A DNA stretch of 64,000 nt, taken from NCBI GenBank assembly GCA_947306425.1, contig CAMZGO010000001.1:1-64000 (forward strand). The letters run 5' to 3'. The translations under genes were made by a program, and so were the position numbers. The stretch's first letter is position 1. The number at the start of each line of letters is the position of its first letter. Source of the stretch: an uncultured Elusimicrobia bacterium. Lineage in GTDB: Bacteria > Elusimicrobiota > Elusimicrobia > Elusimicrobiales > Elusimicrobiaceae. The notes beneath the pieces are model-generated. The model was not told the DNA's origin, searched no databases, and worked only from the letters and a program-made list of their open reading frames with translations. Shown here in pieces: positions 1 through 64,000 of the stretch.

Positions 1-474
1 TCCTTCAAGTCCTGTCGCAAGCAAAGCAGTTTGCTTGCTTGGGCATAAAAAATTAACCCCTGCCCAAAGGCAGGGGTCAAATTTTTTGCGCCCACCAGGA
101 CTTGCCTTACGGTCTTTTTGCTGACGCAAAATGCCTCTAGGCCGGGACTCGCGGTACTCGCCTTTGCCTTCGGCAAAACTCGCACATCGCTCCGTCCTTC
201 AAGTCCTGTCGCAAGCAAAGCAGTTTGCTTGCTTGGGCATAAAAAATTAACCCCTGCCCAAAGGCAGGGGTCAAATTTTTTGCGCCCACCAGGACTTGCC
301 TTACGGTCTTTTTGCTGACGCAAAATGCCTCTAGGCCGGGACTCGCGGTACTCGCCTTTGCCTTCGGCAAAACTCGCACATCGCTCCGTCCTTCAAGTCC
401 TGTCGCAAGCAAAGCAGTTTGCTTGCTTGGGCATAAAAAATTAACCCCTGCCCAAAGGCAGGGGTCAAATTTTT
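1..474. repeat. 194-bp tandem repeat array at the 3' end of tRNA(CAT)
   Basis: The same unit begins at 1, 195 and 389 (period 194 bp, essentially identical copies), and the array runs past the left window edge. Each unit carries a direct copy of the last 18 bp of the neighbouring tRNA gene (87-104 and 281-298; genuine copy at 475-492), and the match stops inside the T-loop. Each also carries an inverted 11-nt copy of the T-arm (TTCAAGTCCTG at 4-14, 198-208, 392-402), an AAGCAAA-gcag-TTTGCTT hairpin and a terminator-like hairpin. Short ORFs inside are by-products of the repetition. It belongs to the same family as the arrays near 4.8, 41.5 and 52.3 kb. Confidence 0.9.
444..465 (-). terminator. 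Terminator of tRNA(CAT)
   Basis: ACCCCTGCC and GGCAGGGGT form a 9-bp stem. On the minus strand a run of T follows (A run at 437-442 on plus), just downstream of the tRNA. The hairpin is repeated in every 194-bp unit. Confidence 0.6.
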
Positions 475-548
475 TGCGCCCACCAGGACTTGAACCTGGG
501 ACCATTCGATTATGAGTCGAGTGCTCTAACCAACTGAGCTATGGGCGC
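475..548 (-). tRNA. tRNA with CAT anticodon (elongator Met or Ile2)
   Basis: Full cloverleaf of 74 nt: acceptor GCGCCCA/TGGGCGC with A73, D-arm GCTC/GAGC, anticodon loop CTCATAA, T-arm CCAGG-TTCAAGT-CCTGG. The anticodon stem has a C27-A43 mismatch. It lacks initiator hallmarks, so it is elongator Met or the lysidine-modified Ile2 isoacceptor; sequence alone does not decide. A TATAAT at 561-556 (minus) puts the predicted transcription start at 549, leaving almost no 5' leader. Confidence 0.9.
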
Positions 549-591
549 GATACAAATTATATCTAAATTATACCTTATTTTATCTTAATTT

Positions 592-1980
592 TCAAAAATC
601 TGTTTTTTCGCGTCTTGCACGGCGTTTTGCAAGACGTTCTTGTTTCGTTTCACGGCGTTTGTAGCCGCCTAATCTTTCCGGCAGGGCAGATACTTCCCCA
701 CTGAATTCAGCCCCGCTCCACTCAAATTCCTTCCCGCAGGCAATAATAATATCGCCGTCTTGTATACCTTGTTTCAAAAGTTCTTTTTCAAGGCCGACTT
801 TCTTAAAAATACCCCACAAACGCTGTACGGCCTGCGGTTGGGAGAAATTGGTCATAGAAATAAAATCCTCCGCTTTTTTACCGCTTATTTGAAAACGGTT
901 TTCTTCAAGGCGTGTTACTGTAAAAAACGGTTCTACTTTTAAGGAAATAGTATTTTCTTTTTTGGGTTTTTCAAATTTTATAGGGTTTTGGGCAAGTATT
1001 TTTACAATTTCGTCAAGAACTTTACCCAGTCCTTTTCTTGCTGCGGCGGAAATAAAAAAGACAGGGTATTTTTTGGTAAATTTCTTTTCAACTTGTTTGA
1101 ATACTTTTTCTGCCCCTTTCAAGTCTGCTTTATTTACTACAATTATACGCGGCTTTTTAGCAAGGTTTTTATCAAAATTTTTAAGTTCGTCACTGATTGT
1201 CTTTATTGTTTGAAGAGGTGTAAAACCATCAAAACCGCTTGGGTCCACTAAATGTACTAAGAGGCGAGTCCTTTCAATATGTTTCAAAAATTGGTGCCCA
1301 AGCCCTTTTCCTTCACTTGCTCCTTCAATTATACCCGGAATATCTGCAATAATAAAACTTGTATTTTTGTGTTGGCAAATACCTAAATTTGGGTTCAAAG
1401 TGGTAAAAGGATAATCGGCAATTTTGGGACGCGCCGCCGTTACGGCAGTTAAAAAGGTGCTTTTGCCGGCGTTTGGCAGGCCGACTAAACCAACATCAGC
1501 CAAAACTTTAAGTTCCAAAATTAAGGTTAATTCTTCCCCCTTTTGGCCTATTTCTGCTATACGCGGGGCAGTATTATTCTTTGTCTTAAAACTTTGGTTT
1601 CCGCGCCCGCCGCGCCCGCCGCGTGCCACGATAACTTGCTGATACGGCTTAGTTAAATCAGCGACAATTTTACCGTTAAGTTTAATAACTGTACCAAGAG
1701 GAACTAAAATAATTTTATCTTCCCCGTTTAAACCGGTTTTATTATATGTGCCGCCCTTTTCGCCGTTTTGTGCTTCAATATGCGGGTTACAGGCAAGTTC
1801 CTGAAGCGTAGTTAAATTAGGTTCGGCTTGTAAGATAACATCGCCCCCTTTACCGCCGTTGCCTCCGTTTGGTCCGCCGTAAGCAATAAACTTTTCCCTT
1901 CTGAAAGATAAACACCCGTCACCGCCTTTTCCGGCTTTAACGTATATTTTAACTCTATCCAAAAAATTATTTGCCTGCAT
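592..1980 (-). CDS. obg: Obg family GTPase
   Basis: Ribosome-associated Obg/CgtA GTPase, 462 aa, acting in large-subunit assembly and stress control. The Gly-rich N-terminal Obg fold spans about residues 1-158. The G domain follows, with P-loop GLPNAGKST (167-175), DIPG (213-216) and NKAD (283-286). A C-terminal OCT domain lies at about 340-415, followed by a very basic tail. Start ATG at 1980 has no ribosome binding site; a TATAAT ends 8 nt upstream, so the mRNA would be nearly leaderless. The gene is monocistronic, with the tRNA(CAT) directly downstream on the same strand. Confidence 0.97.
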   Translation of the reverse strand: MQANNFLDRVKIYVKAGKGGDGCLSFRREKFIAYGGPNGGNGGKGGDVILQAEPNLTTLQELACNPHIEAQNGEKGGTYNKTGLNGEDKIILVPLGTVIKLNGKIVADLTKPYQQVIVARGGRGGRGNQSFKTKNNTAPRIAEIGQKGEELTLILELKVLADVGLVGLPNAGKSTFLTAVTAARPKIADYPFTTLNPNLGICQHKNTSFIIADIPGIIEGASEGKGLGHQFLKHIERTRLLVHLVDPSGFDGFTPLQTIKTISDELKNFDKNLAKKPRIIVVNKADLKGAEKVFKQVEKKFTKKYPVFFISAAARKGLGKVLDEIVKILAQNPIKFEKPKKENTISLKVEPFFTVTRLEENRFQISGKKAEDFISMTNFSQPQAVQRLWGIFKKVGLEKELLKQGIQDGDIIIACGKEFEWSGAEFSGEVSALPERLGGYKRRETKQERLAKRRARREKTDF

Positions 1981-2051
1981 AATAGTATATTATACTTTAT
2001 TTTACATTAATAAATAAGTATACTATAATTAAAGCAAAAGGAGGTTTGTTT

Positions 2052-3044
2052 ATGAAAAGATTATTAATGTTTTTAACATTGTGTGCTGTCTTTGCTGCAT
2101 GCTCAAGTTCAAAAACTAAAAGTTCCGCTTCTATTGCTGTAAGTACCAAAAATGTCAAAGCAAATAACTATGAAACCATTGTTCGCGAAGCCATTTTAGT
2201 CAGTGATTTAAATACTTTTAAAAATAACATAGATAATGCCAACGTAAATTATACCGATTTGCTTTATTACACAATAGGTATTTGTGATCCATACCGCCGT
2301 CAATTCAGAAGTGAAAAAGTTAAATTTGTCTGTGACAAAGAAAATAATGCCCAAATAATCAAACTCTTAATAGAAAAGGGTGCAGACCCAAATAAAAAAG
2401 TTTTTTACAGGATTTTAGAAGCTGATACTTGGTATTTGGTACAAACTCTTGCAGATAATGTCAGCGAGTGGAATCCTGCCGCATTAAAATATATACTTCC
2501 GCAGATGGATAAGTGTTTAATTGCCTTAACTAAAATGCAAAAAGCAGACCCGAGTAAAGCTAAATATTTTGCGTTTGCAGATTTTTGGCGTGATAATAGT
2601 TGTAATGTAGAAACCTTTAATCCTGTATGGGCCAAAGCTGTTACGAAAAGAGATAAAACTGCCCTATTAATCGGTAAAACAAAAGAAGATGTAAAAGCAA
2701 AATACGGCGAACCTACTGTTTATGCCCACCCAAGTTCTTACCGCGAAATTTTAACTTATAAGAAAGCTGAAGAACGTCAGGAAAGAGGACAATATGAAGC
2801 CGGTGTCCGCGGTGTAAATATTTTTACTGATGAAGTTCATTATATCTTTACGCTTGACCGCGGTGTAGTAACCAAAGTACAGGTGCAAGTAGTCAATACA
2901 ACCCAAGGCGGCGGACAAACACAGGAAATTGATTTGGAAAAAGCCAAACAAGAAGAAATCGCCAAAAAAGAAAAATTAGCCGGTACGGTTGAGGATTCTT
3001 TTGCTAAAAAGAGAGCCTTGATGCGTACAGGCGGTAGGCGTTAA
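2052..3044 (+). CDS. Lipoprotein with ankyrin-like segment
   Basis: Predicted lipoprotein of 330 aa, function unknown. A signal peptide with lipobox FAAC gives Cys17 as the lipidated residue. Around residues 95-115 the pattern IIKLLIEKGADPN resembles one ankyrin repeat. The C-terminal part has IGKTKEDVKAKYGEP followed by beta-rich sequence, reminiscent of SmpA/BamE-type lipoprotein domains. ATG 2052 is chosen over an in-frame TTG at 2046 because AAAGGAGG lies 7 nt upstream; TATAAT precedes it. It is probably co-transcribed with the next gene, which starts 1 nt after its stop. Confidence 0.8.
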   Translation: MKRLLMFLTLCAVFAACSSSKTKSSASIAVSTKNVKANNYETIVREAILVSDLNTFKNNIDNANVNYTDLLYYTIGICDPYRRQFRSEKVKFVCDKENNAQIIKLLIEKGADPNKKVFYRILEADTWYLVQTLADNVSEWNPAALKYILPQMDKCLIALTKMQKADPSKAKYFAFADFWRDNSCNVETFNPVWAKAVTKRDKTALLIGKTKEDVKAKYGEPTVYAHPSSYREILTYKKAEERQERGQYEAGVRGVNIFTDEVHYIFTLDRGVVTKVQVQVVNTTQGGGQTQEIDLEKAKQEEIAKKEKLAGTVEDSFAKKRALMRTGGRR

Positions 3045-3045
3045 T

Positions 3046-4032
3046 ATGCGTAAGATTTTAGTAATATCATTTTTATTTTGCGGTGTTTATGCCTTTACAC
3101 AAAACACCGCGCTTGACCAAATGCGCAGTATGGAAGCGGACAGTTTGGCTAATACCAAATATTATAATCAAGTTTATGACAGCCAAAAATCACAAGATAC
3201 TTCTATGACTTCTAAACATGGTACTTATGCAACTATGCGCGAAAATGCCGGTTACGGTTTTGATACTGCTTCCCCATACAAGGTTAACTATGGTAACGGT
3301 GTAACAAATAAAAATGTAAAAGGATATGTTACAACTTCCGAAACAGGAAAGGAAGTAATTATGAGGAATTCCGTTAATATTCCGCCGGTAAGCGCACCTG
3401 TTTTAGTCGGTGATGACGATGCAGATGATATGTTTTTAGAGGCCTTAGGCGGTGCTTCAAGTGCAAATTCTTACAAAGGAAATTATGAAACTGCCGTAGG
3501 CAAACAACAAGAAAGAAATTTTGATATGTCCGAGCAACTTTCCCAAGCGGCTATAAAACAAAACCAAGCCAATGCAAAATTTGCAAATGATGTGGCAATT
3601 GCAAAACAAAAACGCGCCGAGGAAGAAGCCCAACGCCAAGCACAACAACAGCAAGGGTATCAAGATGACGAAGAACCAAGCTTTTGGGGTAAATTAGGTA
3701 AAATTGCTTTACAAGGTGCGGTAAATGTCGGCATAGAAGCAACAAATTATAAATACGGCACAAATATTGAAACTATAGGAAATAAGAATTCGTCAAAGTC
3801 CTCCGGCAGTGCTAATCAGTCTTGTACTTATGAGGGACAGCGTTTTTACGGGCAAACTTGCCAATATTGTATTAATAACAAGCCAAGAAGTTCCTCCGCC
3901 TGCAGCCAATGTTGCAATTCTTTGGGGCGCTCAATATATAGAGCAGCGTATCCGCATAGATGGAGTGGCGACGGCCGTAATTATTGTTTCTGTATGTTTA
4001 ATTCCAGCGGAACAAAAGGTTATCTGTTTTAG
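3046..4032 (+). CDS. Secreted Gln-rich protein with Cys-rich C-terminus
   Basis: Exported protein of 328 aa with no family I recognise. A signal peptide covers about residues 1-18. A Gln/Ala/Glu-rich segment, probably coiled coil, lies at about 180-205. The last 70 residues hold about ten Cys, including CQYC and SQCC, suggesting a disulfide-linked extracellular domain. It starts 1 nt after the lipoprotein stop, so the two form an operon, and a solitary pilin gene follows. A role at the cell surface is inference from the signal peptide and neighbours. Confidence 0.75.
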   Translation: MRKILVISFLFCGVYAFTQNTALDQMRSMEADSLANTKYYNQVYDSQKSQDTSMTSKHGTYATMRENAGYGFDTASPYKVNYGNGVTNKNVKGYVTTSETGKEVIMRNSVNIPPVSAPVLVGDDDADDMFLEALGGASSANSYKGNYETAVGKQQERNFDMSEQLSQAAIKQNQANAKFANDVAIAKQKRAEEEAQRQAQQQQGYQDDEEPSFWGKLGKIALQGAVNVGIEATNYKYGTNIETIGNKNSSKSSGSANQSCTYEGQRFYGQTCQYCINNKPRSSSACSQCCNSLGRSIYRAAYPHRWSGDGRNYCFCMFNSSGTKGYLF

Positions 4033-4058
4033 ATAATAAATCTACACATTTTAAAATT

Positions 4059-4073
4059 CCCGGTTTTGCCGGG
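4059..4073 (+). terminator. Weak hairpin after the lipoprotein operon
   Basis: CCCGG-ttttg-CCGGG hairpin 26 nt after the stop, followed by a T-rich but not uniform tract. Possible intrinsic terminator. Confidence 0.4.
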
Positions 4074-4175
4074 GATGTTTATTTAATGGCGGAGATTATA
4101 AAAGCCCTCTATAGATTATAATATAAAATAAAGCAAAATAATTTAATTTTTGTTGTCAGTAGGTTTAAATGCCTC

Positions 4176-4206
4176 TTGACAACGTTTTTTTTTTTTTTTC
4201 TACAAT
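4176..4206 (+). promoter_or_regulatory. Pilin promoter with T15 spacer
   Basis: TTGACA at 4176-4181, then ACG, fifteen T (4185-4199), C, and TACAAT at 4201-4206, giving a 19-nt spacer. The same design stands before the pilins at 23612 and 63543. A homopolymer inside the spacer is the classical layout for slipped-strand phase variation. Confidence 0.8.
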
Positions 4207-4261
4207 ATATACATGGGCAGAAAATAAAAGCCCTGTATAAATAAAATTAGGAGAAACAGAA

Positions 4262-4747
4262 ATGAAAACAAAAAACAATAATCAAGGTTTTACCTTGTTG
4301 GAGTTATTAGTAGTTGTTTTGATTATTGGTATTTTGGCAGCGGTTGCTTTACCACAGTATAAACTTGCGGTTGATAGAAGCAAGATGACACAATTAATTG
4401 CTTTTGCCAATATTGTTAAGCAAGCGCAACAAAGATATTATTTAGCCAATGGTAGTTACGCTAATAATTGGAGTGATCTTGATATTACTTTGGATGGATA
4501 TGAATATTCCAGAGGTAATTTATATATAGATAATGCCTATGCTCTTTTAAATTATAACAATAACGGGTTATATTTTTATGGTGGTTCAAATTATTTGCCG
4601 GATATTTTATTAATTGTATTTAATGAATTCGAATATCGGAATTGCTATGCAAATCGAACCAATGAAAGAGCACAAGCATTATGTAAACATGTTTGTAATA
4701 AAAAAAAGTTAACGACTGATGGACAGTGGAAGGGATGTTTCTTTTAA
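4262..4747 (+). CDS. Type IV pilin-like protein
   Basis: Prepilin-like protein, 161 aa. A short basic leader ends in Gly9, cleaved before Phe; the mature N-terminus FTLLE has Glu5, then the hydrophobic helix [19 protein letters not shown]. This is the PilE/PulG assembly signal. The C-terminal domain is Asn/Tyr-rich and carries CYANRTNERAQALC, a Cys-x12-Cys loop with counterparts in the pilins at 17560 and 63543. TTAGGAG precedes the ATG. It stands alone, without pilus assembly genes nearby. Major versus minor pilin cannot be told. Confidence 0.9.
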   Translation: MKTKNNNQGFTLLELLVVVLIIGILAAVALPQYKLAVDRSKMTQLIAFANIVKQAQQRYYLANGSYANNWSDLDITLDGYEYSRGNLYIDNAYALLNYNNNGLYFYGGSNYLPDILLIVFNEFEYRNCYANRTNERAQALCKHVCNKKKLTTDGQWKGCFF

Positions 4748-4769
4748 TTTTTTTTATAAGAATTGTATA

Positions 4770-4952
4770 GCAGCGGGATTTCCCTTCGGTCATTTTCCTG
4801 ACTGAAAATGCCTTCGGGCCCGGGCTCGCGGTTTTTGCCTTTCGGTGCTTCGCACCTCAAACAAAAACATCGCTCCGCCCAAGGGTTGGCAAGCAGTTGG
4901 CTTCCTCCGTCCGGGAAAATTAAAAAGCACCCAAAAGGGTGCTTTTAAATTT
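4770..4952. repeat. Single tRNA-3'-end element beside tRNA-Pro(CGG)
   Basis: One copy of the tRNA-associated element. GCGGGATTT at 4773-4781 duplicates the T-arm segment of the adjacent tRNA (4961-4969; offset 188 bp). The shared core follows: CATTTTCctgactGAAAATG hairpin, GCTCGCGGTTTTTGCC, CAAACAAAAACATCGCTCCGCC, then a GGCAA-gcag-TTGGC hairpin and a terminator hairpin AAAGCACCC/GGGTGCTTT. Unlike the other three loci it is a single copy, and I do not find the inverted T-arm copy. Confidence 0.8.
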
Positions 4953-5025
4953 TCGGGGCGGCGGGATTTGAACCCACGACCTCACGGTCCCGAACCGTGC
5001 GCGCTACCAGCTGCGCTACGCCCCG
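4953..5025 (-). tRNA. tRNA-Pro(CGG)
   Basis: Cloverleaf of 73 nt: acceptor CGGGGCG/CGCCCCG with A73, D-arm GCGC/GCGC, anticodon stem CACGG/CCGTG with loop TTCGGGA (anticodon CGG), T-arm GTGGG-TTCAAAT-CCCGC. It lies 28 nt downstream of tRNA-Pro(GGG) on the same strand, so the two may be processed from one transcript. Confidence 0.95.
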
Positions 5026-5053
5026 TAAAAATTATTTAAGTTTAAAAGCAGTG

Positions 5054-5125
5054 TCGGGGAACCGAGAATCGAACTCGGGACCTCTCGCACCCCAAGCGAG
5101 CGCTATACCACTAAGCCATTCCCCG
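5054..5125 (-). tRNA. tRNA-Pro(GGG)
   Basis: Cloverleaf of 72 nt: acceptor CGGGGAA/TTCCCCG with A73, anticodon stem CTCGC/GCGAG with loop TTGGGGT (anticodon GGG), T-arm CCGAG-TTCGATT-CTCGG. Only three D-stem pairs are clear. It is paired with tRNA-Pro(CGG). Confidence 0.92.
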
Positions 5126-5182
5126 AAACTGCTTAAAATTATCGGTCTTAGATATAACCCTAAAACCACACCTATATATATT

Positions 5183-5536
5183 TTAGCATTCTTTTAAGAT
5201 TTGTGAAAGGGTTTCCCTGATTTCTTTTAAAAATCTTAAATTTTTTGCACTATAAAAATTAGGGTCTTCTTTGTTTCCGCCGACGGCAAAAAATCTGTTT
5301 AAATGTTTTTTTGCACCGGCAACCGTCATTTTATGTTTATAAATTAAATCTTTAATTTGCAGAATAATTTCCAAATCTGCTTTTGTATATCTTCTGTGAT
5401 GCGAGGCCTTTTTTATCGGGCTTAATACGGTAAAATTCTTTTCCCAATATCTAATAGTATATTCCGGCACGCTGCATAAGCGCGAAACCTCGCCGATAGT
5501 AAAAAAGTCTTTTTTAGTTAATTCTTCTAAAGTCAT
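5183..5536 (-). CDS. MerR-type transcriptional regulator
   Basis: Small DNA-binding protein of 117 aa. The N-terminal winged helix-turn-helix of the MerR family is seen in FFTIGEVSRLCSVPEYTIRYWEKNF and HHRRYTKADLEIILQIKDLI. The C-terminal tail is short, with no effector-binding domain and no metal-binding Cys cluster, so it resembles the short MerR-like proteins encoded beside HU/IHF genes. It overlaps the HU gene by 4 nt and is last in the ridA-malQ-plsY-gpsA operon. Its target is unknown. Confidence 0.9.
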   Translation of the reverse strand: MTLEELTKKDFFTIGEVSRLCSVPEYTIRYWEKNFTVLSPIKKASHHRRYTKADLEIILQIKDLIYKHKMTVAGAKKHLNRFFAVGGNKEDPNFYSAKNLRFLKEIRETLSQILKEC

Positions 5537-5790
5537 TTTAAAATATTTTCAGACGGTTTAAAGCGCACTCTCTTTTTTGAAGGAACTTCTATCACTTGCC
5601 CTTTTGGATTTTTTAAAACAAGCGGTGCACTTTGTTTAATTTTAAAAGTTCCGAAATTTGAAAGCACGACTTTATCACCTTTTTGTAAATTTTCTTTGAT
5701 TATTTCAAGTGTCATATCAACAGCGATTTTTGCTTGTTGTTTATCAAATAAATGGTTTGAAAGTTCTTTGATTAAATCCTCTTTATTCAT
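5533..5790 (-). CDS. HU/IHF family DNA-binding protein
   Basis: Nucleoid protein of 85 aa in the bacterial HU/IHF family, which bends DNA as a dimer. The family signature is LSNFGTFKIKQSAP, followed by NPKGQVIEVPSKKRVRFKPSENI. ATG 5790 is chosen because homology begins at MNKEDLI; an in-frame extension to 5835 runs through gpsA. The start overlaps the gpsA stop by 8 nt, indicating translational coupling. HU versus IHF-alpha cannot be settled by eye. Confidence 0.93.
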   Translation of the reverse strand: MNKEDLIKELSNHLFDKQQAKIAVDMTLEIIKENLQKGDKVVLSNFGTFKIKQSAPLVLKNPKGQVIEVPSKKRVRFKPSENILK

Positions 5791-6775
5791 CTTTAAACCC
5801 AAGTGCCGAAAGCAAAGTGCCTGCCTTTTTACCAAGAACTACAATTTCCCAAATGGCATTTATTACGGGGCAGTTTAAATTATTTTTGTTGATAATATCG
5901 TGCACACTTTGTACGGAATTTAACCCTTCCGCAATGGTACCGACTTGTTTTTTTGCTTCTTCCAAATCAAACCCTTGCCCCAATTTTTCGCCTAGACGGC
6001 GGTTCCTTGAAATTGCTGACATACCTGTCAAAATAGCATCACCCAAACCGCATAAGCTGTAAACGGAATATTGTGTACAACCCTGGCTTAACATAATTAT
6101 GCTCATTTCCTGCATAGCCTCGGTTAAAAGAGCAGCTTTTGTATTTGCTCCTTCGCCAATGCCGTCCAATATTCCACATCCTATGGCAACGACATTTTTA
6201 ATAGCCCCGCCGTATTCGGAACCGCGCCTGTCTTTTGAAAGTTCAAAACAAAGCGGTTTTTTTGTAAGTTTATTTTGTAAGACTTTTAACAAATCTTCAT
6301 CATAACCTGCCAAAGTTATTTTAGTTGGTATACCGCGGGCAACTTCTAAAGCGAAACTCGGCCCGCTGAAGGCGACAACTTTATTTTTAAGAAAGGGTAA
6401 TTCTTCTTCAATAATTTCACTCATTGTCTTAAAAGTGCCGTCTTCAAGCCCTTTAGTTGCATTCAACACAGGTACAGCTTTACCGTTTAGAATTGTTTTT
6501 AATTGCTGGCATACACTTCTTACCGCTTTAGAAGAAAACACAAAAACCAGCAAGTCCGCCCCTTCTACAGCTGTTTTTAAATCATTGGTTAAAAGATAAG
6601 ACTCATCAAATTTGAAATTTGGTATATTGGGGTGTGAACCATCTGCATTTTTTATTTTTTCAAGCAAATCCTGAGAATATTCCCAAACTCTGACTTCCAT
6701 ACCAAGTCCGTGCAAATGCTTTGCGATAACGCTTCCCCAAACACCGGCGCCCAAAACAGTAACTTTATTTAACAT
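5783..6775 (-). CDS. gpsA: NAD(P)H-dependent glycerol-3-phosphate dehydrogenase
   Basis: Reduces dihydroxyacetone phosphate to sn-glycerol 3-phosphate for phospholipid synthesis; cytoplasmic, 330 aa. The N-terminal Rossmann motif is VTVLGAGVWGSVIAKHL. The active-site region has FSGPSFALEVARGIPT and YGGAIKNVVAIGCGI with the conserved Lys, then GLGDAILTG. ATG 6775 fits the family start; the longer ORF to 6817 overlaps plsY further. It overlaps the plsY stop by 11 nt, so the two consecutive steps of glycerophosphate metabolism are co-expressed. Confidence 0.96.
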   Translation of the reverse strand: MLNKVTVLGAGVWGSVIAKHLHGLGMEVRVWEYSQDLLEKIKNADGSHPNIPNFKFDESYLLTNDLKTAVEGADLLVFVFSSKAVRSVCQQLKTILNGKAVPVLNATKGLEDGTFKTMSEIIEEELPFLKNKVVAFSGPSFALEVARGIPTKITLAGYDEDLLKVLQNKLTKKPLCFELSKDRRGSEYGGAIKNVVAIGCGILDGIGEGANTKAALLTEAMQEMSIIMLSQGCTQYSVYSLCGLGDAILTGMSAISRNRRLGEKLGQGFDLEEAKKQVGTIAEGLNSVQSVHDIINKNNLNCPVINAIWEIVVLGKKAGTLLSALGFKDE

Positions 6776-7373
6776 TTTTCTTAGAGCCGTCCTCAAAATT
6801 AAGTTCTTTATGTGCAAGCATTCTTTTGATATTTGGAATGTGCTTATAAATTACAATTGCAGCAATTATTGCACAAAATATAATGTAAGCCAAACTTGCT
6901 CCTGTAAGCCATGCAGCAATCGGAAGAACAATACAAGCCAAAATTGAGCCCGGTGAAATACGGCCTGTTTTCCACACTACAAGCACGAAAGAAAGGAAAG
7001 CAATAACCGTTGGTAATGGTAATAAAGCACCAAATACACCTGCTGAAGTTGCTACACCTTTACCGCCGCGGAATTTAAGAAATACAGTCCACATGTGAGC
7101 ACAAATTGCTATAAACCCGCAAGCAATGGGTAACCAAGCCAGCGGTGAAAGTATTTTTGCAAGCGCTACTGCTACTGCACCTTTTGAGGCATCACATATA
7201 AAAGTAGCCCAACCTGCACCTTTTCCTACAATCCTATATACATTTGCCGCACCCGGATTACCGGAACCATAATTTCTAATGTCAAATCCCTTAATCTTTT
7301 TTGTAATTAAGTAACCGGAGGGTATTGCCCCCAAAAAATAACTTAGAACGAGCAAAGTAATTGTTAATGTCAT
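6765..7373 (-). CDS. plsY: Acyl-phosphate glycerol-3-phosphate acyltransferase
   Basis: Inner-membrane enzyme of 202 aa that transfers an acyl group from acyl-phosphate to the sn-1 position of glycerol 3-phosphate. Several hydrophobic helices are evident. The conserved loops are GSGNPGAANVYR (about 36-47) and FRGGKGVATSAG (about 101-112), the binding motifs of the PlsY family. The last ~20 residues are basic and cytoplasmic. It starts 9 nt after malQ and uses the product of gpsA directly downstream. Confidence 0.96.
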   Translation of the reverse strand: MTLTITLLVLSYFLGAIPSGYLITKKIKGFDIRNYGSGNPGAANVYRIVGKGAGWATFICDASKGAVAVALAKILSPLAWLPIACGFIAICAHMWTVFLKFRGGKGVATSAGVFGALLPLPTVIAFLSFVLVVWKTGRISPGSILACIVLPIAAWLTGASLAYIIFCAIIAAIVIYKHIPNIKRMLAHKELNFEDGSKKNVK

Positions 7374-7381
7374 AATTCTCC

Positions 7382-8956
7382 TTATTGTCTGTTAGTTTCT
7401 CTAATCAAGGCTTGAAATATGGTCATAATACCATTATATTTTTCTTCAAACTCTTGTGTTGTATAGGGCAGACGGAAAGTCCAATTATCCGGGCTTACCG
7501 TACCGGGCACATTGATTCTATCAGTAGTGCCTATAATGTCCTGTAAAGGAAATACTGCCAAATTTGAATTAGAGGCAAGAACCCTTTTCAAAATTTCAAT
7601 GTTTACATCTTGGTCATACGGGATATTACCATCTGTTTTTTGGGCTGAAACCATCTCCCAGAAATTAGCCCTTTGCCAAGAGGGCATTTCCTCCCACCAT
7701 TGTTTTAAAGTTGTGGTGTCATGGGTGGAAGTAGTTGCAAGGGAAGCACTTGGGTAATTACGCGGTTCGCGGAATACCTCATTATCTTTTTCCCATCTTA
7801 TAACACGATAACCAGGCATATTTATATCTGTCATAAATTTTCGCATATAATCAGGTATAACGCCCAAATCCTCACCTACCGGCAAATTATCTTTTGCAGT
7901 TTCTACTACAGCATCAATAAATTTTGCACCGCGGGCTTTTTGGGAAGTTTCATCACTTATATCATAAGCGCCTATATCATCACCCGGTTTAAATACCCAA
8001 GTACGGAAAAATCCGACTAAATGATCAAGGCGGAAGATATCATAAATTTCACAAGCGCGGGCTATTCTTGAACGCCAAAGATTAAAATTTTGTTCCTCAA
8101 TCACAGACCAATTATACGCAGGCAGCCCCCATTTTTGACCGCCCTGTGCCAAAGCATCTTTTGGGGCACCGACTTCTGTATCAAGCAAGAATTTTGTTTG
8201 GTTTGCCCAAACATCTGCACTGTCAAAATTTACGCCAAACGGAATATCACCGAACAGAAAAACACCTTTTTCTTTTGCGAATTTGCGTGCTTGTTCAAGT
8301 TGTTCTTGTGCTAGCCATTGAATATAAGAGAAGAACATTATTTGTCTTCTGTTTTTTATTAAGAAACTTTTTAGGTTTTCAATTTGTCTGTTTTTTAATT
8401 CTTCCGGCCAAGTTTTCCAAGATGACCAATTATATAAGTCCTTGGCAGTTCTGAAAATTGCATAGGACAAAAGCCAAGAAGTATTCTTTTTTTGGAAAGC
8501 CAAAAAATTTTGCCATCTTGCTGTATTATTTTTTTGTTCTACCTGTTCAAAATATTCATAAGCAGCCCATAAAACGCGGTACTTAGCCGGTTTTATTGCA
8601 TCAAATTGAACGTTTAAATTTTTGCGCCAATTATCAATTTCCGGTTTCAAATCAGCTAAAATTTCTTGTGCATTTTGGCTTTTTTCCACTTCCGGAACAT
8701 CTTTAACGCTGATGTATATCGGGTCAATGGCATAAGCACTCAAAGCACTGTAAGGGCAATGTTCACGAGGAGATGTTTCCCAAAGCGGCAATATCTGCAA
8801 TATTTTTATATCATAATTTGCAAAATATTCTACCCACTCCTTTAAAGAAGATATATCCCCGCAGCCCCAATCATCCTTTCCTTTCATGGAAGACAGAGGA
8901 AGAGAAACCCCAGCCAAGCGTTTTTGTAAATACGGATTTTTGCTTAAATCAATCAT
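7382..8956 (-). CDS. malQ: 4-alpha-glucanotransferase
   Basis: GH77 amylomaltase, 524 aa, full length: disproportionates maltodextrins and helps mobilise glycogen or maltose. Motifs include LPLWETSPREHCPYSALSAYA near the N-terminus, FGDIPFGVNFDSADVWAN, the catalytic nucleophile Asp in IFRLDHLVGFF, the acid/base Glu in PVGEDLGVIP, and TSTHDTTTLKQWW. It lies between ridA (20 nt upstream) and plsY on the minus strand. No maltose transport genes are nearby, so the substrate is more likely internal glycogen; that is inference. Confidence 0.96.
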   Translation of the reverse strand: MIDLSKNPYLQKRLAGVSLPLSSMKGKDDWGCGDISSLKEWVEYFANYDIKILQILPLWETSPREHCPYSALSAYAIDPIYISVKDVPEVEKSQNAQEILADLKPEIDNWRKNLNVQFDAIKPAKYRVLWAAYEYFEQVEQKNNTARWQNFLAFQKKNTSWLLSYAIFRTAKDLYNWSSWKTWPEELKNRQIENLKSFLIKNRRQIMFFSYIQWLAQEQLEQARKFAKEKGVFLFGDIPFGVNFDSADVWANQTKFLLDTEVGAPKDALAQGGQKWGLPAYNWSVIEEQNFNLWRSRIARACEIYDIFRLDHLVGFFRTWVFKPGDDIGAYDISDETSQKARGAKFIDAVVETAKDNLPVGEDLGVIPDYMRKFMTDINMPGYRVIRWEKDNEVFREPRNYPSASLATTSTHDTTTLKQWWEEMPSWQRANFWEMVSAQKTDGNIPYDQDVNIEILKRVLASNSNLAVFPLQDIIGTTDRINVPGTVSPDNWTFRLPYTTQEFEEKYNGIMTIFQALIRETNRQ

Positions 8957-8976
8957 AAATACCCCTATTTGGTTAA

Positions 8977-9360
8977 TTAATTTTTACGGCAAATTGCCTC
9001 AATTTCAACTAAAGCACCTTTTGGTAAAGCTGCCACCTGTACACAACTTCTTGCCGGTGGATTTGTGGAAAAAAATTGGCCGTATACTTCGTTCATATCA
9101 GCAAAATCTGCTAAATTAGTAAGGAATACCGTTGTCTTTAAAACATGGTCATATTCCATTTTGCATGCTTTTAATATTTGGCCCATATTTTCCAAAACCT
9201 TTCTTGTTTGTGTTTTTATATCTCCGCCGACAAGTTCACCCGTAACGGCATCGGCAGGTAGGCATCCGGAAATAAAAGCCCAACTACCGTTCCTGATTGC
9301 TTGTGAATAAGGCCCTATTGCTTTTGGTGCAGTATCACTTGAAACAACTCTTCTAGCCAT
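8977..9360 (-). CDS. ridA: RidA family enamine/imine deaminase
   Basis: Hydrolyses reactive 2-iminobutanoate and other enamines released by PLP enzymes; cytosolic trimer, 127 aa. Family features are APKAIGPYSQAI, FISGCLP, the conserved Arg in NPPARSCVQVAALPKGALVEIEAI and its final Glu. AGGAG stands 8 nt before the ATG, and TATACT upstream may be the -10 of the six-gene minus-strand operon. It is more similar to catabolic RidA than to divergent Rid groups. Confidence 0.95.
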   Translation of the reverse strand: MARRVVSSDTAPKAIGPYSQAIRNGSWAFISGCLPADAVTGELVGGDIKTQTRKVLENMGQILKACKMEYDHVLKTTVFLTNLADFADMNEVYGQFFSTNPPARSCVQVAALPKGALVEIEAICRKN

Positions 9361-9474
9361 AAGAAATCTCCTAATGTTTAGTATAAATATATAGTAGCAT
9401 ATTTGGAAAGACTTATGTACAAAGTTTTATGTGTCGCACAGGTAGTAGTGCAAATATAAACAAGTCAATTGGCA

Positions 9475-9948
9475 TTAAAAGTAGTAAAAATAGTTACCCC
9501 CGGAGAGTCTCCTTTGTTTTGAGTTTTTACCCGTTGCCGCTTCACAAATTTCTTGCGCTTTGTAATCTGTTTGTTCAGCTGCACAAGCGGAACTATTAGA
9601 AGAATACCATTTAAATATTCGTGCTCCGTTAAACCCGCAACCGCAATACTCTTTGGAAATAAAACAATATCCCCAATCCCAATGAGCATAATTAGTGGGT
9701 GTTCCATTGGTAGGTGGAAGGTCTATATTAATTGATGAAAAATTTCCGGCATATTTTTCTTGTATTACATAATATTCCTGTTGTGCTTTATATATTCTGT
9801 TTACCATAAATATTGCTTGTGTAAACTTTGTTTTGTAGATTATCTTTCTATATCGTGGCAAAGCGATAGCTGCAAGTATACCAATAATTAGGACAACAAC
9901 TAAAAGTTCTATTAAAGTAAAACCTTCGGTAAATTTATTTTTTTGCAT
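9475..9948 (-). CDS. Type IV pilin-like protein
   Basis: Prepilin-like protein, 157 aa. Leader MQKNKFTEG is cleaved before FTLIE (Glu5 present); the helix [19 protein letters not shown] follows. The C-terminal domain is rich in aromatic residues and Cys ([11 protein letters not shown], then [15 protein letters not shown]) and ends NYFYYF. ATG 9948 is preferred over 9978 because AAGGAGAG lies upstream and the leader length is then typical. It is solitary, and its 5' side is occupied by structured RNA copy 2, whose terminator-like hairpin ends about 50 nt before the start. Confidence 0.9.
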
Positions 9949-9996
9949 AGACTCTCCTTTTTTTATAGGGGAAAGCAAAACATAAATTTATGACAG

Positions 9997-10227
9997 GAAA
10001 AACGGCCATCATATTTGAGGCCGAATAAGAAACTCAAACACAACAGCCGTGCCTTGCCGTATTAACGGCAAGAACTCGGTACAAGATAAAGGGTTTATAA
10101 CGTCCTTTACTTTGCACCTCAACCAGCTGTCTTTGGGCTTATTCGGCGTTTTTGATTTCTCAAAAACTTTGTTTTACTTATGTAAAACCCCAAAAAACAG
10201 ATAAATTTTACAGACATTAAAATGTCT
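9997..10227 (-). ncRNA. Pilin-linked structured RNA, copy 2
   Basis: Same fold as the RNAs near 18.3 and 56.9 kb. On the minus strand: a 5' hairpin ACAGACATT/AATGTCTGT; P1 CTGTTTTTTGGG/CCCAAAGACAG (10200-10189 with 10137-10127) enclosing two hairpins (GTTTTAC/GTAAAAC and GTTTTTGA/TCAAAAAC); hairpins with CCTTTA/TAAAGG and CTTGCCGT/ACGGCAAG; then ACGGC/GCCGT followed by five T. The last loop holds GCCGAATAAG (10020-10029 on plus), perfectly complementary to CTTATTCGGC (10138-10147) inside P1, giving a 10-bp pseudoknot. No known Rfam class came to mind. Confidence 0.75.
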
Positions 10228-10233
10228 GTTAAT

Positions 10234-10239
10234 ATTATA
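10234..10239 (-). promoter_or_regulatory. Candidate -10 for structured RNA copy 2
   Basis: TATAAT on the minus strand, 7 nt before the predicted RNA start at about 10227. No good -35 is visible. Confidence 0.5.
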
Positions 10240-10389
10240 GCAAAAAAATATTTAATGTGTAGCAGAGAAATTTTTTGTATAATATAATAGAAGTATTCGC
10301 AGTATAAAGAATAAGTAAGCAAATATCGCTTGCGGGTACTTTTTGTTTTGACTTCTTTGTTATTGCAACATTTTAGGAGGATTAACTTA

Positions 10390-11727
10390 ATGGACAGTAC
10401 TGCAGTTGCTACAAAGCATAAACACCCATCAGGGTTATATATGCTTTTTATGGTGGAAATGTGGGAAAGGTTTAACTATTACGGTATGCGTGCCTTACTT
10501 TCTTTATTTATGATTAGCGCCGTAATTAATTATTCCAAAGCCGCTTCCAGTAAAATTTACGGTATGTTTACCGCTTTGGTTTATCTTACACCCGTTATAG
10601 GCGGGTATTTGGCGGATAGATTTATCGGCAAAAGGCACTCTATTACAATCGGTGCTATTTTAATGGCCATGGGCCAATTTACTCTCGCTTCTTATGAGAT
10701 TATAGACCCTAAATTAGCATTATTTACCGGTCTTACATTGATTATTTTAGGTAATGGATTTTTTAAACCGAATATTTCAACTATCGTAGGTGAACTTTAC
10801 CCGCCAAAAGATCCACGCCGTGATAGCGGTTTTACTATTTTTTATATGGGTATTAACGTTGGTGCTTTTATTGCTCCTTTTGTATGCGGTTATTTAGGCC
10901 AGCCAAATGATATTTACAGCATTGCTGAAGCATATAAGTGGAAATATGGTTTTATGGCTGCCGGTACAGGTATGATAATAGGTCTTGTTTGGTATTTAGT
11001 TTCACAAAAGAAATATTTAGGCGAAATCGGCTTATATCCTGTTACTGATGCGAAAGCGGTTGATCATGTAGATAATACTCCTTTAACATCAGAAGATAAG
11101 GATAAAATTAAGGCCATTTTCACATTTGTGTTTTTTGCCATTTTCTTTTTTGCTTTCTTTGAACAAGCAGGAACTTCACTTAATTTCTTCGCTGATGAAG
11201 CAACACGTTTGAGTATTGGATCTGTACAGTTAAAGGCTTCATATTTCCAAGCGGTGAACCCTATTTGTGTGGTAATTTTTGCCCCTATTTTTGCAAAAAT
11301 GTGGATTAAAATGGGGGATAAAAATCCTTCAATTCCGGTTAAATTCGGCTGGGGTTTATTCTTACAAGGTATAGCGTTTATGATTATTGCAATCGGTGCA
11401 AGCATTTATGCCTCACAAGGTCCGGTAAGCGCTTTGTGGCTTGTGTTCTGTTATTTATTTTGCACAATGGGTGAATTATGTTTATCACCGGTTGGACTTT
11501 CAATGGTAACGAAACTCGCGCCTGCAAAGTTTATGTCATTACTTATGGGTGTATGGCTTGCTGCAAGTTTTATAGGTAACTTACTTGCCGGCTGGCTTGC
11601 AAGTTTCTATGATTCTTGGAGTTTATCAACCTTATTCTCCGTTCCGGCTGTTGCCTCTATTGTATTTGGTGTTATTATGTGGATTATGTCAGGCAAAGTC
11701 CGCAAATGGATGCATGGTGTAAACTAA
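10390..11727 (+). CDS. POT family proton-coupled oligopeptide transporter
   Basis: Inner-membrane symporter for di- and tripeptides (PTR2/POT branch of the MFS), 445 aa. The N-terminal proton-coupling motif ExxERF is seen as EMWERFNYYGMRALL. GGYLADRFIGKRHSI and the PTR2 signature FYMGINVGAFIAPF follow, and many hydrophobic helices span the rest. ATG 10390 is selected over an upstream GTG because AGGAGG precedes it and homology starts there. It is monocistronic, closed by the terminator at 11750. It suggests peptide import as a nutrient route. Confidence 0.93.
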   Translation: MDSTAVATKHKHPSGLYMLFMVEMWERFNYYGMRALLSLFMISAVINYSKAASSKIYGMFTALVYLTPVIGGYLADRFIGKRHSITIGAILMAMGQFTLASYEIIDPKLALFTGLTLIILGNGFFKPNISTIVGELYPPKDPRRDSGFTIFYMGINVGAFIAPFVCGYLGQPNDIYSIAEAYKWKYGFMAAGTGMIIGLVWYLVSQKKYLGEIGLYPVTDAKAVDHVDNTPLTSEDKDKIKAIFTFVFFAIFFFAFFEQAGTSLNFFADEATRLSIGSVQLKASYFQAVNPICVVIFAPIFAKMWIKMGDKNPSIPVKFGWGLFLQGIAFMIIAIGASIYASQGPVSALWLVFCYLFCTMGELCLSPVGLSMVTKLAPAKFMSLLMGVWLAASFIGNLLAGWLASFYDSWSLSTLFSVPAVASIVFGVIMWIMSGKVRKWMHGVN

Positions 11728-11749
11728 AAATAGTTTAGTTTTAACTGAC

Positions 11750-11781
11750 AAAAAACCCTCAGTTTAAACTGGGGGTTTTTT
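11750..11781 (+). terminator. Terminator of the peptide transporter gene
   Basis: ACCCTCAGTT/AACTGGGGGT stem flanked by A and T runs, 23 nt after the stop; strong intrinsic terminator. Confidence 0.9.
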
Positions 11782-11788
11782 GTTAGGT

Positions 11789-11818
11789 TTGATAAGGTTA
11801 TTAGAGATTTGTTATAAT
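11789..11818 (+). promoter_or_regulatory. coaBC promoter, leaderless layout
   Basis: TTGATA, 18-nt spacer, TATAAT ending at 11818. The expected start of transcription, 11825, coincides with an in-frame GTG codon, one codon after the ATG at 11822. Confidence 0.65.
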
Positions 11819-11821
11819 TAT

Positions 11822-12982
11822 ATGGTGGAAGAAAATCAAAAAGAATTAAATATATTTAACGGTAAGGTTATAGTGCTTGGTATAACAGGTGCTATGGCTT
11901 GTTATAAATTATGCCCTCTTATCATACATTTGAGGAATAGAGGTGCGCGTTTTCGTATAGTAGCAAGTGAAAATGCTTTAAATTTTATAACTAAAACTAC
12001 TTTACAAACCCTAGCGAAAACAGAGGTATTAACCACACAGTTCAATCCTAAAAAATTTGATGATAACCACAAAAGTTTAGAAGAAGAAGGAGATATTTTT
12101 CTTCTTGCCCCTGCAACGGCGCAAACAATTAGTAAAGTAGCCCGCGGTGTTGCTGATAACTTACTTAGTTCCGTATTGTGCGCTTGGCGTAAACCAATGC
12201 TTGTTGCCCCTGCCATGAACCAGGGCATGTGGTACAATACAGCAACACAAGATAATATAAGTTTGTTAAAGAAACGCGGTGCATTTGTATTAGATGCACC
12301 AAAAGGTGTAATGGCAAGTGCTGCTGTAATTTGTGAGGAATTGGAAAGAATTTTAAAAATCCGCCGCAATTTGGAAGGTAAAAAATTTTTAATAACGAAC
12401 GGTAACATTCAAGAACAATTTGGGGACGGCCTTGCTTTATCTCAATTGCCGGTAAGTAATATGGGGAAATTTCTTGCAGATATGGCCTATTTGCGCGGTG
12501 CGGAAGTTTCTCTCATAACAACCAATTTATTTGATGCTCCCTATGAACAAATTTTAGTTAAAGATACCGAACAAATGCGTTTGGCAGTTTCCAAAAATAT
12601 TTTTAAAGCGGATTATTTTTTTATGGCCGCTCTTTTGCCGCCGTATAAACCACAAATATTAAAAAGCGGTTTGGAGGCAGATGATAATAAAGTGTCCGGT
12701 GAGGATTTTTATCTTACACTTTCCAATAATTATGATTTCTTTCCTGCTTTATGTTTACAAAAAAAGCCAAATCAAGTGTTTGCTTGGGTAACGGAAAAAA
12801 CGGAATATGATACCAAATCCAAACGTTGCCCAAAGGGTTGTGATTATTTGATAGAAGGTGCCTTGCAGGGGCTGCCGGAAGATTCAATTTTTTGTAAACA
12901 CGGTTTACGATCTATTATTGAGAAACAGCCTTCACGCCAAGAATTAGCCGCACAAATATTTGATCTGATTTTTAGGGACTAG
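11822..12982 (+). CDS. coaBC: CoaBC-like phosphopantothenoylcysteine synthetase/decarboxylase
   Basis: Bifunctional coenzyme A biosynthesis enzyme, 386 aa. The N-terminal flavoprotein decarboxylase (CoaC) part has VLGITGAMACYKLCPLI, LLAPATAQTISKVARGVADNLL, and PAMNQGMWYN with the Asn-containing PxMN motif. The C-terminal CoaB part is quite diverged: the usual GGT.E.ID.VR signature appears only as NGNIQEQFGDGLALSQLPVSNMGKFLA. Synthetase activity is therefore less certain than decarboxylase. The start is ATG 11822 or GTG 11825; there is no ribosome binding site and the mRNA looks leaderless. Confidence 0.85.
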   Translation: MVEENQKELNIFNGKVIVLGITGAMACYKLCPLIIHLRNRGARFRIVASENALNFITKTTLQTLAKTEVLTTQFNPKKFDDNHKSLEEEGDIFLLAPATAQTISKVARGVADNLLSSVLCAWRKPMLVAPAMNQGMWYNTATQDNISLLKKRGAFVLDAPKGVMASAAVICEELERILKIRRNLEGKKFLITNGNIQEQFGDGLALSQLPVSNMGKFLADMAYLRGAEVSLITTNLFDAPYEQILVKDTEQMRLAVSKNIFKADYFFMAALLPPYKPQILKSGLEADDNKVSGEDFYLTLSNNYDFFPALCLQKKPNQVFAWVTEKTEYDTKSKRCPKGCDYLIEGALQGLPEDSIFCKHGLRSIIEKQPSRQELAAQIFDLIFRD

Positions 12983-13059
12983 ATTTAAATAATTTGTTGA
13001 TGCTAGGCACTTAAATATGATATCGTGAATTTATGTGCAAAATGTTTCTTTAAAAATGC

Positions 13060-13065
13060 TATCAT
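13060..13065 (+). promoter_or_regulatory. -10 box of the accB operon, leaderless layout
   Basis: TATCAT ending 7 nt before the accB ATG (13073); no ribosome binding site between. Confidence 0.55.
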
Positions 13066-13072
13066 TTAATAT

Positions 13073-13438
13073 ATGGACACATCAACATTATACGACTTTA
13101 TTAAGTGGGCAAAAACAACTGATTTGCAAGAGTTAGTTTGCAAGCGCGGTTCAGTAAGCGTAGAATTTAAAAGTGCAGATACTGCCTTTAACAGTTATAC
13201 TTCTAAGTTAACGAAAGTTTTTGCCCCTGCTATCGGTATTTATAAATCAAAAAATGGTAAAGAAAACGCCGATTTAAAAGAAGGAATGTCCTTAAAAAAA
13301 GGTCAATTTTTAGGCATAGTTGAAAGCCATAAAAAGATAGTGAAAGTCTTATCACCTAAAACAGGAATATTAAAATCAATATCCATAAAAGAAAATACGG
13401 ATGTGGAATATAATCAGCCTCTGTTTTTTATTGATTAA
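13073..13438 (+). CDS. accB: Biotin carboxyl carrier protein of acetyl-CoA carboxylase
   Basis: Carries biotin between biotin carboxylase and carboxyltransferase in fatty-acid synthesis; 121 aa. The C-terminal biotinyl domain begins at about residue 48 with VFAPAIGIYKSK. The usual EAMKM biotinylation motif reads ESHKK (84-88), leaving Lys87 as the attachment residue with Ala and Met replaced. The Pro/Ala-rich linker common in this family is very short. It starts without a ribosome binding site, 7 nt after a -10 box. accC starts 2 nt after its stop, which supports the assignment despite the odd motif. Confidence 0.88.
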   Translation: MDTSTLYDFIKWAKTTDLQELVCKRGSVSVEFKSADTAFNSYTSKLTKVFAPAIGIYKSKNGKENADLKEGMSLKKGQFLGIVESHKKIVKVLSPKTGILKSISIKENTDVEYNQPLFFID

Positions 13439-13440
13439 CT

Positions 13441-14805
13441 ATGAAAGAAAAAAAGTATACAAAAATTTTAGTTGCAAACCGCGGTGAAATTGCTTTAAGA
13501 ATAATACGCACATTAAAAGAAATGGGTATTAAGACCGTTGCGGTTTATTCTGAGGAAGATAAAAGTTCCGCCCCGGTACTTGCAGCTGATGAGGCTTTAT
13601 GTATCGGCCCTGCCGCAAGTAAAGACAGTTATTTAAATATTGATGCCATAATAGCGGCAGCCAAAATAACCAAGGCCGAAGCCATACACCCCGGTTATGG
13701 TTTTTTATCCGAAAATGCAAAATTTGCAAAAGAAGTTATTTCTGCCGGTATTGATTTTATCGGCCCAAGTGTTGATACCATTTCAAAACTCGGTCAAAAA
13801 GCACAAGCCCGCACTCTTGCAATAAGTGCAGGCGTTCCTATAATAAAGGGAAGTGACGGCGTTGTAAAGGATAATTTTTTGCTTGAAGCCAAAAAAGTTG
13901 GTTTCCCTTTAATGATAAAGGCAGCGCTAGGCGGCGGAGGGCGCGGGATGCGTGTCGCTTTAACTGAAGATGCCTTTGAAACTGCCTTACAAACCGCAAA
14001 GGCGGAAGCAAAAATTGCCTTTGGTAATGATGATGTTTATTTAGAACAACTTTTGCTTAAGCCGCACCATATAGAAATACAATTCGCAGCGGATAATTAC
14101 GGCAATATTGTTGCCTTCGCAGAACGTGATTGTTCCATGCAGCGAAAAAATCAAAAGTTAATTGAGGAATCTCCCTCACCTTTTGTAACACCTGAAATCC
14201 GTAAAAAAATTATGGCTTCTGCCGTATCATTGATTAAACAAGCCAAATACAGCGGCGTAGGTACTGTTGAGTTTTTGATGGATGAAAATAAAAACTTCTA
14301 TTTTATGGAAGTTAATACACGTCTTCAAGTCGAACACCCTGTTACCGAAACAGTTTGCGGGGGCATTGACTTAGTTAAAATGCAGATAGAAATTGCCCAA
14401 AACCATCCCTTATCTATAACGCAGGAAGAAGCACAAAAAATAACTTGCCATGCCATGGAGTTTAGGATTAATGCTGAAGATTATGAGCAAAATTTCTTGC
14501 CAAATGCAGGTTTTATTTCTTATTTTCAAATACCTGCAGGCCTTGGGGTTAGGGTAGATAGCGCAATATATTCAGGTTATGAGATTCCCTCTTTTTATGA
14601 CAGTTTAATTGCTAAACTTATAATAAGTGCACCCGATAGGCTTCAAGCACTTAAACGCGCACAAAGGGCATTGGAAGAATTTAAAATAAAGGGGCTAAAA
14701 AGCACGTTAGATTTCCATAGAATAATTTTAAATAATGAACAATTTCAACAAGGGAAAACAAATACTGATTTGGTAGAGGAAATTTTTAATGAAAGCAAAA
14801 AATAA
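13441..14805 (+). CDS. accC: Biotin carboxylase
   Basis: ATP-grasp subunit of acetyl-CoA carboxylase; carboxylates biotin on AccB with bicarbonate and ATP. 454 aa, normal length. Landmarks: KILVANRGEIALRIIR, HPGYGFLSENAKFA, Gly-rich ATP loop ALGGGGRGMRVA, ERDCSMQRKNQKLIEESPSP and FMEVNTRLQVEHPVTE. It follows accB by 2 nt and overlaps rfaE2 by 17 nt. The carboxyltransferase genes accA/accD are not in this window. Confidence 0.97.
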   Translation: MKEKKYTKILVANRGEIALRIIRTLKEMGIKTVAVYSEEDKSSAPVLAADEALCIGPAASKDSYLNIDAIIAAAKITKAEAIHPGYGFLSENAKFAKEVISAGIDFIGPSVDTISKLGQKAQARTLAISAGVPIIKGSDGVVKDNFLLEAKKVGFPLMIKAALGGGGRGMRVALTEDAFETALQTAKAEAKIAFGNDDVYLEQLLLKPHHIEIQFAADNYGNIVAFAERDCSMQRKNQKLIEESPSPFVTPEIRKKIMASAVSLIKQAKYSGVGTVEFLMDENKNFYFMEVNTRLQVEHPVTETVCGGIDLVKMQIEIAQNHPLSITQEEAQKITCHAMEFRINAEDYEQNFLPNAGFISYFQIPAGLGVRVDSAIYSGYEIPSFYDSLIAKLIISAPDRLQALKRAQRALEEFKIKGLKSTLDFHRIILNNEQFQQGKTNTDLVEEIFNESKK

Positions 14806-15256
14806 AATAATGACTCTTGCTAAACTTTCTGCTTTTATTAAAAAAGTAAAAGCGGGCGGTAAAAGGGTCGTTTTTACAAACGGTTGTTTTGACATTTTAC
14901 ACGCCGGCCATGTAAGCAGTATAGAGTTTGCCAAAAGTAAAGGGGATGTTTTGGTTCTTGGAATTAACAGTGATGCATCTGTCAAAAGATTAAAAGGCCC
15001 TAGCCGTCCTGTTAATAAACAAGCGGACAGGGCGCTTATAGTTGCTGCTTTACAAGCAGTAGATGCTGTATGTGTTTTTAACCAAGATACTCCGCTTGAA
15101 CTTATTAAAATTGTTAAACCGGATGTTTTGGTAAAAGGTGCTGATTATAAAAACAAAAAAGTAATTGGGGAAGAATTTGCAGGGAAAGTGGTGCTGTTTC
15201 CTTTAGTGAAAGGGCGGTCCACGACAAATTTAATTAAGAAAATATCTTTACAATAA
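14789..15256 (+). CDS. rfaE2: Heptose 1-phosphate adenylyltransferase domain (RfaE2-like)
   Basis: Stand-alone nucleotidyltransferase, 155 aa, matching the C-terminal half of HldE. It activates D-glycero-beta-D-manno-heptose 1-phosphate with ATP for LPS core synthesis. Motifs: VVFTNGCFDILHAGHVSSIEFAKS (HxGH catalytic site), GINSDASVKRLKGPSRPVN and KGRSTTNLI. ATG 14789 has GAGGAA upstream; the later Met at 14810 has none. It overlaps accC, coupling LPS sugar and fatty-acid genes. The family also contains glycerol-3-phosphate cytidylyltransferases, but the length and motifs favour RfaE2. Confidence 0.9.
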   Translation: MKAKNKIMTLAKLSAFIKKVKAGGKRVVFTNGCFDILHAGHVSSIEFAKSKGDVLVLGINSDASVKRLKGPSRPVNKQADRALIVAALQAVDAVCVFNQDTPLELIKIVKPDVLVKGADYKNKKVIGEEFAGKVVLFPLVKGRSTTNLIKKISLQ

Positions 15257-15282
15257 AGTAAAATATTGGATATAGGTAGACT

Positions 15283-16470
15283 ATGGCAGATATATTTGAA
15301 AAATGTAAGAACTTTAAAGATGCAAAGCGTTTGATGGACCTTGGTATTTACGGCTATTTTCAGCCGATATCTTCGGCGCAGGGGCCGGAAGTTATGCTTA
15401 AGGGTAAAAAATATATTATGGCCGGCTCTAATAATTATTTAGGGCTCGCAAATGACCCTAAAATGAAAGAAGCCGCCCTTGAAGCTGTATCTAAATACGG
15501 TACAGGTTCCGCAGGTTCAAGATTTTTAAACGGTAACACTGTTGCCGCAGAAGAACTTGAGGCCAAACTCGCTAAATTTAAAGGCAAGGAAGCAGGTATA
15601 ATATTTTCCGCCGGATATCAAATGAATTTGGGCGTAATTTCAAGTTTGCTTAAGAAAGGCGACGTTGCCATAGTTGATAAATTAGACCATGCAAGTATTT
15701 TAGACGGCGTTAAACTTTCCGAAGCGGAAATGGTACGCTTTAAACATAATGATATGAAGGACTTGGAAATAGTCCTTTCAAGAATTCCCGAAGAAAAGGG
15801 TAAATTGATTATTGTTGACGGCGTTTTCAGTATGGAAGGTGATATTTGTAATTTACCTGAAATCGTTAAACTTGCCAAAAAATATGGTGCAAGGACTATT
15901 ATTGATGATGCACATGCAACAGGTGTTTTAGGTAAAACAGGGCGCGGCACCTGCGAATATTTTAATTTACATAAGGAAGTTGATTTAGTGGTCGGTACTT
16001 GCTCTAAAACTTTTGCAAGTGTCGGAGGGTTCGTTGTGGGTGATGCTGATATTATTCACTATATCAGGCATAGTGCAAGAAGCCAAATTTTTTCTGCGGC
16101 ATTACCTCCGGCGTCGGTTGCCTCAATTTCCCGCGCTATTGATTTAATTAGTAATGACATGAGCAGAAAAGATAAACTTTGGGCGAATTCCGAACGTCTT
16201 AAAAATGGTTTCAAAAAAGCGGGTTTTGATATAGGTAAAACACAAACGCCGATAGTACCTGTATTTGTGGGAGATATGGATACCTGCTTTAAAATGTGGC
16301 GTGCGACTTTGGACGGCGGTATTTTTACAACACCGGTTATACCGCCGGCAGTTCCTCCGAACAGATGCATGATGCGTGTTACTTTAATGGCTACCCATAC
16401 TGATGAGCAAATTGATAAAATCATTGAAGTTTTTACAAAAGCGGGGAGAGAACTCGGTATCATAAAATAA
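15283..16470 (+). CDS. Alpha-oxoamine synthase, serine palmitoyltransferase-like
   Basis: PLP enzyme of 395 aa in the family of serine palmitoyltransferase, 2-amino-3-ketobutyrate CoA ligase and BioF, which condense an amino acid with an acyl-CoA. Motifs: GSNNYLGLANDP, YGTGSAGSRFLNG, IDDAHATGVLG (207-217) and the PLP-lysine motif GTCSKTFASVGGF with Lys242. The following gene overlaps by 1 nt and encodes a GNAT acyltransferase resembling the proposed bacterial ceramide synthase. I therefore favour a sphingolipid-type or other amino-lipid role, but substrate cannot be read from sequence. Confidence 0.85.
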   Translation: MADIFEKCKNFKDAKRLMDLGIYGYFQPISSAQGPEVMLKGKKYIMAGSNNYLGLANDPKMKEAALEAVSKYGTGSAGSRFLNGNTVAAEELEAKLAKFKGKEAGIIFSAGYQMNLGVISSLLKKGDVAIVDKLDHASILDGVKLSEAEMVRFKHNDMKDLEIVLSRIPEEKGKLIIVDGVFSMEGDICNLPEIVKLAKKYGARTIIDDAHATGVLGKTGRGTCEYFNLHKEVDLVVGTCSKTFASVGGFVVGDADIIHYIRHSARSQIFSAALPPASVASISRAIDLISNDMSRKDKLWANSERLKNGFKKAGFDIGKTQTPIVPVFVGDMDTCFKMWRATLDGGIFTTPVIPPAVPPNRCMMRVTLMATHTDEQIDKIIEVFTKAGRELGIIK

Positions 16471-17567
16471 TGTTCAAGGCAATTGAAACACAAGATGTAA
16501 AAAAATTTGTTGATTTTCCTTTTACTTTGTATAAGGACTGCCCGCATTATATAACTGATTTGAGAAGTAATCTTGTGAAACTTTTAACTACTGACCCTTT
16601 CTGGCAAAACAATGAAAGGGTTTTATTTTTGCTTTATAAAGATGATGAAATTATCGGCCGCATTTGCGCTTTAACTAATATTGCGCATAATAAACATTGG
16701 CAAGATAAAACAGGTTTCTTTGGTTTTTTTGATTGTATAAATGACGTCGGTGCTGCCAATATGTTATTTCATGCAGCATCTGTTTGGCTAAAACATAAAG
16801 GTTGTAAAACTATTCAAGGGCCGGTTAACCCAAGCACAAACCATACATGCGGGGTTTTAGTAGATAATTTTGATAAAAACCCTTTCATTATGATGCCTTA
16901 TAATTTTGCATACTACAATGAACTTATAGAAAGCTGCGGTTTTGAAAAGGCAAAAGATTTGATTGCTTTTGAGCGTACCGACAAAGAAGAAATAAGCCCA
17001 CGCATGCAAAAACTTATAGAACGCTTTAAAAAGAATAAAGATATAAAATTTAGGCCTATAAATTTGCAAAAGTTTAATGAAGAAGTTGACAAAATCTGCA
17101 AAATTTATAATGAATCTTGGGTACAAAATTGGGGTTTTGTGCCGATAAGCGACGCCGAAATAAAACAAACCGCAAAGGAATTAAAAACTATAGTTAAAAC
17201 TGAAATGACTACTATTTGCGAAGTTAAAGAAGAAGTTGCCGCCTTTGCAATTTGCGTACCTAATTTTAACAGGGTTTTAAAAGAGTGGCAGCAAAATAAA
17301 GGTATCAATAAAATCTTAAAATCAATAAAAGCATATATTAAAATGAAAGATTGCCGTATGCTGATGCTCGGTGTTCATCCAAAACACCGCGGACGCGGGC
17401 TTGAACTATTAGTAGTTAATGAAATTATTGAGAACTGTGTTAAAAAAGGATGGAACAAGGCAGAACTTTCTTGGATTTTGGAAGATAATAAAGCGATAAT
17501 TTCCGTCATAGAAGAAACCGGCTGCTACAAAACCAAAACCTACCGCATTTATAATAAAATCATTTAA
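16470..17567 (+). CDS. GNAT superfamily acyltransferase, possible ceramide synthase
   Basis: Large GNAT-fold protein, 365 aa. The acetyl-CoA-type loop LGVHPKHRGRGLELLVVNEII lies in the C-terminal third. The middle has GPVNPSTNHTCGVLVDNF and MMPYNFAYYNELIESCGFEKAKDL, a pattern I associate with the YghO-like family that includes the bacterial ceramide N-acyltransferase. Its ATG overlaps the stop of the SPT-like gene (TAATG), so both are translated together. The 3' end overlaps the convergent pilin gene by 8 bp. Function is inferred mainly from the pairing. Confidence 0.7.
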   Translation: MFKAIETQDVKKFVDFPFTLYKDCPHYITDLRSNLVKLLTTDPFWQNNERVLFLLYKDDEIIGRICALTNIAHNKHWQDKTGFFGFFDCINDVGAANMLFHAASVWLKHKGCKTIQGPVNPSTNHTCGVLVDNFDKNPFIMMPYNFAYYNELIESCGFEKAKDLIAFERTDKEEISPRMQKLIERFKKNKDIKFRPINLQKFNEEVDKICKIYNESWVQNWGFVPISDAEIKQTAKELKTIVKTEMTTICEVKEEVAAFAICVPNFNRVLKEWQQNKGINKILKSIKAYIKMKDCRMLMLGVHPKHRGRGLELLVVNEIIENCVKKGWNKAELSWILEDNKAIISVIEETGCYKTKTYRIYNKII

Positions 17568-18075
17568 AATAATAGCCGTTTACTTGAACGGTAGAACCAT
17601 TAAAAATATAAATACCGGCACTAAATGGTGCCTTTTCCCCTGTAAGAGTTTGACACAAACGATTTGCCCTGTCATTTGTTTTTCGGGTATGAGCGTAGCA
17701 AGCTCTTTTATTTTGGTAATAATAGTAAGTAGCATTTATCGCTAAATCTGAACAACGAGGATTCCCCCCAGCAAGCAACATACATCCCCAAGTATTACCA
17801 TCACAAGATATTCTTTCGTTATTGACTTTTCGACAATTTGGGGGTATATCAATATCTAGATCTATAAAATTTGGATTTTCTTTCAACATTAATGCTCTTA
17901 TTTGCGCTTCATCAATGGCTTTTGTAAAGGCCATAATTTTTGAATATCTTGCTTTATCTGTGGCGAGTTGGTATTTAGGCAAAGCAATAGCCGCCAAAAT
18001 ACCGATAATTAAAACTACAACTAAAAGTTCAATCAAAGTAAAACCCTTATAATTTTTTTGTTTTTCTATGTTCAT
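17560..18075 (-). CDS. Type IV pilin-like protein
   Basis: Prepilin-like protein, 171 aa. Leader MNIEKQKNYKG, then FTLIE with Glu5 and the conserved helix ending ALPKYQ. The C-terminal domain has six or more Cys, including CYAHTRKTNDRANRLC (Cys-x14-Cys), related to loops in the pilins at 4262 and 63543. ATG 18075 follows AAAGGAG; the ORF extends to 18168 without support. Structured RNA copy 1 ends about 100 nt upstream on the same strand. Confidence 0.9.
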   Translation of the reverse strand: MNIEKQKNYKGFTLIELLVVVLIIGILAAIALPKYQLATDKARYSKIMAFTKAIDEAQIRALMLKENPNFIDLDIDIPPNCRKVNNERISCDGNTWGCMLLAGGNPRCSDLAINATYYYYQNKRACYAHTRKTNDRANRLCQTLTGEKAPFSAGIYIFNGSTVQVNGYYFK

Positions 18076-18173
18076 CTTGTTTTCTCCTTTATTTTTAATG
18101 TTGTCTATAATTCTTTTCCCCTTCGCTTGCAAAGGCGGGAAGTATAAAGAAATTTCTTTCAATATCAACCAAT

Positions 18174-18414
18174 CAAAAACGGCTGATTTATATAGGTCTA
18201 AGGAAATGCCCTACATAAATAGCCGTAGTTTATCTTCAAGATAAACATTTAGCACAAAGCAAGAGGGCAATTACTCCCCTCACTTTGTGCTTACAACGAC
18301 TATTTTTGGCTTTCCTTAGAACTTTGTTTTACAAAGCCATCTCTTACGAGATCCAAAAACAGATTCAAATTTTATTAAGCCGCATTAAGGCTTACATTAA
18401 AAATAATACCTCTT
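18174..18414 (-). ncRNA. Pilin-linked structured RNA, copy 1
   Basis: On the minus strand: 5' hairpin TAAGCC/GGCTTA; P1 CTGTTTTTGG/CCAAAAATAG (18362-18353 with 18309-18300) enclosing hairpins ATCTC/GAGAT and CTTTGT/ACAAAG; then AGCACAAAG/CTTTGTGCT, GTTTATCT/AGATAAAC and the final ACGGCT/AGCCGT stem followed by five T. The loop TCTAAGGAAA (18197-18206, plus) is perfectly complementary to TTTCCTTAGA (18311-18320) within P1. Helix positions match the copies at 10.1 and 56.9 kb while the sequences differ, which is strong covariation. Confidence 0.78.
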
Positions 18415-18420
18415 AAATTT

Positions 18421-18449
18421 ATAATAACAATTTTCCTAAATTATTTCAA
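18421..18449 (-). promoter_or_regulatory. Promoter of structured RNA copy 1
   Basis: TTGAAA (18449-18444), 17-nt spacer, TATTAT (18426-18421) on the minus strand, overlapping the stop of the upstream DoxX-like gene. Predicted start about 18414. Confidence 0.6.
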
Positions 18450-18878
18450 CAAATCAGAAAGACGCTTATTTTGTTTCTTACGGTTTTTCCCTAAAAAATA
18501 ATTTAATGATATTTTCCCGCTGCCGAGTATAAGGAAATTTATCAAAATCACAAAAGCGAATAAAACACCTACAATATTTACTTTATTCAAACCACCGGCA
18601 AAAAAGAAAAACCCGCTGAATAAACTTATTAACATTAATCCTAAACAAGCAAATTTCCATGCAAAGCCAATCAAAATCAGGGCACTGCAAAGAAAAGTTA
18701 GTATCACAACGAAAGTGCAAATAATGTGGGAATACGGAAGACCTATATCAATACCGTTTTGAATGAAAGCATTAAGATGTAAGGCCTCCCCCATACCCAA
18801 ATAAATGAAAGCAAGGGCAAAAATTACCCGCTCTACAAAAAGCATGATATTTAAACCCTTGCTTGATAGATTATTCAT
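18441..18878 (-). CDS. Small four-helix membrane protein, DoxX-like
   Basis: Membrane protein of 145 aa with about four hydrophobic helices and a basic C-terminal tail. Size, helix spacing and the N-terminal pattern ERVIFALAFIYLGMGEAL recall the DoxX/DoxD family, whose cellular role is poorly defined. Its ATG overlaps the stop of the beta-barrel gene by 1 nt, so they are translationally coupled. The family call is tentative. Confidence 0.6.
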   Translation of the reverse strand: MNNLSSKGLNIMLFVERVIFALAFIYLGMGEALHLNAFIQNGIDIGLPYSHIICTFVVILTFLCSALILIGFAWKFACLGLMLISLFSGFFFFAGGLNKVNIVGVLFAFVILINFLILGSGKISLNYFLGKNRKKQNKRLSDLLK

Positions 18879-19693
18879 TAGAATGAAATCCCACCGTTTA
18901 CGGAATATAAAGTTTTTCTTGAATTGCTTTTTTTGGAAACATCAAGCCACTCAACGGCAGCATTAACCATAACTATACCGATTTTTAAAGTTAAACCTGC
19001 AGCCAAGTTATCTGTAGCGGTTGTATTATAGGTTTTAAGGTATGTATAATTTGCATAAGGTCTAATAATTTGATAAGTATACCCTAAATTTGCGCTTAAA
19101 GCATATTTCAAGAAACCGCTTGTTACAGCAGTAAAACCGGGAACATCCAACCAGGCAGGTGCGGCTGGCCCTCTGTTATCGGAAAAATGCAAAGCTTTTG
19201 TATAAGTAACAGCACCATCAAAACCGCCTTTTGTACCGCCTAAGGAAACATAACCGTCGGTTTCTCCTACTTTATAATGAGGAGCATAAAATTTATGTTC
19301 GGTTTGCCTTGCACCGGCACCGAGTGTCAAATTATCAAGTTCAACAATATGAAAGAGTAAAGATTCCAAATTAACTTTAGCATAACCTTCATAAAAGTAA
19401 TTGGAATAATCATTCCTCTTAGGAGTATAACCGCCTCTTGCACCTACCCTTAAAGCATCCCAAAGAGGAACTTTTACTTCCACATTGAGACCTACTTGAT
19501 ACATATCGTCTATATTGTCATGCTTGACAACTGCAGCACTTGGGGCAATAGTAAGGCCGGGGATAAAAGAAAGATCATAAGAACCTTTACCTACAAAATA
19601 CCCGTCACTTCCGCTGACGGCTGTTGCGCTAAGTTGCGCAAAAGCCGGCACGCATAAAACAACTAAGGCTAGGGATAAAAAGATTTTTTTCAT
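18878..19693 (-). CDS. Predicted outer-membrane beta-barrel protein
   Basis: Protein of 271 aa with a clear signal peptide (cleavage near AFA-QL, residue 19). Alternating hydrophobic strands with many aromatic and Gly residues follow, and the C-terminus ends in Phe (GGISF), the usual barrel-insertion signal. No family-specific motif was recognised. It sits between the deoxyhypusine-synthase-like gene (9 nt upstream) and the DoxX-like membrane gene, in one minus-strand operon. Substrate or partner unknown. Confidence 0.75.
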   Translation of the reverse strand: MKKIFLSLALVVLCVPAFAQLSATAVSGSDGYFVGKGSYDLSFIPGLTIAPSAAVVKHDNIDDMYQVGLNVEVKVPLWDALRVGARGGYTPKRNDYSNYFYEGYAKVNLESLLFHIVELDNLTLGAGARQTEHKFYAPHYKVGETDGYVSLGGTKGGFDGAVTYTKALHFSDNRGPAAPAWLDVPGFTAVTSGFLKYALSANLGYTYQIIRPYANYTYLKTYNTTATDNLAAGLTLKIGIVMVNAAVEWLDVSKKSNSRKTLYSVNGGISF

Positions 19694-19702
19694 ATCAACC
19701 TC

Positions 19703-20779
19703 TTAATTACAACTGCATTTTCTGCCTTTTGCAGTAAGATTCTTTTTATCTTCATCCTGTAAAAATTTGGCATAATTGCTGTATTTCCTGTTTTTCCAAC
19801 TGCCCTTGTGATAACCATAACCGATAATTAACGGTGCTGCTAAAGTTACTTCGCTGTAAACCATTTGTTCCAAGGAAGTTGAGACTTTACCCCAAGAAGA
19901 TGCTTCTTTTAAAGTAGAGCCGGACAAAGCACCGTCCCTGACATCAGCAACAGTAATTTGAACAGCATATTTGTGCATCGGGGAATTAGCGCCCAAAATT
20001 TCAGCAGCAACTACGGTATCTTGCACAAAATTCTTAGGCACACCGCCTGCAAACATCATTAAGCCGCTTTCTTTCGCATTTATTTTTATTTTAGTGAGTT
20101 CTAAAAAGTCCTTTGCGCTGTCTATGGAAACATGGTGTTGAGGATGTTCGGTTTGATGGGCTACAAAACCGAAACCGGCAGAACAATCAGAAAAAGCAGG
20201 AACAAAAACAGGAACACCGTACTTGTAGGCATTATATAAAATGCTGTCTTTACCTTTTTTATTTTTCTCTAACCATTTGCCGATTTCCCATAAAAATTCG
20301 CGGGAAGAATAGGGGCGGGGTTCTAAAGAGTCAGCAATAATTTTGATGGTTTCATCACATTCTTTTAGTTCATCTTCGTTGATATAGGTGTCATAAATAC
20401 GGTCAATATGCAAATCACGGAGCAAATTATCATCAGCATTATGCGGGGTGCCTTTATAGTGTTTATACCCAAGTGCTTCAAATAAATCCTGGTCAATCAT
20501 ATTTGCGCCGTTAGAAATTATAGCATCAACCATCTTATTTTGTATCATATCAACTATCATTTTTTTAAGGCCGGCCGATACCAAAGAACCTGCAATACAT
20601 ACAAATACACAGCACTTCTTATCTTTAAGCATTTTGTCATAAATGACAGCTGCGCGGTTTAAATCGCGGGAAGTATAGGCCATATTTGCCATATCTTCAA
20701 CTAAGGGTACGACATTGTGTTTTTTAATGTCTATATGTTTGATTGTTTCTTTTAAGAAACTTTTTTGTGTTGGTTTCAT
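19703..20779 (-). CDS. Deoxyhypusine synthase-like protein
   Basis: 358-aa member of the deoxyhypusine synthase family. The signature EASSWGKVSTSLEQMVYSEVTLAAPL aligns with the eukaryotic catalytic-lysine motif, with the Lys in WGK kept. NAD-site regions AGSLVSAGLKK and ISNGANMIDQD are visible. Bacteria lack eIF5A, and relatives act instead in polyamine metabolism (homospermidine-type synthesis or aminobutyl transfer), so the same is likely here. It is preceded by AGGAG 9 nt before the ATG and heads the operon with the beta-barrel and DoxX-like genes. Confidence 0.85.
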   Translation of the reverse strand: MKPTQKSFLKETIKHIDIKKHNVVPLVEDMANMAYTSRDLNRAAVIYDKMLKDKKCCVFVCIAGSLVSAGLKKMIVDMIQNKMVDAIISNGANMIDQDLFEALGYKHYKGTPHNADDNLLRDLHIDRIYDTYINEDELKECDETIKIIADSLEPRPYSSREFLWEIGKWLEKNKKGKDSILYNAYKYGVPVFVPAFSDCSAGFGFVAHQTEHPQHHVSIDSAKDFLELTKIKINAKESGLMMFAGGVPKNFVQDTVVAAEILGANSPMHKYAVQITVADVRDGALSGSTLKEASSWGKVSTSLEQMVYSEVTLAAPLIIGYGYHKGSWKNRKYSNYAKFLQDEDKKNLTAKGRKCSCN

Positions 20780-20893
20780 TTACACTTATCTCCTATTACA
20801 ATATAAACATTTCCGCTTGGTGCAAGCGCACACACAACTTGCACACATAATTGCTATAATGTTTAATATATTATATTAAATTGTGAGGTGTTT

Positions 20894-22144
20894 ATGTACC
20901 CTAATTTAAAAAAGACCGATTTACCCGTCTGGGAAGCAATTGAAAAAGAGTTATCAAGGCAAAGAAACCGCATTGAACTTATTGCTTCGGAAAATTTTAC
21001 CTCCCCCTCCGTTATGGAAGCACAAGGCAGTATTTTAACAAATAAATATGCTGAGGGCTACCCCGCAAAACGATATTACGGCGGATGCGAATATGTAGAT
21101 ATAGTGGAAAGTTTAGCCATTGAACGTGCGAAAGAGTTATTTAAAGCGGAAGGGGCAAATGTACAGCCCCACAGCGGTGCGCAAGCCAATTTGGCGGCAT
21201 ACTTTTCTTTGATAAGTGTAGGTGATACTGTGATGGGGTTAAATCTTTCGCACGGCGGGCATTTGACTCATGGGCATCCTCTAAATTTCAGCGGAAAATT
21301 TTTCAAAATGTTTGAAATAAATGTCAGTAAAGATACAGAAGAAATTGATTACGACGAAGCTTATAAAACCGCCCAAAGTGCAAAACCGAAATTAATCATG
21401 GCAGGTGCTTCAAATTATTCACGTATTTTTGATTGGGCTTATTTAAGAAAGATTGCAGATTCCGTCGGAGCATATTTGGTTTGCGATATTGCGCATTATG
21501 CCGGCCTTGTAGCGGCAGATGAATATCCGAGCCCTGTACCCTATGCAGATATTGTTACAACCACAACGCACAAAACTTTACGCGGGCCGCGCGGCGGTTT
21601 GATTTTGTGTAAAGAAAAATATTTAAAACAAGTTAATTCTTCCGTTTTTCCGGGCATGCAAGGCGGGCCTTTAATGCATGTAATTGCGGCAAAAGCAGTT
21701 TGCTTCGGCGAGGCTTTAAAACCGGAATTTAAAGAATATCAAAAACAAATAAAGAAAAACGCACAAGCATTATGTACGGAAATGAAAAACAAAGGCTACC
21801 GCATTGTTGCAGGCGGAACTGACTGCCATGTTTTTTGCGTAGATTTAACTTCCAAAAATATTACCGGTAAAGCGGCGGAAGCCGCCCTTGATAAAGCCGG
21901 TATAACTTGTAATAAAAACACTATTCCTTATGATACGCAAAAACCGTTTATTGCAAGCGGTATCAGGCTTGGTACTCCGGCGGTAACAACACGCGGAATG
22001 AAAGAAAAAGATATGATAAAAATCGCTGATTTCATTGACCGCGCAATAACTAATGCAAATGATGATAATAAACTTGCACAAATTGCTGAAGAAGTTAAAA
22101 ATTTCCTTAAAAATTTCCCATTATATGAAGGAGGCGTATTATGA
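20894..22144 (+). CDS. glyA: Serine hydroxymethyltransferase
   Basis: PLP enzyme interconverting serine and glycine with tetrahydrofolate; source of one-carbon units. 416 aa, normal length. Motifs: [50 protein letters not shown], and the PLP-lysine region [18 protein letters not shown] 20894 with TGAGGTG upstream is used, rather than an in-frame GTG at 20888. Its stop overlaps the start of mtnP (ATGA). Confidence 0.97.
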
Positions 22145-22992
22145 TAGATATCGGTATTATCGGCGGAAGCGGGCTTTGTAATTTAGAAGGCCTTAAAAAT
22201 AAAAAAGAAGTTGCTGTAAAAACACCTTTCGGGAACCCTTCTGATAAAATTATTACGGGTGAACTCGCAGGTGTTAAAATAGGTTTTTTAGCAAGGCATA
22301 ATAGGAAACATATTTTTACACCGACCGAAGTTCCGTACCGCGCAAATATTTATGCTTTAAAAAAGCTCGGCGCACGTGTAGTTTTGTCTTTTAGCGCCGT
22401 CGGTTCTTTAACAGAAAAAATGCCGCCGAAAACCCTCGTTTTCCCGGACCAAGTTGTAGATAAAACAACTTTGCGCGCAAATACTTTTTTCGGTAATGGT
22501 TTAGTCGGGCATGCCCCTTTTGGCGAACCTTTTTGCAAATGCTTGCGCGAACTTTTAATCAAAGAAGCAAAAAATTTAAAAATTCCGCATGCCAAAAGCG
22601 GTACAATTATCGCTATGGAGGGGCCTGCTTATTCAAGTAAAGCAGAAAGTATTTTTCATCGCAAAATGGGCTGGCATTTAATTAGTATGACTTCTTGCCC
22701 CGAAAGTAAACTTGCACGCGAAGCGGGGCTTGCTTTTGCCTTATGTGCGATGGTTACCGATTACGACTGTTGGAAAGAAGACGAAGAAGGCGTAACCCAT
22801 GCAAAAGTTTTGGAAACGATGAAAACAAATGAAGTTTATGCAAAAAAACTTTTAGCAGCAGTTTTGCCGAAAATCAAAAAATTGAAACGCTGCGGTGCTT
22901 GTAATGAAACTTTGATTAACACATTTACCGCAAAACAACGTAAAGCACACAAAGCAACCTGGCAAAAGTTAAAAGTTATTTTAGAAAAATAA
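22141..22992 (+). CDS. mtnP: S-methyl-5'-thioadenosine phosphorylase
   Basis: Phosphorolyses methylthioadenosine, a by-product of polyamine synthesis; 283 aa. Landmarks: [62 protein letters not shown] and [19 protein letters not shown]. The last differs from the more usual TNxPEAxLAREA, so purine nucleoside phosphorylase activity is possible. It overlaps glyA by 4 nt. Together with the divergent deoxyhypusine-synthase-like gene it hints at polyamine turnover in this region, which is inference. Confidence 0.9.
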
Positions 22993-23087
22993 ATTTTAGT
23001 TTTTCTTACTAAGAAAACTACCCGTACAAATGAGGTCCACATACGGGGCGGTAAATTTGTTTAACTATGGTTTAATTCGCAAAATTT

Positions 23088-23612
23088 TTAAGGAAGGGCC
23101 CAAACAGCAGTCTGAGCACTATCAGCCACATGCACAGCCTTACCATTAAGAATTTTGCTACAATAATTTCCTAAATCACCACTAAAAAGAGGAGCATTTC
23201 CTTTTCTGCGTTCCATACATAAGAATGTTTCTTTCGGAATAGTTTTATACGAGTGATCTAAGTATTTACCGAAACTAGTTCCGGCAAATTTTCCATTATG
23301 ACGTTTTACCCCTATACCAAGTGTATTTACATTAGGAGCATTGTCTATCCATACATGAAATTCTTCCCCACCTTGTTCAAATACAGCAGGTATGTCAACA
23401 TCTAAATCGCCTACGGAAGAAGGCCAATTACCCGTAGCTACTTGATATACCTTAGCAGATTGATATAGATTTTGTAATATAGTTAAAATTTTAGCAACTT
23501 TGGCTTTTTCAATAGATTTCCTATATTGCGCTAAAGCAATAGCCGCTAAAATACCAATGATTAAAACAACAACCAAAAGTTCAATTAAAGTAAACCCCAA
23601 TTTATTTTTCAT
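23088..23612 (-). CDS. Type IV pilin-like protein, Pro22 replaced
   Basis: Prepilin-like protein, 174 aa. A very short leader, MKNKLG, precedes FTLIE (Glu5) and the conserved helix. The helix ends ALAQY rather than ALPQY: Pro22, which kinks the pilin helix and is kept in the other copies here, is replaced by Ala. The C-terminal domain carries CMERRKGNAP...NYC. AAGGAG precedes the ATG. It is driven by a T15-spacer promoter 47 nt upstream. Solitary gene. Confidence 0.9.
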   Translation of the reverse strand: MKNKLGFTLIELLVVVLIIGILAAIALAQYRKSIEKAKVAKILTILQNLYQSAKVYQVATGNWPSSVGDLDVDIPAVFEQGGEEFHVWIDNAPNVNTLGIGVKRHNGKFAGTSFGKYLDHSYKTIPKETFLCMERRKGNAPLFSGDLGNYCSKILNGKAVHVADSAQTAVWALP

Positions 23613-23659
23613 ACAATCTCCTTAATCGCTTTATACAGCGTTTTTATTTTGATACATAT

Positions 23660-23690
23660 ATTTTAGAAAAAAAAAAAAAAACGTTGTCAA
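23660..23690 (-). promoter_or_regulatory. Pilin promoter with T15 spacer
   Basis: On the minus strand: TTGACA (23690-23685), ACG, fifteen T (23681-23667), C, TAAAAT (23665-23660); spacer 19 nt. Upstream bases ACGACGATGGAC match the copy at 63.46 kb. Confidence 0.8.
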
Positions 23691-23892
23691 GTCCATCGTC
23701 GTAAAAATAAAGATATGTTACAGAGTACTTTTATTAATAAAAGGGCTTAACGGAACTTTTTGTTGGTAATTAAAAAAATATTTCTTTATATTTTAAATTA
23801 CCTAGAATTTTACATATTATGCACATTTTCCCAAAAAGTCTGAAACAAGCCGAGCCTTAAAAACTAATAAGCACGTGAGGGCTTATATTTGG

Positions 23893-23898
23893 TAAAAT
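23893..23898 (+). promoter_or_regulatory. -10 box of lptF, leaderless layout
   Basis: TAAAAT ending 7 nt before the ATG at 23906, with no ribosome binding site. Confidence 0.5.
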
Positions 23899-23905
23899 TT
23901 AAGAT

Positions 23906-25003
23906 ATGTCTATAATAGGTAAATATATATCAAAAAACTTCCTGACAATGTTCATCGGGGTTTTGTTTGTTTTGGTATTTGTAATATTTATGGGGCAATT
24001 TTCCAAAGTATTTTCCTATGCAATGCGGTATGGGGCAAATATGTTTTGGGTAATGTCAATGATAGTATATCTGATACCTGATATTTTAGTACTTGGTTTA
24101 CCTATTTCCTTTCAAATTGCTTTATTGATGACACTAACAAATTTATCTAAAACAGGGGAAATTTTGGCCATGCGTTCCGCCGGATTATCTTTTAAAGAAA
24201 TTACACGCCCGATTTACATTATGGCAATCTTCTTAACACTGGTAATAATTATTCTAAACGGTTTTTTAAGCCCTATGTCTTTGAGAAATTTAGATAGACA
24301 AAAAGATGAATTATCTTCAAAAATATCAAAAATTTCCCTTGAGCCGCGTACTTTTATTGATTTAGGCGACTGGGAATTATATGCCGAAGAAGCCGATAAA
24401 CACCGCCGTAATTTTACCCAAATACATTTAACCCGTAAAAACGATAATACCGCTTTAAATACCAAAATTAATGCTGCCAACGGCACTATTACCACTGAAA
24501 GTGCCGGGGTAAAAATACTTTTAAATAAAGGACAAATGCAACGCTTAGATGGAACAGAAGATAATAAAATTATAACTGCAGAATTTAAAAAATTTAACTT
24601 TTTTATTCCCCTTATACAAAAAACTAGAGAACGCCCCTTAAAACCGGCCGAACAAACCACTCCGCAGTTGTTTAGTAATTTGTTTAAAGGTAACTATACG
24701 GAAAGTGATTTGGGGGATTTAAAATCGCAACCCGGAACACGTTTATCTTGGGCCTTTGCACCTTTAATCTTTTTCTTTTTGACTTGTCCCGTTGCTTTTA
24801 TTAAAGGGAAAAGCGCTAACAGGGCTACTGCGATGGTTATGAGTTTACTTTTCATTTCAATATACTTTGGTTTACTAACGATATTACGAAATGTATCAGT
24901 AAAAACACCGAATATTTGGGCAGCTTTATTCCTTCCTTTACTTACACCTTTGCTTGGTTTTGTGATAGGAAAAATTCTATGGCAAAAGAGGTTAAAACAC
25001 TAA
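23906..25003 (+). CDS. lptF: LptF/LptG-type lipopolysaccharide export permease
   Basis: Inner-membrane permease subunit of the LPS transporter, 365 aa. The layout is typical of YjgP/YjgQ: transmembrane helices in the first ~120 residues, a periplasmic domain of ~150 residues, and three helices at the C-terminus. The N-terminal IGKYISKNFLTMF and the motif EILAMRSAGLSFKEI fit LptF/G. The second permease follows with a 1-nt overlap, as in most didermic bacteria. Which is LptF and which LptG is assigned by order only. It looks leaderless. Confidence 0.9.
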   Translation: MSIIGKYISKNFLTMFIGVLFVLVFVIFMGQFSKVFSYAMRYGANMFWVMSMIVYLIPDILVLGLPISFQIALLMTLTNLSKTGEILAMRSAGLSFKEITRPIYIMAIFLTLVIIILNGFLSPMSLRNLDRQKDELSSKISKISLEPRTFIDLGDWELYAEEADKHRRNFTQIHLTRKNDNTALNTKINAANGTITTESAGVKILLNKGQMQRLDGTEDNKIITAEFKKFNFFIPLIQKTRERPLKPAEQTTPQLFSNLFKGNYTESDLGDLKSQPGTRLSWAFAPLIFFFLTCPVAFIKGKSANRATAMVMSLLFISIYFGLLTILRNVSVKTPNIWAALFLPLLTPLLGFVIGKILWQKRLKH

Positions 25004-26088
25004 TGTCAATAATCTCAAAATATATAGCACGTAAATTTTGGGGGCCGTTTTTATTCATTTTATGTATTTTTTGCCTGCTTGTTTTTTTAAGCGATACCAT
25101 TGAAAAAATACGTTGGATAAATTCTTATAGTACCACCTTACGTATGGTATTAAAATATTCCATTTTTACTATGCCTGCCTGGGTAGTACAGATGTTACCG
25201 ATTGCTTGCCTGCTAAGTGCAATACTTGTTATTACGGATATGATTTCCTCGGGGGAATGGACTGCTTGTCTAGCCGGCGGTTTTACCGTAAGACAAATAT
25301 TTAAACCGTTACTTATATGTATTGCTTTTGTTGCTTTATGCGGTTTTGCCGTACAAGAATTTATTGTACCGGATTTAAGTAAAAGCGCGGAACTCATTTT
25401 CCAACGCAAAATAAAAGGGGATAAAAATTGGTATTTTAATGTACAAAACGATGTTACTTTACGCCTTGATGACAAACGCATATTATTTGCCAAACAAGTT
25501 AAAGCAGATGCCGGCATAATGGAAGGTATGTTCATTGATATTTACAGCAAGGACCTTGCCTTAATAAAACAAATACAGGCAAAGCGTTTTGTTTGGGATG
25601 ATTTGCAAAAACTTTGGGTTTTTGAGGACGGCATTATAAGAAATTTCGGCAAAGAAGCTAAAGTAACAGAAGAACCTTTTAAAAAATTATTATCTGATTA
25701 TACGGTTGCCCCTTCCGAAATTGCTATGGGTAAAACAGATGCAAATTTTCTAAGTATACGTGAAATTATAAGGCGTATAAAATTTTTGGAACAAAGCGGC
25801 TTAAAAATAACACAAGAACATACTTTCTTACAAACAAAACTGGCCGCGCCTTTTGTAACCATTATAGTATGTTTACTTGGTATGCCGCTTGCAATTGCTT
25901 TAAAACGCTCATCAAAAATGCTAAATATAGTGGCTGCAATAGCAATAGGTTTTTCTTTTTGGTGGCTTGTATCGGTATTATCTTCCGCAGGGCAAAGCGG
26001 CATGTTGCCGGCTTGGCTGGCTGCCTGGGGCCCTGTAGTAGTTTTTGCTGCAGTTATTTATTTTGAATTCAAAAAACTTCGTATATAG
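25003..26088 (+). CDS. lptG: LptF/LptG-type lipopolysaccharide export permease
   Basis: Partner permease, 361 aa, same architecture. It begins MSIISKYIARKFWGPF; near residue 80 GEWTACLAGGFTVRQIF corresponds to the coupling helix that contacts the LptB ATPase. ATG 25003 overlaps the lptF stop (TAATG) and has AAAGAGG about 12 nt upstream; the longer frame to 24916 lies within lptF. LptB, A and C are not in the window. A class A penicillin-binding protein follows, keeping envelope genes together. Confidence 0.9.
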   Translation: MSIISKYIARKFWGPFLFILCIFCLLVFLSDTIEKIRWINSYSTTLRMVLKYSIFTMPAWVVQMLPIACLLSAILVITDMISSGEWTACLAGGFTVRQIFKPLLICIAFVALCGFAVQEFIVPDLSKSAELIFQRKIKGDKNWYFNVQNDVTLRLDDKRILFAKQVKADAGIMEGMFIDIYSKDLALIKQIQAKRFVWDDLQKLWVFEDGIIRNFGKEAKVTEEPFKKLLSDYTVAPSEIAMGKTDANFLSIREIIRRIKFLEQSGLKITQEHTFLQTKLAAPFVTIIVCLLGMPLAIALKRSSKMLNIVAAIAIGFSFWWLVSVLSSAGQSGMLPAWLAAWGPVVVFAAVIYFEFKKLRI

Positions 26089-26103
26089 TAACTCTTAAAT
26101 TGC

Positions 26104-26109
26104 TATAAT
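26104..26109 (+). promoter_or_regulatory. -10 box of the class A PBP gene, leaderless layout
   Basis: TATAAT followed by 6 nt and then the GTG start at 26116, which is the predicted +1. Confidence 0.55.
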
Positions 26110-26115
26110 TTATAT

Positions 26116-28257
26116 GTGCTTAAAGGTATATTAAGAACATTAAAGACTAAGACATTTATACTCCTTTTCTTGGGGGTAAGTTTTGTATTTATCTTACTTG
26201 CGGCAGGATTTACTTATTATATAGTTTCCGGTATACCGCCGGTCTATGAACTTGAGGACTATTCCCCGTCACTTACAACCAAAGTATTTGATAAAAATAA
26301 TAATTTAATTTATGAATTTTCTGTAGAAAAACGCCAACTTGTTCCGCTCGAAGAAATACCCGTTGATATTCAAAACGCAGTTATCGCCATGGAGGACAGG
26401 GAATTTTTTAATCACAGCGGATTTTCAGTTAAAGGCATTGTGCGCGCATTAATGAGTGATATTTTAACAGGAAAGGCAGCGCAAGGCGGTTCTACTTTGA
26501 CACAACAGCTTTCACGCGGTGTTTTTCTGAGTAAAGAAAAAAAGCTAGTCCGCAAAATAAGGGAAATATTTTTGGCAGTTCAAATTGAGCATGCTTTCAG
26601 TAAACAGGAAATTTTACAATTATACTTAAACGAAATTTATTTAGGAGAAGGCGCCTACGGAGTAAAAACCGCCGCAAAACGTTATTTTGATAAGGACTTA
26701 CAGGACCTTACCCTAGGCGAAAGTGCCATGCTTATCGGCGTTATACCTTTACCAAGCCGGTATAACCCGTTTTCTAATCCGGAACAAGCAAAAAACCGCC
26801 GCGCCTTAGTGCTAAACTCCATGCTTGAAATGGGGTTCATTACACCTAAAGAAGCAGAAATTGCAAAAGCCGAACCATTACCTACTAAAAAAAGTTCCGC
26901 TTCCAAACCCGGCCTTTACTTTATTGAACATATCCGCCGTTTACTAGAGCCAAAATACGGTTTTGATACTTTTTGGAAAGGCGGGCTTAATATTTATACA
27001 ACAATAGATATTGAAAAACAAGCCATTGCGGAAAAAATAATGGATGAAAAACTCCACGAATATGATAAGAAAATTATGGAAAATCTCGGTATAGAACTTG
27101 TGGATGAAAATATTGCCAAAGAAGACGGCCTTGAAGAAAATGAGGAAACAACCGAAGGGCAAAAAGAGCCCAAAGAACAACCTGATTACCCTAAATTACA
27201 AGGGGCCTTTTATATGCGCGATGTTAAAACAGGCGCAATACGTATAATGGTAGGCGGCAGGAATTATGAAGAATCACGCTTCAACCGCGTAACACAGGCA
27301 AAACGCCAACCCGGGTCTTCCTTCAAACCTTATGTATGGATGGCAGCTTTGGAAAAGGGTTATACTCCAACCTCCGTAGTGCGGGATTTAGATATGGTCT
27401 TTTACTTTGACGGCAATAATTGGCGTATGTTTGACGAAGCAAAGGACCAATACTCCTTGGCGCTTGCTTCCCAATCTTTTATGTATACTAAAGATTTTGA
27501 TGTTTGGGCCCCTAAAAACTTTGGCGGCGGTTCTTCAGGTCTAAGCACGTTAAGGCGGGCTTTGGAACTGTCAAAAAATCTAGTGGCAATTAATTTGATA
27601 GACGCTGTTACACCCAAAAAAGTTATTGATGTTGCACGGCGTGCCGGCATAAAGGGCAGTCTGCCTAATGCACCGGCTTTGGCCCTTGGTTCAGCAGTAG
27701 TTACTTTAGAAGAACATCTTAATGCTTTAAGCACTTTTGCTAATAAAGGTATACAAATAGATGATTATGCCATAGAACGTGTTGAAGACCAAAACGGACG
27801 TGTTTTAGAACAACATATCCCTTTTGAAAAACAGGCTTTTACACCGCAAGATGCTTATCTTTTAATTAATATGATGAAAGGTGTTGTCGCCCGCGGAACG
27901 GGCGGTGCAGCACGTGCTTTAAAACGCCCGATAGCAGGTAAAACGGGCACTTCCCAAAACCATCGTGATATGTGGTTTATCGGTATGACGCCTACTTATG
28001 CTGCAGGTGCTTGGATGGGTTATGATGATGACACATCTCAAGAAAGCGGCAAGTGGACAGGCGGCGGCACTGTAGCACCGTGGTGGACCTCTATTATGCA
28101 AGAAGTATTAAAAGATGAGCCTGTGGAAGATTTCCCTGTACCTGATGGAATAGAATTTGTCTTTGTTAATACCGAAACAGGCAAACTTGCCTTACCTGCA
28201 GACCGCAATAAATTTTTGGAAGCCTTTAAAAAAGGTACTGCCCCAAGTTCGTTTTAA
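26116..28257 (+). CDS. Class A penicillin-binding protein (PBP1A type)
   Basis: Bifunctional peptidoglycan synthase, 713 aa. One N-terminal transmembrane helix (about 15-37). The GT51 glycosyltransferase has catalytic EDREFFNHSG (93-102) and QGGSTLTQQL (123-132). The transpeptidase has SSFK (401-404, Ser401 nucleophile), SKN (486-488) and KTGT (609-612). An acidic insert at about 330-358 separates the domains. The start is GTG 26116, exactly at the predicted +1 of a TATAAT promoter, so the mRNA would be leaderless. It is downstream of the LPS permease pair. Confidence 0.95.
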   Translation: MLKGILRTLKTKTFILLFLGVSFVFILLAAGFTYYIVSGIPPVYELEDYSPSLTTKVFDKNNNLIYEFSVEKRQLVPLEEIPVDIQNAVIAMEDREFFNHSGFSVKGIVRALMSDILTGKAAQGGSTLTQQLSRGVFLSKEKKLVRKIREIFLAVQIEHAFSKQEILQLYLNEIYLGEGAYGVKTAAKRYFDKDLQDLTLGESAMLIGVIPLPSRYNPFSNPEQAKNRRALVLNSMLEMGFITPKEAEIAKAEPLPTKKSSASKPGLYFIEHIRRLLEPKYGFDTFWKGGLNIYTTIDIEKQAIAEKIMDEKLHEYDKKIMENLGIELVDENIAKEDGLEENEETTEGQKEPKEQPDYPKLQGAFYMRDVKTGAIRIMVGGRNYEESRFNRVTQAKRQPGSSFKPYVWMAALEKGYTPTSVVRDLDMVFYFDGNNWRMFDEAKDQYSLALASQSFMYTKDFDVWAPKNFGGGSSGLSTLRRALELSKNLVAINLIDAVTPKKVIDVARRAGIKGSLPNAPALALGSAVVTLEEHLNALSTFANKGIQIDDYAIERVEDQNGRVLEQHIPFEKQAFTPQDAYLLINMMKGVVARGTGGAARALKRPIAGKTGTSQNHRDMWFIGMTPTYAAGAWMGYDDDTSQESGKWTGGGTVAPWWTSIMQEVLKDEPVEDFPVPDGIEFVFVNTETGKLALPADRNKFLEAFKKGTAPSSF

Positions 28258-28281
28258 AATTGTATATACAAAATATTGCCT

Positions 28282-28319
28282 AGGTCTTTTGGACCATATA
28301 AAATAGGTCCAAAGGACCT
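28282..28319. repeat. 14-bp inverted repeat upstream of the exported orphan
   Basis: AGGTCTTTTGGACC and GGTCCAAAGGACCT form a stem with one G-U pair and a 10-nt loop. No T run follows on either strand, so it is not a simple terminator; it could be an operator or RNA structure for the gene at 28374. Confidence 0.7.
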
Positions 28320-28373
28320 TGTACGTAAAAAATATAAATGCGAAAATATAATATATAAATAAATGAGGTAAAA

Positions 28374-29876
28374 ATGAAAATTACAATTTTAAATTTTAAA
28401 AGATGTATTTGTCTTTTACTTAGTCTTTTCCTGTTTACGTTAAATATCCAATTATTTGCACAAGAAATTAGACCTGCGTCCAACATAATATCCCAACAAG
28501 AAATTGAGGAATTGACCGACTTTTCAAAAAGAATTACCGCAGAGTATAATAAAACATTAAACAGCATAAAGTTTGATGCGAACTGGGTTAATAAAGACCC
28601 AAGAAAATCTGTAGTGAAAATAAATACGCCCTATTATTGTGAAGATATTTTTAAAAGTTCCTACGAAACATACCAAAAACAGATTAATAATTTAGATGAA
28701 TTATTGTACACATTTCATAACAGAATGCGTAAAACTTACGCAAAATATCTGGAATCTTTACCGGAAGGAACTTATTTAAAGAAAGTAACTGCTAACTACA
28801 TAAATGAAAAAATGAATTCTTTATTTGCGACACAAAAACGCTATATGGACAATTTAATTTCTATAAGTGACCTTATTAAAGAGCAACCGGAAATAATAGA
28901 TATGACGCCCTTTATAAAAAGACAATATGCAGATGAAACAACAAAATATGAAATTTTAGAAAAATTTTATAAAAAGGACTCCCGTATAAGAAATTCTTAT
29001 TTACAAGATTTGGCAGAACACCAAACTGCTTTCCAAGAAGCATTTTCCTATGATATGGAAAAACTAATCAGACAATTAAAACAGGCCGAAAGTTCTTTTT
29101 CAACAGAAGCGGTAGAATTCTTTTCCAAAAAATCACCTAAACCGACAGAAATATTTGAATATCTAAACAGACGTTTGCCGGAAGATCAAAAGGCACTTTT
29201 ATTTGCATTAAAAACCTCTGATGAAGGATTGACGATACAACACTTGATTCCTTATGCCCGATATTATTTGAAAAAGGTAAACAGAAGATTATGGAAAAGC
29301 GATAAATTTTCAGCAGAAAATATTGCTAAAATAATACGCGGAATGAAAATGGCGGAACGAACAAAATTTATTGATAATCTTTTAGATTTCCCCCCTGAAA
29401 CATTAGCAACAAGGCAAGAAGTTAAACAATTGGAAAAATCCGTAGGTAAAAAACTTATAGACAGGGGAAGCATTAAATTAACCGGAACTTTCATGGCGAT
29501 AGGTTCTTTATTTGTCGCTATGACTATTACTGAAATAGCTGCAGATAATAATTTCTTTAATAATACTTACGGGTACATGGCAGATATTAAAAATAAAATA
29601 AATGAAGGACAACCAATTCCCTTACAACAATTACTTGATTACCATATTAACGATAGAACAGCTGCCGAATTGGCAAAAAACCCTTTGGCTATACTTGAAG
29701 TATTAGAAATAGCAATAACGGCTGATGAATATCTTGATAGTTTAGGTATTGAAGACAATACCGACATTCCCTTTATTAATCAGGAACAAAAACAAGAACA
29801 AATAAACAATGTTCTCAATAAATATCTTAAGAAAGTAAACCTCAATAAAATCACTGCCGCTACAGGTATACTATAA
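28374..29876 (+). CDS. Exported protein of unknown function
   Basis: 500 aa, not recognised. A signal peptide or anchor covers about residues 1-29 (LLLSLFLFTLNIQLFAQE). The body is Lys/Glu-rich and mostly helical, with long stretches likely to be coiled coil. One hydrophobic segment (GTFMAIGSLFVAMTITEIAA, about 380-400) could be a membrane helix, leaving about 100 residues after it. TGAGG lies 7 nt before the ATG. It is monocistronic, framed by an inverted repeat and a terminator. Low motif content argues against an enzyme, but that is only an impression. Confidence 0.75.
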   Translation: MKITILNFKRCICLLLSLFLFTLNIQLFAQEIRPASNIISQQEIEELTDFSKRITAEYNKTLNSIKFDANWVNKDPRKSVVKINTPYYCEDIFKSSYETYQKQINNLDELLYTFHNRMRKTYAKYLESLPEGTYLKKVTANYINEKMNSLFATQKRYMDNLISISDLIKEQPEIIDMTPFIKRQYADETTKYEILEKFYKKDSRIRNSYLQDLAEHQTAFQEAFSYDMEKLIRQLKQAESSFSTEAVEFFSKKSPKPTEIFEYLNRRLPEDQKALLFALKTSDEGLTIQHLIPYARYYLKKVNRRLWKSDKFSAENIAKIIRGMKMAERTKFIDNLLDFPPETLATRQEVKQLEKSVGKKLIDRGSIKLTGTFMAIGSLFVAMTITEIAADNNFFNNTYGYMADIKNKINEGQPIPLQQLLDYHINDRTAAELAKNPLAILEVLEIAITADEYLDSLGIEDNTDIPFINQEQKQEQINNVLNKYLKKVNLNKITAATGIL

Positions 29877-29884
29877 CAATATAA

Positions 29885-29926
29885 TAAAAACCCCTCTTAA
29901 AATAAAATTCAAGAGGGGTTTTTTAT
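29885..29926. terminator. Bidirectional terminator between the exported orphan and smc
   Basis: CCCCTCTT (29891-29898) and AAGAGGGG (29911-29918) with A runs left and T runs right; serves both convergent genes. Confidence 0.9.
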
Positions 29927-29939
29927 TTATAAATAGTAA

Positions 29940-32900
29940 CTAAGCAACAAGTTGGTCAATCTTTTCTTCTTGCTCTTTCAAATTTAGGGAGAGGACTTTG
30001 GAAACACCCTTTTCTTCCATCGTTATACCATAAAGCATTTGGGCAGCGGACATTGTCGTCTTATTATGTGTTACGACAATAAACTGTGTATTAGCGGAAA
30101 ATTCTTTAATTACATCAACATATCTACCTACATTGGCTTCATCCAAGGGGGCATCGGCTTCGTCTAAGATACAGAACGGTGAAGGTTTATGCATAAAAAA
30201 GGCAAATAACAGCGCCAAAGCAGCAAAAGCTTTTTCCCCGCCGGATAATACCGCTATGCTTAACAATTTTTTGCCCGGCGGCTGGGCAGTTATTTCAATG
30301 CCCGTTTCAAGCAAATTATTGGGGTCCGTCAAAGTAAGTTCCGCTTCCCCGCCGAGGGAAAGTTTCTTATAAATTTCTTTATAAAAAGTTCTTACCTGTT
30401 CAAAAGTATATTTAAAATTCTCACGGGTAGTAGCATTAATTTTTGTTATGGCCGCCTTTAAATCACGCTTTGCATTTTGAAGGTCCTCTATTTGTTTGGT
30501 TAAGAAATCATTCCTTTCTTTTAAGGCATCATATTCTTCAGGCGCGGTCATATTTACTGCACCCATACTTTCAATGCGGTGGCGCATCATTTTTACACGT
30601 TCAAGGTCAACCTTCTTTTCCCCCCATTTCATTTGGGCTTCTTCTTGGGTTATATTCCAACTTTCAAGCAAAGTATTAATAATGGCGGTTTTCTGGCGGC
30701 GGTGATTGGTCAAAGTATTTTCCAAATCATGTGCTTTTACCGTCAACTCATTAACATGTGTTTTATTTTTGTTTAAGGCGGAATTTTTATTATCAAATTC
30801 AAGTTTAAGGGCAGTAAGGCCCTCTTTCATTTTGGCTTCCGCAAGTTCCAAAGCGGCTAAAGCATCACGTTGGGCAGTAAGTTTCGCTTGCGAGGTTAAT
30901 TTTTCCTCTTCCAAAGCCTTCATGCGCTCTTCTGCTTTAAGCATTTGCTCTTGGCGTTTCTTTTCCTGTTCGGCCAAATTTTGCTGCTCGCTTGAAGAAG
31001 TTTTTAAATCAAGTTCAATATTGTTTTTCTTTAATTTTACTTCGTATAAAGCAGAATTAGCACGTTCAATTTCAATTTTTAAATTGGCGGCTTCCGTTTC
31101 AAGTTCAGTACGTTTTTGACGCGTAAGTTCTGACTCTTTTTTAGCTTCTTCTTGTTTTACCCTAAAAATTTTAAGTTCTTCTTTTGATTTGTTTATTTTT
31201 TGTTTGCGCACTTCTAAATTTTGTAAAAGTTCTTCTTTATTTTTATTAATTTGCGCTTGCGCGGCCTCAATTTCCTGTTTATTTCTTTGACGAACAGTTA
31301 AATTATTTTTTGCCGTATTTAAAGCAAGTAAAACATCTTGAATTTTGGCGGAATTATTTTTAATCTCCTGCTCTTTTAAGGAAATTTCTTCCATATTTTT
31401 GATTATTTTTTGGGAAGTTTCTTCCTGTTCCTTGGTTTTTTGTTTTAAATTCTGCTTGGCAGATTCTTCCTCGGCCCAAAAACTTTCCAAGGTTTTGACT
31501 TCCTTTTCCCCACCTGAAAGCCAAAAACTGCCGGCTACTTCACTGCCGTCTAAAGCATAGCCGGAGCATAAATAATCAAGCAAAGCGGAAAGTTCCGGTT
31601 CACACTCAATCAAGGAACGTAAATTTTGTGCACCGCCGAATAAAGAACTTTCGCCTTGTACTTTAGGCACTTTATTTAAAATTAAAAATCTGCCGCGCGC
31701 ACCGCCTTTTTGTTTTAAAATACCGATAGCCTTTTGGGCGGTTTCAAGGTCAGGGCATATTAAAGAATCTAAAAACTTGCCCAAAGTTTCTTCAACGGTT
31801 AAATTATATTCTTTTTTAAATTTGATGTTTTTACGCAAAGTACCCATTATGCCGGCAATTTTATTTTCTTCAACAATTTTGGCGCCAAGCCAATAAGGGT
31901 CCTTTTTTCCTTGCATTTCAATCATCTGCATTTTAGTTTTTAAAGAAGCAATTTCTGCTTGCAAAGTACTCAAGGTTTTATTCAATTCCTGCCTTTGGTT
32001 TTCCAAATCACGTTTTGATCCTTCAAGTTCCTGCCCACGTTGTTTTAAAGTATTTAATTCTTGTTCCTTTTGGGTAACGGAATTTTGTAAATTTGCAATT
32101 TCGCTGTCAATAGTCTGGGCGCGTTCTTTTTGTGTTTCCAAATTGCGCTGTAAAGTAATTAAATTGTTGTTTTCGTGGGAAATGGCACTCTCTTCCAAAG
32201 CGATTTTGCCGCTCAATTCCATTTCCTCCTGCGCCAAAGTTAAGATTTTGGAACTTACATTTTCCATCTGCTCCTGTATAATTCTTAATTGTTCCTCATT
32301 TTGCTTTACCTGCAAATATTTCTGATTATATTTTTCCTGCAAAGGAACAAGGGCTTCATTGGCTTGAGTTAACTGTTGCTGTAAATTTTGCAAAGCAGGT
32401 GTAAGTTCCAGCAAACGCTTTTTACTTAAATCTTCTTCCGCTTTGGAACTTTGTAATTGTAAAGTGAGTTCGCCGGTTAGATTTTGGCAATTTTGCACCA
32501 CACCCTCAAGCAAACCGATTTGATATTTAGCAGCAGAAATTTTTTCATTAAAATCCTGATATTCCTTTTGTTTATGTGTTAAATTTAAATCCAATGCGGC
32601 AGCCTCCCCTTCAAGTGCCGAAATGGTGGTTTGAACATCTTGCATTTCTTTTAAAATCGGTTCTAATGTTAATGAGGTTTCATTTATTTGTTTATCGTGG
32701 CTTTTAATATTCTCAAGTGCCAAAGCAATTTCACTTTCCTTTAACTCTTCTCTATATTTTTGATATAAACGTGCTTTTCTTGCTTCGCTATCCAATTTTT
32801 TAATTTGTTCGGCAATCAAGGCCAAAGTATCACTAAGACGGGCAATATCTATATCAACGTGTTCAAGTTTTCTTATTGCTTCATCACGTTTTGATTTATA

Positions 32901-33410
32901 CTTAGAAACACCTGCAACTTCTTCAAACATTTCCCTTCTTTCAAGCGGGCCTGCACTCTCAAGCAAACGGCTGATTGAACCTTGGTCGATTATAGCGTAA
33001 CCCTCACCGCCTATGCCGGTGTCTAAGAACATTTCACGAATATCTTTTAAACGGCATTGAACACGGTTTAAATAATACTCGCTCTCCCCGGAGCGGTAGA
33101 TTTTGCGGGAAACAGTTACTTCTGAAAAGTCAATAGGTAATTCGCGTTTGGAATTGTCAAAAATCATATTGACTTGCGCCATATTTTGCGGAGGTCTTTG
33201 CTTTGTACCGTTAAATATTATGTCTATCATGGACCCTGACCTTAAAGATTTCCAAGACATCTCGCCAATGGCCCAGCGTACGGAATCAATAACATTTGAT
33301 TTACCGCACCCGTTTGGACCAACGATACAAGAAACACCCGGTTCAAAATTAAGGCGGACTTTGTCAGCAAATGATTTGAAGCCAATAATCTCCAACGCTT
33401 TTAAGTACAT
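29940..33410 (-). CDS. smc: Chromosome segregation protein SMC
   Basis: Condensin ATPase, 1156 aa. Walker A GPNGCGKSN (31-39) is in the N-terminal head. Long heptad-rich coiled coils flank a hinge near residues 520-640. The C-terminal head carries LSGGEKAFAALALLF and the Walker B CILDEADAPLDEANV. ATG 33410 is chosen over 33425 because the family starts at YLKALEIIGFKSF and a TATCAT lies 6 nt upstream; no ribosome binding site is seen. ScpA/ScpB are not in the window. Confidence 0.97.
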   Translation of the reverse strand: MYLKALEIIGFKSFADKVRLNFEPGVSCIVGPNGCGKSNVIDSVRWAIGEMSWKSLRSGSMIDIIFNGTKQRPPQNMAQVNMIFDNSKRELPIDFSEVTVSRKIYRSGESEYYLNRVQCRLKDIREMFLDTGIGGEGYAIIDQGSISRLLESAGPLERREMFEEVAGVSKYKSKRDEAIRKLEHVDIDIARLSDTLALIAEQIKKLDSEARKARLYQKYREELKESEIALALENIKSHDKQINETSLTLEPILKEMQDVQTTISALEGEAAALDLNLTHKQKEYQDFNEKISAAKYQIGLLEGVVQNCQNLTGELTLQLQSSKAEEDLSKKRLLELTPALQNLQQQLTQANEALVPLQEKYNQKYLQVKQNEEQLRIIQEQMENVSSKILTLAQEEMELSGKIALEESAISHENNNLITLQRNLETQKERAQTIDSEIANLQNSVTQKEQELNTLKQRGQELEGSKRDLENQRQELNKTLSTLQAEIASLKTKMQMIEMQGKKDPYWLGAKIVEENKIAGIMGTLRKNIKFKKEYNLTVEETLGKFLDSLICPDLETAQKAIGILKQKGGARGRFLILNKVPKVQGESSLFGGAQNLRSLIECEPELSALLDYLCSGYALDGSEVAGSFWLSGGEKEVKTLESFWAEEESAKQNLKQKTKEQEETSQKIIKNMEEISLKEQEIKNNSAKIQDVLLALNTAKNNLTVRQRNKQEIEAAQAQINKNKEELLQNLEVRKQKINKSKEELKIFRVKQEEAKKESELTRQKRTELETEAANLKIEIERANSALYEVKLKKNNIELDLKTSSSEQQNLAEQEKKRQEQMLKAEERMKALEEEKLTSQAKLTAQRDALAALELAEAKMKEGLTALKLEFDNKNSALNKNKTHVNELTVKAHDLENTLTNHRRQKTAIINTLLESWNITQEEAQMKWGEKKVDLERVKMMRHRIESMGAVNMTAPEEYDALKERNDFLTKQIEDLQNAKRDLKAAITKINATTRENFKYTFEQVRTFYKEIYKKLSLGGEAELTLTDPNNLLETGIEITAQPPGKKLLSIAVLSGGEKAFAALALLFAFFMHKPSPFCILDEADAPLDEANVGRYVDVIKEFSANTQFIVVTHNKTTMSAAQMLYGITMEEKGVSKVLSLNLKEQEEKIDQLVA

Positions 33411-33416
33411 AAATAT

Positions 33417-33422
33417 ATGATA
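33417..33422 (-). promoter_or_regulatory. -10 box of smc, leaderless layout
   Basis: TATCAT on the minus strand, six bases, then the smc ATG at 33410. Confidence 0.55.
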
Positions 33423-33612
33423 CAAAATTTAGCGCATCTATTGAATAAGTAAAATTTTACGAACTAATGTTCCGCATATTGCACACTAACTTGTACGAAC
33501 CATGCCACAGCCGTAAATTCTAATGATTTGGCTAATAAAGTTCTTTTAAATTTAGGCGGTCGAATTGTAGACCAAACGAACTCTTACACATATTATTGCC
33601 TGCCTCATTTCT

Positions 33613-33645
33613 AAAAAAACTACCGCCGATTTCGTACCGGCGGTA
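33613..33645 (-). terminator. Terminator after the DUF296 gene
   Basis: TACCGCCG/CGGCGGTA stem followed on the minus strand by seven T; ends the M42-transketolase-DUF296 operon. Confidence 0.85.
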
Positions 33646-33668
33646 AATTTTTTCTAACAATTTTAAAA

Positions 33669-34097
33669 TTATAACCAAGTATTTAATTTGGTTACTTTAT
33701 CTTGTTTGCGAACTTTCGGTTCTCCGACAAGTTCCTGAATATAAATTTCAGCCAAATATACTTTACTGCCAACACCTAAATGACCGCCGATAATGGCACC
33801 GTTCTTATCTGCTAAAACGACATGTGCATGGACATTTGAACGATTATCCATAATACTGATATTACCGGTTAAAGAAAGTATTTCCGTTTCTTTGGAAACG
33901 ACAATTTTTTCATATTTCTTTTTGCTTTGGTCAAAATAGGCCAAGGTAGCATTTTCCAAAGAACCGATACCGCTTAAAATACCACATTTAATTTGATTAT
34001 CGTGGCAAAAATCGGTAAGTTCGGTAAGCAAATCTTTACCTTTATTTATTTTAAAAATATAAGTTCTGCCTGTAAGATATGTTTTATGTTCTGCCAT
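33669..34097 (-). CDS. PPC/DUF296 domain protein
   Basis: 142 aa, a single PPC (DUF296) domain as found in plant AT-hook proteins and stand-alone in bacteria, where it forms trimers of uncertain role. Visible: FKINKGKDLLTELTDFCHDNQIKCGILSGIGSLENATLAYFD, LTGNISI, and the conserved VHAHVVLADKNGAIIGGHLGVGSKVY with the His cluster that may bind metal. No AT-hook is present. It lies 33 nt after the transketolase-like gene, with AAAGGAG before the ATG. Confidence 0.88.
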   Translation of the reverse strand: MAEHKTYLTGRTYIFKINKGKDLLTELTDFCHDNQIKCGILSGIGSLENATLAYFDQSKKKYEKIVVSKETEILSLTGNISIMDNRSNVHAHVVLADKNGAIIGGHLGVGSKVYLAEIYIQELVGEPKVRKQDKVTKLNTWL

Positions 34098-34130
34098 ATT
34101 ATTTATTTCTCCTTTACTTTTATATACAAA

Positions 34131-36458
34131 TTAATACCAATTTTCTAAGTTTTGCAAATATTCTTTTATTTGCTTTAATTGGGCTTCGCCGTCTAAACCT
34201 GCTTCTTTATAGCAGTCCGCGGCCTGCCCGCTTGTTAAATACCTGCCTTGTTTGAAAGGGTGCAAAGATAATTCTTCCCCTTTAACTGATTTTAACCATC
34301 TGCGCATTGTAGGCAAAGTGAAATCAGTTATAGTTATTGCCCTGTATAATTCACTAATGGGCAAAATCTTATTTTGTTCTTCTTGAGAAAGCATATCAAA
34401 AAGTTCCGCGCTTACTACATAGTAAACATTTATCGGCAAATTCTCTTGTTGAATTTTAGGCAAAACTTCTTGAACGAAAATCTCCCCAACTCCGGAACCC
34501 TGTAAAATTACCGTTCCTTTGGCCTGTTGGTGTTTATACAGTGCGTAGACACCGTTTTTGGCTTGCTCTTGGGGAGCACTACCTAAGAGGTTTCTGTCGG
34601 TAATCTTAACATTAGGGCGTGTAACAACAGGGTATAAAACCGCCGGTCTTTTGTTAAGGGCCGCCGTCAAGGATGGCCAAACATCATTACTATCCAGCGG
34701 TGTTAAAGTGATTGCCGAACCCTTAGGAAAATTTTCCATAATTAACTGTAACATTTGCGGGTCAGCATGTGTCGGGCCGTCTGGGCCTGTAGGCAAACCG
34801 GCATGGCCGGTAAATATGATAAAAGTATTTCTTGGTTTACCGGTAACTTCCATATAACCCTGCTGCCCAATAGCATGCAAACGGGCCTGAGTATGCATCA
34901 TAGCAGAAGTAAAGGCCCCGTAAGAAGCTGCTATACCAATTTGTTTACCGTAAGCAGAAAGGCCGCTCATAACAGCACCTAATCCGTCTTCAGTAATCCC
35001 GCCACTTGAAATTAAGCGGGAATTCGGATTATTTTGCTTATTATAAAACCCTTTACTGTCATAGGCAATTTTGCCGGCACCTGTTGAACCGGATAAATCG
35101 GCCGTAGATACAATCATTGTACCTAAAGTATCTTGGCTGATTTTGGCTAATGCCTGCGCCATAGTGGCCCTTAAAGTCGGGTTCTCCCCAGGTTTAAATA
35201 CAAATTCATTTGGAATATTTTCCGGCGTAAAAGAATTATAAACATTATCTGTTTTAAACTCTTTTGCTGTACGGGAAAAACTGTGCAGGCGTTTAGCAGA
35301 ATCTTTTATTTTATCTGCAAAATATATAAAAAGGTCTTTATCGTACGTAATAACTTTACGTATTAAAAGCAAATTATTATAAAAACATTCTTCCGCGCTT
35401 TGACCCTCGCATAAATGAGGAATTTTAACACCGAAAGTTTTTTCAAATTCTTCCAATGCCTTATAAAATTCCGGCGAACATAATTTATGACCTCCGCCAT
35501 GGCTTGCTTTTCCTTCAAGGCCGTAATTCCATCCCTTAATTGTTCTGTAAATAATTGCGGTAGGCAAACCGTTATTTAATGTTTCAGCAAACTTTTGTGC
35601 GGCATAAATATGTGTTTCATTAAAGCCTTCCTTAACAAGAATCACATTAAATCCGTTTAAATAAAAAAGTTCTGCCGGTTCCCAATTAACATAATCACCG
35701 GGGGTACCGTTTTCAGCGGTAACTTTATCGCTGTCTATAGAAGCCTGATTCCAATCAAGATGCACAATCAAATTATCAAGCCCGGCGCGGGAGGCTATGG
35801 ACATAGCCTCAACACATCTGCCGGCAGTTAAACCGCCTTCGCCTTCTAAAACGTGAACTTTCGGCGTATTTTGAGGGTAAGTTAATGCTGCCCCCAAGGC
35901 CAACCCTACACTTGCTCCAAAACCTATACCGGAAGCACCTGTCGCCAATTTAACAAAAGGAGTTAAAGGTTCAGGATGTCCGTCTAAAGATTTGGAATTA
36001 AATTCTTTAAAAAGTTTACTGTTATTTGCCGGTGATTTCCTAAAACCAAGCAGGTCCTCTAAACGAATTTGCCTGTCCTCGCTTGCAAGCATTTCAGGTG
36101 CATAATTCTTTACAATTTCATTTCTCAGAGCCCACAAGGCATATAAACCAAGTGCTTTATGGCCTGCCGCATAAGAAATAATATCAGCACTTTCTTCATC
36201 GGGATTTTTAAAATCATAAGACATCTGGTTAAATAACAAATTTTGTACTATCCGGCCTGAAGATATACTGCCTCCCGGATGCCCCGTTTGCGCAAAGTTA
36301 TATAATATTGCACACAAAGCACGGTACACCGTATCAAGTTTATTTAAGGAATAGATTTCCGTTTGAGACAGCTGAAAGGACTGCTCCTGCAATAAATCTT
36401 CTGCCTTACAATAAACGCCCTGTTTTTTAAGGGTTAAGGAATTTTGCCCATGTAGCAT
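34131..36458 (-). CDS. Transketolase-like thiamine diphosphate enzyme
   Basis: 775 aa, about 100 longer than ordinary transketolases. The N-terminal TPP domain shows GHPGGSISSGRI, YAAGHKALGLYA and the Mg/TPP motif GEGGLTAGRCVEAMS...DNLIVHLDWNQASID. The Pyr domain follows from about 440 (TLRATMAQALAKI, TADLSGSTG). Unusual lengths between motifs may mean a distinct substrate, yet sugar ketol transfer in the pentose phosphate pathway remains most likely. The start overlaps the end of the peptidase operon neighbour closely (GAGGAT upstream), so the two are co-expressed. Confidence 0.85.
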   Translation of the reverse strand: MLHGQNSLTLKKQGVYCKAEDLLQEQSFQLSQTEIYSLNKLDTVYRALCAILYNFAQTGHPGGSISSGRIVQNLLFNQMSYDFKNPDEESADIISYAAGHKALGLYALWALRNEIVKNYAPEMLASEDRQIRLEDLLGFRKSPANNSKLFKEFNSKSLDGHPEPLTPFVKLATGASGIGFGASVGLALGAALTYPQNTPKVHVLEGEGGLTAGRCVEAMSIASRAGLDNLIVHLDWNQASIDSDKVTAENGTPGDYVNWEPAELFYLNGFNVILVKEGFNETHIYAAQKFAETLNNGLPTAIIYRTIKGWNYGLEGKASHGGGHKLCSPEFYKALEEFEKTFGVKIPHLCEGQSAEECFYNNLLLIRKVITYDKDLFIYFADKIKDSAKRLHSFSRTAKEFKTDNVYNSFTPENIPNEFVFKPGENPTLRATMAQALAKISQDTLGTMIVSTADLSGSTGAGKIAYDSKGFYNKQNNPNSRLISSGGITEDGLGAVMSGLSAYGKQIGIAASYGAFTSAMMHTQARLHAIGQQGYMEVTGKPRNTFIIFTGHAGLPTGPDGPTHADPQMLQLIMENFPKGSAITLTPLDSNDVWPSLTAALNKRPAVLYPVVTRPNVKITDRNLLGSAPQEQAKNGVYALYKHQQAKGTVILQGSGVGEIFVQEVLPKIQQENLPINVYYVVSAELFDMLSQEEQNKILPISELYRAITITDFTLPTMRRWLKSVKGEELSLHPFKQGRYLTSGQAADCYKEAGLDGEAQLKQIKEYLQNLENWY

Positions 36459-37493
36459 TTAAAAATCCTCTAAATTACTTTTAGCAAGTTCAAGCATGAG
36501 ATGCCATGCCGCTTCAATATCGTCTTTGCAGGCAACTTCTACATTTGAGTGTATGTAGCGGACAGGGATACTTATCGGGCAAGCAGCAGCAGGACCGCCG
36601 CACCTTTGTATTGCTTTTGCATCATTAGAACCGCGGGAAGCCACCCGTAATTGATAAGGAATATTATGGTCTGTGCCAAGTTTCCTTAAAAGTTTTGTAA
36701 GTTTATAATCAGACAAAGTTCCTTTATCTGCCAAAGTAATACCGACACCTTTGCCCACGCACAAAACATAATCTTGAGGGGCAATACCAGGGGTATCAAG
36801 CGCGCCTGTAGTATCAATAGTTAAAGCAATGTCAGGATTAATGTGGAAAACGGAAGCCTCTGCCCCTACTAAACCAAATTCTTCCTGAACTGTAAAAACG
36901 GCATAAATATTTGTACTATGTTCCTTCGGAAGGTTTTGGAGCAGTTTAATCAAGCCGTAAACACCGGCACGGTCATCAATTGCCTTAGCGGAAATAAAAT
37001 TATCCCCAATTTCAACAGGAGTACGTTCCAAGACTGCTGGGTCACCGATAGTAATAATTTCAGAGGCCTTTTTGTAATTTAGACCAAGGTCAATAAAAAG
37101 AGAATTTTCAGTTATAGCTGCTTTATCGGCAGCGGTTAAATAATGTGCAGGTTTTGCCCCTATGACACCGGTAATAATACCATGTTTTTCCGTCATAATG
37201 GTAACGCGCTGGGCAAGTAAAGTGCGCGGATCTATCCCCCCTGTTAACGCAAAACGCAAAAAGCCGTTGGGTTCTATATAACGTATGCGCATAGACACTT
37301 CATCTAAATGCGCAGTAAGCATTAATTTTGTTTTACCGGTACCTTTCTTAAAGGTAACTAAATTGCCAAGTTTATCAACTTTTACTTCATCTACGTATGG
37401 TTTAACTAAATTTAAAACCATTTCACGCAAAACTTCTTCCCTGCCGGAAGGTGCCGGTGTGGAAGATAATTTTGAAAGCAATTCAAAATCCAT
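36459..37493 (-). CDS. M42 family metallo-aminopeptidase
   Basis: Cytoplasmic di-metal aminopeptidase of the glutamyl/FrvX/YsdC group, 344 aa. Metal and catalytic residues appear in TAHLDEVSMRI, AIDDRAGVYGLIKLL, FTVQEEFGLVGAEA, TIDTTGALD and RYIHSNVE. AAAGGAG is 8-9 nt before the ATG. It is the first gene of an operon with the transketolase-like and DUF296 genes. With the peptide transporter at 10.4 kb it fits peptide use as a nutrient, which is inference. Confidence 0.93.
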   Translation of the reverse strand: MDFELLSKLSSTPAPSGREEVLREMVLNLVKPYVDEVKVDKLGNLVTFKKGTGKTKLMLTAHLDEVSMRIRYIEPNGFLRFALTGGIDPRTLLAQRVTIMTEKHGIITGVIGAKPAHYLTAADKAAITENSLFIDLGLNYKKASEIITIGDPAVLERTPVEIGDNFISAKAIDDRAGVYGLIKLLQNLPKEHSTNIYAVFTVQEEFGLVGAEASVFHINPDIALTIDTTGALDTPGIAPQDYVLCVGKGVGITLADKGTLSDYKLTKLLRKLGTDHNIPYQLRVASRGSNDAKAIQRCGGPAAACPISIPVRYIHSNVEVACKDDIEAAWHLMLELAKSNLEDF

Positions 37494-37627
37494 ATAATAT
37501 CTCCTTTAATACAAAAATAGCCACGCGCGCGCGGGAACAACGCTATTGTACCATATTTTTAGCACCAATGTGCCATCTTAACTTTTTGTCAATAATTTGT
37601 TATCATATTTGTATAAACGGAGGGATT

Positions 37628-38119
37628 ATGAAGAAGTCTAAAAATGGTTTTACATTAACGGAAATGTTGGTTGTGGTTTTAATTATGGGTATTTTGGCTG
37701 GTGTTGCTTTGCCACAATATATAGCTTCAAGACAAAAGACCCAAATAGTAATGAATATGCCTCTGTTAAGAGCATTGCAAGACGATATTGTAAATTTCCA
37801 TAATTTAAACGGAAGTTTGCCTACAAGATTATTTCAGTTATCTTTGAACAGAAACGAATTTAAAGTAATAAATGACAATTCAGCAACCCACATAGCAACT
37901 AATTGTACAATAACATTTAAAAAAGAGGCAAATTCTGCCTCAGTAATAGAAGATTGCGGGAAAGGCTGGCAAATGGTATATTCGGTTGAAAAGGCTGCTC
38001 TAGGTTATCGTCCAAGTGCCAGAACTTTTAAAATTGACGGGGACTACGATAAATTAAGCAAAGTAGCCACGAGTTTAGGTTGGACAAAAAAATCAAGTAA
38101 CGAATTTAATGTAAAATAA
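37628..38119 (+). CDS. Type IV pilin-like protein, divergent
   Basis: Prepilin-like protein, 163 aa. Leader MKKSKNG, then FTLTEM with Glu5; the helix LVVVLIMGILAGVALPQY is slightly different from the other copies. The C-terminal domain has only two Cys (NCTI...EDCG), not the CYA/RALC loop. CGGAGGG precedes the ATG. The upstream DNA has TTGTCA/TATCAT-like boxes but neither the T-tract promoter nor the structured RNA, making it the odd member of the set. Confidence 0.88.
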   Translation: MKKSKNGFTLTEMLVVVLIMGILAGVALPQYIASRQKTQIVMNMPLLRALQDDIVNFHNLNGSLPTRLFQLSLNRNEFKVINDNSATHIATNCTITFKKEANSASVIEDCGKGWQMVYSVEKAALGYRPSARTFKIDGDYDKLSKVATSLGWTKKSSNEFNVK

Positions 38120-38140
38120 ACAATCCTCGTCAAAATTTGA

Positions 38141-38146
38141 TAAAAT
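38141..38146 (+). promoter_or_regulatory. -10 box of the nusB-ligA operon, leaderless layout
   Basis: TAAAAT followed by 6 nt and the nusB ATG at 38153. Confidence 0.5.
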
Positions 38147-38152
38147 TATCTT

Positions 38153-40547
<2,395 letters not shown>

Positions 40548-40565
40548 AATTATATTTATATACGA

Positions 40566-40595
40566 AAAAGGCCTGTTTTAAAACAGGCCTTTTTC
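40566..40595. terminator. Bidirectional terminator after ligA
   Basis: AAAAAGGCCTGTTTT and its reverse complement form a 15-bp palindrome between the convergent ligA and surface-repeat genes. Confidence 0.93.
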
Positions 40596-40612
40596 AGTTG
40601 TAATTCAGTAAA

Positions 40613-41167
40613 TTAAAATTTCCCGTTTACAAAAACCATTATCGGCAACCAACCATTATTTTCAATAATGTTGACTAAACCGATTTGCAAACCTTTATTA
40701 ATGCGGTTTACATAGTTTACAAGGCCAAGCTGCACACCAGACAAACGTTCCGCGGAGTTAAACAAAGGGGCCACTTGCACGCCTTTCATATTTTCTGCAA
40801 TATTTACAAGACCGAATTGTACACCGGCAAAAACCTTCTTGTTATTATTTACAAGACCGAAAGAAACACCTGCAGCATTATTAGTGACACTATATAAACC
40901 GAACTGAACACCGGTTAGTTTATTTGTTCTTGTATAAAACTTAGCAAAAGAAACACCGGTAAGATTGTCAACTCTGGAAGAAAATAGAACCAAAGAAATA
41001 CCTTCTACTTTAGGCGTATTTGCATCAAGAAGACCTAAAACGATATTGGTATCATTTGTTTTGGGCCAAGCAATACTATCATACAAAGATAACTTGATTG
41101 GGGATTCAGCTGCAGCCGTAAGCCCTAAACTAGCAACTAAAACGGCAAACATAAGTAACTTTTTCAT
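40613..41167 (-). CDS. Exported protein with GVQFGLVN-type repeats
   Basis: 184 aa with a signal peptide (cleavage near TAAA-ES, residue 20). The rest is a series of about seven short repeats with the pattern [hydrophobic]-x-GVxFGLVN, period near 18 residues. This is the type seen in LA_2272-like surface repeat proteins; a beta-helix or beta-barrel surface is likely. It ends in Phe, as outer-membrane proteins do. AAAGGAG lies upstream of the ATG. Function unknown. Confidence 0.8.
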   Translation of the reverse strand: MKKLLMFAVLVASLGLTAAAESPIKLSLYDSIAWPKTNDTNIVLGLLDANTPKVEGISLVLFSSRVDNLTGVSFAKFYTRTNKLTGVQFGLYSVTNNAAGVSFGLVNNNKKVFAGVQFGLVNIAENMKGVQVAPLFNSAERLSGVQLGLVNYVNRINKGLQIGLVNIIENNGWLPIMVFVNGKF

Positions 41168-41280
41168 TTACATTCTCCTTTTAAACAACCTCTGATTATA
41201 TAGTACAATTTTTGGAGAAAAAATTGAAATTTTGTTATTATTATTCAAAATTTCTTAATCTTTTTTACTCCTTATCTTAT

Positions 41281-41310
41281 TTGACACCCATATTCTGAAA
41301 ATGATATAAT
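41281..41310 (+). promoter_or_regulatory. Consensus promoter of the initiator tRNA
   Basis: Perfect TTGACA and TATAAT with an 18-nt spacer. Predicted +1 is 41317, at the first or second base of the tRNA, so there is practically no 5' leader. Confidence 0.85.
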
Positions 41311-41315
41311 AATTT

Positions 41316-41389
41316 TGCGGGGTAGAGAAGCCTGGTATCTCGCAAGGCCCATAACCTTGAGATCACTGGTTCAAATCCAGTCCCCGCAA
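41316..41389 (+). tRNA. Initiator tRNA-fMet(CAT), unusual
   Basis: 74 nt: acceptor TGCGGGG/CCCCGCA with A73, D-arm GAGA-AGCCTGGTA-TCTC, anticodon stem CAAGG/CCTTG, loop CCCATAA, T-arm ACTGG-TTCAAAT-CCAGT. The A11-T24 pair and the D-loop mark it as an initiator. Departures from the bacterial consensus: T1-A72 can pair, whereas initiators normally have a 1-72 mismatch; the anticodon stem has AGG/CCT instead of GGG/CCC; position 33 is C instead of T. A degenerate copy is conceivable, but the consensus promoter argues that it is expressed. Confidence 0.85.
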
Positions 41390-41846
41390 TAAAGTCCATT
41401 CGTAAGAGTGGGCTTTAATTTTTTATACGGGGAAATAAGCCAACTGCTTGGCTTATGTCTGGATTTGAAGGCGGAGCGATGTTTTTGTTTGAGGTGCATA
41501 GCGCCGAAAGGCAAAAACCGCGAGCCAGGGTTGTAGCATTTTCCGTCAGGAAAATGACGGAAACCTAATCCAGTCCCCGCAATAAAGTCCATTCGTAAGA
41601 GTGGGCTTTAATTTTTTGTACGGGGAAATAAGCCAACTGCTTGGCTTATGTCTGGATTTGAAGGCGGAGCGATGTTTTTGTTTGAGGTGCATAGCGCCGA
41701 AAGGCAAAAACCGCGAGCCAGGGTTGTAGCATTTTCCGTCAGGAAAATGACGGAAACCTAATCCAGTCCCCGCAATAAAGTCCATTCGTAAGAGTGGGCT
41801 TTAATTTTTTGTACGGGGAAATAAGCCAACTGCTTGGCTTATTTCT
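41390..41846. repeat. 193-bp tandem repeats at the 3' end of tRNA-fMet
   Basis: Two complete units plus a partial third. Direct copies of the tRNA 3' end (AATCCAGTCCCCGCAA) are at 41567-41582 and 41760-41775, besides the real one at 41374-41389; the match begins in the T-loop. Inverted T-arm copies CTGGATTTGAA are at 41459-41469 and 41652-41662. The AAGCCAA-gcag-TTGGCTT hairpin and AGTCCATTCGTAAGAGTGGGCTT terminator-like hairpin recur in each unit. Read from the other strand, the core matches the elements at 4.8 and 52.3 kb. Confidence 0.9.
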
Positions 41847-41856
41847 AAAGTTAGTT

Positions 41857-43128
41857 TTATTGTCGTTCCATACACAAATATATTACGGTTTCTGGGAAAG
41901 TCTTTTCAAGCAGGGGTTTTAAAAAATTGTATACTTCTTGCCGTTCAAAATCAGAGTACCGCATTTTACCGTCAAAAGAAAGATAAAAATCTTCATCTAA
42001 AATAATATTATTAGGGAAACGGCACTCAATAAACTTTTTAAGTTCACGATTAAAGCGTAAAGTTCCGATACTTATCCAAACAATACTCCCCCGGGGTATC
42101 TTCGCTGCAATTTCAATAACCAAATTTTTATAATTATCTTTCCAATTTTTATGTATGATTACCGGGTCAAAATGGAAAGCGACTTTATAACCGTGTTTAG
42201 CTATTTTAGCAGCTGCATTCAAGCGCTCTGCCAAACTCGGAGTTAGCGGCTCTGCCGCGGAAATTATATTTTGGGGATTTACACTCCAACCTACAACTAT
42301 ATTTCCCTGTGCAGGTGTTTTAAGTAAATTATCAATATTCACCGATTTTGTTTTAAATTCAAACAATTCAGGCCTGCCTTTAAAAAATTTAATTATATCC
42401 GCAGAATAATTAGTTATATCATCAAAAAGAAGAGAATCAGTAAACTCTCCGCTTCCAAGCCGGACATAATCAAAATGTCCGCGCCTAAAAGATGCAGCCG
42501 GAACTTTAGCCAAAAAATCTTGAATATTTGACGGCAAAGCAATAGCAGGAAAGTTTTGATACTGTTGCAAAAAACAATAATTACACTCATATAAACAACC
42601 AAAACCCAAATTTATTAAGTTATATCCGCAACAATTGGCATTTTTAGTACAAGGACAGGGTTTTAAAAAATCAAATTTTTCCGTATAAATAATGAGATTC
42701 TTTTTTCTCTCGCTATAACTTTCTTTTAACACGGGAAATTTACCTGTAAAGACAGTAATTTTTTTGTCCGGAAATTTTGTTTTAACTCTTTGTGCAAGAG
42801 GGGAATTTAAAGATAAGTCCTCAATAAAAATATTTTCCGGATTAAAAGAAATCCCGTCTAATATTGCTTGTTTTGTAAAATTCAAGTCAAGTTTAGGTAA
42901 ATAAATATTTGCCAAATTATCCGGCTTTTTATAACGAAGATTCAATAAATATTTTTTTGTTTGTTCAAAATTTTTTGCTTTATCTTTAGATAAAATATCT
43001 TGTACAGTCTGCTTAGTTTTTTTGTTTATTTCAAATAATAACCGCACAAGTTCACGGCTTTTATTAAGCCCAAGCTGCGGAAAAATATTTTTAATATAAC
43101 TTTCAATTTCAGTTACTGCTTGCTGCAT
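41857..43128 (-). CDS. Spore-photoproduct-lyase-like radical SAM protein
   Basis: 423 aa, related to SplB. The radical SAM cluster motif is CLYECNYC in GFGCLYECNYCFLQQYQNFPA; CPCTKNANCCGYN just before it may bind a further metal. RLGSGEFTDSL, FKTKSVNIDNLL, VVGWSVNP and HFDPVI match the SPL family. ATG 43128 has AAGGGA 7 nt upstream; the longer frame (43161) extends further into the aldo/keto reductase gene. No spore genes are present, so it may repair DNA photoproducts or do an unrelated radical reaction. Confidence 0.88.
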   Translation of the reverse strand: MQQAVTEIESYIKNIFPQLGLNKSRELVRLLFEINKKTKQTVQDILSKDKAKNFEQTKKYLLNLRYKKPDNLANIYLPKLDLNFTKQAILDGISFNPENIFIEDLSLNSPLAQRVKTKFPDKKITVFTGKFPVLKESYSERKKNLIIYTEKFDFLKPCPCTKNANCCGYNLINLGFGCLYECNYCFLQQYQNFPAIALPSNIQDFLAKVPAASFRRGHFDYVRLGSGEFTDSLLFDDITNYSADIIKFFKGRPELFEFKTKSVNIDNLLKTPAQGNIVVGWSVNPQNIISAAEPLTPSLAERLNAAAKIAKHGYKVAFHFDPVIIHKNWKDNYKNLVIEIAAKIPRGSIVWISIGTLRFNRELKKFIECRFPNNIILDEDFYLSFDGKMRYSDFERQEVYNFLKPLLEKTFPETVIYLCMERQ

Positions 43129-44018
43129 AAAAATTCCCTTTGACGTTCCGTAATTTTCCAAGTTAAAGCACCCGCATTTTCTATTAATTGTTTAGTATTT
43201 TTAGCACCAAAAATTGCACAAGAAACTTCTTCAAAACTCAAAACAAAATTTATTGCTGCTTGCGCCGGTGAAGCAGGGCAAATTTCTTTAAGCAAAGCAA
43301 TATTTTTTTGTGCTTTTAAAAAATTTTCCCCTTTATACGAATGGTAGAAAAAACTTCTGACATCCGTTTTTGCTAAATTGGGCGCTTGTCTGTATTTACC
43401 GCTCAAAATACCGCCGTTTAAGACACCGTAAGCCATAAAAGCAAAATCAAATTTTTTAATAAGCGGAAATAAATTTTTATTACTTTGGTTTAGAAAAGAA
43501 AACTCATTTTGTAAACAATCAATTTGCGTTATTTTAGCGGCCTGTCTTATAAGATCTTCGCTAAAATTAGATAAGCCGACAAAACGAATTTTGCCCTCTT
43601 GCCTAAATTTTTCCATCTGAAATAAGGTTTCTTCAAGCGGAGTTTTTTTATCGGGCCAATGCAGAAAATAAATATCCAGATAATCAGTATTTAAACGTCT
43701 TAAACTATCCTCAATTTGTTTTTGTAAGGACTTTGCACTTAAATCAAATTTTACTGCCCTTGGATTTGGAATAAGCCCGCATTTTGAAGTCAAAATAAAT
43801 TTACTGCGCGGTGTATTTTTAAAAAATTTTCCGAGTAAAGTTTCCCCTCTGCCAAGACCATAAATTGCAGCGGTATCAATACAGGTAATATTATTTTCAA
43901 GCAAGGAAGAAAGTACTTTTTTGGCTTCGTTTTCTTCAAAAATACCCCACTCCCGCGCACCGCTTATAGGCCAAGTACCAAGGGCAATTTTAGGTAAAAT
44001 TTGTTTAAGTTCGTTCAC
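43113..44018 (-). CDS. Aldo/keto reductase
   Basis: NAD(P)H-dependent oxidoreductase, 301 aa, (beta/alpha)8 barrel. The catalytic tetrad is visible: Asp in CIDTAAIYG, Tyr in the same motif, Lys in TSKCGL, and His in FLHWPD. The cofactor-loop region FVLSFEEVSCAIFGAKNTKQLIENA is present. It starts directly after ybaB (1-nt overlap region) and overlaps the radical SAM gene by 16 nt. Substrate unknown. Confidence 0.92.
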   Translation of the reverse strand: MNELKQILPKIALGTWPISGAREWGIFEENEAKKVLSSLLENNITCIDTAAIYGLGRGETLLGKFFKNTPRSKFILTSKCGLIPNPRAVKFDLSAKSLQKQIEDSLRRLNTDYLDIYFLHWPDKKTPLEETLFQMEKFRQEGKIRFVGLSNFSEDLIRQAAKITQIDCLQNEFSFLNQSNKNLFPLIKKFDFAFMAYGVLNGGILSGKYRQAPNLAKTDVRSFFYHSYKGENFLKAQKNIALLKEICPASPAQAAINFVLSFEEVSCAIFGAKNTKQLIENAGALTWKITERQREFLCSKQ

Positions 44019-44318
44019 TTATTTCGTAAGTCCTGCAAGACCGCTCAGAGCACCAAGACCACCCATTGCTTGTACTGCCGAGGCTTGTGAAGAAGCCGTC
44101 GCTTTATTGATAAGTTCTTTTAAATCCTTTTCAATTTCTTCATTAGAAAAACCGGCAAGATCTTTCAAGATCTTTACTTCATTAACTTTTTGAGAACCGG
44201 AAATAGTAAGTTCAAAAAGACCTTTAGGCGAAGTTTCTTTAATTACCATTGCATCTAAACGTTTTTTTGTTTCATTCATTGTTTTCCTAAGTTCAAGAAT
44301 TTTTTTAAGGTCAAACAT
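44019..44318 (-). CDS. YbaB/EbfC family nucleoid-associated protein
   Basis: 99 aa, YbaB/EbfC type DNA-binding protein. Matching pattern: LRKTMNETKKRLDAM at the N-terminus, then GLFELTISGSQKVNEVKI and a helix containing EEIEKDLKELINKA, followed by a Gly/Ala-rich tail. Usually it lies near dnaX and recR; here it follows the addAB recombination genes directly (2 nt after addA), a comparable DNA-repair context. Confidence 0.9.
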   Translation of the reverse strand: MFDLKKILELRKTMNETKKRLDAMVIKETSPKGLFELTISGSQKVNEVKILKDLAGFSNEEIEKDLKELINKATASSQASAVQAMGGLGALSGLAGLTK

Positions 44319-44320
44319 AA

Positions 44321-47300
44321 TTACTCCTCTATATCATAAATTTTTGCCGGACGCAGATATACCAAAGCACTTTCAATTTTACCTTTAAAAATCCTGCTTA
44401 AAGCATTTTTATAAAAGGCAAGTTGTTCCAAATATGCCGGTTCTATCGTTTTGGCATTTACTTCTTTTATTTTATCACTTTTGAAATCAATAATCTTAAT
44501 ATTTCCTTGTTTAGTTCTAAAAACAGCATCAATAATACCGTTTTTTACAAGACCGTTTTCTATAGTACTTATAGGAAATTCCGAAGCCAAAAATTGCATA
44601 TTTTTTAAATCTTCATAAGCGGGCGTTTTGCAAAAATTATTTACAATTTCCAAAGCCTCTTTAAAACTTTCCTCCATTAAAATACCCTGAGCAACATCAG
44701 TATTATTAAATATATTTTGTAATATTTTATGACATAAACTGCCAACTTTTATTGCATGTTCTACATCAGGTGAAGGGAAAAGAGTTTGATTGTTACCTGT
44801 AAGTCTTTCAGCGGAATTTAAATATTCTTTATACTCTGCTGTTCTTTTGCTAAATTCCGCATGCCAAGCATTAAAATCAAAGGAAAAAGGGCCTTGTTCT
44901 ATTTTTGATTGTATATTTGGAAGTATGTCAGGCATAACGAAATTACGATAAAATACTTTAGCGGAAAGTAAATTTTCTTCTCTCTTTTCTTTATCCGGCC
45001 AACAGCCAGAACTGCACAACATTTGTAAGAAAGTATTATTTTCCGCTTCTAAAGCATCAACCATAATTAATGCTTCTTTGGCACGTGTCATAGCAACATA
45101 TAACAAGCGGCGCGTTTCTTCTAAAATTTGTGTTTCCTGTTCAGCCTTAAGTACCGGAATTATACCATCCTGTATTATACCCAATGAAATACCTTTAAGG
45201 TTTTTGCTTCTTGAATAAAAGTTTACACTTTCCTCTTTGGTTCTGACATCCCCTTGCCCAAACTCTTTTGATAAATCCGTCAAAATAACAACAGGATATT
45301 CTAATCCTTTTGATTTGTGTATGCTTAAAATTTTAATTACGTTAAAATTGCCTTCCGCCAAAATTGCACTTGATTCTTTATTTCTTTCCTTTTGATAAGT
45401 TTCAAAATTATCTAACAGTTGTTCTAACGTATAAAAACCGTTATCAAAAAGTTTTGCCGCTACTTGTTTAAATTTACTGATGTTTGCAAGGGATTGTTCG
45501 TTAAGCGAGGCTAATGTTTGAGTATAGGAAAAATTAAGAGTTTCCAAAATCTCGTTTATAAGTTCCAAAGGGTTTAGATGAGCGACTTTATCTCTTAGAA
45601 ACCTTAACTTTTTATATATATTCCGCACTTTTAAATCAGTAACTTCCGCATATATATTCAATTTGTTTCGTAAGGATAAAGATAATATAACTTCATCTGA
45701 AATAACACAAACAGGACTCCTTAAAACACCAAGTAAAGCAATTTTATTTTGAGGATCTTTTAAAACTTTTAATATATTTATAAGGTCCAGAATCTCTTGG
45801 GCTGAATAAAAATTACGGTCATCCTCCACATTATAGGGAATATTATTTTCTTTTAAGGCATTTAAGAAAATATTTAAATCGGTAAATGTAGGCAGCAAGA
45901 GGGCTATATCCTTATACTCAAGCGGGGTACCGTCGCTTTTATTTGTCTTTTTAACATTATCCGCAATCCATTTGGCAATACATACCGCATAATTTTGGCG
46001 TTTATCTTTTGCCGATAATTTTTCTCCTTCGGAACTATGCAGATATAATTCCATGCGGGAGTTATTAAATTTTTTACTAGGATAAATTTCTTTATATTCG
46101 GCTTGGCTGTTCTCTTTAAATTTGATTTGTGCGCGGCCGAAAGTGTTAACATAATTTATAATATGCTCTGAACTTCTGAAATTATTATGCAAAACATACT
46201 CTTGCGCACCTTGGCTTTTAAGCAAAGAACAAAATTCCTGATAAGCAGAAATATCGGCACCGCGGAAATGATAAATTGATTGTTTTGGGTCCCCCACTAT
46301 AAACAACTTACCTCGTTCTAATTTTAAATCCTGCCATCTGTTTGCAAAGGTGTGTTGATCTTCCGCCAAAAACAACATTATTTCGCCTTGTATGGGGTCG
46401 GTATCTTGGAACTCATCAATAAAAATACTATCATAAGAAAGTTTTAACTCTTGCCGCACCGCTTTATCTTTTAAAAGAAGATAATGTGTTTTAAAAATAA
46501 TTTCATCAAAGGTTAAATAATTTTGATTCAATATTTCTTTTTCCACTTTTAAAGCAAACGGTTTAAGCAAAGAATAAGCCTGATTGAAAAGTATTTGTTT
46601 TTGTGGAATATTGCTTTTTGCAAAATCAATAATTTGCAAGGCCAAATTAAAATCTTTTATTTCCCAATTGGCAGGGATTGTTGTCGGGGTATTGTGAAAC
46701 TTTATTTCCTGATAATTATTATCACAATTGTCATAAAAACCAATACTGTTTGCTAAACTTTCCGTGCACTCTTTCAATAACGGTATCATAAAACCCCTGG
46801 TTTTGGGATAGTTCTTTATCAAGCAGTTGGCTTCTTTAATATACTTTGAGGCTATGCTTTTCAAAGCAGGATAATTATCTTTAGGATTATAATCAGCAAA
46901 TTTAGGATTGCATAAAGAGAACGCAAAAGCACGTAACTCTGATAACGATATTTCTTTTAAAAGGTCAAGCCAAATTTCTTTCTTAGGATTAGTTAAAGTC
47001 AATTCTTCTTCTAAAAAAGTATCCCAGCATTTATCAAAAATTATATTAGTAAACCCGGCCTCGCTAATTTCCATATTAGTATTTAAGCCTGCTTCAACAG
47101 CGTACTTTTTAAGAAGGAAATTGCAAAAGGAGTGTATTGTACCAATTTGGCATAAAGGAATTTCTTCAAGTGCACTTTTTATAAGGACCAGCATATCATT
47201 TACATTAAGTTCCGCACGCAAAAATAAATAGCGAAACTTTTTAAATTCTTCTTGTTGCGTTTTAGAATATTTCGCCGACATAGAAATAAAATCTTCTTCC

Positions 47301-47569
47301 CCGGCTGTCAAAACAAAAGGGCTTGAAAATAAAATTTTATATGCAATATGTAATTCTTCTTCTAGTTTTTCCTTTAAAGATGCTGCTGCTTTTTTAGTAA
47401 AAGTGAGTGCGACAAGACGGGAAATTTTAACTTTCCTTACAAGTACCGTAAATAACATCCTTTTTACAAGTAAAGTGGTTTTACCGGTACCGGCACCGGC
47501 TTCAACGATAATATTTTGGGTATGATTTTCAACCGCTAACACTCTGTCTTTATCATCTTGAAGGAACAT
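44321..47569 (-). CDS. addA: AddA-like helicase-nuclease (RecB/UvrD family)
   Basis: 1082 aa, double-strand-break end-processing subunit. UvrD-type helicase: P-loop EAGAGTGKTTLL (23-34), LVALTFTKKAAASL, DEFQDTDPIQ, VGDPKQSIYHFRGAD, and LSIHKSKGLEYPVVIL. The C-terminal RecB-type nuclease has NGIIDAVFRTKQGNIKIIDFKSDKI and YLEQLAFYKNAL. It overlaps addB by 17 nt. AddA versus a stand-alone RecB-like protein is decided by the adjacent AddB-like gene. Confidence 0.92.
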   Translation of the reverse strand: MFLQDDKDRVLAVENHTQNIIVEAGAGTGKTTLLVKRMLFTVLVRKVKISRLVALTFTKKAAASLKEKLEEELHIAYKILFSSPFVLTAGEEDFISMSAKYSKTQQEEFKKFRYLFLRAELNVNDMLVLIKSALEEIPLCQIGTIHSFCNFLLKKYAVEAGLNTNMEISEAGFTNIIFDKCWDTFLEEELTLTNPKKEIWLDLLKEISLSELRAFAFSLCNPKFADYNPKDNYPALKSIASKYIKEANCLIKNYPKTRGFMIPLLKECTESLANSIGFYDNCDNNYQEIKFHNTPTTIPANWEIKDFNLALQIIDFAKSNIPQKQILFNQAYSLLKPFALKVEKEILNQNYLTFDEIIFKTHYLLLKDKAVRQELKLSYDSIFIDEFQDTDPIQGEIMLFLAEDQHTFANRWQDLKLERGKLFIVGDPKQSIYHFRGADISAYQEFCSLLKSQGAQEYVLHNNFRSSEHIINYVNTFGRAQIKFKENSQAEYKEIYPSKKFNNSRMELYLHSSEGEKLSAKDKRQNYAVCIAKWIADNVKKTNKSDGTPLEYKDIALLLPTFTDLNIFLNALKENNIPYNVEDDRNFYSAQEILDLINILKVLKDPQNKIALLGVLRSPVCVISDEVILSLSLRNKLNIYAEVTDLKVRNIYKKLRFLRDKVAHLNPLELINEILETLNFSYTQTLASLNEQSLANISKFKQVAAKLFDNGFYTLEQLLDNFETYQKERNKESSAILAEGNFNVIKILSIHKSKGLEYPVVILTDLSKEFGQGDVRTKEESVNFYSRSKNLKGISLGIIQDGIIPVLKAEQETQILEETRRLLYVAMTRAKEALIMVDALEAENNTFLQMLCSSGCWPDKEKREENLLSAKVFYRNFVMPDILPNIQSKIEQGPFSFDFNAWHAEFSKRTAEYKEYLNSAERLTGNNQTLFPSPDVEHAIKVGSLCHKILQNIFNNTDVAQGILMEESFKEALEIVNNFCKTPAYEDLKNMQFLASEFPISTIENGLVKNGIIDAVFRTKQGNIKIIDFKSDKIKEVNAKTIEPAYLEQLAFYKNALSRIFKGKIESALVYLRPAKIYDIEE

Positions 47570-50500
47570 AATGAAATTTCCTTAACTCCTTAAAATATTT
47601 ACTTCTTTGAACACGCTTTAAAGTCTGTAAATGGTTCTTTCTGCAAATATCTGCAAATTTACAATATGCACAAGAATCTGTATCCGGATAAACGGGAAAA
47701 ACGCCATCTAAAATCATATTATGTAACAATGAAAGCATTTTTTTAATTCTGCTTTTTAAAATATTATATTCTTCCAAAGTCAAAGCCTTAAAATGATTTT
47801 TTGTTTTTCCGGTAAGTCCGATAAAAGCCAATTTAGCAGAAGTAAAAACACAGCCCTCTTTTCGGTTGTTTAAAATCTCCAAATATAAAGGCATCTGCAA
47901 TTCACTTGATTCAAAAATTAGTTTTTCTATACTTTTGTTTTTATATTTACTTTTATAGTCCACTGCAATACCTTGCGTAAATGAAGTGTTTTTATCAATT
48001 CTGTCTATTATTGCTTGTACAACAAAGGGTTTACCGTCAATATCTAAAGTGTTTTTTATAACATCTTCAAAAGAATTGGGAAAGAGTTGCTCTTTTTGAA
48101 TATTTTTTAAATCCGCTTCTATGAAAGTAAGCAATTCTTTTGTCATCTCTTGCTTTATACTCTGCCAAAGTAAGGGATAAAGGCCGTTTTTTACATACTC
48201 TTTATTATTAAATTCTGTATCTAAAAACCGGACAAATAAATCCGCCATTTCAGGCCAAGTAATAGAGGCAAAATTGAATTTACTTTTAATCAATTTATAA
48301 AAATTTTGCAAAATGCGATGATAAAAATTACCTTTTATATTACCGGCAAGTTGGGAACGGGAATATATATCTTGTTCTTCGTCAACTATACGTGAAAATA
48401 AATATTTTGCGGGACAAGAAAATAACTTTTTCAAAGCCGAAGGGGAAAAGTATGAGGGATATATTTTTTGTGCTTCACAGGTATTTATTATGCCATCAAA
48501 AGCAGTTAAACCGTCTTGAGAAGAAAGAGCCCTCAAATCAAAATAAGATTGTTCAAAAAAATCTTTTTCTTCTTTGCCAGCTAGCAAAGCAGATAAAATT
48601 TCCTTATCCTGCGGTTTAATCAAGGCAATCAAATTGGCGGCCTCATCCGCAGTCAAAAACTCCTGCTTGATATCATTTTTCATACGTTCAAACGGGCGGC
48701 GGCTTAGGCCTTTTAAATCTTCTTCTTTTTTACCAAGAACTGTTAAGAGCAGAGTGATAAATATTGATTTAACTAAAGGTTTACCCTCGCTATCACTGGT
48801 TTTATAAGTTAAAATTGCCTGTTTCTGTGCAGAGGAAAGTGCCAAATAAAATAAAAAATTCTCTTCAAAATACCTATCTCGTGTTGTATGTATTAAATAA
48901 CCTATGTGTTGTAAGGCTCTCCTTAAAGGTTTGCGTAAACTTTGGCGGTATACCTCTTTTAAAGCAGGGTCTTGCTGGGGAATTAAGGGTAAGACTCCTT
49001 CATTTAATCCCAAAATAATAACAGCTTTAAAATCCTGCAAACGAAGTGCCATTATTTCCGCCGCTTCAACAGCATTTGGGGCTGATGCAGTTTTGTTAAA
49101 AGTACTTTCCTTTAATAGTGCGAAAAATTCTTCTAAGAATTCCCCTTCACCAGCGGTTTTGCCTGTCGAAGAATAGGTAGAAATTATATCTAAAATGTTA
49201 TTGATTTGAAGCAAAATATCTGCATGTTCCTCTCGTGCGGAACGGCTTGTATATTTAAGCAATAAGGTTTTTGCTTTAACGAAAAGTTCAGAAAAAGAAC
49301 CCTTTTGTTTTAAATATAAAATATCAGCCTTGATTTCTTTCAATATATTTAAAAGAGACTGCTTTTGCTCAGGATAAGAATCAGGCAACATTTCCTCAAA
49401 TTGATTTATGGAACACTCCACACCGCTTTGCCGTACCAAATCAGTCCATATATCTTCTTTAAATGCAAAATACGGGGAATTTAAAACAGACATTACATCT
49501 TCCCTCGCGAAATTATTTCTTTCTAAGTTAAATAAATTATAAATAAAAGCCGCAAAAGGTTTTTGAAGTAGGGGGAAAGTAAAACTGTAATTTATTGGAA
49601 TTTTATTTTGTTTAAATACCTCTAAAATCTTGGTATTAAAATTACTTTCCCCCCTATATGTTAAAGCAATATCTTTATAAGCAAAACCGTTTTTGTGAAG
49701 TTCTAAAATCTCTTTGGCAGCGGCTTGGACTTCACCCTCGCCGGAAACTTTAATTATTTTTATAGGACTTTCCACATAGTTTTGGGCAGGAGTAAAAATA
49801 TTTTCAGCAGCTTTTTTAATATTATTATCTTCGCTTACCAAAGATATATGTTCATCACAGAGAGGCAAAAACAGGGTATTAAAAGTCTCCTCAACAAAAG
49901 TATAGGCCGGTTTCTTATCTTCATAAGGTAAATATACCTGAGTATTATTTTTATAATTCTTGATTAATTCTTTCACAAGTTCAAATTGCAATGAGGTTAA
50001 ATCATAAAAACCATAAAAAATAATTTGCCTAAAAGTATTTAAAAAAGAATTATTTGTTATGTTATTTCTTGCAAAAGTAAAAAATTCCTTATAGGTACTT
50101 TTACCTTCTTCTTTTTGAATTTTCAAAAATTCGGAATATAGCGGAATAAATCGGTTTAGATAATCTTTTTGATCTTCAGAAATTAAGCCCTCCTCTTCCT
50201 CATGAAGGAGAGAAAGACTTTCAGGGCTTACTTCGGCATTAATTAAATCCCTAAATGAATTTTTGAAACAAACAACCAAACCCCTGCTAGCCGAAAAACC
50301 ATGCTTAAGTAAAAGATGTTTAACTTTAAAATCAAGCAAAGGGCTATCTTCTAATAATGGTGGGGGAGGACTCTTACTTGCCTGATTTATTTCTGCTGCC
50401 AAAGCTCCCAAAGATATAAAATTAACACCGGTAAGACAGTGAATATCTTGGCATAACTCCTTTTTAAAGCGCGTTTCCAAATGCTTGGAAGGAATTAATA

Positions 50501-50594
50501 CCAATACTCTCTCAAAAGGGTTTTGTTTTAGTTGTTTGAGAGTTACAAAAAATTGTTTCTTTAAAGCTAAAGGTGAACCGGTATATAATTGCAT
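47553..50594 (-). CDS. addB: AddB-like PD-(D/E)XK nuclease subunit
   Basis: 1013 aa partner of AddA, with an inactive-looking helicase-like N-terminal region and a C-terminal nuclease. Nuclease residues are in VVQAIIDRID and GIAVDYKSKYKNK. An iron-sulfur cluster site is formed by the Cys in KLFSCPAKYLFSRI and CAYCKFADIC near the end, the AddB arrangement. ATG 50594 is chosen because TATAAT lies 6 nt upstream on the minus strand; a longer frame to 50774 crosses into uppP. Leaderless. Confidence 0.88.
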   Translation of the reverse strand: MQLYTGSPLALKKQFFVTLKQLKQNPFERVLVLIPSKHLETRFKKELCQDIHCLTGVNFISLGALAAEINQASKSPPPPLLEDSPLLDFKVKHLLLKHGFSASRGLVVCFKNSFRDLINAEVSPESLSLLHEEEEGLISEDQKDYLNRFIPLYSEFLKIQKEEGKSTYKEFFTFARNNITNNSFLNTFRQIIFYGFYDLTSLQFELVKELIKNYKNNTQVYLPYEDKKPAYTFVEETFNTLFLPLCDEHISLVSEDNNIKKAAENIFTPAQNYVESPIKIIKVSGEGEVQAAAKEILELHKNGFAYKDIALTYRGESNFNTKILEVFKQNKIPINYSFTFPLLQKPFAAFIYNLFNLERNNFAREDVMSVLNSPYFAFKEDIWTDLVRQSGVECSINQFEEMLPDSYPEQKQSLLNILKEIKADILYLKQKGSFSELFVKAKTLLLKYTSRSAREEHADILLQINNILDIISTYSSTGKTAGEGEFLEEFFALLKESTFNKTASAPNAVEAAEIMALRLQDFKAVIILGLNEGVLPLIPQQDPALKEVYRQSLRKPLRRALQHIGYLIHTTRDRYFEENFLFYLALSSAQKQAILTYKTSDSEGKPLVKSIFITLLLTVLGKKEEDLKGLSRRPFERMKNDIKQEFLTADEAANLIALIKPQDKEILSALLAGKEEKDFFEQSYFDLRALSSQDGLTAFDGIINTCEAQKIYPSYFSPSALKKLFSCPAKYLFSRIVDEEQDIYSRSQLAGNIKGNFYHRILQNFYKLIKSKFNFASITWPEMADLFVRFLDTEFNNKEYVKNGLYPLLWQSIKQEMTKELLTFIEADLKNIQKEQLFPNSFEDVIKNTLDIDGKPFVVQAIIDRIDKNTSFTQGIAVDYKSKYKNKSIEKLIFESSELQMPLYLEILNNRKEGCVFTSAKLAFIGLTGKTKNHFKALTLEEYNILKSRIKKMLSLLHNMILDGVFPVYPDTDSCAYCKFADICRKNHLQTLKRVQRSKYFKELRKFHYVPSR

Positions 50595-50600
50595 TGATAA

Positions 50601-50610
50601 ATTATATAAT
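50601..50610. promoter_or_regulatory. Palindromic shared -10 for addB and uppP
   Basis: ATTATATAAT reads TATAAT on both strands (plus 50605-50610, minus 50606-50601), giving two divergent -10 boxes that overlap by two bases. The minus one is 6 nt before the addB ATG, the plus one 12 nt before the uppP ATG. Confidence 0.6.
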
Positions 50611-50622
50611 ATATTAAGTACC

Positions 50623-51405
50623 ATGACATATATAACAGCTTTTTTACTTGGTTTAATACAGGCCCTTGGCGAATTTTTACCTATTTCAAGTTCGGCACAC
50701 TTGGCTTTATGGCCTTTCTTTTCAGGTGGGATGTACCAAGGGTTGACTTTTGATGTCCTTCTGCATCTTGGCACTTTATTTGCCGTAATTGCCTATTTCT
50801 TTAAAGACCTGCTTATTTTGGCTAAACAAGGCTTGACTACACCTAAAAGCCAAGAAGGACGTTTGTTTTGGTTTATAGGGCTTGCTACAATACCGGCTGC
50901 TTTAGCTGGTTATTTTTTGGAAGATGCTGCAGAAAATACTTTCAGAAACCCGCTTTTAATTGCCTCAACTTTAATGATTTTTGCTTTGGTTCTTTGGTAT
51001 GCGGACCACTATAATAAAACTCATAAAACAGATAAAACCCCGACTTGCCCGATAATGCTCTTAATAGGTTGCGCGCAAGCTTTGGCTATAATTCCGGGTG
51101 TTTCGCGCTCAGGTATAACAATAAGTGCCGCTTTATTTTTGGGTTTAACACGGGTCGCAAGCGCAAGAATTTCCTTTTTACTTTCTATACCTATAATAGC
51201 AGGGGCAGCAGTTTTAAAACTCAAAGATTTAACTTTAAACGATATTACCGGCCCGATAATTCTAGGTTTTTTGACTGCTTTGATTGTCGGATGGCTGACA
51301 ATAAAATTTTTAATGCGCTTTGTTACAAAATACTCCTTTAAAGTATTTGTCTATTACCGTATATTACTGGGCATATTAATTTTTGCGCTTTATTTTGCAA
51401 AATGA
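50623..51405 (+). CDS. uppP: Undecaprenyl-diphosphatase
   Basis: Membrane phosphatase recycling the undecaprenyl lipid carrier for peptidoglycan and LPS; 260 aa, seven or eight helices. The two active-site motifs are LGEFLPISSSAHLAL (about 14-28) and IIPGVSRSGITISAALFLGL (about 152-171), with the conserved Glu, Ser and Arg. ATG 50623 fits the family start; the longer frame lies antisense to addB. There is no clear ribosome binding site; the -10 is 12 nt upstream. Confidence 0.96.
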   Translation: MTYITAFLLGLIQALGEFLPISSSAHLALWPFFSGGMYQGLTFDVLLHLGTLFAVIAYFFKDLLILAKQGLTTPKSQEGRLFWFIGLATIPAALAGYFLEDAAENTFRNPLLIASTLMIFALVLWYADHYNKTHKTDKTPTCPIMLLIGCAQALAIIPGVSRSGITISAALFLGLTRVASARISFLLSIPIIAGAAVLKLKDLTLNDITGPIILGFLTALIVGWLTIKFLMRFVTKYSFKVFVYYRILLGILIFALYFAK

Positions 51406-51440
51406 TAGAATGTTGATATCTTACTAAAAGAGAGGAAAAA

Positions 51441-52085
51441 ATGAAAAAAAGTATTTTGTTTTTGTGTGCCTTTGCTTTAATCTGTGCCTGCACAACACCG
51501 GGTAAAAGAACGGCTATAGGTGCAGCTGCCGGAACCGCAATAGGTGCCGGCGCGGGTGCTTTTATTAGTAAAGCGACAGGCGGAAGTGCAGGAAAAGGCG
51601 CTATCTATGGCGCGGCTGCAGGTCTTACAGCCGGAGGAATCATCGGTAACTACTATGATAAACAAGCCAAAGAACTTGCCGCTATTGCCGAGGTCAAGAA
51701 AACAGAAGACGGAATAACCGTTACCTTGAAAAACGATATATTGTTTGATGTGGACAGTGCTGTATTATCAGATGAAGCAAAGCAAACTTTGCTCAATCTA
51801 AACCGCGTGCTTAAAAAATATCCGGAAAATATTATTCAGGTACAAGGCCATACAGACTCCACCGGAAGTGCTGCCTATAATAAAACTCTTTCAGAAAAGA
51901 GAGCAAAAGCTGTTTATAATTTTATATTGGAAAACGGCTTAAAAACAAGTTCTTTAACTTATGTGGGTTTTGGTGCGAATAAACCTCTTGCCGAAAATAA
52001 TACTCCGCAAGGACGTGCAAAAAACAGACGTGTTGAACTTGATATTACTGCTAATAAAAAATTAGTGGAACAAAATAGAAAATAA
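51441..52085 (+). CDS. OmpA-family lipoprotein with glycine-zipper domain
   Basis: 214 aa. Signal peptide with lipobox ICAC (Cys17). A Gly/Ala-rich glycine-zipper segment of about residues 25-70 precedes an OmpA C-terminal peptidoglycan-binding domain: FDVDSAVLSDEAKQTLLNL, VQGHTDSTGSAAYNKTLSEKRAKAVYNFI, and GANKPLAENNTPQGRAKNRRVEL. It should tether the outer membrane to peptidoglycan, similar to YiaD. GAGAGG lies before the ATG, and a terminator follows. Confidence 0.92.
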   Translation: MKKSILFLCAFALICACTTPGKRTAIGAAAGTAIGAGAGAFISKATGGSAGKGAIYGAAAGLTAGGIIGNYYDKQAKELAAIAEVKKTEDGITVTLKNDILFDVDSAVLSDEAKQTLLNLNRVLKKYPENIIQVQGHTDSTGSAAYNKTLSEKRAKAVYNFILENGLKTSSLTYVGFGANKPLAENNTPQGRAKNRRVELDITANKKLVEQNRK

Positions 52086-52107
52086 TTTTGGCTAAATTAT
52101 TTTACCC

Positions 52108-52129
52108 CCCGGCAATTCAATATGCCGGG
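52108..52129 (+). terminator. Terminator of the OmpA lipoprotein gene
   Basis: CCCGGCA/TGCCGGG stem 23 nt after the stop, followed by a T-rich stretch. Confidence 0.75.
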
Positions 52130-52140
52130 TGTTTACTTTT

Positions 52141-52588
52141 TACCAAAAAATTAACCCTCCTTAACGGAGGGTAAATTTTTCGGGGTCAACAATTAAGTCA
52201 GCGGAACGGATTTGCCCTTCCGTCATTTTCCTGACTGAAAATGCTCCAGGGCCCGGGCTCGTGGTTTTTGCCTTTCGCTCCGCTCAAACAAAAACATCAC
52301 TCCGCCCTTCAAATCCCGACGGAAGCCAAGCAGTTGGCTTCCTTTGACCAAAAATTAACCCTCCTTAACGGAGGGTAAATTTTTCGGGGTCAACAATTAA
52401 GTCAGCGGAACGGATTTGCCCTTCCGTCATTTTCCTGACTGAAAATGCTCCAGGGCCCGGGCTCGTGGTTTTTGCCTTTCGCTCCGCTCAAACAAAAACA
52501 TCACTCCGCCCTTCAAATCCCGACGGAAGCCAAGCAGTTGGCTTCCTTTGACCAAAAATTAACCCTCCTTAACGGAGGGTAAATTTTT
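52141..52588. repeat. 204-bp tandem repeats at the 3' end of tRNA-Asp
   Basis: Two units with a period of 204 bp. Direct copies of the tRNA 3' end (CGGGGTCAAC) are at 52181 and 52385, with the genuine one at 52589; after a short spacer ACGGATTTG resembles the T-loop again. Inverted T-arm copies TTCAAATCCCG are at 52308-52318 and 52512-52522. The GGAAGCCAA-gcag-TTGGCTTCC hairpin and CCCTCC/GGAGGG terminator hairpin recur. The core matches the 4.8 and 41.5 kb elements. Confidence 0.9.
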
Positions 52589-52663
52589 CGGGGTCAACGG
52601 GATTTGAACCCGCGGTCTCTGCCTTGACAGGGCAGCGTGTTAACCAGGCTACACCATGACCCC
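52589..52663 (-). tRNA. tRNA-Asp(GTC)
   Basis: 75 nt cloverleaf: acceptor GGGGTCA/TGACCCC with G73, anticodon stem CTGCC/GGCAG with loop CTGTCAA (anticodon GTC), T-arm GCGGG-TTCAAAT-CCCGT. A TATAAT lies about 15 nt upstream, so a short leader is present here, unlike the two CAT tRNAs. Confidence 0.95.
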
Positions 52664-52747
52664 AATGTCTATGTTAATATTATATCTTATTTATTTACTC
52701 AACGCAAATTTACCGCAATTTTTTAAAAAATATATATCTATATTTGC

Positions 52748-52753
52748 TACAAT
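52748..52753 (+). promoter_or_regulatory. -10 box of the purB operon, leaderless layout
   Basis: TACAAT followed by 6 nt and the purB ATG at 52760. Confidence 0.5.
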
Positions 52754-52759
52754 ATTTGT

Positions 52760-54157
52760 ATGGAGAATTTTGATTTTTTAAGCCCCTTAGATGCACGCTA
52801 TAAAAATGTACTTTTACCTCTTTCAAAATATTGCGGGCAAAATTGTTTAACAAAAAACCGTATCAAAGCAGAAACGGAATATTTTATATTGCTTTCCTCT
52901 TTGGGTTTGCCGGATTTTCCGCTCTTAAACAAAACTGAATTTGCCTATATAAAAGACTTACAAAATTTAACCCAGACCGACTTTGATATAATAAATGAAA
53001 TTGAGAATAAAGGTTATAAAAATATACCTGCTACAAAGCACGACGTAAAAGCAATAGAATACTTTTTAAAAATTAAATTTGAAAAGCATAAAACTTTAAA
53101 AAACAAAACAAATTGGCTGCATTTTGCAATAACTTCCGAAGACATAAATTCTATCGCGTATGCTTTGATTTTAGCAGACGGTTTGGAAAAAGTTTTAATA
53201 CCTGTTTTAGAAAATTTACTAAAAGATCTAAAAACCCTTGCACGTAAGGAAGAAAAAAACCCTATGCTTGCCAGAACACACGGCCAAGCAGCAATACCGA
53301 CAACCTTTGGCAAAGAAATTGCTGTTTTTTACAGCCGCTTAAAGAAACAAATCACTGATTTAAAAACTTTAAAACCTACTTGTAAATTTAACGGTGCAGT
53401 AGGTAATTTTAATGCACATTATTCAGTCTTTCCGAGTATAAATTGGCAAAAAGCGGCACAAAATTTAATTAAAAAATTAAATGAAAACCGCAAAATAAAA
53501 ATTAAACTTTCTTCCGTAACTACACAAATTGATAATTATGACAGTTTTGCAGAAATTTTTGATAATCTTGCCCGTATAAATAATATTTTGCTGGATTTGG
53601 CACAAGATTTCTGGCGTTATATAAGCGACGGCTGGCTAAAACAAAAAATTGTTAAAGGCGAAATCGGTTCATCAACAATGCCGCAAAAAGTGAACCCCGT
53701 TTATTTTGAAAATGCCGAAGGCAATTTGGGCTTAGCAAATGCAATATTAAAATTTTTGAGTGCAAAATTACCTATCAGCCGTTTGCAGCGCGACCTTTCG
53801 GGCTCAACGGTAATACGCAATATTCCGGTTGCTTTGGCGCACAGTTTGCTTGCCTATCAAAATCTGGTAAAGGGTTTAAAACGCATTATTTTTGACCGGA
53901 AAAAGGCACTTGAAGTATTAAAAGAAAACCCTCAAATTCTTGCGGAATATTTCCAAACACTTCTAAGAGCAAACGGCGTAAACAACGCTTACGAAATCAT
54001 TAAAAACTTAACAAGAACTTATAATTTTTCCGATAAAGAATTAAATAATTTTTTAGCAAAACAAAATTTAAATAATAATTTAAAAAATAAAATTAAGCAA
54101 GCAAAAGTTGAGGAATATATTGGAATAGCACCCTTGCTTGTTAAGGAGATAAAATGA
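52760..54157 (+). CDS. purB: Adenylosuccinate lyase
   Basis: Cleaves adenylosuccinate to AMP and SAICAR to AICAR in purine synthesis; 465 aa, the longer E. coli-like type. It begins LSPLDARYKN; HDVKAIEYFLK, HFAITSEDINS and ARTHGQAAIPTTFGKE supply catalytic residues, and the fumarase/lyase signature is GSSTMPQKVNPVYFENAEGN. The start lies 6 nt after TACAAT without a ribosome binding site. It overlaps purA by 4 nt, joining consecutive steps to AMP. Confidence 0.96.
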   Translation: MENFDFLSPLDARYKNVLLPLSKYCGQNCLTKNRIKAETEYFILLSSLGLPDFPLLNKTEFAYIKDLQNLTQTDFDIINEIENKGYKNIPATKHDVKAIEYFLKIKFEKHKTLKNKTNWLHFAITSEDINSIAYALILADGLEKVLIPVLENLLKDLKTLARKEEKNPMLARTHGQAAIPTTFGKEIAVFYSRLKKQITDLKTLKPTCKFNGAVGNFNAHYSVFPSINWQKAAQNLIKKLNENRKIKIKLSSVTTQIDNYDSFAEIFDNLARINNILLDLAQDFWRYISDGWLKQKIVKGEIGSSTMPQKVNPVYFENAEGNLGLANAILKFLSAKLPISRLQRDLSGSTVIRNIPVALAHSLLAYQNLVKGLKRIIFDRKKALEVLKENPQILAEYFQTLLRANGVNNAYEIIKNLTRTYNFSDKELNNFLAKQNLNNNLKNKIKQAKVEEYIGIAPLLVKEIK

Positions 54158-55173
54158 TTGATATTGTCTGCGGCGGTCAAGCAGGTGATGAAGGCAAGGG
54201 CAAAATTGCGGCCTATTTATCCTATAAGGGTAATTATTCTTATTGTGTACGTGTAGGCGGGCCTAATGCCGGACATACGGTAGAACAGGACGGCAAAAAA
54301 TACACTTTAAAGAATATACCTTCCGGTTTTTTAAACCAAAACACAAAACTTGTTTTAGGTGCCGGGGCATATACAAAAACCGATTGGCTTTTGAAAGAAG
54401 TGGAACTCACAAATACAAAAGAACGTCTTATTATTGACCCTTATGCAGTCTTAATTACTGATGAAGAAACAAAAGCCGAACAAGAAGCATCACATTTTAT
54501 GAAACATATCGGCAGCGTGGGCACAGGGCTTGGGCAGGCAGTAAAAAACCGTATTGAACGCAGACAGGTTAAATTTGCAAAAGATGAACCCTTGCTTAAA
54601 GATTTTATTTGCGATGTACCCGAACTTTTGAACAAAGCACTTGATAAGGGCGAACATATTTTGCTTGAGGGAACGCAAGGTATAAAACTTTCTTTACTTC
54701 ATGGGGAATATCCTTTTGTAACTTCACGCGATACAACTGCATCCACATTCTTGGGCGAAGCAGGGCTTGGCCCCAAAAGCGTGCGTGATGTTTATGTAGT
54801 ATTTAAACCGTATATAACACGTGTCGGCCCCGGCCCGCTTGAAAATGAAATTTTTGAAGAAACAGCCCTTGAAAACTACCATACAAAAGGGAGGGAAATC
54901 GGCTCTGTCAGCAAAAGGCTTCGCCGTGTTGGTTCTTTTGAAAAGCGCAGCGCCGCACGTGCAATCATGATAAATAATGCAACCAAAATCGCTATTACAC
55001 ACATTGATATGTTTGAAGGTAATAATGCTGTCAAAAATTATGAAGATTTTACAAAAGAAGCTAAACAATTTTTGGAAAGTATTAAAGAACTTTCAAGAGA
55101 AATTTATCCGCACCCCGCACTCAGCATAATTTCTACCGGTGCAGATATGGAAGATACTTTAGTTTTAAATTAA
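54154..55173 (+). CDS. purA: Adenylosuccinate synthetase, short archaeal-like form
   Basis: GTP-dependent ligation of aspartate to IMP. At 339 aa it is about 90 residues shorter than typical bacterial PurA and close to archaeal forms. The GTP site is GGQAGDEGKGK, with Ala where Trp is usual. GGPNAGHTV, LEGTQGIKLSLLHGEYPFVTSRDTTAST and KGREIGSVSKRLRRVG are present, so the active site looks intact. The start overlaps purB by 4 nt (AAAATGATT) and AAGGAG precedes it. Confidence 0.93.
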   Translation: MIDIVCGGQAGDEGKGKIAAYLSYKGNYSYCVRVGGPNAGHTVEQDGKKYTLKNIPSGFLNQNTKLVLGAGAYTKTDWLLKEVELTNTKERLIIDPYAVLITDEETKAEQEASHFMKHIGSVGTGLGQAVKNRIERRQVKFAKDEPLLKDFICDVPELLNKALDKGEHILLEGTQGIKLSLLHGEYPFVTSRDTTASTFLGEAGLGPKSVRDVYVVFKPYITRVGPGPLENEIFEETALENYHTKGREIGSVSKRLRRVGSFEKRSAARAIMINNATKIAITHIDMFEGNNAVKNYEDFTKEAKQFLESIKELSREIYPHPALSIISTGADMEDTLVLN

Positions 55174-55185
55174 AAAGGAGAGTGT

Positions 55186-55989
55186 ATGGCAACATATAAA
55201 ACAAATACAACTTATGTCCCTAATGGTTTTATTTTAGGGCGCGCAGTGGCAATAGTATTACTTTTATTGCTTTTGTTAACTGCTTTCAGCAGTTATTTTA
55301 CGGTAGATGCAGGCCAATCGGCTATTAAATTGCGTTTCGGCAAAATAGTCGGTTCTTATGAAGAAGGTTTGCATTTTAAAATACCTTTTGTGGATAATAT
55401 TGAAAAGTTTTCAACCCGTGTCAATAAAGATACTATTGATACGGAAGCCTTTTCCCGCGATTTGCAGACAATCAAAGTAGGCCTGGCAGTAAACCACAGA
55501 ATTATGCCGGAAACGGTTATTTCTATATACCGTAATTTGGGCAGGAATTATGTGCAAACGGTCTTAACTCCTATGGTAGAAGAGTGGATAAAGGCGATTG
55601 TTTCCAAATATTCAGCGGAAAGTTTAATTTCAAACCGTGTTGAAGTGGCCCGCGAACTTGACACTATTTTAAAAGAAAAAATGCAGGAAAAACAGGTGAT
55701 AGTTTCCGATATTGCTATTGTCAATTTTGATTTTTCCCCGCAATTTTTAAAAGCGGTGGAAGATAAACAAATTGCCGAACAAGAAGCGAAACGTGCAACA
55801 AATTTAGTGGAAAAGGTTAAAAAGGAAGCGGAGCAGCAAGTCTTAAAAGCGCGTGCCGAAGCAGAAAGTTTAAAACTTCAAAGGCAGGTTATCACGCCGG
55901 AACTTTTAAAACTTAAAACTATTGAAAAATGGAACGGACAATTACCTACTTATAACGGCGGTGAATTACCTTTCATAATGGTTAAATAA
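55186..55989 (+). CDS. SPFH/prohibitin-family membrane protein (HflC-like)
   Basis: 267 aa. One N-terminal transmembrane helix (about 18-40), then an SPFH/band 7 domain (VDAGQSAIKLRFGKIVGSYEEGLHFKIPFVDNIEKFSTRV), followed by a long helical Ala/Glu/Lys-rich segment (about 180-240). It resembles prohibitin-like single proteins rather than an HflK/HflC pair, as no second SPFH gene is adjacent. Probably a membrane microdomain or protease scaffold. AAGGAGAG precedes the ATG; it is the last gene of the pur operon and is followed by a terminator. Confidence 0.9.
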   Translation: MATYKTNTTYVPNGFILGRAVAIVLLLLLLLTAFSSYFTVDAGQSAIKLRFGKIVGSYEEGLHFKIPFVDNIEKFSTRVNKDTIDTEAFSRDLQTIKVGLAVNHRIMPETVISIYRNLGRNYVQTVLTPMVEEWIKAIVSKYSAESLISNRVEVARELDTILKEKMQEKQVIVSDIAIVNFDFSPQFLKAVEDKQIAEQEAKRATNLVEKVKKEAEQQVLKARAEAESLKLQRQVITPELLKLKTIEKWNGQLPTYNGGELPFIMVK

Positions 55990-56005
55990 TTTGTTTAAAA
56001 GGCAA

Positions 56006-56038
56006 AAAATATCTCCCGCAAAATGCGGGAGATATTTT
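56006..56038. terminator. Bidirectional terminator between the SPFH gene and pilin
   Basis: AAAATATCTCCCGCA (56006-56020) and its reverse complement (56024-56038) form a 15-bp stem with a 3-nt loop; usable in both directions. Confidence 0.93.
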
Positions 56039-56059
56039 CATATAATTTTGTTTATATGC

Positions 56060-56548
56060 CTATGATGCTGATTTGCAGGAGTCACATGCAACAGCTACAA
56101 ACTGCCCTAAAGAACTACAAATAGGTTTGTCTGCCCCGGCATCTTTACAACCTAATTTACCTGACATATATTCTTTACAAATTGCGTATTTTCCATATTT
56201 ACCGGCTTTTCTGGTTGCCTCAACACAAGCCGAAGCTCCGTTTTCACCTGATAGAGTTATTGTAAAGTTCTTACTAGTAAATGAGGCTTTACCCGATACA
56301 GGAGTACCATTCTCATCTGTAAAATCTAAGTCAAGACTAGAAAAATCTGTAGCATACTTATCGTTAACTAGATAATTTCTCTGTTGTGCACCTGCAATAG
56401 AACCAAGTAAAGACAATGCTTCTGAAGCTTTTGATTTCTCAACAGCTTTGAAGTATTGCGGTAAGGCAATTGCTGCCAATATGCCGATAATGAGGACCAC
56501 TACCAGCAATTCAATGAGGGTAAAACCCTTGTTATTTTTTGTATTCAT
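56060..56548 (-). CDS. Type IV pilin-like protein, candidate major pilin
   Basis: Prepilin-like protein, 162 aa. Leader MNTKNNKG, then FTLIE with Glu5 and the full consensus helix ending ALPQYFKAVEKSK. The C-terminal domain is Ala/Ser/Gly-rich, more like ordinary major pilins than the Asn/Tyr-rich copies, and carries CVEATRKAGKYGKYAICKEYM and a Cys-rich tail. GGAG precedes the ATG. The 5' region is long: a seven-codon ORF at 56616-56593 and structured RNA copy 3 further up on the same strand. Calling it the major pilin is an inference from composition. Confidence 0.9.
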   Translation of the reverse strand: MNTKNNKGFTLIELLVVVLIIGILAAIALPQYFKAVEKSKASEALSLLGSIAGAQQRNYLVNDKYATDFSSLDLDFTDENGTPVSGKASFTSKNFTITLSGENGASACVEATRKAGKYGKYAICKEYMSGKLGCKDAGADKPICSSLGQFVAVACDSCKSAS

Positions 56549-56592
56549 TTTTATTTTCTCCTATTATTTTAAATGTATTTTTACTGCAATTT

Positions 56593-56616
56593 TTACTGCT
56601 TAAGGTTTTGTTTCAT
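56593..56616 (-). CDS. Possible seven-residue leader peptide
   Basis: ATG AAA CAA AAC CTT AAG CAG TAA preceded by TAAGGAGG at good spacing, 44 nt upstream of the pilin start. The ribosome binding site is stronger than that of the pilin itself. It could be a translated leader in the pilin mRNA or a chance motif. Confidence 0.35.
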   Translation of the reverse strand: MKQNLKQ

Positions 56617-56819
56617 CGGCTGCCTCCTTACTTTAATTTTCAATTTAGTATTATTCATGTTGTTGTAAACTTATTTTGTAGGGAGGATGGGAGTTTTGGG
56701 AGAAAACTATGTTTTAACCCATCCGCCCTACTTTTCCAGTACCCTTTTTTCTTTATCAGATTATGGGACACCGAAATCTTTTTTGTTTAATCATGCTTGG
56801 AATTAACTTTTTTAGACAA

Positions 56820-57089
56820 TAAAAAACGGCTGATTTCATTCAGTACAGTATCAGCACCCTAAATAAAACAGCCGTAATTTACCGCTAGAATATATTCTAA
56901 CGGTAAACATTCGGCAGACAAAGAACGGCTCATGACTTCCGTCCTCTGTCTGCCTAACTGGCTGTTTTTGGCCTGATACTGTACTTTGGTTTTCCAAAGC
57001 AGACCGTAACTTAATACGGTTCCAAAAACAGTTTCAAATTATACTAAGCCTTTATGCTTTTAGGCTTACATTAAAAATAAAACTCCTTG
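56820..57089 (-). ncRNA. Pilin-linked structured RNA, copy 3
   Basis: Longest copy, about 270 nt. On the minus strand: 5' hairpin TAAGCCT/AGGCTTA; P1 CTGTTTTTGG/CCAAAAACAG, perfect 10 bp (57031-57022 with 56971-56962), enclosing ACCGTA/TACGGT and CTTTGG/CCAAAG hairpins; GGCAGACA/TGTCTGCC and TTTACCG/CGGTAAA hairpins; final ACGGCTG/CAGCCGT stem with six T. The loop AGTACAGTATCAG (56842-56854, plus) pairs perfectly over 13 bp with CTGATACTGTACT (56973-56985) inside P1. The T run suggests termination or attenuation; the pilin starts 270 nt further on. Confidence 0.78.
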
Positions 57090-57095
57090 TAAGAT

Positions 57096-57124
57096 AGTGT
57101 AACAGTTTTTACACATTTTGTCAA
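57096..57124 (-). promoter_or_regulatory. Promoter of structured RNA copy 3
   Basis: TTGACA (57124-57119), 17-nt spacer, TACACT (57101-57096) on the minus strand. Predicted start about 57089. Confidence 0.65.
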
Positions 57125-57629
57125 TCATCTGTACGATATCAATATATATTGGATTTTGAGACACTTAATAAACTTGCCTTCTTTTATTCCCTCACCCTTT
57201 GCCGTTTTATTTTTGCGATAGCAAAAATAAGAAAGGGCGGAGGGTGCCGCTTCAGCGACGGGTGTGGGTTCTTTTAAAGCATTTAGATTATCTAAATTTA
57301 CGAATAAGGAAGCCCCCCTCTTGCCCTACGGGTGCAAGCACCCTTTGGGCTTTCTCCCGCCCATTTTTTACATAGATAATAACCGTAAAAAATGGGTGGC
57401 GACAATTAAAGGGCAGGCTTTAAAATAATACTAAATCATTTTGAATACGGTAGTACCAACAATTTTGCATATTAGACGAAAAATGAGACTGTGAATAAAC
57501 TAGGGGAGATTATTTCTTTTCTTTTTCCGCACCACACTTTTGTGTAGTGTAATAAAACAAAATTGGGGGGCGAAAATAAAAGGGAAAGCAAAACAAAAAA
57601 CTCTCAAAGATTGTGAATCTTAATAATAA
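57125..57629. other. Non-coding interval with inverted repeats
   Basis: No convincing gene in 505 bp. It holds several dyads: TTATTTTTGCgatagCAAAAATAA near 57210, CGCCCATTTTTTAC/GTAAAAAATGGG near 57358-57394, and CCACACTTTTGTGTAGTG near 57531. The C+G-rich stretch (CCCTCACCC, GGCGGAGGGTGCCGC) differs in composition from its neighbours. It may contain terminators for mutL or the remains of a repeat element; I cannot identify it. Confidence 0.5.
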
Positions 57630-59498
57630 TTATCCACGGCCGATTTTTTTTGAAATTTCCGCCAAAGTTAAATTTAACATCGTCGGCCTGCCATGCGGGC
57701 AATGCAAAGCATCTTGACAACTTTTTAAATTCTCAAGCAAAGCATTTGCTTCCCGTTCCGTTAAGGCTTCGCCTGCTTTTACTGCCTTTTTACACGCCTT
57801 GGTTGCAATAAACTTATGTCTAAACTCATTATCGGTTTTTAACGGGTTGCCTGCTGTCTCAGCAAAAGACAGAATAAATTCCTTAATTTCCTTTTCCCCC
57901 ATCTTTAAAAGGGCCGGCGTTGCACTCACAAGCAAAACTGTTGCAGAAAATTTGGAAACATCAAAACCGGTCTCCTTCAAAAAACTTTGCCAATTAAGTA
58001 CAGCTTCAAGTTTGCTGGCCGGAAGATTTATATTTAAAGGAAATATCAGAGGCTGGCTCGTAACCTGATTTTTGGAAATTAAAGAACAAAACTCTTCAAA
58101 ATAAATGCGTTCTTGCGCGGCATGCTGGTCTATAAATAATAAACCGTTTGAATTCTCAAAAAGCAAATAACTTTTGTTTAATTGCCCCAAATATCTATAG
58201 GGCCCGTGCCACCAAGAGGGTTGTTTTATGCTTTCTTGTGAAGTGTTTTGTGCTGAAATTTGCTGGTAATTTGTCTCTTTTTCCTGTGGTTGGTTTTCAT
58301 TAAAATTATATAGTACAGGGTCCTCATGTTCATGGGTTTCAAATTTCGGCACCGGTGCAACTTTGAGCAGAGTTGAAAGTTCTTCCACCGCTTTAAAACT
58401 AGGTGTTTTCATTTTAAAATTATCATGCGAAATCGGCGGAATTTCTTGCTGCCGGCCCTGTTGCTGTGGTAAGGACTGTGCATTTATAGAAATCTCTTCC
58501 TTTTGTTGTGTACGTAAAAGTACTCTTGAAAGTTTTTTATAAATAAAATCAAAAATATCATTTTCAAAAGCGAACTTTACTTCACGTTTTTGCGGGTGAA
58601 TATTAACATCAAAATCAGCCGGATTTAGCGTTAAATAAATTATTGCACAAGGATATTTATTTTGCCCCCTGAACGGCTGGTATGCCTTAAACAAAGCCTG
58701 TTGTAAAACCTTACATGTTACAGGACGTTTATTTATAAAAAAGTATTGCAGATTTCTGCTGGCACAAAGTTTGGTAGACGGAGAAATAAGGGCCTTAAAA
58801 CCAAAATTATTATCTTCCAAATAAAGCAAATCACTTGCGGTTTCATTACCGATAATTTGGCTTACTCTTTGGCGAAAACCGGCTTCTTCCGTTTTAACTG
58901 CCGGTAAATTATATACCAAAGTGTTATCGGTTTTTACCTTAAAAGAAATATTTAAATTTGCCAGGGCGGCTTCTTCTACTACAGTTAATAAATGACTTCG
59001 CTCAACGGAATCAGACTTCAAAAATTTTAGGCGGGCAGGGGTATTATAAAATAAATTTTCAATTTCTACGGTAGTGCCTTTTATCTCAGGTGCTGAAGTT
59101 TGCTGCAATATTTTGCCGCCTTCCGCTTTAATTGAGGCGCCTTTTGAACCCTCTTGAAAACTTGTCAAAGTTAACTTGCTTACCGCAGCGATAGAAAATA
59201 GGGCCTCCCCCCTAAAACCGAAAGTATGCAAACTGTTTAAGTCATCAAATTTTGAAATTTTGCTGGTAGAATGACGAAGCAGGGCTGTCTTTAAATCTTC
59301 CGCTTTAATACCGGAACCGTTATCATTTACACGTATTAATTTTTTTCCGGCAGCGGAAATATCAATATTCAGGCAGGTAGCGCCCGCATCCAAGGAATTC
59401 TCAATCAACTCCTTCAGAACACCGGCAGGGCGTTCAATAACCTCGCCTGCAGCGATTTTGCTTGAAGTTAAAAAATCCAATACTTTAATATCATTCAT
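57630..59498 (-). CDS. mutL: DNA mismatch repair protein MutL
   Basis: 622 aa. The GHKL ATPase N-terminus has [67 protein letters not shown]. The C-terminal dimerisation domain has [18 protein letters not shown] and the end motif [12 protein letters not shown]...CPHGRPTM, the CPHGRP zinc-site pattern. The DQHAxxERxxFE metal-binding motif indicates an endonuclease-type MutL. It overlaps mutS by 8 nt. Confidence 0.97.
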
Positions 59499-62031
59499 TT
59501 ATTCTTTTCTTCCAATTTTCTATTAAAGAAAGGGCCTGTAAAGGGGTAATATCTTCGGTTTGAACCATTTTAATTTCTTCTAAAATGGGGCTGGAAAAAA
59601 GGTCTATTGAATTTTTTTCTTTTTCCACTATACCGAAATTTTCCCTGCCGCCCAAATCTTTTAAAATTTTCCTTGCACGCAAAATACAACTTTGCGGAAG
59701 GCCTGCAATTTCTGCGACGTGTATACCGTAAGATTTGTCTGCCGCACCGGGTTTAACTTCAAATAAGAAATTAAGTTTAACTTCCCCTTCGGTCGTTTTA
59801 AATTCTTCCGCGCGGACATGAAAATTTTTAATTTTATCATATTTTTTTGCAAGTTCGGTAAGTTCAAAATAATGTGTCGCAAACAATACTTTGGGCCCTT
59901 GGCCTTGGCTTTTATACAAATATTCCGTTATAGCCCAAGCAATAGAAATACCGTCAAAAGTTGAAGTTCCGCGGCCGACTTCGTCTAACAAAACCAAAGT
60001 ATTGGGGGTTGCGCTTGCTAAGATATTAGAGGCTTCACGCATTTCGACCATAAAAGTAGAATCACCGCGGCTTAGAGCATCTTGCGCCCCGATTCTGGTT
60101 AAAATTTTATCGGTTATCGGTATCTGGGCTTCCGCAGCGGGAACAAAACTGCCCATCTGCGCCATTAATATAATTAATGCAGTTTGTTTCAAATAGACGC
60201 TTTTACCGCCCATGTTCGGGCCTGTAATCAAAATTATTTGGGGGCCGTCGCCGCCCATAAATAAATTATTAGGTACGAAACTCCCTGAAGGAATAATTTG
60301 TTCTACAAGCGGATGGCGCCCCTTCTCAATTACCAATCCTTCAGTGCGGTCAACTATTTTCGGGCAAGTGTAATTGCCGTTTTGCGCGGCAACAGCAAGA
60401 GAGTAAAAACAGTCAATCTCCGCAATACTTGCTGCTACTTCTTTTAAAAGAGCGGTGTTTGCAAAAAGGTATTTTTTTATTTCGTCAAAAATTGCACTTT
60501 CAAGGCGGAGGGCCTTTTCTTCCGCGGACAGAATTTGCCCCTCAAGTTCTTTTAATTCTTCCGTTATAAAGCGCTCGACATTAGTTAAAGTTTGCTTACG
60601 GGTATAAGTTAAAGGAACTTTTTGAAGATGGCTTTTTGTAACCTCAATATAATAACCGAAAAGTGAATTAAAACCTATTTTTAATGTGGTAATACCTGTC
60701 TTTTCCCTCTCGCGGACAGCAATCTGTTCAAGTACGGAAGCAGAATTTTGTTTTAAATCTCTAAATTTATCAAGTTCCGCATTATAACCGCTGCGTATAA
60801 CACCGCCGTCGCTCGTTTTAATCGGGGGTGCTTCGTTTATTGCACTAAAAAGCAGGGCTGAAATTTCTTTTAATTTAGTTAAATTAGCCAAAAATAATTG
60901 TTTAAATTTTGGCATTAAATCCGGATATTTTTCAAACCAATGTTCAAAGGCAAGCAAATTAAAAAGTGCTTTCCTTAAACCTGCCGCTTCACGCGGGGTT
61001 AAAGAAGAATTTACTACCCTTGTCATAATACGCTGAATATCACAAATTTCCCTTAAAATCAAGCCGAGGCCGTTACGTGCTTGCTCATCTGCCAGCAAAG
61101 AAGACAGTGCACTTTGCCTAAATAAAATATCTTCTTTATCAAGTAAAGGGTGCAAAAGCCATTCTTTAAGCAAACGGGCGCCCATCGGTGTTAAAGTATA
61201 ATCAAGCAAACCCCATAATGTATTTTTCCTGTTGCCGCTTTTACTGTGAACGAGTTCCAATGTCTCAACTGCACTTGCATCAAGCTGCATATAAGAGGTT
61301 ATTTTACGGTAAGTAGGAACAAAATATTCTTTAAAACTTTTGTCGGATTGTTCCGCATACTTCAAAGCACCCAAAGCCGCTTTTAAAGCAAGGGGAGTAT
61401 TTTCAAATACAGAGGGCCAAGAAGCGGGAATTTCAACCCCGTCAACATTGGGTATTGAGGAAAATGTTACCCCCTCCGGTAACAATAATTTACTTTGTAA
61501 AGCAGCAAGATCCTGCCTAGATACAATTATTTCGCTTGGGTTTACGCTTGCAAGCAGGGAAGAAAGGTCAATAAGGGAAGGGTCCTTTCCGCCTTGTGTA
61601 AGCCAAAATTCCCCCGTAGAAAATTCAAGACACGCAGCACCCCAAGTATTATTATCTAAAACCAAAGATACTAAAAAATTGGAATTTTTAGCTTCTAAAA
61701 TAGCATCATCTAAAACAGTACCCGGCGTTATAAAGCGCACTATTTTACGTTCAAAAAGTTTTGTTTTAGGGTCCGCTATATTTGAAGTTTGTTCACAAAT
61801 AGCAACTTTTTTATTCGCCGCCAAAAGTTTGGCTATATATTGGCTTGCGGCGTGATACGGAACACCGCACATAGGTTCCCCGGCGCGGGCAGTCAAAGTA
61901 AGCCCAAGAATACGGCTGGCTTCTTTGGCATCATCGCGGAACATTTCATAGAAATCCCCGAGCCGGAAAAATAACAAGGCATGCGGGTATTGTTTTTTAA
62001 TGTCCAAATACTGTTGCATTAGGGGGGTCAT
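59491..62031 (-). CDS. mutS: DNA mismatch repair protein MutS
   Basis: 846 aa, mismatch recognition ATPase. The mismatch-binding N-terminus has [31 protein letters not shown], with the conserved Phe-x-Glu in DFYEMF read as the clamp loop region. Walker A is [14 protein letters not shown], Walker [17 protein letters not shown], with STFMVEM and [11 protein letters not shown] 62031 has TATAAT 6 nt upstream; 62058 is rejected because it lies upstream of that promoter. Leaderless and co-transcribed with mutL. Confidence 0.97.
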
Positions 62032-62037
62032 AATTAA

Positions 62038-62043
62038 ATTATA
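62038..62043 (-). promoter_or_regulatory. -10 box of mutS-mutL, leaderless layout
   Basis: TATAAT on the minus strand, six bases, then the mutS ATG at 62031. Any -35 lies inside the end of the beta-barrel gene. Confidence 0.55.
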
Positions 62044-62047
62044 ACAT

Positions 62048-63280
62048 TTAAATACCAAACTTATAGAAGAAATTTGCTTGAATCTTTTTTACCTTTTGCT
62101 TATCTGTTGAAGTTTCCCCTAAGAAAAAGGCTTCACCGTCAAATAAGCCGCCACTTAACACAAAACCACAGTTATCAAATTTAAGACCTGTATTTAAATT
62201 AATTTCCTTTGCATAATAGGTTTGGTTGGATGCAACATCTTCTTTTTTGGAAACATACATAAAAATACCGGCACCGGCAAATAAAAAAGGATATTTCTTA
62301 AAGTTAAAATCAAAATCAGCATAAATAATTTTTGGGATTTTCGGGAAACTTCCCGCATAATTCATACCGCCGAAAATTATACCTGTGTTTAATTTGTTCG
62401 GGAAAGAATAAAAATCATCTTTATCAGAAAATAAATAAAAGCCAATTTTATTTTTTAAATTCCCTGCTTTATATGATTTTTGAAAATATATCTCCCCGTT
62501 AAATGCATAACCTTTGTATTCTTCCGTTTGGGAACCGGAAGGACGTGTTATCTTTTGCCTGCCGCCGTTCTTGGCAAAGTAGAAATTAATGCCTGCATCT
62601 TCCTGAAAAAATAAATCAAGTCCCGCCCCGTAAACGGAAAGATTTATTTCGGTATTTTTACGGGTTTCACTATATTTTTTATTCTGTAAAAAATAAAAAC
62701 CGGAAAAATTAATCCAAGAAAACGGCTTTACTGTTATTTTTGAACCTGCAAGGTCGGCTTTTTTATAGTCATCAATTTGTGCTTCTCTTGCTGCGAGTAA
62801 TGTGTAGTCAAAATATTTACTTATAAAACTGTGTTTTAAACCGTCAAGGGATGTAGGCAGAGATAAATCCCTGTTCAAATTATCCCCATAATATATGTAC
62901 GGGGCCAAAGCCCTATCTGTGAAATCAAAACGGCCGAAAGTAAAATTAAAATCTTCCGAATCATAAGAGAAATAGGCCTGCCAAATTCTTGCCTTGGTTT
63001 GGGTTTTATCTTGATTAGTAATATCATAAGAATGCTGAATGTAGGACAGAAAATTAAAGTAAAATTTGTCAATTAACCTATATGTAAAATCAATATCAAA
63101 TTTTAGAGATGAATTTTTATATTTATTTAAAAAATGTTTAGGTGTTTTTGCCGAAGAAGCAAATAAATCTAATTTTGCACCTATTTCAGTATTATCATGC
63201 AAAGTTCCCGCTGACAAAGACATTGTAATAAACAATAGCATTACAGCATAAAATTTAGCAAAGATATGCTTTTTTAACAT
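62048..63280 (-). CDS. Predicted outer-membrane beta-barrel protein
   Basis: 410 aa with a signal peptide (cleavage near LSA-GT, residue 24). The body is dominated by alternating aromatic and charged strands ([46 protein letters not shown]), consistent with an alginate-export-like barrel of about 16-18 strands. The pattern [22 protein letters not shown] recalls that family, but no substrate can be assigned. It lies just upstream of mutS on the same strand, though mutS has its own promoter. Confidence 0.75.
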
Positions 63281-63459
63281 GTTAACTACACCAATTTTAG
63301 ATAAGTAAATTTTAGCATTTAAATTGTACCGATGTACACATTTTCGTACTAAGTTATGAACTTTGGGTGGAATTAACGTAATGGCTGGTTAGTGTCCTTT
63401 TATAAAACAAAAAACTCTTTATATATCGGTATTATATTCTTATTTTCACGACGATGAAC

Positions 63460-63491
63460 TTGACAACGTTTTTTTTTTTTTTTTGTACAAT
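63460..63491 (+). promoter_or_regulatory. Pilin promoter with T16 spacer
   Basis: TTGACA (63460-63465), ACG, sixteen T (63469-63484), G, TACAAT (63486-63491); spacer 20 nt, one longer than the two sister promoters. Upstream ACGACGATGAAC matches the copy at 23.69 kb. Confidence 0.8.
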
Positions 63492-63542
63492 TTTAGTGTA
63501 AACATATTTAAAAACGCTTTATAAAGCGAATTAGGAGAGTTT

Positions 63543-64000
63543 ATGAAAGAAATAAAAAATAGTAAACAAGGTTTTACTTTAATTGAACTTTTGGTAGTTG
63601 TGTTAATTATCGGCATACTTGCCGCTGTTGCTTTACCGCAATATAAAGCATCCGTCGGAAGGGCAAAATTTGCTAAATTAAAAATTAACGCAAAAGCTGT
63701 TAATGAAGCCGCACAACGCTATTTTTTAGTACGAGGGGAATATCCATCAAAATTAAGTGATTTAGATGTTGATATTTCAATAAGCTGTTCTATTATGCCT
63801 TCAGTTACTTATATGAATTGCTCAACAATCATTTTTGGAGTTCAAGTGGCTTATTATATTCAAAAAGAAGGAAATAAACCCCATTTATGTTATGTATACA
63901 ATCCAAATCTTTCTCATCCTGCAAACAGATTGTGCGCCCAAGAAGCTCACAGAATAAGCCCCAATTGTTATAATGATCATCATTGCGTACATTACTATTA
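63543..64000 (+). CDS. Type IV pilin-like protein, cut by the window end
   Basis: 152 codons visible, with the last two bases (TA) probably beginning the stop. Leader MKEIKNSKQG, then FTLIE with Glu5 and the consensus helix ending ALPQYKAS. The C-terminal domain has several Cys, including CYVYNPNLSHPANRLC (Cys-x14-Cys) and CYNDHHCVHYY at the end. TTAGGAGAG precedes the ATG; the 5' untranslated region has a CGCTTTATAAAGCG palindrome. It is driven by the T16-spacer promoter 51 nt upstream. Confidence 0.9.
   Translation, partial: MKEIKNSKQGFTLIELLVVVLIIGILAAVALPQYKASVGRAKFAKLKINAKAVNEAAQRYFLVRGEYPSKLSDLDVDISISCSIMPSVTYMNCSTIIFGVQVAYYIQKEGNKPHLCYVYNPNLSHPANRLCAQEAHRISPNCYNDHHCVHYY

Follow-up and report, generated by a model that had tools for sequence, protein, structure and literature searches.

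A structured RNA upstream of three pilin genes

The window, that is, the whole 64,000-nucleotide stretch of DNA analysed here, carries three copies of a structured RNA on the minus strand, at positions 56,820-57,089 (copy A), 18,174-18,414 (copy B) and 9,997-10,227 (copy C). The first-pass annotation had assigned a common fold to these three regions, and they are indeed far more stable than dinucleotide-shuffled sequences, with folding z-scores of -10.0, -7.0 and -7.0, respectively, and none of 200 shuffles folding as well in each case. All three copies consist of a P1 core, hairpins P2 and P3 enclosed within P1, hairpins P4 and P5, and a terminator-like hairpin P6 that is followed by a T run. 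When the window was searched with a covariance model trained on 16 copies from this genome (hereafter R1), no further copy was found beyond these three, all of which are recovered with E < 1e-28 (2e-35 for copy A, at 56,820-57,044; 1e-36 for copy B; 6e-29 for copy C).

In copy A, the 5' strand of P1 (CTGTTTTTGG, 57,022-57,031) is followed by P2 (57,003-57,020), P3 (56,983-57,000), the 5' strand of a pseudoknot (AGTACAGTATCAG, 56,973-56,985) and the 3' strand of P1 (CCAAAAACAG, 56,962-56,971), which, judging from the sequence, the predicted fold and the pair counts given below, doubles as an antiterminator strand. Next come P4 (56,913-56,954), in which complementarity of loop columns points to the palindrome TCATGA (56,930-56,935) as a putative kissing site, P5 (56,877-56,908), and the P6 terminator hairpin with its T run (56,821-56,875), the 5' arm of which, ACGGCTG, is shared with the antiterminator. 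The P6 loop contains the 3' strand of the pseudoknot (CTGATACTGTACT, 56,842-56,854). The helices and the 5' strand of the pseudoknot are assigned from sequence and covariation, P6 from its fold and covariation, and the 3' strand of the pseudoknot from sequence and pairing.

The perfect pairing of the last loop with a strand inside P1, noticed at the first pass, is present in each window copy (13, 10 and 10 bp in A, B and C), and the partner of the P6 loop is the strand between P3 and the 3' strand of P1; in copy A, the first two or three of the 13 nucleotides overlap P3, which leaves about 11 free. The corresponding strands, identified by sequence and pairing, are TCTAAGGAAA (18,311-18,320) and TTTCCTTAGA (18,197-18,206) in copy B, and GCCGAATAAG (10,138-10,147) and CTTATTCGGC (10,020-10,029) in copy C. 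By sequence, the P4 loop of copy B contains TAATTG (18,268-18,273), a palindrome with one G-U pair, and that of copy C contains the palindrome TTATAA (10,095-10,100); the P6 terminators of these copies span 18,175-18,226 and 9,998-10,050.

Each window copy is followed on the same strand by a pilin gene, as previously annotated, at 56,060-56,548, 17,560-18,075 and 9,475-9,948 for A, B and C, with the start codon 271, 97 and 47 nt past the RNA, respectively. All three proteins contain the N_methyl motif (39.7, 38.8 and 28.9 bits). Between copy A and its pilin gene, at about 56,580-56,625 on the minus strand, the sequence AAGGAGG...ATGAAACAAAACCTTAAGCAGTAA includes a possible seven-codon open reading frame.

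Size and spread of the RNA family

Searching this genome and other Elusimicrobiota with a covariance model, as proposed in the first-pass annotation, recovered a large family of RNAs of about 180 to 270 nt. Further copies were found by BLAST with copy B, and R1 detects about 47 sense-strand copies in this 1.44 Mb genome (E < 1e-6). The same model identifies copies in 80 of 84 genomes overall (all 18 from the genus of the window and, from a second genus, 62 of 66), with one to at least 39 copies per genome across the two genera. The broader model R2 and the model R3, which represents a core form, also recover the RNA in other genera of the same bacterial family, in a second family of this order (f2) and in a more distant family of the phylum (f21), and a closed 1.6 Mb genome of another genus contains a single core-like copy; a distribution limited to two genera, as R1 would have it, was rejected because R2 and R3 matches lie outside both. 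The core form is shorter, the putative P4 kissing hairpin being absent, and comprises P1 to P3, the pseudoknot, P6 and a single simple hairpin. In this genome, R3 indicates five candidate places, each followed by a pilin (at one of these, C10:1750, R1 had also given a weak match). Records that contain the terminator pattern are, by title and with one exception, from Elusimicrobiota, with rumen and faeces among the sources, and the host of the window is a gut bacterium; a scan of IMG/VR revealed no viral sequence with the exact pattern. At L340:1268-1700, on the minus strand, a tandem pair of RNA copies precedes a single gene, the protein product of which resembles the one encoded after the core-form copy of L344.

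The 5' hairpin that had been described as part of the fold is present in copy A (TAAGCC/GGCTTA, 57,045-57,068) but is an accessory rather than part of the family core: in the second genus, many of the RNAs begin about 20 nt before P1. In the window (57,083-57,068, minus strand) and in many leaders of genus g1, this hairpin is preceded by a -10-like box, AGGAG and an AUG immediately followed by a stop codon (AUG-UAA in copy A), an arrangement that is missing from many leaders of the second genus. A universal 5' start-stop reading frame was rejected, with 35 copies containing an AUG directly followed by a stop codon and many containing none.

Covariation of the helices and the pseudoknot

For the 16 copies underlying R1, 91% of the cells pair, compared to 79.6% after shuffling, and both sides change in 42 of the 63 pairs; in 60 further copies, the values are 96.4% and 83.5%, the pairing percentages taking no account of kinship and the significance of the shuffle test being inflated by the relatedness of the sequences. 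For the pseudoknot, the respective values are 87.6% and 46.5%, with changes on both sides in all 10 pairs, and sliding the partner by a single column reduces the pairing to 34-45%. Of 145 copies, only a few lack the pseudoknot, which is also present in divergent core forms. This covariation supports helices P1 to P6 and the pseudoknot, and the strong signal in homologs upholds the initial view of a structured RNA family with a pseudoknot. In one fragmented genome, two copies (L085:1501-1722 and L163:855-1078) have pseudoknot strands that are mismatched in cis, either an assembly chimera or a real recombinant.

Genes downstream of the RNA

The link to pilins holds for the three window copies but does not extend to a general rule, given that the next gene of other copies is often not a pilin gene. 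In this genome, a same-strand pilin motif begins no more than 450 nt past the RNA for 25 of the 47 copies, against a chance expectation of about 1.8% per site. There are 108 pilin-like N_methyl motifs in the 1.44 Mb genome, so that most pilins lack an R1-type RNA; in the window, only three of the seven pilin motifs are accompanied by one. Among the other downstream genes are those for TPR proteins, LicD, glycosyltransferases, beta-barrel outer-membrane proteins, SNase and TM2/RDD proteins, along with restriction-modification components (a type III methyltransferase, restriction-like helicase or HsdR_N proteins). The RNAs appear to constitute a large regulatory family, unlisted in Rfam, ahead of many variable surface and restriction genes in a little-studied phylum.

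A self-complementary loop in P4

In most copies, the apical loop of P4 is self-complementary and remains so despite sequence change. Columns 128 and 131 of the 60-copy alignment are complementary in 60 of 60 copies, with four pair types, and the adjacent columns 129 and 130 are likewise complementary in every one of the 60 copies, through three pair types. Adjacent bases cannot pair with each other within one strand, so this constraint points to intermolecular (kissing) pairing. In 178 of 192 distinct P4 loops of 9-10 nt, the four bases at a single, fixed offset form a palindrome, compared to 0-19 loops at other offsets, and nine tetramers are represented (AATT, TATA, CATG, GATC, AGCT, TGCA, TCGA, CTAG and ACGT). 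In the 9-nt loops (164 of the 192), a hexamer is flanked by two unpaired bases on the 5' side and one on the 3' side. This pattern, which the first-pass annotation missed, fits a putative kissing site through which the RNA could form homodimers; a TAATTA loop, with six AU pairs, would be a weak kiss.

The flanking bases also bear on the possibility that the copies are a repeated mobile DNA element, the hairpins and palindromes of which are DNA features (recombination or transposition sites, or template-switching products) rather than parts of an RNA. The range of copy numbers between related species, the location of several copies close to contig ends in fragmented assemblies, and P4 loop types that differ between close paralogs would all suit such an element. 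A perfect DNA palindrome, however, would be symmetric throughout, whereas the loop retains the asymmetric arrangement expected of RNA kissing; moreover, the copies face the next gene, the covariation in all helices and in the pseudoknot is that of an RNA, and there is a terminator at the end. We consider a mobile DNA origin of these features very improbable.

The P4 region is also where a protein could act: an antiterminator, for example an ANTAR- or LicT-like one, could choose between folds by binding at P4/P5 or at the P1 junction. Conservation of the lower P4 stem, the P4-P5 junction (GA-RY) and the base of P5 is compatible with a binding site, palindromic loops would suit a dimeric protein, and in at least eight copies P4 is replaced by a second type with an AGUA/GAA-like internal loop, six having a GACG tetraloop. 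A protein that reads sequence would nevertheless not tolerate nine different palindromes, and it is complementarity, not sequence, that is maintained in the loop, which makes control by such a protein unlikely. The eight copies with the second type of P4 probably share ancestry. Because P4 is missing from the core forms and replaced in these copies, dimerization cannot be essential to the core switch described next.

Mutually exclusive pairings and the attenuation model

The 3' strand of P1 and the bases that follow it (AACAGYCGT) are complementary to the 5' arm of the terminator, ACGGCTGTT, and this pairing is used in the minimum free energy fold of copy A. By comparison of the sequences, the P1 and terminator pairings on the one hand and the predicted antiterminator on the other are mutually exclusive, a feature that had escaped the first-pass annotation. 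At the P1-strand/P6a pair, 142 copies contain CG (126), UA (8) or UG (8) and none contains CA, such that the A in P6a is found exclusively opposite a U in the P1 strand (8 of 8). In divergent core forms, both antiterminator strands change, e.g., AATAATCGCC/GGCGATTATT, the sequence of the divergent set being too conserved for a cross test on the antiterminator alone to discriminate. The antiterminator count on A2 is weak, with 16 to 225 of 500 shuffles reaching it on most measures, and the alternative pairing is partly constrained by the sequence common to P1a and P6a. Constrained folding of 125 copies, with energies that are nearest-neighbor estimates leaving out pseudoknot costs, favors the antiterminator by a median of 9.3 kcal/mol before the 3' arm of P6 exists, and the terminator form by 5.3 kcal/mol once this arm has been made.

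The conserved, covarying P6 hairpin and T run constitute an intrinsic terminator ahead of the gene. From the T run to the start codon, the median distance is 39 nt, and in 61% of the copies with an assigned gene it is below 60 nt (no gene was assigned for 23 of the 145 copies, some of which are cut off by the end of the available sequence). Such a distance leaves little room for another promoter. In three leaders (L067, L015 and L001), the T run is directly followed by a GGCTG-type motif with complementarity to the 3' arm of the terminator, so that a further hairpin could arise in the readthrough RNA.

A mainly independent small RNA, terminated at its own P6 and acting in trans as a homodimer, with the neighboring gene expressed via leak-through, would be consistent with the compact, stable fold, the strong terminator, the promoter-like box that many copies possess, and the dimer signature in the P4 loop. 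The copies with an assignable gene, though, face this gene on the same strand at the short spacing given above, the antiterminator covaries, and some 50 diverged copies in a single genome, each by a different gene, would be unusual for a trans-acting RNA; accordingly, we find this account quite improbable. Of the roles proposed at the first pass, the leader position and the mutually exclusive pairings favor the attenuator: the RNA probably attenuates transcription in cis, from the 5' leader of accessory genes that are for the most part pilin genes, and in most copies could homodimerize.

The fold, the pseudoknot, the exclusive pairings, the constraint on the palindrome and the leader position all emerge from comparison. 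Under the attenuator model, termination would be conditional. When P1 holds its own 3' strand, the P6 terminator would form and transcription would stop; when, instead, the 5' arm and loop of P6 take the P1 3' strand and the adjoining pseudoknot strand, an antiterminator would result and the gene would be read. The copy-specific pseudoknot with the P6 loop, about one helical turn, could either start this exchange or lock the terminator state. In the copies with a palindromic P4 loop, that is, most of them, two leaders might kiss, forming dimers in the cell, and the switch would then depend on a second, like transcript; the direction in which dimerization acts on the switch is something we infer.

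Variable contact sites

In 112 pairs of copies whose helices are at least 0.85 identical, sequence identity is 42% for the pseudoknot and 51% for the P4 loop, compared to 75% for P2, 88% for P3, 91% for P5, 92% for P1 and 97% for the lower part of P6. Between close paralogs in these alignments, the pseudoknot and the P4 loop are the most divergent paired elements. The P5 loop (52%) and the upper P4 stem (53%) vary as well in the same pairs, so that weak constraint, rather than diversifying selection, could in part account for the divergence of the contact sites. In four cross-species pairs of RNAs that are 93-99% alike, the pseudoknot is unchanged. Avoidance of like pseudoknots within a genome was rejected, as same-genome and cross-genome pairs differ equally.

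Tentatively, each leader could carry two addresses, a copy-specific pseudoknot of 8-13 bp and a palindromic kissing loop drawn from a small set, and self-recognition among about 50 paralogs of one cell would set the readthrough into the leader's own gene. If so, self-sensing RNA attenuators would amount to a gene-specific feedback code for surface and defense genes.

Comparison with known RNA classes

The absence of a known class, claimed from the sequence alone, is corroborated by a search of Rfam, in which neither the window copies nor 14 full-length and 14 divergent loci matched any family at gathering thresholds; this search covered riboswitches, T-boxes and other classes, including GOLLD, ROOL and OLE, and relaxed thresholds yielded nothing meaningful. 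A literature search found no paper joining Elusimicrobiota, pilin and riboswitch.

A riboswitch for a metabolite or second messenger could be built on the same platform, with P1, P2 and P3 forming a three-way-junction aptamer, the pseudoknot closing the pocket and driving termination, and P4 as decoration. The leader position and the terminator/antiterminator logic are what such a riboswitch would require, the short conserved bases around the P1/P2/P3 junction (GGAA, GAG), shared by full and core forms, are in line with it, and the downstream genes resemble a single regulon within one phylum. Yet, for a metabolite pocket, conserved unpaired bases are few, being confined to these short junction motifs, and the loops are variable; the element supposed to close the pocket is the most variable paired element; and neither the varied surface and restriction genes nor Rfam riboswitch models offer a match or a metabolic clue. 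On balance, a riboswitch seems rather unlikely.

The proposed attenuator resembles other transcription attenuators and riboswitch platforms in its 5' leader position, intrinsic terminator, and antiterminator that uses a strand of an upstream helix, and differs from attenuators in general in that the terminator loop makes a one-turn pseudoknot to an upstream domain, the sequences are copy-specific and there is a palindromic, putatively kissing hairpin. The dimerization initiation site (DIS) of HIV-1 has a 9-nt loop in which a hexamer is flanked by two loop bases on the 5' side and one on the 3' side, and the 9-nt P4 loops, with a 6-nt palindrome and the same flanking bases, are alike in geometry. 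The GACG tetraloop seen in a minority of copies is the self-complementary kissing loop of MoMuLV and MoMuSV (PMC7357161). Unlike these viral sites, the P4 loops lie in bacterial leaders, with many palindromes per genome and a putative dimer, and the RNAs are unrelated. In the guanidine-II (mini-ykkC) riboswitch, a pair of small ACGR hairpins of the same RNA kiss around guanidine (PMC7357161); the putative common feature is a leader in which like hairpin loops kiss, whereas here there is one such hairpin per leader and no match to the Rfam family. The ornate RNAs GOLLD, ROOL and OLE, one of which has a name that refers to its rumen origin, have been shown to form homo-oligomers (PMC12286853); they too are structured bacterial RNAs, but the present family is not large (about 180-270 nt), lies ahead of genes, carries a terminator and matches none of them in Rfam. 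Functional RNA oligomers have been described as seldom observed in nature (PMC7357161), and the covariation of the P4 palindrome would represent an evolutionary signature of RNA-RNA dimerization in a bacterial leader.
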